Notes under the pieces: model-generated
Database searches by the model: none
What the model was told of the DNA's origin: nothing
What the model saw: only the letters and a program-made list of their open reading frames with translations
Part shown: piece by piece, positions 1-29,547 of the stretch
How the letters are laid out: each line of letters starts with the position of its first letter
Numbering within the stretch: position 1 is the first letter of the stretch
Virus record (IMG/VR): IMGVR_UViG_3300020165_002465
Coordinates: 1-29,547 of that record
DNA: 29,547 nucleotides
From: a virus
Reading direction: 5' to 3' (one strand)
Position numbers and translations under genes: made by a program

Positions 1-50
1 TTTTAGTTAAGACTAACCTCTGACCTTTGATTCGTATAGGTTTTTGAAAT

Positions 51-272
51 CTACGACTTGACATATATCTCGTCTCTTGGTTGTAACTGAACTTCTTTTC
101 TCTCAACTAGGTCAAAAGCAACACCATCTTTTACTTTACGAAAAGACTTAGCTTTATTATCTGGTCTTAATCTAAATACCTCTCCGATATTTACATCACC
201 AAAATAATCCTTTTCAAAGTCACTACCTAATGATGGCGGATCATATCTATCTTGAGCGTGATCGTTTGCCAT
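51..272 (-). CDS. Small hypothetical protein, 73 aa
   Basis: Not recognised. The protein is soluble and charged, with no signal peptide or membrane segment. It opens with an acidic, Asp/Tyr-rich stretch (residues 3-28) and continues with alternating short beta-like segments (GEVFRLRP at about 31-38, then VAFDLVERKEVQL) that suggest a small beta-fold. Its ATG shares one base with the TAA of the gene upstream (TAATG), so the two are translationally coupled. It is the last complete gene of the run before the window edge. The tight coupling supports it being real; function is unknown. It could be a small virion or accessory protein, but nothing in the sequence proves that. Confidence 0.7.
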   Translation of the reverse strand: MANDHAQDRYDPPSLGSDFEKDYFGDVNIGEVFRLRPDNKAKSFRKVKDGVAFDLVERKEVQLQPRDEIYVKS

Positions 273-484
273 TATTCTACTCCTGCTGAATCTTCTAATT
301 CTTTAATTTTAGTAGCAATAAACTGAAAGTTTTCTTGTATTAAATTAAAAGGAATAGTTTCTTTGTAACTTACCTTAGCAGCAATATGTTTTTCATACAA
401 AGGTTTATTTAATTTATCATAAGCATTATCCATAGCAGCTCTTATCTTTCTTAGCTCTATTAATGCTTCATTATCTATTTTCAT
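272..484 (-). CDS. Small helical hypothetical protein, 70 aa
   Basis: Not recognised. I start it at the ATG ending at 484 because a GGAG Shine-Dalgarno lies a few bases upstream (GGAGTTAAACATG). The same frame runs open to 568, but the extra residues are Lys/Asn/Thr low-complexity sequence lying over the neighbouring gene. The protein looks mostly alpha-helical: residues about 4-24 and 50-66 have heptad-like spacing of Ile and Leu (ALIELRKIRAAM, FQFIATKIKELED). It overlaps the end of the upstream 80-residue gene by 14 bases and couples to the next gene through TAATG. Function unknown. Confidence 0.65.
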   Translation of the reverse strand: MKIDNEALIELRKIRAAMDNAYDKLNKPLYEKHIAAKVSYKETIPFNLIQENFQFIATKIKELEDSAGVE

Positions 485-713
485 GTTTAACTCCAAAGTT
501 AAGTTCTGTTTGTTTTTCGTTTCTGTTTTTATTTTGTTCTTCTTGAAAAGGATCTGGTTTAATCTCACTAATATATGAAGTAAGAAAAGAACTTATATCT
601 TTACTTATATTTTCCAATTCATTGAATGCTAACTTTCTGACAAATATAGTTTCTTCTTTATCCACTATAGTTGCCATTAAGTTACTGACATATAGACCTA
701 GTTTGTTTTCCAT
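471..713 (-). CDS. Small hypothetical protein, 80 aa
   Basis: Not recognised. The start at 713 is preceded by an AAGAGG Shine-Dalgarno about seven bases upstream. Residues 1-50 look helical (MENKLGLYVSNLMATIVDKE, then LAFNELENISKDISSFL). The last 25 residues are rich in Gln, Asn, Glu and Lys and are probably disordered. There is no signal peptide or clear membrane span. It sits 18 bases after the large glycosyltransferase gene and overlaps the next small gene by 14 bases. With its two downstream neighbours it forms a trio of small unknown genes that ends the glycosyltransferase block, as is common for phage accessory genes. Function unknown. Confidence 0.65.
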   Translation of the reverse strand: MENKLGLYVSNLMATIVDKEETIFVRKLAFNELENISKDISSFLTSYISEIKPDPFQEEQNKNRNEKQTELNFGVKHENR

Positions 714-731
714 TATAACCTCTTATTACAC

Positions 732-1964
732 TTATAAATATAGATTACTCTTACAAACAATCAAATTATCTTCATATGTTTGTAAAGAATTTATATAAAA
801 TTTAAAAATATCTAACTCCATCTCACCGACTTCACCACTATCTTGTAGCATTTTAGCAAGATTTACTATTATCTGAAAGTTGTTATTGTTTAGTTCTCCA
901 CAATCAAACTCAACTAAAATGTCGTGTGATTTAGTTACATCAGCATTACCATACATTTTTATTTTTTCATCCAAATCAAACTGAGTATTTGGTTGTTCTT
1001 CTCTTTGGTATTCAGCTGAATACTTTCCTATTGAACCGTAGTCAAGATATATCTTACTACACCAAGGCTCTAGTTCGTATAGAAGTTGTTTGTTACATCG
1101 TAGTGCCTTGAAAGCAATATCATATTTAGGTGGAACTATCGGTTTAAGATACTCATCATGTTGAACCATATGTCCCCACTTACGAATAAAGTTTCTTGTA
1201 CTCTTTAGATTTTGAGCCAACCACTCTGATGATTCTCTACCCTTCATGAACACTTGACCTGCTGGATTTCTCATAGCCCCATCCTTAAATCTACTACCCC
1301 TACAAGTCATATGATAAACGAACCCTTGAAATGTTTGTATGGTTCTGTAACCAGCTAATTGAAACCTATTGAATATATCAGAGTCTTCTTTGGATTGTGG
1401 AGCATACAACGGATCGTGCCCACCAATCTTTTGGAAATCTTTCTTGTGTATTGCCCAAGGAGCAAAGATACCTCGTGTATACTTTTCGGTTCTTTCTTCT
1501 TTTAACCAACTCAGTAATCCTTGTTCGTCAAACTCTTCAGGTTCTATACCAAAGTCTAACAATACCTTTTCAGGACCATCAGGATGTAGTGGTGGTTCTA
1601 TTCTCGTAGCAGATACAACACTACCTTCGGTTAACCTACCTAATACAGCTTCGTCCATACCAGGACAAGCATACATATCAGCGTGATATATCATTACAAC
1701 ATCACTTGTAGCATATTCATTTACCAATGTATCGTAAAGTATTGTATGACCTAAACGAGTAGGACCTTCATTACGATGTATCCTTACATTCTTATCTTTT
1801 TTAGCAATCTCTTGCATCCACTCCCAAGTTCCATCGTCTGAAAAATCATCAGCCCAACATATCTCGTGTCTGTATCCAAGATTCTTTCTGATACTATTAT
1901 AAGACCATTTTAGATACTTTAGATTATTTCTGCTTGGTTGTATAAAACTTATTATTCTATCCAT
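732..1964 (-). CDS. GT-A (family 2-like) glycosyltransferase with C-terminal extension, 410 aa
   Basis: Likely transfers a sugar from a nucleotide donor. The N-terminal 260 residues fit the GT2/GT-A fold: opening strand IISFIQPSRNN, an Asp pair at 39-40 (WADDFSDDGTW), and a metal-binding DxD equivalent reading HAD at 94-96. A later segment with PWAIHKKDFQKIGGHDP matches the acceptor-side region of GT2 enzymes, and EDSDIFNRFQLAGY follows. Residues about 270-410 are an extra domain that I do not recognise. The ATG has an AGAGG Shine-Dalgarno upstream and overlaps the preceding glycosyltransferase by 8 bases. It is the last sugar gene of the block. The fold class is fairly sure; donor and acceptor are unknown. 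Confidence 0.8.
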   Translation of the reverse strand: MDRIISFIQPSRNNLKYLKWSYNSIRKNLGYRHEICWADDFSDDGTWEWMQEIAKKDKNVRIHRNEGPTRLGHTILYDTLVNEYATSDVVMIYHADMYACPGMDEAVLGRLTEGSVVSATRIEPPLHPDGPEKVLLDFGIEPEEFDEQGLLSWLKEERTEKYTRGIFAPWAIHKKDFQKIGGHDPLYAPQSKEDSDIFNRFQLAGYRTIQTFQGFVYHMTCRGSRFKDGAMRNPAGQVFMKGRESSEWLAQNLKSTRNFIRKWGHMVQHDEYLKPIVPPKYDIAFKALRCNKQLLYELEPWCSKIYLDYGSIGKYSAEYQREEQPNTQFDLDEKIKMYGNADVTKSHDILVEFDCGELNNNNFQIIVNLAKMLQDSGEVGEMELDIFKFYINSLQTYEDNLIVCKSNLYL

Positions 1965-2940
1965 TATTTAATTCCTCTAATATATTTGTTATATAAGGTA
2001 CAAAATTTTTTTCATTGTATAGTGATTTAATATAATTATCTCTAGCCTCTGAACTACATTCTTTGTAAAAATTATAATCATTTAATAGAATATCTGCTGA
2101 TAGTTTTGCTGAATATAAATCCCCATCCCTAATAGTAAGTTGTGGATGTAATTCTTCTTGTGTATCTAATCCTTCATAACCAATACAAGGTATTCCGTGA
2201 AATGCACAATTCAATGCAAATGTTCCAGCAGCGTGAGTTGGCATCAGATGAACTCCATATTTAAACTGACTTAGATTATTTATCCACTCTGTCCAAGTCA
2301 TATAAGGAAAATAATTTATATCCAACTCGTCTTCTCTATCAATCTTTCTACCCATTGAAGGCGCTGATATTGGAACACCAAACTCTTGTGCTACTAAATA
2401 AGAATCAAACCCACCATACCATCTAACCATATTTCCACCAATTATAACGGAATCATTTTTTTGCTTACTACTTTCAATACCCAATCTTTCGGTCAACATT
2501 AGTGTTGGCATTTTATGTACAGGTTTATTTGTAATACCTTTATAATAATTTACATCTTTATGATTATGGGCAAATAACATATCAAACTCCGTAAGAGCAT
2601 TAAACCACCAAATCTGTTGCTCCATTGTGTAGTCTTGAAATAGCCAATGTGGTCCTTCCTGCATTGATATGGTTTTCTTACATAACTTATTCAAGTCGCC
2701 CATCATATCAAACTTCAACAACTCCTCTGTCTTTGTTTTTGGTAGAGTTACAATACCAAAGTCAAAATGGTTTTCACCAAAATGTTGTAATACTTGTGAT
2801 ATCTGAAAGATAGGATAATGCTCAGCTCCCAATGTGTGCATCGTAGAAACATCGTTTCTCATATTAGGATTATCTAATCCAACTTTACCTGCCCACCCAC
2901 CTTCTGTAAACCAAGCTATTTTGTAGTCTCTTAACTCCAT
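1957..2940 (-). CDS. Putative GT-B glycosyltransferase, 327 aa
   Basis: A probable GT-B type transferase. The N-terminus (YKIAWFTEGGWAG) resembles the first Rossmann strand and Gly-rich loop. The C-terminal half has the layout of a GT-B donor domain: VIIGGNMVRWYGGFDSYLVA, then QFKYGVHLMPTHAAGTFALN, then CAFHGIPCIGYEGLD, where a conserved small-residue loop precedes the usual G-x-P-x-I/V strand. The canonical E-x7-E pair of GT4 enzymes is not clear, so the family assignment is loose. The start has an AGG Shine-Dalgarno (TAGGTAAATAAATATG) and lies two bases after the gene upstream. It probably acts in series with neighbouring transferases. Donor unknown. Confidence 0.65.
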   Translation of the reverse strand: MELRDYKIAWFTEGGWAGKVGLDNPNMRNDVSTMHTLGAEHYPIFQISQVLQHFGENHFDFGIVTLPKTKTEELLKFDMMGDLNKLCKKTISMQEGPHWLFQDYTMEQQIWWFNALTEFDMLFAHNHKDVNYYKGITNKPVHKMPTLMLTERLGIESSKQKNDSVIIGGNMVRWYGGFDSYLVAQEFGVPISAPSMGRKIDREDELDINYFPYMTWTEWINNLSQFKYGVHLMPTHAAGTFALNCAFHGIPCIGYEGLDTQEELHPQLTIRDGDLYSAKLSADILLNDYNFYKECSSEARDNYIKSLYNEKNFVPYITNILEELNNG

Positions 2941-2942
2941 AT

Positions 2943-3866
2943 TTATTTACCTATTGAATGAAATAATTTATCGTAAAATTCATCTGTTTTTTTATTAATA
3001 AAATGTGTTGCTTTATTTAGATTATTTTGATATTTATCTTTATTTAAAATTAACTCCATTACCAAATCTAATGTTTTACTCTTAGAGTCGGTAAAATATA
3101 AATACTTATCAAAACCTAGCCAATCTATATCATACTTATAAGTTACTATTGGAAGTCCACAATAAGCCATCTCAACATATCTATTGTTAATCATACCATG
3201 ATCCCGTTGTCCCTTAGCTATTATAGCTAATCCTGTTTTAGAAGAACTATATAATTTACCAATATCATTTGCTGGTAAAATACCACCAAACATCGTTCCT
3301 TGCGGCCACCCATTACCATATATTTTATAATCCAAATCACCTATCCCATTAAAAAATAGTTCTCTTTCTAACTTATAATCATCTGAGCTTAATCTATTAA
3401 ACCCCATACCCAAAAAAACACAATCATGGTTATATTCTCTTGTGTATATTTTTTCATCTTTATAAATAGTATTTGGTAGTAACTCAAATCTATTAACAGA
3501 TATATTATTATCATTAAATATTTTTTCCATAACTTTAGAATTAGTCATTATATCCGTGTACCAAATATTTTGATAATCTAATATACTATCCCACTTTGGT
3601 AATATACCCTTAGAACAATAAGTTAATATTTTTTTACAATTTAACTTTTCTACTATTTTAAAAGTCTCAGCATCCAACATCTCAGAATAAACCACATCTG
3701 GATTTAAATCTATTATTTGTTGAACATATTCGTCATCTGGTACAACACCATTTAATTGTTGAAGTGAATAAACCTCGTGACCTTGTTCAGCTATTTTTTT
3801 TGCTATAACTGTACATATTTTATAATTTCCCATAGGAAACGGTTGGTGAAAAACTATTACTTTCAT
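2943..3866 (-). CDS. CgeB/Glyco_trans_1-like GT-B glycosyltransferase, 307 aa
   Basis: Probable GT-B glycosyltransferase. I use the ATG ending at 3866 (MKVIVFHQPFP) because it begins one base after the upstream stop and opens directly into the first beta-strand. An in-frame ATG at 3893 would lie inside the upstream gene. The C-terminal domain carries NNRYVEMAYCGLPIVTYKYD, the hallmark of the Glyco_trans_1_2 / CgeB-like family, where the Glu binds the donor. This is followed by the usual helices ending near the C-terminus. The N-terminal domain has NPDVVYSEML, typical of the strand before the interdomain linker. Substrate unknown; fold assignment good. Confidence 0.75.
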   Translation of the reverse strand: MKVIVFHQPFPMGNYKICTVIAKKIAEQGHEVYSLQQLNGVVPDDEYVQQIIDLNPDVVYSEMLDAETFKIVEKLNCKKILTYCSKGILPKWDSILDYQNIWYTDIMTNSKVMEKIFNDNNISVNRFELLPNTIYKDEKIYTREYNHDCVFLGMGFNRLSSDDYKLERELFFNGIGDLDYKIYGNGWPQGTMFGGILPANDIGKLYSSSKTGLAIIAKGQRDHGMINNRYVEMAYCGLPIVTYKYDIDWLGFDKYLYFTDSKSKTLDLVMELILNKDKYQNNLNKATHFINKKTDEFYDKLFHSIGK

Positions 3867-3867
3867 A

Positions 3868-4263
3868 TTACCAACTAACCTCCCAATCTTCAAACTCAGC
3901 AGCTATACAATCTATTTTATAATCTTTTCTACCACCATCTTCTAGTGAGTCCTGTATAATGTTTTTAGCAGTATTTCTGATACCATTTAATCCATGAGTT
4001 AACCCAAGATTACCATCACCATCACCAGCTCTATACTTTGTTTCATTATGCCATATATGTAGATTCATTTGAGCTAATACTATAATAGCCCTTATCATCT
4101 TACCACTCATACCCAACTCAGATAAATCATGAACTATATCTGATATTTCTTTAGCATACTCATCTTTATGTTCTGTTATAAAAACTTCCTTTAACTGAAT
4201 AATAGAAAGTCTATCTATTAGTTCAGCTATTGTTGGTAAATATTTTCTTTTTATTTCGGACAT
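3868..4263 (-). CDS. Conserved small protein, possibly DUF4254-like, 131 aa
   Basis: The N-terminal stretch TIAELIDRLSIIQLKEVFI (residues 11-29) resembles, from memory, the opening of DUF4254-type proteins, which often lie beside surface-glycan genes and have no known reaction. A second conserved-looking segment is IVLAQMNLHIWHNETKYRAG (about 61-80). The protein is helical, soluble and lacks a signal peptide. A strong AGGAG Shine-Dalgarno precedes the ATG. It lies between a methyltransferase and a glycosyltransferase, so a role in glycan assembly is plausible by context only. The family match is uncertain. Confidence 0.65.
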   Translation of the reverse strand: MSEIKRKYLPTIAELIDRLSIIQLKEVFITEHKDEYAKEISDIVHDLSELGMSGKMIRAIIVLAQMNLHIWHNETKYRAGDGDGNLGLTHGLNGIRNTAKNIIQDSLEDGGRKDYKIDCIAAEFEDWEVSW

Positions 4264-4277
4264 TTTTCTTTCTCCTA

Positions 4278-4952
4278 TTAGTTAACTATTGCTAAAACCA
4301 TCTCCATATTATATGGGTTATAAATGCCCACATCATAATTTGTATTTATACTTAATATCTTTTCTTTTACTCTTTCATATGTAACATCAGTATAATCACA
4401 AATAATATTTCCCTTAGAATCAAATTGTTTTTTTCCAAACATATGAGCATCATCTATAGCTATAATATGATTTTTAATGTGATGATTTGATATAACATCC
4501 AATTCTTTTAATAGCGGAACATCATCGTCACCTCTACTATATTTTGACGGTCCTGAATGTGCGTCTAACCAAAAACAAATAGAATTATCAATTTCTAAAA
4601 GAATTGATTTTAATCTTTGAGATGAATCACCACAGATTAATTTTAATTTATTTTTAAAAAAATAGCCTTCGTCTTTAAATGATAAATCTTTCTCATCAGT
4701 ATGTGGATTGAATTTGGAAGTGTCAAAATTATATTCTTCAAATAACTTATATCTTTTACTAGCAACTTGACAAATTTCTTCTCCAAGTTCTATAGTAAAC
4801 CACTCATCAAAAGTAATCAAGTCACCATAAGTTTCCATAACTCTATGTGGAACACCACCCATAAAAGTACCAGTTTCAATAAATGTTTTTGGTAGTTTTA
4901 CATCATGTTCACTACAGATTGATTGATAAATTTCTGGTAATATATAACCCAT
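4278..4952 (-). CDS. Class I SAM-dependent methyltransferase-like protein, 224 aa
   Basis: Likely a Rossmann-fold methyltransferase of the Methyltransf_24/TylF-like type. Motif I appears as FIETGTFMGG (residues 24-33), the first strand and Gly loop that binds S-adenosylmethionine. A later acidic strand (FTIELGEE) would contact the ribose. LICGDSSQRL resembles the adenine-binding region, and FWLDAHSG and IIAIDDAHMFG are the later core strands with metal- or substrate-facing Asp/His. The ATG directly follows the stop of the gmd gene and has an AGGAG Shine-Dalgarno overlapping that gene's end. Beside gmd it may methylate a deoxy-sugar, but the acceptor is not shown by the sequence. Confidence 0.7.
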   Translation of the reverse strand: MGYILPEIYQSICSEHDVKLPKTFIETGTFMGGVPHRVMETYGDLITFDEWFTIELGEEICQVASKRYKLFEEYNFDTSKFNPHTDEKDLSFKDEGYFFKNKLKLICGDSSQRLKSILLEIDNSICFWLDAHSGPSKYSRGDDDVPLLKELDVISNHHIKNHIIAIDDAHMFGKKQFDSKGNIICDYTDVTYERVKEKILSINTNYDVGIYNPYNMEMVLAIVN

Positions 4953-5918
4953 TTAAACTCCTGATACAATTTTTATATCATTAACAACCATATTAGATAC
5001 CATTTTACTAAATGTAGTTTTTGGTAACCAACCTAACTTATCCTTTGCTTTCTTAGCATCACCACACAAAACATCTACTTCAGCAGGTCTCATAAATTTA
5101 GGATCGTGTTTAACAAATTTTTTCCAATCTTCCACACCAATGCATCCAAAAGCAACATCTAAAAATTCTCTTATACTATGAGCTTTGCCAGTAGCAATAA
5201 CATAATCATCTGGTTTATTCTGTTGCATCATCAACCACATACATTCCACATAATCAGGAGCATACCCCCAATCTCTTTTTGAATCTAAGTTACCCAATGT
5301 TATATGGTCTTGTAAACCTAAATGAATACGAGCGATACCATCTGTAATCTTACGAGTTACGAATTCGATACCCCTACGTTCCGATTCGTGATTAAAAAGG
5401 ATACCACTAACATTAAACATATCATATGATTCTCTATAGTTCTTTGTAATCCAATGGCCATATAGTTTAGCAACTCCATAAGGTGAACGAGGATAAAAAG
5501 GTGTAGTTTCTCTTGCTGGATTCTCTACCATTCGACCAAACATTTCAGATGTCGAAGCTTGATAAAATTTTATATCTTTACCATACTCTCTTATAGCTTC
5601 TAGCATTCTTAAAGCACCAAGACCTGTTACATCACCTGTTTGTTCTGGTGTATTCCAACTCTCACCAACAAATGATTGAGCAGCCAGATGGTATATCTCA
5701 TCAGGATCACATTCTTTTAGACATCTCAATAAAGAGTTTTGGTCTGTCAAATCTCCGTTAACAAATGTTATCTTACCTTCTAAGTGCTTAGTATTTAATC
5801 TATTAGGATATGAAGTTCTTCGTTCCATACCATAAACAATGTAGTCTTTTTTTAATAAGAAGTCAGCAAGGTGACTTCCATCCATTCCGTTAATACCTGT
5901 TATTAATGCTGTTTTCAT
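4953..5918 (-). CDS. gmd: GDP-mannose 4,6-dehydratase, 321 aa
   Basis: Converts GDP-D-mannose to GDP-4-keto-6-deoxy-D-mannose, the precursor of GDP-fucose, rhamnose or perosamine; a cytosolic extended SDR. Seen: NADP loop ITGINGMDGSHL (residues 6-17), catalytic Thr123/Glu125 in ASTSEMFG, Tyr147 and Lys151 in SPYGVAKLYGHW, and the GMD signatures NHESERRG and SKRDWGYAPDYVE. The length is slightly short of the 340-370 aa usual for bacterial GMD; the C-terminal tail is trimmed. The ATG overlaps the upstream gene by 4 bases and has a GGAG Shine-Dalgarno. No fucose synthase or RMD is obvious, so the next step may use the DegT aminotransferase in this window or host enzymes. Confidence 0.95.
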   Translation of the reverse strand: MKTALITGINGMDGSHLADFLLKKDYIVYGMERRTSYPNRLNTKHLEGKITFVNGDLTDQNSLLRCLKECDPDEIYHLAAQSFVGESWNTPEQTGDVTGLGALRMLEAIREYGKDIKFYQASTSEMFGRMVENPARETTPFYPRSPYGVAKLYGHWITKNYRESYDMFNVSGILFNHESERRGIEFVTRKITDGIARIHLGLQDHITLGNLDSKRDWGYAPDYVECMWLMMQQNKPDDYVIATGKAHSIREFLDVAFGCIGVEDWKKFVKHDPKFMRPAEVDVLCGDAKKAKDKLGWLPKTTFSKMVSNMVVNDIKIVSGV

Positions 5919-6946
5919 TTTAACTCCATTACTTTTTCAAAATCTTCATATGTATTAAATCTATTTTGTGATTGACCAAATACTGATAGGTTTTGATTAG
6001 CTAAATGTTTTAATTTATCATACCACCCACCTCGTTGGTTTGGTCCTTTTTCTTGTGTACATACTCTATCACCTTCCATTTGTAAACAATAGTTTCTTTT
6101 TTGAGGATGGTTTCTATTATGTACTTTTAAAATATTTTTTACAATAAATTGTACATATAAATCCCCCATTACCTGTTTACAACTATTCATCATACTTGTA
6201 TCATCAACCGCGTGACCTAAAATACATCTTGGTACATTAGCCCCATTCTTTACTAAATCCGAACTTAATACTAAAATTGATCCGTCAAATTGAGGGTGTT
6301 TTAAAACCCTTACATCTAATTCATCACATCTTTCGTTTATCGCATTCATTTCTTTAACCGACATCGAATATCGAATACTACTTTGTTCTGTTGTTGCTTT
6401 TGGATCATCTAATTCATAAAAAGGAGCATCTGTAAAATCATTATGTTCTAAAATCTTCCAAGATTCATCCCACATTTTTCTTAATGCGAAAGTGACTACA
6501 TATCTATGTACATTATTTTGATTAGCATATTCTTTAATATTATCCAAGGTACTAAATGCTTCTTTTGGTAATAGTGCATCTGACTCACCCCATATAACAT
6601 AATCATTATCAACACAACCATAATAGTTTAAATCTCTCCTGTAATCTACCATTGTAATTGGTTTATTATTATCCTCATATATTTTATGAGTAACATTACA
6701 TCCCGTAGATTCAACTAATTTTACTAATGTTAAAAATTTATCTATTAACTTTTTCTTTGATATCTCTTCTCTGTTTATTTTTTCAAAAAACTCAGAAATA
6801 TTGTAAAATAAATCTATTGTAATATTTTCTTTATTTTTAACTGTATTGACAGCATTAATTAAACTTTCTATATGTTCAGAAACCATTTCTATTTCATAGA
6901 ACATTATATGTGTCCCAACTATGTATTTATTTTTTATTTCAATCAT
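5915..6946 (-). CDS. Putative GT-A-like glycosyltransferase, 343 aa
   Basis: I start it at the ATG ending at 6946, which overlaps the upstream stop (ATGA) and has an AGGA Shine-Dalgarno; an upstream in-frame ATG at 6988 lies inside the neighbour. Residues 7-16 (KYIVGTHIMF) and 38-50 give the opening strands of a nucleotide-sugar fold. ITMVDYRRDLNYYG (97-110) resembles the segment before the DxD of GT2 enzymes, and DYVIWGESDALLP (115-127) supplies an ESD in the DxD place. The C-terminal third is specific and unrecognised. The call rests on this strand order and on the neighbours; I am only moderately sure. Confidence 0.55.
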   Translation of the reverse strand: MIEIKNKYIVGTHIMFYEIEMVSEHIESLINAVNTVKNKENITIDLFYNISEFFEKINREEISKKKLIDKFLTLVKLVESTGCNVTHKIYEDNNKPITMVDYRRDLNYYGCVDNDYVIWGESDALLPKEAFSTLDNIKEYANQNNVHRYVVTFALRKMWDESWKILEHNDFTDAPFYELDDPKATTEQSSIRYSMSVKEMNAINERCDELDVRVLKHPQFDGSILVLSSDLVKNGANVPRCILGHAVDDTSMMNSCKQVMGDLYVQFIVKNILKVHNRNHPQKRNYCLQMEGDRVCTQEKGPNQRGGWYDKLKHLANQNLSVFGQSQNRFNTYEDFEKVMELK

Positions 6947-8460
6947 GATTTTCCTATGTTGTATATTTGTGATAATCCTATTCCACATTCACCTGCTAAA
7001 GAATATAACATATATAGTTTGTTATCCTCTTTGTAAATATAAGGATCTCTTAGTTCGTTGACCGGTCCTCCATATCTTAAAGTAGAAGAACCTGGCATAG
7101 ATTTCATTAGAGGGAGATCACCACCCTCATAATTTTTTTTAGGTGATAATACCTTTTCATTTGAAACAATATCCCAAGTATCTAAATTTATTTTTAACAT
7201 TAAAATTGATTCTGGAATATCTCCTATTAAAGAATAAAATAAAAATAATATATTATCTTTAAGATAAACAGCAGAATGTCTCATATTTGGTATCAATTCA
7301 TATATTAATTTAAAGTCACCATTCCAATTATCAGATTCGTATATCACACCACCTATATTTTTATTTTTAGCAACAGAATAAAACTTATCTTTATATTTAA
7401 AAACTCTGAAATAGAATTCACCTAAAACTTTATCGTCTACCTGAAAGTTTATACCATCGTCTGACCAACTGATAAATGATTTTTGACCACCCTCTATATC
7501 TCCGTGATAATACATAATTATACTCTTTAAATCTTCATCAATATGGACATCTGGACTTGCTATGTGATTGCCACAAGGAGTTTTACTTAATTGTAATGTA
7601 CCATTTTCATATATAGCATATGGACCTTTTATATCATTAGAATAGGCCATTCTAATATGTTTACCTTGATGGTGTGCGAAGTATAAATAATACTTTCCAA
7701 GTGGATTTTTAACCCAATCAGGAACCTTAATCAAAGATGGACCATTTATATTATCACCACCTATTTTAATAGTATCTGTTGTAATTATTGGATTAATTCT
7801 TCTCACAACTATTTGTTGATTATAAGAATATTCAAATTCTCGTATATCATCATAAAAATATTTTTTAACTAATTCAACTTGCTTATCGTCATAATATTCA
7901 CTATAATGATTAAAGTCTTTTGGTTTATATGATGATTTACTACGAGGTAAATCTATATTTGATATACCTAAAGTAGAGCATATAACCTTAAAATCATCAG
8001 CTAAACTTTCTATTTTTGCTATATAATCTAACTCAACCTTTCCATTGATTGTTGTATAATTTTGTTGTAAATCATTAACATAGAAATGAGCAGGACCCCA
8101 ATAAGCCTCATCACTACAATATTTTTTTAAAAAAACTTTAAAATCATCAACACTACAATCGTTACCTCTTTTATTCCAATGATACCTAGACACCACTAAG
8201 CTCCACGGATTTCTTACAATAGCAAATTTAAAAAATGAATTCCAAACATCATCACCAACAAATTGTTTTACATCTTTAATTGGTGGGTGTGGATGACTTG
8301 TAAAAAACTTATCTATATTGCTAGCAGTTTCTAAACTTTCAGCATCAGGTGTAATAATATCATCAGGACCACAAAACGGTATGAGTGCTTTTTGTATACT
8401 AGAACCAGCAGTTTTTCTGGTTTTCATAAAAATAAATTTATGTTTATATGATATTATCAT
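6943..8460 (-). CDS. Sulfotransferase fused to glycosidase-like five-bladed beta-propeller, 505 aa
   Basis: Two domains in one frame. Residues 1 to about 212 form a PAPS-dependent sulfotransferase. The 5'-phosphosulfate loop is KTRKTAGSS (13-21), directly after the first strand. The 3'-phosphate site is VRNPWSLVVSRYHW (82-95), with Arg83 and Ser91 at the usual eight-residue spacing. From about 222 to the end is a beta-propeller like those of GH43/GH32/GH117-type enzymes: NGPSLIKVPDW, YYLYFAHHQGKHIRMAYS (257-274), HIASPDVHID (299-308), SFISWSDDGINF, and near the end ELRDPYIYKEDNKLYMLYS. The M1 start is needed to keep the first strand. It may sulfate a glycan while the propeller binds or trims it; that coupling is inference. 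Confidence 0.85.
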   Translation of the reverse strand: MIISYKHKFIFMKTRKTAGSSIQKALIPFCGPDDIITPDAESLETASNIDKFFTSHPHPPIKDVKQFVGDDVWNSFFKFAIVRNPWSLVVSRYHWNKRGNDCSVDDFKVFLKKYCSDEAYWGPAHFYVNDLQQNYTTINGKVELDYIAKIESLADDFKVICSTLGISNIDLPRSKSSYKPKDFNHYSEYYDDKQVELVKKYFYDDIREFEYSYNQQIVVRRINPIITTDTIKIGGDNINGPSLIKVPDWVKNPLGKYYLYFAHHQGKHIRMAYSNDIKGPYAIYENGTLQLSKTPCGNHIASPDVHIDEDLKSIIMYYHGDIEGGQKSFISWSDDGINFQVDDKVLGEFYFRVFKYKDKFYSVAKNKNIGGVIYESDNWNGDFKLIYELIPNMRHSAVYLKDNILFLFYSLIGDIPESILMLKINLDTWDIVSNEKVLSPKKNYEGGDLPLMKSMPGSSTLRYGGPVNELRDPYIYKEDNKLYMLYSLAGECGIGLSQIYNIGKS

Positions 8461-9190
8461 ACAAAAACTTATAAGTATGTTCTAACCAAGCACCAGGTGA
8501 TGGTTTTACGCCAGCATTAAAATGATATATCCATCCATATTTGGTATGTAACATGTCATTACCTAAAACTTCTAGTCTCATCATATCTTGCATATTATAT
8601 TCATAGGGTAATAACTTACAATCAACATTTTCTCTGTTTAAAAAAAAATTTATTACTGGTTGGTCTGTACCAACACCTAAATTATTTTGCATCCATAATA
8701 TTTTTTCTTGATTATTAAAATAAAACTCTAAAATAGATTTAAACAATGACCTATGAGTTTTATTCATAACCATAACTCCAGAATTAATATATTTCCAATA
8801 CGGAAATGTGTAACCATTAAATAGATGAGTGGAATAATTTTCTATACTCCTACATATCCAATCCATGCTACCCACAGCTGTAACACCACAAAATTTATTT
8901 TCAGATAATTCAAAAATATTAGGGCAATCAGGATGAACTATCGTATCTGAATCTACGAATAATATTTGATCGTAATCAATACCTTCATTTTCTAACAAAT
9001 CAAAAACAAACAACTTATGCCATTGAGGTTTCATTATAGATACATCATGTATTAAATCATTTAATACAAATAACTCACTATTGTTTTTTTCTGCCCAATG
9101 TTCCCAACTTTTAATTGACCACTCATATCCTTGTGATTTACTTCTATCATCAAGTGTAATGTTGACCATATATACTATGTTTTTTTTCAT
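8444..9190 (-). CDS. GT8-like GT-A glycosyltransferase, 248 aa
   Basis: Probable retaining GT-A transferase. The metal-binding motif VDSDTIV has Asp80-Ser-Asp82. It is followed by an acceptor-side block INSGVMVMNK and by GVGTDQPVINFFL, both typical of the GT8/GT34-like layout (strand, N-S-G-V, then D-Q-x-x-x-N). There is no membrane segment, so it would act in the cytosol. It overlaps the upstream epimerase by 4 bases (ATGA). It has a clear paralogue in the window at 10089-10901 with the same KPxW, TDQP and segment order. Donor unknown. Confidence 0.8.
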   Translation of the reverse strand: MKKNIVYMVNITLDDRSKSQGYEWSIKSWEHWAEKNNSELFVLNDLIHDVSIMKPQWHKLFVFDLLENEGIDYDQILFVDSDTIVHPDCPNIFELSENKFCGVTAVGSMDWICRSIENYSTHLFNGYTFPYWKYINSGVMVMNKTHRSLFKSILEFYFNNQEKILWMQNNLGVGTDQPVINFFLNRENVDCKLLPYEYNMQDMMRLEVLGNDMLHTKYGWIYHFNAGVKPSPGAWLEHTYKFLYDNII

Positions 9191-10092
9191 TTTACTATTT
9201 TGTTTTTAATAAATTTTATAATATCACCACTTGGTTTCCACCCCAATATATCTCTAGCCTTGGTGTCTTTATTTAAAGTTTCTCTCATCTCACCTGGTCT
9301 TCCATCAATATACTCTGTAGGGTAGTCCCCAAATGCTTCAGCTAATTCATTGATAGAACGATTACTACCATTACCTAATTCATAAGATTGACCATCTGTG
9401 ACTTTAATATCAGTTAAAAGACTAAAACCGCATCGAACTAATCCATCAACAATATCTCCAACATAGGTAAAGTCTCTTCGTTGTTCTCCATCACCTGTAA
9501 TAGTTAGTGGTTCTCCATTACTGAATTGTCTCTGAAATATACCCAATACATTACAATAACTACCTTCACTTGCTTGATGTTCCCCATACACATTATAGAA
9601 TCTACAAATAGAAGTTGGAACTTCAAAGAGTTTATTGTATAATTCTATCAAATGCTCGTTCTGCCATTTAGTAAATGTGTATGGATTAGCATACACATCC
9701 CCCTTTACAGAAGATGAACCAGCATATATGACTGGTGTCTTGGTTAATTTAGCCCAATCTAATAAATTAATAGTAGCCATAGGACCTGATTTAAATGTAT
9801 CAACTGGTTTTTTAAATGATGGTACAATTCTCGGTAAAGCAGCTAAATGAAATATTATATCAACAGGTTCTATTTGATATTCACATGTCACTTCATATTC
9901 GGATACATCCGATAAATCCCACCAATTGGTTTTTGATAAATCTCTGTCGAAATATTCACAACCATCTTGTTCGTTTTCTTTTTTACCCGTTGAGTAATTA
10001 TCAACCGATACTACCTCATGGTCATCTTTTAATAATCTTTTTATTAAATTAGTTCCAACAAATCCAGCACCACCTGTCACCAGTATTCTCAT
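9187..10092 (-). CDS. NAD-dependent nucleotide-sugar epimerase/dehydratase (extended SDR), 301 aa
   Basis: An extended short-chain dehydrogenase acting on a nucleotide sugar, of the UDP-glucose 4-epimerase / UDP-glucuronate decarboxylase type. Seen: NAD loop VTGGAGFVG (residues 5-13), acidic Asp31 after the second strand, FHLAALPR, AGSSSVKGD for the catalytic Ser, and Tyr138/Lys142 in NPYTFTKWQNE. Later come RFYNVYGEHQ, DFTYVGDIVDGL and a terminal ARDILGWKPSGD, all standard for this family. The exact reaction (epimerase, decarboxylase or 4,6-dehydratase) cannot be read from these motifs. It overlaps both neighbours by 4 bases, which places it in the same transcript as the two GT8-like transferases around it. 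Confidence 0.88.
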   Translation of the reverse strand: MRILVTGGAGFVGTNLIKRLLKDDHEVVSVDNYSTGKKENEQDGCEYFDRDLSKTNWWDLSDVSEYEVTCEYQIEPVDIIFHLAALPRIVPSFKKPVDTFKSGPMATINLLDWAKLTKTPVIYAGSSSVKGDVYANPYTFTKWQNEHLIELYNKLFEVPTSICRFYNVYGEHQASEGSYCNVLGIFQRQFSNGEPLTITGDGEQRRDFTYVGDIVDGLVRCGFSLLTDIKVTDGQSYELGNGSNRSINELAEAFGDYPTEYIDGRPGEMRETLNKDTKARDILGWKPSGDIIKFIKNKIVK

Positions 10093-10901
10093 ACATACCT
10101 CTCTTTAATTATATCCCAAGTTTGCTTCATCATATCTTCTCTACCACCCCTTTGTGGAAAACCACTATAAAACCAAATATAACCATTTTTGATGAAAAAT
10201 GGAGTTTTATCATTTCCATCTTGCCAATTATGACTCAACCAATCAAATCTATGTAAGTGATTTAAATAATAAGATGGTGGTAATTTATGAACAACATTAA
10301 CATTATGAATTTGAAGTAAATAATTATAAACTGGCTGATCAGTTCCCCTTCCTACCTTGTCATTTTGTAGTACCATAATATCATCGTAATTATCATAATA
10401 AAAATCTTTTACTTTTTCCAAAAACAACTTGTGGTTTTTATCAAAGATTTGCCACCCACAACTTGAATATTCTTTTAAATCAAAATTAAAATTAGGATAA
10501 TATTTTTTAAAGAAATCAGAGTAGCCACTTACCCCCTCGTTTACCCATCTGATATTTTCAAGTGATCTAAATAAATTTACTTCACCATTATCAACAAAAT
10601 CAAAAAAGTTAGGTGTATCCCATCTGATAATTGTACAAGCATCTATCAATGCTATCTTATTATACTCTATATTGGTTTTATCTAATTGATTAAATACATC
10701 AAACCACCTTTGCCAAGTAGGTTTATGTTTTATATGCTCATCATCAGATGGCGTGTCATAGATAACAAGCTCAACATTATTTTTTTTACACCAATATTCC
10801 CAAGATGGAATTGAATATTTAAAATATTTAAATCCACCATGTTTTTTGTGTAAGTATTCGTGTTTACTAGCAGCTGCTATTAAGAATATAACATTTTTCA
10901 T
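10089..10901 (-). CDS. GT-A glycosyltransferase paralogue with altered DxD, 270 aa
   Basis: Paralogue of the 248-residue transferase at 8444-9190, sharing the order SIPSWEYWCKKNN (with SIKSWEHWAEKNN in the other), KPTWQRWF (KPQWHKLF) and GRGTDQPVYNYLL (GVGTDQPVINFFL). The DxD motif is altered: IDACTII gives Asp87-Ala-Cys89 where the paralogue has Asp-Ser-Asp, and the NSGV block is replaced by SSCGWQIFDKNH. It may therefore use a different metal geometry, or be a weak or non-catalytic copy. It follows a 53-base AT-rich gap and overlaps the epimerase gene by 4 bases. Donor unknown. Confidence 0.72.
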   Translation of the reverse strand: MKNVIFLIAAASKHEYLHKKHGGFKYFKYSIPSWEYWCKKNNVELVIYDTPSDDEHIKHKPTWQRWFDVFNQLDKTNIEYNKIALIDACTIIRWDTPNFFDFVDNGEVNLFRSLENIRWVNEGVSGYSDFFKKYYPNFNFDLKEYSSCGWQIFDKNHKLFLEKVKDFYYDNYDDIMVLQNDKVGRGTDQPVYNYLLQIHNVNVVHKLPPSYYLNHLHRFDWLSHNWQDGNDKTPFFIKNGYIWFYSGFPQRGGREDMMKQTWDIIKERYV

Positions 10902-10919
10902 TTAATAAAACCTATTTTG

Positions 10920-10949
10920 TATATACATAAATATATATTAATTTCTCAA
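10920..10949 (-). promoter_or_regulatory. Possible promoter in the 53-base gap before the GT-A paralogue
   Basis: The gap at 10902-10954 is one of the two longest in the window. On the minus strand TTGAGA (10949-10944) and TATATA (10925-10920) are 18 bases apart, a loose sigma-70 match, and AATAGG precedes the next ATG. It follows the end of the MBL/Rieske gene. The stretch is almost pure A and T, so chance is likely; I note it because a gap is unusual here. Confidence 0.2.
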
Positions 10950-10954
10950 AAACT

Positions 10955-12481
10955 TTAATTATTTATTTTGATACTTAGTTTATTTCCTATACCTTCACCA
11001 TTTTTTAAAGAAAAACACCAATCGTGATGTGGGCAATAAAGTTTATCACCTTCAATTCTACCATTAGATAAATCACCTAATGCGTGTGGGCAATACCTTT
11101 GAATTTTAAGTGTTTGACCGTTAACCTCTTTAATAAATGTTTCTTTTAATTTTTCATCCCTTTCCATTAATTTATAATGCCTTTCAAGATATCGAAAACA
11201 ATCATTGTCAGCAAACTTTAAAAAATTAATTAGTAATTGGTCGAATTCATCTGGTTTCCGAAAGGCTTTAAATCTAAAACTTAAAAATAAATCTTCCCAA
11301 AATAATTTCTTTTGAAAAATTAAATTTAAATATTTAGCATCAATATCAAATGTATACCAATGTTTTTCATTTTTATATTGACTAACACTATTACTGACGC
11401 TTGAGAAATCAATTATTATTTTTTCTTCAATGCAACCAATGACATTTATTAATAATTTACCTCTACTATTTTCTCTAAAGAATTTATTTGATTCTATTAA
11501 TGGTTCAAAATATTTTTTACAATCCGTTAATAAACTATTTTTTACAGGTTCAGAAATATCTTTTATACTCTGTCTTATTAACTTCTCCCTTCTATTCTTA
11601 TAATCTTCTAAATATTTTTTCTTGTTAGAAAAAAACTTTTTCTTTAAATTATTATCAGATGTTAATTTACAGTTTTCTTTAGAAATTCTATCTCCTGGTA
11701 CTACTAATAATATTTCATGATCTGTAGTTGAAGTAAGTTTTTTATAAACAGAGTCACCAGTCATAAAGATTGAATCTTTAATAAAGTTAAGATGAAAAAA
11801 TTCTTCATCTAAAAAACATGGTGGTCCTGCACATGGAATTGAAACATCGGCATTTAATGCAGTTATCATATTTTCGGCTTTTTTAAGATACGATTTTCTT
11901 TTACTTAGTCTAATCTTTCTCTGCTCTTCATCAGAATATTCATATGAATGTGGGTGCCAAGACGCACCAGCAACTTGAAAAAACAAATAATCAATGTCTT
12001 CAAAATTATCGTTTATCCATTTTTTATCATCAGTTGATAAATTCATATCATTTGCATTTACTATTACCTCATCATTAGTTTTAAAAATCAGACAAGCATC
12101 ATCCCAACCTGGTGAACAGATTATTGGTGTGTATTCAATTCCTTTAAGGTTTATTGTATCTTTAGTTACAACTTCTATAATTTCATTATCTACAGCTTCT
12201 GATAATAAGTTATAAAATCTCCTATTTCTATATTTAGGAATTACTATTTTTACTTTATCATTTAATGTTCTTAACCACAATGGATCAAAATGGTCTTGAT
12301 GTTCGTGAGAAATACATACAAAATCCAAATCGTCTTTCCATTCCATATTAATTTCACTATTGTCAGGAAATTGATGCCAGTTGTATAGAAATGCACCAGT
12401 CTTAGAAAACCAAGGATCTGTAACTAAAGAAGTGTCATCTGTTTTGATATAGATACTGGCGTGACCTAAGAATTTAATCAT
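10955..12481 (-). CDS. Metallo-beta-lactamase-fold protein with C-terminal Rieske [2Fe-2S] domain, 508 aa
   Basis: Residues 1 to about 250 are an UlaG-like metallo-beta-lactamase domain: GHASIYI at the start, TDPWF (21-25), the metal motif SHEHQDHFDP (58-67, H59-x-H61-x-D63-H64), and NANDMNLS later. A helical middle region (about 290-435) contains LFWEDLFLSFRFKAFR. The end is a Rieske domain: Cys464-Pro-His466, 16 residues, then Cys483-Pro-His-His486, matching C-x-H...C-x2-H. The pairing of Rieske and MBL domains is known in vertebrate CMP-Neu5Ac hydroxylase, where the order is reversed. With neuA, neuB and neuC a few kilobases away, hydroxylation of a nonulosonate or another sugar is possible; this is inference. 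No reductase partner is visible. Confidence 0.85.
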   Translation of the reverse strand: MIKFLGHASIYIKTDDTSLVTDPWFSKTGAFLYNWHQFPDNSEINMEWKDDLDFVCISHEHQDHFDPLWLRTLNDKVKIVIPKYRNRRFYNLLSEAVDNEIIEVVTKDTINLKGIEYTPIICSPGWDDACLIFKTNDEVIVNANDMNLSTDDKKWINDNFEDIDYLFFQVAGASWHPHSYEYSDEEQRKIRLSKRKSYLKKAENMITALNADVSIPCAGPPCFLDEEFFHLNFIKDSIFMTGDSVYKKLTSTTDHEILLVVPGDRISKENCKLTSDNNLKKKFFSNKKKYLEDYKNRREKLIRQSIKDISEPVKNSLLTDCKKYFEPLIESNKFFRENSRGKLLINVIGCIEEKIIIDFSSVSNSVSQYKNEKHWYTFDIDAKYLNLIFQKKLFWEDLFLSFRFKAFRKPDEFDQLLINFLKFADNDCFRYLERHYKLMERDEKLKETFIKEVNGQTLKIQRYCPHALGDLSNGRIEGDKLYCPHHDWCFSLKNGEGIGNKLSIKINN

Positions 12482-13386
12482 ATTTTTAAATAATCTTTTG
12501 CTTCTTTAACCCATTGGTTAAACACAGACATCCCCCTACTACCACCCTGCGTAGCATGAAAAAATATAGGAATGTCATCTAACCAAGCCTGTTCTCCTTT
12601 AGGAAAATTCAATAAATGCTCTTTCCATAACCCATTATCTGATCTGAATCTATCTCTATATGAATTCTTTAAGATAAACCAATCATATCCTTTTTCTTTT
12701 GCATACCAAGTCACATTACCACCAATATCTCTATAATCACAATTATAAGGACTAGTTTTCCAAATTCCCCTTTCAACATAATTTTCAGATTCTATTTCAT
12801 CATACAACTCTCTTTTACATAACATCAACATAATTCTAGCCATACCGTCATCCCATGTACCATCACAAGTGCCTTTCTGTTTTAGATATTCAAATACATT
12901 ACCAGGACACCATCTATTTGATACAAACTTATATGTATCTAATAATTTTAATAACTCAGTTGCATGTGAATTTAAAAAAATAGTATCACAATCTAATACA
13001 CAAACATATTCTCTATCACCTGCTTTTACGCCGAGACTTAAAGCATCCGAACCATAATAACCACCAGAAGCTATACCACATCCATCAATTAAACCAATTG
13101 TTCGACTCTCATCTATTTTATAAGTAAATCCACCGTGTGGCCAGTCTATACGTTGTGGTGATTGATCTACACCTTCTAAGATAACCACATTGTCATTATC
13201 TCCAAAAAGTTCTTTATGAAGTTTCATTTCTAATTCTTTATCAAAATAATTAACCACTAAATATATAGTATGCTCTACCGACTTCCAATACCTGTTAATA
13301 CTCTCAACATTAAACCTAGTGAAATCAATTTTTTCAGCACCATAACAACTTGCTATTACAAAATCTACTCCATTTTTTTTATTCAT
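12478..13386 (-). CDS. GT-A-type glycosyltransferase, 302 aa
   Basis: Probable cytosolic sugar transferase. Residues 7-14 (VDFVIASC) begin the nucleotide-binding fold. CVLDCDTIFLNS (129-140) carries Asp132-Cys-Asp134 as the DxD metal motif, preceded by a helix with GSDALSLGVKAG. The C-terminal part ends with IPIFFHATQGGSRGMS and QWVKEAKDYLKI, which mirror the gene at 15565-16422 (IPFLHHAGRGAARTID, QWVSEVSKYLNI), so the two are paralogues. It has a GAGG Shine-Dalgarno and overlaps its upstream neighbour by one base and the MBL/Rieske gene by four. Donor and acceptor unknown. Confidence 0.72.
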   Translation of the reverse strand: MNKKNGVDFVIASCYGAEKIDFTRFNVESINRYWKSVEHTIYLVVNYFDKELEMKLHKELFGDNDNVVILEGVDQSPQRIDWPHGGFTYKIDESRTIGLIDGCGIASGGYYGSDALSLGVKAGDREYVCVLDCDTIFLNSHATELLKLLDTYKFVSNRWCPGNVFEYLKQKGTCDGTWDDGMARIMLMLCKRELYDEIESENYVERGIWKTSPYNCDYRDIGGNVTWYAKEKGYDWFILKNSYRDRFRSDNGLWKEHLLNFPKGEQAWLDDIPIFFHATQGGSRGMSVFNQWVKEAKDYLKI

Positions 13387-14033
13387 TATATAACCTCATA
13401 ATATCCACCCACTTTAAAGGGCATGTTCGCATTAATTGTAAGATGTTCACTTCCAAAATACCTTGACATTGGTATCACTCTAAAATCTATACTTGCTCTT
13501 GTTTTTGTTGTTCTATTAACTTTATTACCATGTGTTAAATTTGTGGCACTCCACTCTACACATTCACCATAATCTGCTTTTATTTCAGTATAATCGCCCA
13601 AATCTTCCTCTGTTTCTGCCCATACTGTATTAGTTCCATAGGCTTTTGTAAATGGTAAAAAATAATTTATCTCTTGAACTTTGTTAGCCCAATCTTTATT
13701 TCTATAATTCTTATCCTTATGAAACTCACCAACTGAAATATTATCTGGCAGATGAACCCTAAATGTTGGTATTTTTTGATAAACAATTTCTTCATTATTA
13801 TATAGTGGTTTTATATATTCTTTTAAAAATAATTTATAAATATCATCAAATCTATTGTCAATTCTAATTTGATTGTAAAACATTTTATGCCACATAGATG
13901 ATTGGTCATTTTGTCTTTTAAATAATTTATATTTTTTAAATTCATGTAGTTTTGATAAGTCATCGGTTTCTAACCAATCACTAACTATTTCTTGAAATTG
14001 GTACTTCAATGTATCATAATTAAATTTAAACAT
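13386..14033 (-). CDS. Putative 2-oxoglutarate/Fe(II) oxygenase (StrG-like), 215 aa
   Basis: Resembles the StrG-like / phytanoyl-CoA-type non-haem iron oxygenases found in sugar and antibiotic clusters. The expected iron ligands are present: His105-x-Asp107 in GEFHKDKNY and a distal His168 in NLTHGNKVN. Arg179 in TKTRASIDFRVIP is placed to bind 2-oxoglutarate. FRVHLPDNISVGEFHKD and EINYFLPFTKAYGTNTVW form the core double-stranded beta-helix strands. It would hydroxylate or otherwise oxidise a small molecule or sugar in the cytosol. It follows the radical SAM gene by 11 bases and is transcribed with it, so the two may act on the same substrate. Family call moderate, substrate unknown. Confidence 0.7.
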   Translation of the reverse strand: MFKFNYDTLKYQFQEIVSDWLETDDLSKLHEFKKYKLFKRQNDQSSMWHKMFYNQIRIDNRFDDIYKLFLKEYIKPLYNNEEIVYQKIPTFRVHLPDNISVGEFHKDKNYRNKDWANKVQEINYFLPFTKAYGTNTVWAETEEDLGDYTEIKADYGECVEWSATNLTHGNKVNRTTKTRASIDFRVIPMSRYFGSEHLTINANMPFKVGGYYEVI

Positions 14034-14044
14034 AATTATTTTCT

Positions 14045-15568
14045 TTACCTCGCACTATGAATCTCACCAGTGTTTGTATCATTTATTTGCCAGTTTTTTC
14101 TATTTTTTATATGATCTGATAAGTTACAATCTTCCCAAGCTTGTTGGCGTAACTCTTCAAGTTTGTTTGGTGGTATTGAAGTATTTATCATATTAGCCTT
14201 AGTCCACTGCATTCTATCTATATTATAGTCTTTTGGAAGTTGACCATTTCGCATAACCTCATCAAACATCGGTGTTCCTGGTAAAGGCATTACTAAAAAG
14301 AAATTGGAAGCATCTAAACCATATGACATATTTTGTTTAGCAAAATCTATAGTTTCTTTTATTTCTTTTTCTGTCTCATCAGGAAAACCAACCATGTAAT
14401 TAGCAGCAACTCTCATACCAACTCTTTTTATTTCTTTCACTAAGTTTTTTACATCAAAATCTTCGACTTTCCATTTGTTAGAACACCATTTTTTTACTAT
14501 CCTGTGATTAGCAGATTCAAATGGTAGAACTATGTCTCTAAATCCAGCATCTGCTAAAAGCTCTATGACTTCTACATCGGGCTTCCCCTTTTTAGTAAGA
14601 TGAATAACATTTACTCCGTTTACATCAAGTATCTCTAAACCAACTCCTATGATTTTCTTCAACATATTGATAGCTCTTCTTTTCATACCAAATATAGAAT
14701 CATCTTCAACGAACACTTGTTTCGCACCTATCACATCTCTCAAATATACTAACTCTTCTAAAACTCTTTCATCGGATTTAATTCTAAACCTTCCTATTTC
14801 ATCAGACATAGAGCCTTTTGTTTCGTGAGCTATATGACAATATGAACAAGCAAAGGGACAACCCAATGAGGTCATCATAGAAACATACTTTAGCTCTTCA
14901 TCATCTTTAAAATGACCACCATGAGGTCTTCTAATTTCCCAATATCTTTCATTTGGTAATAAATCCCAAGCAGGCATTGGTAATTCATCTAAATTCCAAA
15001 TAATATCACCAAGATGAGCAGTATTAATAACTTTATTATCTTTTTTAAATAATATTTTTGGAACTGAACTCCAATCTGTGCTACCACTTCGATAAACTTT
15101 CATAATCTTTTTGATAGTCAATTCTGATTCAGAAGTACATACTATGTCAAACCCAGCATCTAAAAATATGTTATGTCTAGCTCTAGCATTTACACCCCCA
15201 CAAAACAATATTTTTTTAGGAAAATGTTTTTTTATTAAACGGCAACAATGTAAAACCATAGTTTCTTGTAGAGAAAAAATAGAAGTCAATCCAACAAAAT
15301 CAAAATCCTTCACCATCTGTAGAATTCTATCATCACTTACGCCAGTTCTTAATAATCCACTTTTAAGTGGTGTTGGATTAAAGAAAAAGTTTTTATATTC
15401 ATCGTCATCATTTCCAACACAAGCATCGTATACCTCAACATCTACATTTATCTCTCTCAAAGCACCAGCTAACATTGGATATGCTAGCGAACCGTTTGGC
15501 TTACATAAAGTTTCAGGCCAATTCTGTTCTGGTGGATATAAAAGTAAAACTCTAGGTTCTTGTATCAT
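14045..15568 (-). CDS. Radical SAM enzyme with N-terminal B12-binding-like domain, 507 aa
   Basis: Residues 5 to about 160 have the layout of a cobalamin-binding domain (VLLLYPPEQNWPE, then VGLTSIFSLQE, then ILFCGGVNARA), but the DxHxxG motif that would bind B12 from below is absent, as in many members. The radical SAM core begins near 228 with the 4Fe-4S motif Cys237-x3-Cys241-x2-Cys244 in SLGCPFACSYCH. VFVEDDSIFG, LPFESANHRI and NYMVGFPDETEKEI are typical later strands of these enzymes. Family members do methylations, ring rearrangements and thiomethylations. Next to sugar genes and a 2OG oxygenase it may modify a sugar, possibly by methylation; this is inference. Confidence 0.88.
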   Translation of the reverse strand: MIQEPRVLLLYPPEQNWPETLCKPNGSLAYPMLAGALREINVDVEVYDACVGNDDDEYKNFFFNPTPLKSGLLRTGVSDDRILQMVKDFDFVGLTSIFSLQETMVLHCCRLIKKHFPKKILFCGGVNARARHNIFLDAGFDIVCTSESELTIKKIMKVYRSGSTDWSSVPKILFKKDNKVINTAHLGDIIWNLDELPMPAWDLLPNERYWEIRRPHGGHFKDDEELKYVSMMTSLGCPFACSYCHIAHETKGSMSDEIGRFRIKSDERVLEELVYLRDVIGAKQVFVEDDSIFGMKRRAINMLKKIIGVGLEILDVNGVNVIHLTKKGKPDVEVIELLADAGFRDIVLPFESANHRIVKKWCSNKWKVEDFDVKNLVKEIKRVGMRVAANYMVGFPDETEKEIKETIDFAKQNMSYGLDASNFFLVMPLPGTPMFDEVMRNGQLPKDYNIDRMQWTKANMINTSIPPNKLEELRQQAWEDCNLSDHIKNRKNWQINDTNTGEIHSAR

Positions 15569-16422
15569 ATTTGTATGTTTAAATATTTAGAAACTTCGGA
15601 AACCCATTGTTCATAATAATCTATTGTTCTAGCAGCACCTCTACCAGCGTGGTGTAAAAATGGTATTCCATCAATAAACCCCTCTTCTCCAAAATTAACA
15701 TTTAATAAATGTTCTGATTTTAAACTACGATCTTCAAGACTATTTTTTAAAATTAGGTAAGGTTTATTAAATTCTCTAGCCCATAGTGACAGTAAACCAT
15801 AAGTGTCTTTATAATGGCAATTTGGATATAAGTCGCCAGGTTCTCTGTAAAAGTTGTTTTCTATTGTTTTTCTTTTTAAAATAGACCATTGTGGGGTAAG
15901 TGCTTGGTCTATATCTTCTCTCCAAGCATAAGAAATAAATGAATTATTTTTTAATAAGGGTAATATAGAATCTACCCATTTATTTAAAAAGACCACATCA
16001 TGTTCAACCTGACATACATATTTCCCATTTCCAAGTTTAGTACCTATTGTCATAGCTTCTGCCTGTAACCAACTAGCAAAACCTAGAGGTCTTCTGTCAT
16101 ATTTACTATAACCATCCCAACCATAATTATCAATAAAATATTGTTGTGGATATTTTTGATTAGATTTTGATGGGACACATAATCCATCATCTTGATTGAT
16201 CTGTTTTACACCTTCAACAACAACAACACTATCCTCACCGTCAAACATCTTTTTCAATGACTTCAACTCAGCACTATCTTTAGAATTATCACCATTGTTG
16301 ACAACATAAAACTTGTATGGATGGTCTACATATTTTTTTATACTTTCATAAATTAATTTTGCGTAATTTATTCTCTTATATACTACAGTTACAAAATCAA
16401 TACTTTCTACATATTTGTTCAT
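15565..16422 (-). CDS. GT-A-type glycosyltransferase, 285 aa
   Basis: Paralogue of the transferase at 12478-13386. Residues 8-15 (IDFVTVVY) open a GT2-like nucleotide-binding fold, with FYVVNNGDNSKD after the second strand. The metal motif is VCQVEHDVVFLN, where Glu140-His-Asp142 replaces the usual DxD. The end repeats the family blocks SLEDRSLKSEHLLNVNFGEE, IPFLHHAGRGAAR and EQWVSEVSKYLN. It overlaps the radical SAM gene and the methyltransferase gene by 4 bases each (ATGA). Family call is good at fold level. Substrate unknown. Confidence 0.7.
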   Translation of the reverse strand: MNKYVESIDFVTVVYKRINYAKLIYESIKKYVDHPYKFYVVNNGDNSKDSAELKSLKKMFDGEDSVVVVEGVKQINQDDGLCVPSKSNQKYPQQYFIDNYGWDGYSKYDRRPLGFASWLQAEAMTIGTKLGNGKYVCQVEHDVVFLNKWVDSILPLLKNNSFISYAWREDIDQALTPQWSILKRKTIENNFYREPGDLYPNCHYKDTYGLLSLWAREFNKPYLILKNSLEDRSLKSEHLLNVNFGEEGFIDGIPFLHHAGRGAARTIDYYEQWVSEVSKYLNIQI

Positions 16423-16997
16423 TTATTTTTCCATACTTCAAATATATTTGTTCCGGTAATAGATTTTGAATCTTTAACTTTACGCCCCTCTAAGTTTAAA
16501 GAGATAGGTATTTCAAAAACTTGTCCTTGTGAATAATCCCAATAATCACCATGACTTACCCTTTGATAAGCCCATTTATGCACAGATGTTAATCCACATC
16601 TATTCATTAATCCAGTTAATGATTTATCATCAAAAATACAATAATGATATTCATAATCATAAGATTGACCACCTACAGTTAAACCAAGTATATTTTCTAT
16701 TCTCTTGTCTGATTTGTGATAAACTTTTATAGCCTGTTCAAAATCAGGAACTGCTAACCTAACTATACCATCAACTTTTGTTACCCTAACCCACTCTCGT
16801 AAAACAGCTTCCACTTTATCACGAGGAAAATGTTCAAGTGTATGAGCAGAATAAACCAAATCAAATGTATTGTCTTTAAATGGCAATTTATCAAGACCAT
16901 TTACAACATGATCTACTCCCTCTAATTCTCTACCATCTAAATTCTCAAATGGTTTTGGTAGAATAACATCACCACACCCTATATGTAAATATCTCAT
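16419..16997 (-). CDS. SAM-dependent methyltransferase (Methyltransf_11-like), 192 aa
   Basis: A small class I methyltransferase. The first strand is YLHIGCGDV (residues 3-11), giving a shortened Gly loop. LDKLPFKDNTFDLVYSAHTLEHF (35-57) is the classical post-motif II/III stretch, with the D-x-V-x-S and L-E-H signature of Methyltransf_11 proteins. LREWVRVTKVDGIVRLAVPDF follows as motif III. The expected acidic residue at the end of strand 2 is present as LDGREL. The start has a GGGAG Shine-Dalgarno and lies two bases after the aminotransferase. It would methylate a sugar or small molecule; which one is not visible. Confidence 0.8.
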   Translation of the reverse strand: MRYLHIGCGDVILPKPFENLDGRELEGVDHVVNGLDKLPFKDNTFDLVYSAHTLEHFPRDKVEAVLREWVRVTKVDGIVRLAVPDFEQAIKVYHKSDKRIENILGLTVGGQSYDYEYHYCIFDDKSLTGLMNRCGLTSVHKWAYQRVSHGDYWDYSQGQVFEIPISLNLEGRKVKDSKSITGTNIFEVWKNK

Positions 16998-16999
16998 AT

Positions 17000-18124
17000 T
17001 TAAACTCCCGTTGTATTAAAATTATAAATTTGTTCACATATATAATTAACTTCGTCATCAGTTAATGATTGGTGTAAAGGTAGGCATAATGTTCTATCCA
17101 TTATTTTTTCTGTATTTTTTAATGAAAGCCCATCGTCATAGTACTTGACCTTATGTAAAGGGTAATATCTAAATGAAGTATATACTCCATTGTCTTTTAA
17201 ATGTCTAGCCAACTCATCTCTTTTATCTGTTTGAATATGATACATATAGTATGAACTTTCTTTATTGATTGGTATCTCTCGTGGAACATCAATCCAATCC
17301 ACATGTTTCAATGTATTGTTATACATTGTATGTATTTCTTTTCGCCTTGATATAAAACCATCTAACTTTTTAAGTTGTTCTAAACCTATAGCAGCAGTAA
17401 CATCATTTATTATTACTCTTCTACCAGGCAACTCTATATCAAATTCCCACCATTTGGTATCTATAGAATTTGAAAATCCACTAGCACTTTTTAAACCCAA
17501 GTATGCTTCATAATCAAGTCTTTTAGCTAACTCAAGGTCTTTACAATAAACTAAACCACCATCACCCATAACTAATATTTTCATAGCATCAAATGACCAA
17601 AGACCTATATCACCAATAGTTCCCGTAAACTGATTGTTGTATTTTGATATGGGACTATTAGCATTATCTTCTATTAACTTAATATTGTGTTTATCACACA
17701 AATCCACTATTTCATCCATGTCACACGGAACACCAGCGTAATGTAGTATTATTACCGCTTTTGTTTTTTTAGTTATATTTTTTTCTATGTCATCAGCACT
17801 TACGTTTAAAGTTCTACTATCAACATCACAGAATATTGGTTTAGCACCACGACTAACAATAGCATTAGCAGCTCCTATAAAACTTATTGATGGTAATATA
17901 ACTTCATCACCTTCTTCTATTTCAAGTATATTCATTGATTGAAATAAACCTTCCGTACAACTACAAATAGTTTTAAAATTATCGGGATGTGATTGTAACT
18001 TTAATGAAAAGTTTTCAACAAATTTTTCTGTCAATTTTCCCTTTCCCAACCAATTACTTTTAAATACCTTTTCGATAGCATCAAGTTCTTCTTGGCCAAG
18101 TGAGGGTTGATAAATATTAATCAT
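17000..18124 (-). CDS. DegT/DnrJ/EryC1/StrS-family PLP aminotransferase, 374 aa
   Basis: Transfers an amino group to a keto-sugar nucleotide, the step that makes amino-deoxy sugars. Asp153 in LIEDNANSP contacts the pyridine nitrogen of PLP. Lys182 in WSFDAMKILVMGDGG is the Schiff-base lysine. CTEGLFQSMN (56-65) binds the phosphate region. The C-terminal half has VTAAIGLEQLKKL, YYMYHIQ and LPLHQSLTDDEV, all normal for the family; the length is standard. It has an AGGAG Shine-Dalgarno and follows a 51-base gap with a possible promoter. Its partner could be the FlaA1- or RmlB-type dehydratase upstream (legionaminic-type path) or GMD (perosamine); the sequence does not decide. Confidence 0.92.
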   Translation of the reverse strand: MINIYQPSLGQEELDAIEKVFKSNWLGKGKLTEKFVENFSLKLQSHPDNFKTICSCTEGLFQSMNILEIEEGDEVILPSISFIGAANAIVSRGAKPIFCDVDSRTLNVSADDIEKNITKKTKAVIILHYAGVPCDMDEIVDLCDKHNIKLIEDNANSPISKYNNQFTGTIGDIGLWSFDAMKILVMGDGGLVYCKDLELAKRLDYEAYLGLKSASGFSNSIDTKWWEFDIELPGRRVIINDVTAAIGLEQLKKLDGFISRRKEIHTMYNNTLKHVDWIDVPREIPINKESSYYMYHIQTDKRDELARHLKDNGVYTSFRYYPLHKVKYYDDGLSLKNTEKIMDRTLCLPLHQSLTDDEVNYICEQIYNFNTTGV

Positions 18125-18145
18125 TAATACTCCTGTTGTAATCTC

Positions 18146-18174
18146 AATTTACTAATTAATTCTATGAAAGTCAA
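18146..18174 (-). promoter_or_regulatory. Possible sigma-70-like promoter before the aminotransferase gene
   Basis: In one of the two longest gaps between genes (51 bases), the minus strand reads TTGACT at 18174-18169, a 17-base spacer, then TAAATT at 18151-18146. These match five of six -35 bases and four of six -10 bases of the sigma-70 consensus. The aminotransferase ATG follows about 20 bases later with an AGGAG site between. In DNA this AT-rich such matches arise by chance, so the call is weak. An internal promoter would let the downstream block be transcribed apart from the neu genes. Confidence 0.3.
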
Positions 18175-18175
18175 G

Positions 18176-18868
18176 TTAAAAAGAATTTAATTTTATAATT
18201 TTTAAATTATCGACTTCAAATTCAAAGTTTGATGCTGTGTACATATTGAATTTTATATTTGATTTTTTTGTTACAACCTTTTTAAAAAAGTCTTGCATTA
18301 AATCTGTCGGATCATGACGATTTGCTAATTCATTGTTTCCGTGGTCATTTCTTTCCTTACCGATTGAATTTGTAAAGTAACCTGTACCGACTATACCAAT
18401 ATTTTCATAAAAATCCATTCCAATAATATTAACTTCATCAGGTTTAAGTTGGTTTACTATATACAACAGCGCGTCTAACCCACTAGAGGGTGAAGTGTAA
18501 GCATATCTTGGATGTGATATCATATCTTTTTTATTTATGTCATCTAAATTTTCAACTGGCAATATCCCATCACGACCTTCTATCTGTAAAAAATGATTTG
18601 GAATAGGCGGTGATACCTCTTTCACATATGGTAAAATAATTTTATCAAAGTTATATTTTTTATAAAGTTCAGTAGCACCTGATTGTGGAAAATAAGCAGC
18701 TAAACTCAACACATGAGTAACATTAGAAGATGCTGATAAATATTCATCTATAAACTTATCTTCTGCTTCATAATGAAAACCATTAACGATAACACTATGA
18801 TTTACTTTAGGCACACTACTAATATGTCCTAATGAATCTCCTCGGCAGAGTAATGTTACTGCTTTCAT
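18176..18868 (-). CDS. Putative GT42-like sialyltransferase, 230 aa
   Basis: Layout resembles bacterial GT42 sialyltransferases (Campylobacter Cst type), compared from memory. An N-terminal strand and loop (VTLLCRGDSLGHI, residues 4-16) stands where Cst-II has a G-N-G-P-S-L loop. SPSSGLDALLYIVNQL (126-141) and VNIIGMDFYENIG (146-158) parallel the TSG helix and the S-G-I-D-F-Y strand. NRHDPTDLMQDFFKKV (183-198) places His185 like the catalytic His of Cst-II. It has a GAGAGG Shine-Dalgarno and overlaps the CMP-sugar synthetase by 4 bases, the expected neighbour for an enzyme using CMP-sialic acid. At 230 aa it is somewhat short. A related alternative is a DUF115/Maf-type transferase. Confidence 0.55.
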   Translation of the reverse strand: MKAVTLLCRGDSLGHISSVPKVNHSVIVNGFHYEAEDKFIDEYLSASSNVTHVLSLAAYFPQSGATELYKKYNFDKIILPYVKEVSPPIPNHFLQIEGRDGILPVENLDDINKKDMISHPRYAYTSPSSGLDALLYIVNQLKPDEVNIIGMDFYENIGIVGTGYFTNSIGKERNDHGNNELANRHDPTDLMQDFFKKVVTKKSNIKFNMYTASNFEFEVDNLKIIKLNSF

Positions 18869-19536
18869 TTATTACCTCTCATTATCTTTTTAACTAACTT
18901 TAAATCCTCGTGGGTATCTATATCAATAGACTCGCTCTCTTCCATAACAACAAATCCAACATTACCATTTTGTAAAATATTAGATTTTAAAAAATTATGT
19001 TTCGTTGTAACATAGAAAGCTCCATTTTCTCTATACCAAGTTTGATGCTCTTGAGTTCTTTTTCTGTTACCCAATTCAAAATTTATTGGTTTGCCATTGT
19101 CACCCCAATAGTAATTTACATCTTTACATACTGATATAATAGAATGATAACTACTATAAATATCCAAAGGCCGATGCATCTGCTCAATACCAAATAAAAT
19201 AGAATAAAAATGTAATAAAGGTGATGTGGGTTGTACTACACAAAATAAATCCGTTTCTATTTTTTCTAAAAAATGTTTCACAACGTCTTCTGTTTTTGCT
19301 TTATCAGTTGCTAATCTTTCAGGCCTTTCTATTACATTTACACCCATAGACTTTGTAAATTTTTTTATATCAATGTCATCAGTACTGACATAAATTTCAT
19401 CAGTAATGTTTTTACAAGTTTCTATTACATATTGTAATAATGGTTTACCGTTTACATCAACTAAGTTCTTTTTTGGTATTCGTTTTGAACCACCTCTTGC
19501 TGGTATTAATATTTTTATATTATCCATAAATTCCAT
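18865..19536 (-). CDS. neuA: CMP-nonulosonic acid (CMP-Neu5Ac type) synthetase, 223 aa
   Basis: Activates a nonulosonic acid with CTP to give the CMP-sugar donor. The nucleotide loop is IPARGGSKRIPKKN (11-24), the family signature. VVQPTSPLL, YRENGAFYVTTK and ESIDIDTHEDL are the later conserved blocks; the length fits NeuA/LegF/PseF single-domain enzymes. The motifs do not separate Neu5Ac from legionaminic or pseudaminic substrates. An in-frame ATG at 19527 (Met4) has GGA four bases upstream and would also give a normal N-terminus, so the start is uncertain by three residues. It overlaps the dehydratase gene upstream by 17 bases and the sialyltransferase candidate by 4. Confidence 0.92.
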   Translation of the reverse strand: MEFMDNIKILIPARGGSKRIPKKNLVDVNGKPLLQYVIETCKNITDEIYVSTDDIDIKKFTKSMGVNVIERPERLATDKAKTEDVVKHFLEKIETDLFCVVQPTSPLLHFYSILFGIEQMHRPLDIYSSYHSIISVCKDVNYYWGDNGKPINFELGNRKRTQEHQTWYRENGAFYVTTKHNFLKSNILQNGNVGFVVMEESESIDIDTHEDLKLVKKIMRGNK

Positions 19537-20482
19537 ATTTAAATAAAGATTTTTTTAAGTTCTTATCTGTTTCAGCCACCATATCAATCATCTCATCAAC
19601 ATTCATTTTCTTTGCAGTTAATGATGAATATTCTTCTGTTAGAATATCTGTACGGCTTGTGTTTTCTTCTTCTGTTATTTTAATAAAATCTCCTATACAA
19701 TGACTGTATGGCAACTCATTAGTACTTATCAAAGTTTCATCCAATTTTTCACCTGGTCTTCTTCCTATTTCTTCTACATCATCTGAAATTACTTTAGCCA
19801 ACTCTAACATATTCACTGTTTTCATTTTTTTAGATAAAATAAAACCACCATCACCCTTCTGTGTCCACTGCATTGTTTTATGTACTAAATCAACAGCTTC
19901 TCTCTGTGAAAACATTAATCTATTCATCCGAGAATCAGTTAACTTTAATGTTTCATTGTTAGCTTTTAACCTTAACCAAAATGGCAATACCGATCCGTGA
20001 CTATGTGTAACATTTCCAAATCTACATACAGAAAACTTATTTATTTCATTATTTGCTTCTATGAACATTTTTTCCATTAGCAATTTACTATACCCATAAT
20101 TCTGTTCAGGTATACATGCTTTATCTGTACTTACAGCTATTGTAACTGGCACATTATATTCAGAAGAACATTCAATAACATTCAAACTACCAATAATATT
20201 TGATTTTATAGTTTGTATTGGTGTTATTTCTCCCGTATCAACATGCTTTAAAGCAGCAGCATGTATTATCACATCAGGTTTAATATCTATGATAGCTTGT
20301 GATAATGTAATTTTATCCTCTACTGCTCCTAAAATTATTTTTACTTTATCAAAACTCCTCTTTAAAGAGACTTGCATTTTTTCATTTCTACTATAGCTAT
20401 AAAATTTATAATCATCATAATAATTTTTTATAAAACTTGATCCAATTGTTCCAGATCCACCTGTTATTAAAACTTTTTTCAT
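19520..20482 (-). CDS. FlaA1/PseB/CapD-type UDP-sugar 4,6-dehydratase (SDR), 320 aa
   Basis: A cytosolic extended SDR of the UDP-GlcNAc 4,6-dehydratase group. Seen: VLITGGSGTIGSSF (4-17) for NAD(P), IHAAALKHVDTGE for the active-site loop, AVSTDKACIPEQNYGYSKLLME with catalytic Tyr/Lys, CRFGNVTHSHGSVLPFW, and RRPGEKLDETLIS, the signature of FlaA1/PseB/CapE enzymes. I start at the ATG ending at 20482 because AGGAG lies six bases upstream; the in-frame ATG at 20488 directly abuts that site. In a nonulosonate cluster this suggests the dehydration step of a legionaminic- or pseudaminic-type path, but the sugar is not proven. There is no transmembrane part, unlike CapD. Confidence 0.88.
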   Translation of the reverse strand: MKKVLITGGSGTIGSSFIKNYYDDYKFYSYSRNEKMQVSLKRSFDKVKIILGAVEDKITLSQAIIDIKPDVIIHAAALKHVDTGEITPIQTIKSNIIGSLNVIECSSEYNVPVTIAVSTDKACIPEQNYGYSKLLMEKMFIEANNEINKFSVCRFGNVTHSHGSVLPFWLRLKANNETLKLTDSRMNRLMFSQREAVDLVHKTMQWTQKGDGGFILSKKMKTVNMLELAKVISDDVEEIGRRPGEKLDETLISTNELPYSHCIGDFIKITEEENTSRTDILTEEYSSLTAKKMNVDEMIDMVAETDKNLKKSLFKYGIYG

Positions 20483-20491
20483 ATTCATCTC

Positions 20492-21634
20492 CTAGTAAGT
20501 AATTCTTTTTTGAATAACTTTATTACCTATGTTTATTTTTTTTAAAATTTTTATAATTCTATTTGAAGAATTTCCATCCCCATATGGATTTTCACAATAT
20601 AAAATATTTTTTTGGAATATTTTATCGTTCAATATTTTATTTATAGCTCCGGTTATCTCATACTCCTCGTAGTCAACATCTATTAAGTTTTCTGGTCTTA
20701 ATCTACCTTGTTGCCTTGTCCCAATATTAATAGTTGGAACTTTAAATGTTGCTGTTTCGTGAATACCAGAACTAGAATTTCCTATCAAAGCTGTAGCATA
20801 ACTCAATAAAGAAACATAATCTTTTAGAGACAGTGTTGGGAAGTATTTTATATTACTATTTTTTATTTCTTCTATTATAACTTGAGAACCTGCATCATTA
20901 TTTGGATAAATTAAAACACTCGGTACACCACTTTTCTTTATCGCATTTAAAGTTTCTTTTATTTGTCTTTTAGCATCACTTAATTCTGTTGTGACAGGAT
21001 GTTGTAAAACTAAAAAAAACTTTTTCTTAACATCTACATCAAATTTATTTTTTATTTCATCAGGTGTGCTTTTGTTAACACTTAACATAGCGTCAATTGA
21101 TGGACACCCCACAACAAAAATATGTTTGGGTACTTCACCCATTTTGATTAATCTATTTTTAGCATCATTATTGCTAACTAAATGGTAATGTGAAAATTTA
21201 CTAACAGCATGCCTAATAGATTCATCAATCGTACCACTTACTTCTCCGCCTTGAATGTGTACTACAGGTATATTCATGTGGGCACCAGCAATTGATACTG
21301 CTAAATTAGCACCTATATCAAATCCAGATAAAATTATATCTGGTTTGGATTCTTCTATAGCATCAACTAGTCCTATTGTCACACGACCTAAAGCCTTAGT
21401 CATCTCAGCACCACTATCTCTATCTACACTATCGTTAAACATTTCTACAGTTTTAAAGACTTTAAAACCACCTTCTTTTATTTCATTGATAGTTTTACCA
21501 TAACTATCCAGTAAATGTATACCGGTAACAACTAAATCATAATCTAAATCTTCATCATTACTTATCAGTTCTAATATGGGTTTAAATCTACTAAAGTCTG
21601 CTCTTCTTTCCGTAACCACAAATACTTTTCTCAT
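20492..21634 (-). CDS. neuC: Hydrolysing UDP-GlcNAc-type 2-epimerase (NeuC/LegG family), 380 aa
   Basis: Makes N-acetylmannosamine (or its 2,4-diamino analogue) from the UDP sugar, the step before NeuB. A GT-B-like fold is clear: [15 protein letters not shown] near the start, [38 protein letters not shown] in the middle, and [14 protein letters not shown] in the nucleotide site. The length of 380 matches the hydrolysing epimerases NeuC and LegG. It sits between neuB and the FlaA1-type dehydratase, overlapping neuB by 4 bases. I give neuC as the symbol by family; with a dehydratase and aminotransferase beside it, LegG is equally possible. Confidence 0.9.
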
Positions 21635-22665
21635 TTAAAATCTTCCCAAGTTAAATGTTCATCATTTTTGATGTCTCTAATTGATACCTTTCCAAGTAAA
21701 GTTTTATAATGTTCTGCTTTTATATTACCTGTTCCTGGTCGTTTTACCCAAATATTATCCTTATTTAATTTTTCACCCTTCGATATATCTTTGATAGAAA
21801 CAACTGTAGCAAAAGCAAAATCCATAGTAACCTGCTCTTCTTTCAGTTCTAATTTACTACCACCTCTCATTTTAAAAACTTCTTCACTACCTCGTATCAA
21901 CTCTCCTAATTCTTTTGTATCCATAGAATTTAATATATCAGGACCTTCTCTATCCTTTGTATCTATAAAATGTCTTTCTAAAATTGAAGCCCCTAAACCA
22001 GTAGCAGCAAGACAAGCATTATTATTTATTGTATGGTCTGATAAACCTATAACAGCATTTGGAAAATTATCTTTTAATTCTATCATAGCTCCAAGTCTAA
22101 CAAGATGAAATGGTGTTGGATATAAATTAGTAGTATGTAACAAAGCGTATTCAATATTATTATCTTCTAATATAGTAACCGTCTTTCTGACACTTTCTAT
22201 CGTATTCATACCAGTTGATACTATCATTGGCTTACCAAAAGATGCAACATGCTCTATCAAAGGATAATTGTTACATTCACCTGAACCAATTTTATAAGCA
22301 GAAACTCCCATTCTTTCTAACCTATTAGCTGCAGCTCTTGAAAATGGAGTGCTTATAAAGATTGCACCTTTTAATTCAACATAATTTTTTAGTTCTATTT
22401 CATCATCTTCGGATAAGGCACATTCGTTCATAATGTCATATATTGAAGAATTTGAATTTCCTGGAATAATCTTTTTGGATAGTTTTGACATTTCATCATC
22501 TATAACATGAGTTTGATGTTTTATTATTTCTACCCCTTGACTACAAGCCTCGTCAACTAAATGTTTTGCTAAATTTAAATCACCATTATGATTTATACCA
22601 ATCTCAGCAATAACTAAAGGTTTGTAATCAGAACCTATTAATCTATCATTTATCAACATTTTCAT
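21631..22665 (-). CDS. neuB: Nonulosonic acid (sialic acid-type) synthase, 344 aa
   Basis: Condenses phosphoenolpyruvate with N-acetylmannosamine or a related 6-carbon sugar to give a 9-carbon acid. Seen: [15 protein letters not shown] (16-30), the NeuB signature with Glu21 and the Asn-His-Asn metal/PEP site; [48 protein letters not shown]; and [22 protein letters not shown]-terminal SAF (antifreeze-like) domain from about 285 includes [11 protein letters not shown]. The length is standard. NeuB, LegI and PseI share these motifs, so the product could be Neu5Ac or legionaminic acid; the NeuC-type partner argues against pseudaminic acid. It overlaps the RmlB-like gene by 20 bases. Confidence 0.94.
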
Positions 22666-23578
22666 TGTTAAAAAAATCCCTATTTTTTGTATACCAATCT
22701 ATTAGTTTTGATATGTCTTCTTTTAAATATCGATTAGGTTTCCATCCTATACTACGAAGTTTATCACTATTAGATAAGTAAATAGGATCTTGAAATAGTC
22801 TGTCATCTACATATTTTATATATTGATTAATATCTTTACCCATACCATCACAAATCATTTTCGTAACATCCATTACCGTGTAAGACTCATCAGTAGAGAC
22901 ATTATAAATATTTTTATTTTTACCCTTACTCATGACAATTTCTACAGCATCCACGAAGTCGTCAATATTTAGGAAATACCTAACTTGTTTACCCACACCA
23001 TGTATTGTTAGCTTTTTATCGTCCTGTAATCTAGTAATAAAATATGGTATTAGTTTATCGGGAAATTGCATTGTACCATAAGTGTTATTTAATCTAACCA
23101 CTTTCCAGTTCAACCCATAACAATAACCATAAGCATGTAAGATAGATTCACCACTAGCCTTAGTTGCTGAATATGGATTTGTGGGTAGTGCCATTGAATT
23201 TTCATACAAAGGTTCACCCGTTCCTATTACTTCATCAGTACTCAAATGTAATAATGAAATATTATTTTTAATACAATATGTACTTAGATGATGTATTCCC
23301 AATATATTTGTGTCAATAAAATCTGTCGGTCTTTTAAAAGACTCATCTACATGAGTTTCAGCGGCTGAATTTATTACCAAGTCAAAGTCGGTATCCAATT
23401 TATTATATATTTTTGAATTTTGTATCTCACCCTCTACCACCAAGATATTTTCATCTAATCTATTTAGACATGAGGTATGCCCCATCGAATCTAAAACAAC
23501 TACTTCGTGATTCTCTTTAAATCTATTTGCTATATGTGAACCAATAAATCCGGCTCCTCCAGTTATTAATATTTTCAT
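22646..23578 (-). CDS. RmlB-like NDP-sugar 4,6-dehydratase (extended SDR), 310 aa
   Basis: Resembles dTDP-glucose 4,6-dehydratase and LegB-type enzymes. Seen: [13 protein letters not shown] (4-16), [14 protein letters not shown] (71-84), the active-site STDEV at 113-117, Tyr136/Lys140 in [31 protein letters not shown], and [19 protein letters not shown]. These are strong RmlB-group signatures; Asp/Glu in STDEV carry out the water elimination. The 310-residue length is a little short of RmlB. A GAGGA Shine-Dalgarno precedes the ATG. At the head of the neu module it could supply the 4-keto sugar for the DegT aminotransferase; which nucleotide it uses is unknown. The window therefore holds two 4,6-dehydratases of different subfamilies plus GMD. 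Confidence 0.9.
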
Positions 23579-24603
23579 TAACTTTCCTCTATATCACTTA
23601 AATTTTTAAAAATATTGTACCAATGTAAACATAGTTTATTGTGGTCATAGCCGTCTATAAATTTATTTCTAATATTTTCATTTATCTCAACATTTAATTC
23701 ATCAAAATTTGATAAAATATAATCAATTTTTTCTTCTAAGTCTGACCAATCATACTTTACATCAATATATGTTTTACCTGGCTCATATATATCTGGTATA
23801 GTTTTAACTAAATCATGATTGGGTTTTATCATTATAGTCCCATATTGCATACACTCAAAATCTCTGAAACATATCTCTCCCATACCAAATGGAGAAAATG
23901 AAATTTTAGAATTCATTAAATTTTTAATATATTCTTGAAATGGAAGCCTATCATATATCATATTATATTTTGACTTTAAAGGCTCTAGTATATTCCACAA
24001 ACCATTTCTATGAGATGTGTAAAGATGATCATTTCTACTTTTATGATCTTCATTGTAATTATGTTTACCTTGAAAAATAGCACACACATCAGTAGTTTTA
24101 TTTTGTTTAATTGGTTGAAAATTTCTATAATCTTGAACAAGTTGTCCTACATTCCAACCTGTAAATTTTATTCTTTTCCATTTATCATCGGAAATATCAT
24201 ATGATAAATCTAAATCACTACCACTACCCCAAAACCATTTATTATGAGCATAGGGAACTTTATAAGCATCTTGTGATGGTAACATTTGATTTTTAAATAA
24301 ATAAATAGCATTACTTTTTTCAAAAACTTCATAACCACCCATTAATGATGTGGAATCTGAGCCTTCAAATAGGAAGTAATCACCGGTTACCTTTGATAAA
24401 TTTTCAAGCCCATAGTCAATACTGTCCTGTAATGTTTTTTTCTTATCAATGAAATCATGCATTCCAATAAATAGATAATCAAAATCATTAGAATTAGTAA
24501 ATTCAATACTATAGTCTCGTAATATATTTTGAATAAAAGCAAATGGCCTAAATGTTGGTTCATTCCTACCAAGTGCATAGTTTTGTATTTTTATTTTAAT
24601 CAT
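23578..24603 (-). CDS. Putative GT-B (exostosin/Glyco_trans_1-like) glycosyltransferase, 341 aa
   Basis: Probably a GT-B transferase. The donor-side segment SKISFSPFGMGEICFRDFECMQYGTIMIKPN, broken here as SKISFSPFGMGEICFRDFE followed by CMQYGTIMIKPN (from about residue 240), matches exostosin-like and GT1-like enzymes, where Glu and Arg hold the nucleotide. CAIFQGKHNYNED and SHRNGLWNILEPL precede it. The N-terminal half (LFIGMHDFID, DYFLFEGSD) looks like the acceptor Rossmann domain. No signal peptide. It ends one base into the RmlB-like gene start, and its own ATG overlaps the 64-residue gene upstream. I see no clear Shine-Dalgarno, so translation probably depends on coupling. Confidence 0.65.
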   Translation of the reverse strand: MIKIKIQNYALGRNEPTFRPFAFIQNILRDYSIEFTNSNDFDYLFIGMHDFIDKKKTLQDSIDYGLENLSKVTGDYFLFEGSDSTSLMGGYEVFEKSNAIYLFKNQMLPSQDAYKVPYAHNKWFWGSGSDLDLSYDISDDKWKRIKFTGWNVGQLVQDYRNFQPIKQNKTTDVCAIFQGKHNYNEDHKSRNDHLYTSHRNGLWNILEPLKSKYNMIYDRLPFQEYIKNLMNSKISFSPFGMGEICFRDFECMQYGTIMIKPNHDLVKTIPDIYEPGKTYIDVKYDWSDLEEKIDYILSNFDELNVEINENIRNKFIDGYDHNKLCLHWYNIFKNLSDIEES

Positions 24604-24794
24604 ATTGAAAAATTTTCTTTTAAAAAATCTTTTACCTTAACCCATCCAACATCTATTCTACTACTTTTTTGATATAGTTCTAAATCACCTATCTTAATAG
24701 CCTCACGAATTACTTCTTTAACTAATTGAACACTATTGTCATTTTCATGACCTTCGTATGACAACCCTATACCATTTTTGTTTTTATACTTCAT
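24600..24794 (-). CDS. Small hypothetical protein, 64 aa
   Basis: Not recognised. It is a short charged protein with a central helix-like segment (NSVQLVKEVIREAIKIGDLELYQ, split here as NSVQLVKEVIREAI and KIGDLELYQ) and a second short helix at the end (VKVKDFLKENFS). No Cys, no membrane span. It overlaps both flanking glycosyltransferase genes by exactly 4 bases (ATGA at each side). That pattern favours a real coupled gene over a chance frame. It may be an accessory or regulatory subunit for a neighbouring transferase; this is a guess from position. Confidence 0.55.
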   Translation of the reverse strand: MKYKNKNGIGLSYEGHENDNSVQLVKEVIREAIKIGDLELYQKSSRIDVGWVKVKDFLKENFSI

Positions 24795-25426
24795 CTTCTT
24801 ATCCCACTTATTTCTTCATTGTAAAATTTATTTTGTTCCACTTGTCTTTCTATCGTCTTTGGGTGAATGATAGAATACTTATGTTCTGTTGGTAAATGAG
24901 CATAAGTTTGAAAACCAACTAATTGCTCGTGAACTGGTTTTTCCCAACGAATGTTTGGTCGGTTACGAAAGATACGACCTTGCCAATCAGGATAATTTAT
25001 CCAACCCTTTTCGTTTATTGTATATCCATACATTCTACAATGTTCTTCTGTTATCCCCTTCACGGTATTTACTCTTGGAACAAAGATTAAATCAACCATA
25101 TTACCTTCAAGTAACTCGTGGATGTCTGCCATAAACCAATGTGAAATCATTTCGTCAGCATCTAAGTTAAAACTATAGTCACCACTACACATTTTCTTTA
25201 GATAGTTTTTCTGTGAACCAAAATCTTCCAAAAGATTTCTTTGCTCAAAGACTATGTTCTCGGTAGATACATAGAAATCCAAGATAGCTTTTGTCTTTTC
25301 ATTGTCTGAATAATCATCAAGGATAACTATCTCATCTTGTGGTTGTTTATACTTAATTAAAAACTTTAGTAGCTTTTCAAGAGTGGTAGTTTCGTTGTGG
25401 GTTAGTATAGAATAACTAATTTTCAT
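24791..25426 (-). CDS. GT2-family glycosyltransferase, 211 aa
   Basis: A compact family 2 (GT-A) transferase. SYSILTHNETTTLEKLLKFL opens the fold (4-23). IVILDDYSDNEKT has the first Asp pair (37-38) for nucleotide binding. SGDYSFNLDADEMIS carries the DxD at Asp89-Ala-Asp91. QGRIFRNRPNIRWEKPVHEQL is the usual WaaE/KdtX-like block in which His and Glu line the active site. The length is short but complete for this subgroup. It overlaps the 64-residue gene and the phage-type gene upstream by 4 bases each. It marks the upstream edge of the glycan block. Donor unknown. Confidence 0.85.
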   Translation of the reverse strand: MKISYSILTHNETTTLEKLLKFLIKYKQPQDEIVILDDYSDNEKTKAILDFYVSTENIVFEQRNLLEDFGSQKNYLKKMCSGDYSFNLDADEMISHWFMADIHELLEGNMVDLIFVPRVNTVKGITEEHCRMYGYTINEKGWINYPDWQGRIFRNRPNIRWEKPVHEQLVGFQTYAHLPTEHKYSIIHPKTIERQVEQNKFYNEEISGIRR

Positions 25427-25881
25427 TTAATAAATTGTGTATTTATCTGTGTAACTTTTAATGATGTTAACTTAGTAAGTTTATATGACCTATATGCTTC
25501 TTTAAAATATTTATCAGCTGATATAATATCACTATAAAATCTTTTAGGTGTCATAGCACTTCTTTTCTTTGGATTAGCAATCTGTAATCTATAATAAGAT
25601 TCTTTTAAACCGATTAAGTTTTCTACTTCATCTGTTTCTGTTTTCTTAAAATCAGCAACACTAAATAACTTTTTTAACTTAGTTGGATTAAGATAGTTTA
25701 TATTTAAACCCTCTAAATTTTTACTTTTCTTATCCGTATTTAAATAAAGTAGAATAGGTCTAGGATCCATGACACCTGGTTCTGAGTAATTAAATGTAAT
25801 TATCATACCAGGTAATAATCTACCTTGACCTATTGTTTGAACAGATTTAACTATTCGTTTGTTGTTGTATCTGCTCGCCAA
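25423..25881 (-). CDS. Conserved phage-type protein with TTG start, 152 aa
   Basis: Function not assigned. Segments such as LLPGMIITFNYSEPG, DPRPILLYLNTD and LEGLNINYLNPTKLKKLF remind me of a protein common in marine tailed-phage contigs, with an N-terminal beta part and a basic helical C-terminus (residues 90-150, many Lys/Arg). The first codon is TTG at 25881, supported by GGAG about seven bases upstream (GGAGAAACTCATTGG). The next ATG would remove 25 residues. The gene overlaps the end of the upstream Cys-rich gene by 35 bases. It may be a structural or DNA-binding protein; there is no motif to decide. Confidence 0.65.
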   Translation of the reverse strand: MASRYNNKRIVKSVQTIGQGRLLPGMIITFNYSEPGVMDPRPILLYLNTDKKSKNLEGLNINYLNPTKLKKLFSVADFKKTETDEVENLIGLKESYYRLQIANPKKRSAMTPKRFYSDIISADKYFKEAYRSYKLTKLTSLKVTQINTQFIK

Positions 25882-26266
25882 TGAGTTTCTCCAATTTTTC
25901 TACCATTTTAAAAGCATCCGAAAATGTAGGCATTACTACTTCCGTAGCAGGATCTGCTTGGGCGTAAACTCTCCACTTTAACTCACCATCAACTACTGGA
26001 ACAACCATGTAGTTTTCGGTGGTAAATACAGATGGCGCCCAATATCTACCCTTACTTGTCTCCACACATACTTCCTTAAAGTCATCAGGAAATGGTTTTA
26101 TGTGAGTTTTCATAGTTTTGTTAGAAGCATAACCACAAGCTAAACACTGCATATTCTGTTCATCATCACCTAATAAAACCATTGATTCTAATATCTCACC
26201 ACCGGCAACAGTACACTCTTTCGTGTCATTTGGACATTTTACCTTTAGTATCATATCATCCATCAT
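25847..26266 (-). CDS. Conserved Cys-rich, possibly zinc-binding protein, 139 aa
   Basis: Function unknown. Four Cys near the N-terminus, KCPNDTKEC (Cys11, Cys18) and MQCLACGY (Cys41-x2-Cys44), could form a zinc ribbon, although the first pair is widely spaced. The central part has RYWAPSVFTTENYMVVPVVD and WRVYAQADPATE, a beta-rich stretch. The C-terminal 25 residues form an amphipathic helix (FKMVEKLEKLIGEQ). The start overlaps the GT4 gene's stop (ATGA) with AAGG upstream; the next codon is also ATG, so the start could shift by one. Context between glycosyltransferases and a phage-type gene suggests a phage accessory protein. Confidence 0.65.
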   Translation of the reverse strand: MMDDMILKVKCPNDTKECTVAGGEILESMVLLGDDEQNMQCLACGYASNKTMKTHIKPFPDDFKEVCVETSKGRYWAPSVFTTENYMVVPVVDGELKWRVYAQADPATEVVMPTFSDAFKMVEKLEKLIGEQIQQQTNS

Positions 26267-27618
26267 GTCACCTTCTTTAGTTTAGGTAATTTTATCTTTG
26301 CTGGTTGTGGAGATTCACCACCAACTTTTTTAAGTTTAGGTAGTTTTAAACTAACAGGTTGTGGAACTGAATTTAATACTTCGTCTATAATCTTATTAAA
26401 TTGTGTTGCCATAGCTGTTAATGAAAACTCTCTTCTGTTCTTCTTGCCTAGACGAGTAGCTTTCTTTTGTATTAGTTTTCTTTTCTTATGAAAAGTTCTA
26501 ATCTTCCTAACTACATCTGCTGGATTTACATCAAACCATTTGGATGGTTCTATAATAATAGGATCCCATAGAACTGATTTAGGAACTGGTTTTATAAACC
26601 CATCAATTAACATAGACTCAGCATCTGTGAGGAAGTCAAGGTGACCACTCCACTTACTAGCAATAACAGGTAGGTCACAACAACTAGCCTCTAGCATTGG
26701 TCGTCCAAAACCTTCTCCATGTGTACAAGTAATAAAAGCACCAATCTTTGGATGGTTGTAAAGTGTTGACATTTCTTCGATAGTAAAGTCACCATGTATT
26801 AAATAAATATTTGGTAACTCCACTCCCTTAAACATATCTTTTACCGATTGTATTCTTTTCTTTATATTAGCTTTATCGAGAACACTAAAGTTAGCACCGT
26901 TGGTTTTAAGAACAAGTGCTGGAGCATTAGGGATATTAGAAAAAGCTTTTAAGAAAGATTTAATCATAACACTAATGTTTTTTCTATCCTCTCCGAAACC
27001 TTGTTGTCCCCATTGTCCAACATGAAGATAAGCAAACTCTTCTTTGATAAGGTCATCTAACTCTTCGTAAAGTTTCTTTTCTAACTGATGTTTTTGTTTT
27101 GGGTAATATACATCAGTATCGACACCTTCAAATAAAACTTTGATAGGCTTTTCATTTTTTATCTCACCTATCTTTTGTTTTTCTCCATTTTGTTGATCTT
27201 GCATCTTATCAAATATACATCTATTAAATGTATCTGCTGTAAATTTAGATGGGACTATATTAAAATTCATCTTATTCATACCCTCTAAAAATACAGCCGA
27301 AACGATATCGGTTTCCACACCAGCAGTTATACCAATATTAACTTTACCACCTTGTATAAACTCGTTAGGTATTCTAATATCAATAACAATATCAGGTTGA
27401 GTTTTTATTTGGTCCTGTGTAACAAAACTACTTAACAACTTCTGATGTCTTTTTACTTCAGGTCTAAGATGGTTTCTTGGTGTCGAACCCCACTTAACAT
27501 CAATACATTTAATGTCTAAATCTTCTCTATCCATAATAGAATAATAGATTGAACGAGCATGGTCACCATACCCACTACGGGTATTAAAAGGTGCAATCAT
27601 AACTACCGAGCGTTTCAT
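26263..27618 (-). CDS. GT4-family GT-B glycosyltransferase with duplicated Lys-rich tail, 451 aa
   Basis: A GT-B transferase. I start at the ATG ending at 27618 because GGAGG lies six bases upstream and the ATG overlaps the previous stop (ATGA); the open frame reaching 27654 lies within the upstream gene. SVVMIAPFNTRSGYGDHAR (4-22) is the first strand and donor-side Gly loop. HGEGFGRPMLEASCCDLPVIA (300-320) gives the GT4 E-x7-E motif, Glu302 and Glu310. The last 36 residues contain the unit PQP-x3-KLPKLKKV twice, an 18-residue repeat rich in Lys and Leu. Such tails can bind acidic membranes or partners; its role here is unknown. Its upstream neighbour is a second GT4 enzyme. Confidence 0.9.
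   Translation of the reverse strand: MKRSVVMIAPFNTRSGYGDHARSIYYSIMDREDLDIKCIDVKWGSTPRNHLRPEVKRHQKLLSSFVTQDQIKTQPDIVIDIRIPNEFIQGGKVNIGITAGVETDIVSAVFLEGMNKMNFNIVPSKFTADTFNRCIFDKMQDQQNGEKQKIGEIKNEKPIKVLFEGVDTDVYYPKQKHQLEKKLYEELDDLIKEEFAYLHVGQWGQQGFGEDRKNISVMIKSFLKAFSNIPNAPALVLKTNGANFSVLDKANIKKRIQSVKDMFKGVELPNIYLIHGDFTIEEMSTLYNHPKIGAFITCTHGEGFGRPMLEASCCDLPVIASKWSGHLDFLTDAESMLIDGFIKPVPKSVLWDPIIIEPSKWFDVNPADVVRKIRTFHKKRKLIQKKATRLGKKNRREFSLTAMATQFNKIIDEVLNSVPQPVSLKLPKLKKVGGESPQPAKIKLPKLKKVT
26275..26365 (-). repeat. Two-copy 54-base in-frame repeat in the GT4 tail
   Basis: The segments 26275-26311 and 26329-26365 are diverged copies of the same 37 bases, spaced 54 bases (18 codons) apart. Both share TTTAGGTA and end in GGTTGTGGA on the plus strand. 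They encode the two KLPKLKKV blocks. The spacing in whole codons and the synonymous-type changes fit an old internal duplication under protein-level selection. Confidence 0.75.
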
Positions 27619-28976
27619 ACTGCCTCCATCGTGTATTTTTGTTTTGGTTTCCAATTATCAAATGCTCCGTTCATGGAACTAATAAACTCTTGTCCCATAG
27701 CTTTTGATGTCATTAGATTTTCTTTACAGAACTCAGTTCCTAATGAACCAAGTCTTTTTCTTTCTTCTCTACCTAAGTCGTATAGTTTCTTTAACTGAAC
27801 AGCAGCATCTTCCGGCTGACATCTATCATCAAAGATATAAGGTGTCATAGGTGAACCTTGTAATGAACGATTTGTTGGATAAACAGGAAATACCCACTCA
27901 CCATGTTCTGCATGAGTTCCCTTATGATTAGAACCTAACTCAACATAATCTTCAGGTGTTAATAACTCACCGTCTTTCTTAAATCCACATTGATCTTGTA
28001 ATCCACCCGTAACATTAACAATGATTGGTGTTCCAGCGGTAAGTGCTTCAGCACTACCTAACCCAAAACCCTCATTACTAGCTAAGTTAATATAAACATC
28101 AGCAGAATTAAATAATAGATTCATATCATTATCATCGAATGCTTTATTATCTGTATTATAAGTAAAACATACATCATATTCAGGACATAAGTGTTTATGA
28201 ACTCTTGGTAAATCTGTTCCATTATCATCAATTGGTGAACAATGAAATACCAATACACACTCTTCTCTTTGTTCAGGTTTTAAACCATCCATAAAGTATT
28301 TGTATGCCAATAAAACATCACCAGGTTGTTTTCTTCTAATGTTTCTGTTACTATAAAGTATCTTAAATTTCTTGTTTGTAATTCCGTGTTTGGAATCAAA
28401 ATCAATTAAAGAAACATTATCATCTTCTATCTTATTAAATCTTCTTTCTGATATACCATGTGGTACATAAGTTATCTGCCAATCTTCATAATCAGGTAAT
28501 AATCTTTTATTGATTCCATAAGTTTGTTTTGATATACCCATCAACAAATCAGAACTCTTGTAGTAGTTTGTATTGTATTGAGGATCTGGTAAGTCATCCC
28601 ATATGTTATAATAAAAGATAGGAATGTCCCTACGGATTTCTGCTTCCATATTATAGAACCAAATCCAAAATCTAGGATCGGTATAATGAAGTATAGCGTC
28701 TGGTTTTTCTAAAGCAATAACATCTCTTAGTAAATCTTCATTACCATAACCATCAACTGGATATATTCGTAAGTAACCATCTTTTATACCAAAATCTTTT
28801 TGTAGATGTTCTGACATATCAACAATCTTTCCAGCTTCAGGATGTTTAATAGCTCCACCCATCTGAACCCAATCATATTGGTGTAATGTCTCAAATACAA
28901 TGTCTTTAGATACGGTAGCTACTCCACTATGCATCCGTAAATCATCGGACATCAATAAAATCTTTTTCTTAGCCAT
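27615..28976 (-). CDS. GT4-family GT-B glycosyltransferase, 453 aa
   Basis: A GT-B transferase of the GT4 family. ILLMSDDLRMHSGVATVSKDI (6-26) is the acceptor-domain strand and Gly/Ser loop. YVPHGISERRF (170-180) is the linker to the donor domain. ILYSNRNIRRKQPGDVLLAY carries the Arg/Lys that binds the diphosphate. SNEGFGLGSAEALTAGTPIIV has the E-x7-E pair Glu302 and Glu310. The length is full for the family. The start has AGAGG upstream and overlaps the 80-residue gene by 8 bases. It has the same motif spacing as the next gene, and the two may act successively. Donor unknown. Confidence 0.9.
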   Translation of the reverse strand: MAKKKILLMSDDLRMHSGVATVSKDIVFETLHQYDWVQMGGAIKHPEAGKIVDMSEHLQKDFGIKDGYLRIYPVDGYGNEDLLRDVIALEKPDAILHYTDPRFWIWFYNMEAEIRRDIPIFYYNIWDDLPDPQYNTNYYKSSDLLMGISKQTYGINKRLLPDYEDWQITYVPHGISERRFNKIEDDNVSLIDFDSKHGITNKKFKILYSNRNIRRKQPGDVLLAYKYFMDGLKPEQREECVLVFHCSPIDDNGTDLPRVHKHLCPEYDVCFTYNTDNKAFDDNDMNLLFNSADVYINLASNEGFGLGSAEALTAGTPIIVNVTGGLQDQCGFKKDGELLTPEDYVELGSNHKGTHAEHGEWVFPVYPTNRSLQGSPMTPYIFDDRCQPEDAAVQLKKLYDLGREERKRLGSLGTEFCKENLMTSKAMGQEFISSMNGAFDNWKPKQKYTMEAV

Positions 28977-29211
28977 TTAAAACCTCTTTGTTAGTATTAC
29001 TATCGTCAAAATATTTATTTAATATATTTAATTTATCGTCATATTCAGCTATAATTCCCAGCTCTTTTTCTATCGTATTCATAATATCAGGATGTTCAGC
29101 AACACCGACACCCTTTTCTAAAAGAGTTTCTACATTGATACGATGTTTTTCTATGTGAGCTCTAAAATGTAATTTACTTGCATTTATCAAATCTTCTCTC
29201 ATGTTAATCAT
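28969..29211 (-). CDS. Conserved small phage-type protein, 80 aa
   Basis: No known function. Blocks such as LHFRAHIEKHRINVE, GVGVAEHPDIMNTIEKEL and YDDKLNILNKYF remind me of a small protein often met in marine T4-like phage contigs. It is predicted to be helical throughout, with a conserved-looking Gly/His turn at about residues 34-41. Start at the ATG sharing one base with the upstream stop (TAATG), with GGGAG upstream; Met4 is an alternative. It is one of the main reasons to think the window is phage DNA. Confidence 0.7.
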   Translation of the reverse strand: MINMREDLINASKLHFRAHIEKHRINVETLLEKGVGVAEHPDIMNTIEKELGIIAEYDDKLNILNKYFDDSNTNKEVLNG

Positions 29212-29414
29212 TAGAACTGACTCCCGCTTACATGAAGTTTATCATAGCTTTCTATACTTTCCTGTATGACATTATCATGGACATATTGGTGAACCGAGCG
29301 ATTAACTAATTTTTGTAAATTCATTGATGAGTTGACCGTTCTAAGCTTAAAATCTTCATATAATGTTTTAAGAATTTTTACCGATGTCAACTTTGTTAAA
29401 GTGTCTTTTTTCAT
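29211..29414 (-). CDS. Small ribbon-helix-helix-like protein, 67 aa
   Basis: Residues 5-46 fit a ribbon-helix-helix DNA-binding fold: a short strand with alternating residues (LTKLTSVKI), a helix with LYEDFKLRTV, a turn at NSSMN, then a second helix LQKLVNRSVHQYV. The polar strand-1 residues would contact DNA as in Arc/CopG proteins. The C-terminal 20 residues are a short extension. A GAGGA Shine-Dalgarno lies 10 bases upstream. It could be a transcription regulator for the downstream genes, but a ribbon-helix-helix call from sequence alone is only moderate. Confidence 0.6.
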   Translation of the reverse strand: MKKDTLTKLTSVKILKTLYEDFKLRTVNSSMNLQKLVNRSVHQYVHDNVIQESIESYDKLHVSGSQF

Positions 29415-29469
29415 AACCTATTCCTCGTTGTCTATAACTAGTATATATAAATATATAGTTTAATTTATA
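29415..29469 (-). promoter_or_regulatory. AT-rich leader before the small ribbon-helix-helix gene, possible late-promoter-like octamer
   Basis: A 45-base gap, nearly all A and T, separates the partial upstream gene from the 67-residue gene. On the minus strand TATAAATT at 29469-29462 matches seven of eight bases of the T4 late promoter TATAAATA and lies about 48 bases before the ATG. It overlaps the upstream stop codon. The plus strand of the gap contains an exact TATAAATA but faces away from the genes. In such AT-rich DNA this is weak evidence. Confidence 0.2.
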
Positions 29470-29547
29470 ACGAGTGTTTTTTTTCCAAACTTATTAGCAT
29501 ATTTAATCGTTGACATAGAGCCTTTTGACTCAACCCCCCTTGGAACA
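29460..29547 (-). CDS. C-terminal end of a possible SLOG/DUF2493-like protein, partial
   Basis: The frame from 29546 down to the TAA at 29462-29460 encodes 28 residues ending in a stop; the 5' part is outside the window. The sequence RGVESKGSMSTIKYANKFGK followed by KTLVIN resembles the end of SLOG-fold proteins (DUF2493/YspA-like), where S-x-G-S/T-x-x-T-I contacts a nucleotide and the last strand follows G-K-x-V. The call is from this short stretch only, so it is tentative. Confidence 0.5.
   Translation of the reverse strand, partial: VPRGVESKGSMSTIKYANKFGKKTLVIN

Follow-up and report, generated by a model that had tools for sequence, protein, structure and literature searches.

N-glycolyl groups are rare in nature and have been tied to two pathways, that of bacterial muramic acid and that of animal sialic acid (PMC6481270). 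In the former, NamH (Mycobacterium tuberculosis orthologue Rv3818), which combines an N-terminal UlaG domain with a C-terminal Rieske domain, converts the N-acetyl group of muramic acid to N-glycolyl (PMC10050696). The animal enzyme, CMAH, has been described in a 2019 review as a distant homologue of prokaryotic N-glycolylmuramic acid genes, and no known microbe can make Neu5Gc according to the same review (PMC6481270). Here we describe a related gene in a 29,547-nucleotide stretch of viral DNA (the window), where it is carried in a glycan island with nonulosonate genes.

A viral gene with the domain order of NamH

The gene is an ATG-started frame of 508 codons that runs without frameshift on the minus strand, while the plus strand over the same interval is riddled with stops. 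Its features are as follows.

10955..12481, minus strand: MBL-SCP2-Rieske protein, 508 aa, putative NamH/CMAH-type N-acetyl hydroxylase
11642..12481, minus strand: metallo-beta-lactamase (MBL) fold domain, residues 1-280 (Pfam and fold)
12290..12307, minus strand: HEHQDH metal motif, residues 59-64
11171..11533, minus strand: SCP2_Rv3818 domain (PF25451), residues 317-437 (Pfam and fold)
10958..11134, minus strand: Rieske [2Fe-2S] domain (Pfam match 450-497, fold to 508)
11024..11092, minus strand: Rieske ligand motif CPH-x16-CPHH, residues 464-486 (spacing checked)

Pfam recognizes Lactamase_B_3 at residues 2-76 (E 3.1e-9) and Rieske at residues 450-497 (E 1.7e-8), both above cut-off, and between them SCP2_Rv3818 (PF25451; E 5e-13, 49.8 bits against a cut-off of 28.2). 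An earlier note on this DNA had recognized the HxHxDH motif of an N-terminal MBL domain and a full C-x-H / C-x2-H Rieske site at the C-terminus, and both readings are borne out (HEHQDH at residues 59-64; C464-P-H466 and C483-P-H-H486), but its two-domain architecture missed the SCP2_Rv3818 domain in the middle. Rv3818 is the namesake of that Pfam family, and the order MBL-SCP2-Rieske is exactly the architecture of NamH; the protein is therefore not of an undescribed type, as the note had thought possible.

The protein aligns colinearly over its whole length with actinobacterial NamH, at about 25% identity, and the metal and Rieske ligands are all kept. The phage protein differs from NamH in a Rieske spacing one residue shorter and in its place in a separate clade with phages and ammonia-oxidising archaea. 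Across 41 relatives, H7, H59, H61, D63, H64, D128, D145, C464, H466, C483, and H486 are invariant, and within the MBL part of the family H7, H59, H61, and H64 are the sole invariant histidines. Comparison with the homologue on L001, the contig of a sibling phage, gave dN 0.11 and dS 1.34 (dN/dS about 0.08), indicating purifying selection on the hydroxylase gene. The frame at 10955-12481 is thus a real, intact gene under selection.

The relationship to CMAH was approached with a mammalian CMAH sequence that did not come from a database record, so the comparison serves as a lead. In this sequence a profile built from the NamH-like family matched residues 27-86 (Rieske, 2e-5), 138-361 (MBL, 1.6e-28), and 507-559 (an SCP2-like end, 3e-6), while 200 shuffles and the reversed sequence scored at most 1.2 bits; Pfam recognized the Rieske and MBL domains of the CMAH sequence but not PF25451. 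With the three family pieces present in permuted order, CMAH looks like a circularly permuted NamH, arranged Rieske-MBL-SCP2-like where the phage protein is arranged MBL-SCP2-Rieske. This agrees with the earlier remark that the same two folds occur in the opposite order in CMAH. What the two would have in common are these three homologous parts, N-acetyl to N-glycolyl chemistry, and a sialic-acid pathway setting; what sets them apart is that the gene here is viral and its domain order permuted. Placement of CMAH in the family tree was discarded because of its very long branch (3.38). The abstract of a paper on CMAH distribution reportedly names homologues from two green algae and from a small number of prokaryotes, which means that CMAH-like genes in prokaryotes may not in themselves be a novelty.

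An AlphaFold2 model of the 508-residue protein reached a mean pLDDT of 92.2 and a pTM of 0.90, and structural comparison of predicted models recovered the MBL, SCP2, and Rieske folds individually. For residues 1-280 the best fold matches were UlaG-type proteins (Z about 21), a comparison the earlier note had proposed, with CmlA (Z 19.8), FrsH (Z 18.8), and NAPE-PLD also close. UlaG-type proteins share the MBL fold but lack an SCP2 or Rieske domain. The C-terminal half modelled alone matched SCP2 proteins (Z up to 11.5) and Rieske ferredoxins (Z about 9). When the profile of the 41 relatives was compared with solved structures, FrsH ranked first (E 9.2e-16) and CmlA second (1.7e-9), with NAPE-PLD (1.3e-8) and other hydrolases below them; sequence searches of solved structures found no NamH or CMAH structure. 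FrsH is a biochemically demonstrated non-heme diiron hydroxylase (PMC7794379). The MBL folds of CmlA and FrsH are related in sequence to the present domain and their HxHxDH motifs align with its own, but both enzymes have a different N-terminal domain and no Rieske domain, and their substrates are carrier-bound amino acids. At CmlA E377, named in the title of 5kil, the family alignment is gapped, and an invariant carboxylate lies close by at D128. From these comparisons we infer that the MBL site most likely holds a diiron centre, and that O2 chemistry would take place there with electrons supplied by the Rieske domain.

Relatives in phages and archaea

The protein belongs to a clade of T4-like phages and ammonia-oxidising archaea at 40-48% identity, and in the tree it groups with four other phage and two archaeal proteins (support 100). 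This clade of viruses and archaea lies outside the clade that holds Mycobacterium, which is not the position of an orthologue of mycobacterial NamH. Genome contigs were scanned for relatives with two short peptide patterns in the sampled phyla. Among the matches listed, the closest cellular relatives come from two Nitrosopumilaceae genomes (42-44% identity), while actinobacterial NamH and one Edaphobacter protein stand well below them at 25-30%. The 151 Nitrosopumilaceae genomes include three with an intact full-length gene and one with the Rieske part as a separate frame, others carrying forms of about 450 aa without Rieske; a strong relative was found in 1 of 199 Acidobacteriota genomes. A search of 50,697 phage records returned no homologue at E 1e-5 and no meaningful one at E 1, and the hydroxylase matched no PHROG family.

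The phage lineage is tailed, its sibling contig L090 encoding a clamp loader and a head maturation protease. By one island gene, the nearest isolates are a Microcystis phage and Flavobacterium phage immuto (Immutovirus). Homologous glycosyltransferase genes open the same glycan island in immuto, but a hydroxylase homologue was not found in isolated phage records.

Variant forms occur among the relatives. Shorter versions with all domains lie on phage contigs of 163 and 181 kb (L094:9995-11440, 481 aa; L095:9995-11383, 462 aa), and in split versions (L132:9050-10671 and L044:1698-3248) a frame of its own, immediately downstream of the MBL part, encodes the Rieske part. On the Edaphobacter contig (L013:7120-11617) a single gene separates a full-length relative from a Rieske-less one, with aminotransferase-like genes nearby.

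The glycan island and its nonulosonate genes

All island genes lie on the minus strand, and the stop of the gene upstream overlaps the hydroxylase start by 4 bases. The main neighbours are listed below.

10089..10901, minus strand: glycosyltransferase-like gene, downstream of the hydroxylase (no Pfam family)
12478..13386, minus strand: glycosyltransferase-like gene, upstream of the hydroxylase (weak Glycos_transf_2 match only)
17000..18124, minus strand: DegT/WecE/PseC/LegC-type sugar aminotransferase
18176..18868, minus strand: 230-aa protein, candidate nonulosonate transferase (homologues beside NeuB in other phages)
18865..19536, minus strand: CMP-nonulosonate cytidylyltransferase, NeuA/PseF-like (TIGR03584, 124 bits, under cut-off; CTP_transf_3)
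19520..20488, minus strand: UDP-GlcNAc 4,6-dehydratase, PseB-like (TIGR03589, E 1.8e-63, under cut-off)
20492..21634, minus strand: NeuC, UDP-N-acetylglucosamine 2-epimerase (TIGR03568, 407 bits, cut-off 235.9)
21631..22665, minus strand: NeuB, nonulosonate synthase of NnaB type (TIGR03569, 378.8 bits, cut-off 399.65)

NeuB scores only 219.7 bits against the PseI model, the best match of the NeuA-like gene is PseF, and a GDP-mannose dehydratase-like gene is also in the island. A homologue of the gene at 10089..10901 follows the hydroxylase gene in L001, L003, and L004 as well. In three phages a protein of 220-230 aa comes after NeuB or NeuA (window 18176-18868, L001:4821-5510, and L003:18272-18934), and its L001 homologue has a sub-threshold match to the CST-I sialyltransferase (E 0.048). 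Two further frames of the window were noted. The frame at 13386-14033, with a homologue in L003, resembles 2-oxoglutarate Fe(II) oxygenases in having an H-x-D followed further on by an H and an R, an assignment set aside since it finds no Pfam support. The 505-aa protein at 6943-8460 has a sulfotransferase domain at residues 2-212, followed by about 290 C-terminal residues that match nothing in Pfam.

NeuA, NeuC, and NeuB begin 6.4, 8.0, and 9.2 kb from the hydroxylase gene on the same strand, in keeping with the earlier statement that neuA, neuB, and neuC lie 6 to 12 kb away in the same run. The linkage recurs on contig L005, which is 99.98% identical over window positions 12371-22481 and ends within the hydroxylase after its first 111 bases, and NeuB is also present on the L001 and L003 contigs of sibling phages. 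Among 45 phages with a common island marker gene, 6 carry a family gene and NeuB, 2 the family gene alone, 9 NeuB alone, and 28 neither (Fisher p 0.011, or about 0.035 once apparent near-duplicate records are merged by eye). One of the two gene-only records is a short contig and the other has the gene near the contig end; two of the six phages with both (G186 and G192) have the Rieske-less form.

Of 22 archaeal family genes, 5 are found no more than 3 kb from NeuB, where random placement would give 0.13; this control ignores the general clustering of glycan genes. None of 200,000 simulations reached as high a count. Four of these five are Rieske-less, so the enrichment supports the wider family rather than the exact enzyme. 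The fifth is full-length (L131:1-3110 of archaeal genome G125); a NeuB fragment and a UDP-GlcNAc 2-epimerase flank it, and sulfatase genes follow at a greater distance.

The gene also occurs apart from NeuB. Four phage records of 52 to 190 kb (G162, G163, G165, and G166) have the gene and no NeuB, as does G158, in which the gene sits 3-5 kb from a contig end. In L216 and L217 the gene sits behind glycosyltransferase genes homologous to those opening the present island, and in L096 it adjoins glycosyltransferase-like genes, while L094 and L095 show no recognisable glycan cluster near the gene, and their records lack NeuB. NeuB does not adjoin the gene in the two closest archaeal relatives (L009 and L010), and G001 lacks NeuB entirely. 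Taken together with the enrichment near NeuB, these cases show a gene that travels with glycan islands generally, and with nonulosonate genes above expectation. Its link to the nonulosonate genes is genuine without being exclusive. The neighbourhood survey proposed in the earlier note thus gave a mixed answer, NeuB proximity above chance in archaea on the one hand and several phages with the gene and without NeuB on the other.

Proposed activity and alternatives

Several lines of evidence point to hydroxylation: the Rv3818 architecture, the colinear alignment to NamH, the ranking of FrsH and CmlA ahead of hydrolases, and, as a lead, the family pieces in the CMAH sequence. On these grounds the protein is likely an O2-dependent nucleotide-sugar N-acetyl hydroxylase of the NamH/CMAH superfamily, the N-acetyl target being deduced from its homologues. 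In the mechanism that we propose, a diiron centre in the MBL domain (H59, H61, D63, H64, D145, and neighbours) would activate O2, and electrons from a host ferredoxin or reductase would reach it through the C-terminal Rieske [2Fe-2S] cluster. Part of the substrate pocket would come from the SCP2-like domain, and in this pocket the methyl of the N-acetyl group would be hydroxylated to yield an N-glycolyl sugar. The substrate would be CMP-Neu5Ac or a legionaminic-type analogue made by NeuC-NeuB-NeuA, and phage glycosyltransferases would then place the product on the virion or host surface.

The identity of the substrate is less secure than the chemistry. Counted for a nonulosonate are neuA, neuB, and neuC on the same strand, NeuB on L001, L003, and L005, the archaeal enrichment, and the association in sibling phages; counted against it are the muramic acid substrate of characterised NamH and the other sugars made by the island. 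A CMP-nonulosonate is the single most likely choice, though we put it forward tentatively and at slightly less than even confidence. The explanation as a whole, that of a phage NamH/CMAH-type N-acetyl hydroxylase acting on the nonulosonate of the neighbouring NeuC-NeuB-NeuA genes, we consider evenly poised between right and wrong. Homologues in pathways unrelated to nonulosonates, which the earlier note had named as evidence against a nonulosonate hydroxylase, do in part exist: actinobacterial NamH works in peptidoglycan, and a number of phages carry the gene but not NeuB. Hydroxylation, as that note proposed, stands as the likely chemistry by homology to NamH and CMAH, and the archaeal enrichment near NeuB keeps the nonulosonate as the leading guess at the substrate.

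The principal competing explanation keeps the N-acetyl hydroxylase but has it act on a different nucleotide sugar, from the island or from the host, such as UDP-GlcNAc, a UDP-diacetamido sugar, UDP-MurNAc, or an N-acetylated dTDP- or UDP-amino sugar; the nonulosonate genes would then be no more than co-residents of a mixed glycan island. NamH itself acts on muramic acid, large phages have the gene without NeuB, glycosyltransferase-like genes are its neighbours in L216, L217, and L096, and the island also holds PseB-like, DegT, and GDP-mannose dehydratase-like genes. Archaea, however, lack murein, and it is in archaea that the enrichment near NeuB is found; within the clade of the window protein, moreover, NeuB is present on the window, L001, and L003 contigs. 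This explanation is a distinct possibility, to which we assign a good third of our belief.

A departure from N-acetyl hydroxylation altogether appears unlikely. In that case the protein, a Rieske/MBL oxygenase or hydrolase, would work on the glycan or a lipid-linked sugar by different chemistry, such as N-deacylation, lactone hydrolysis, or oxidation of a C-H bond at another position, and its Rieske domain would serve for structure or sensing. Such an activity would suit the closeness of the MBL fold to UlaG-type proteins and NAPE-PLD as well, the hydrophobic ligands that SCP2 domains bind, and the Rieske-less MBL relatives encoded beside NeuB. By profile, however, diiron monooxygenases outrank every hydrolase, the four Rieske ligands are all invariant in the full-length set, and N-acetyl hydroxylation is the activity of both characterised relatives built from these three parts. 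That the gene is instead a decaying or non-functional acquisition is very improbable, since its frame is intact, its dN/dS against L001 is low, and all its ligands are kept, even if its patchy distribution and the split or frameshifted copies elsewhere (L044, L132) would fit decay.

Returning to the preferred reading of a nonulosonate N-acetyl hydroxylase, its broadest extension is possible yet doubtful: this phage and ammonia-oxidising archaea, the latter with relatives beside neuB, may make N-glycolyl nonulosonates with an enzyme of NamH order, so that N-glycolyl sialic-type sugars would exist outside animals and animal CMAH would be a permuted member of an older microbial family. If so, phages and murein-free archaea would provide, next to neuB, a third setting for N-glycolyl groups and a possible origin of CMAH-type chemistry. 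The protein would also offer a single-chain model for the enzyme class missing from the solved structures found by sequence, and microbial Neu5Gc-like sugars would become a directly testable question.

Rieske-less MBL relatives of about 420-460 aa adjoin NeuB in ammonia-oxidising archaea and on two virus contigs. Such relatives near NeuB are found at L117:9560-10912, L119:6961-8304, L127:9512-10795, L129:9576-10841, L220:9989-11242, and G192:C1:77492-78727, and they may either constitute a second enzyme that modifies nonulosonates or draw on a Rieske partner that is a separate protein.
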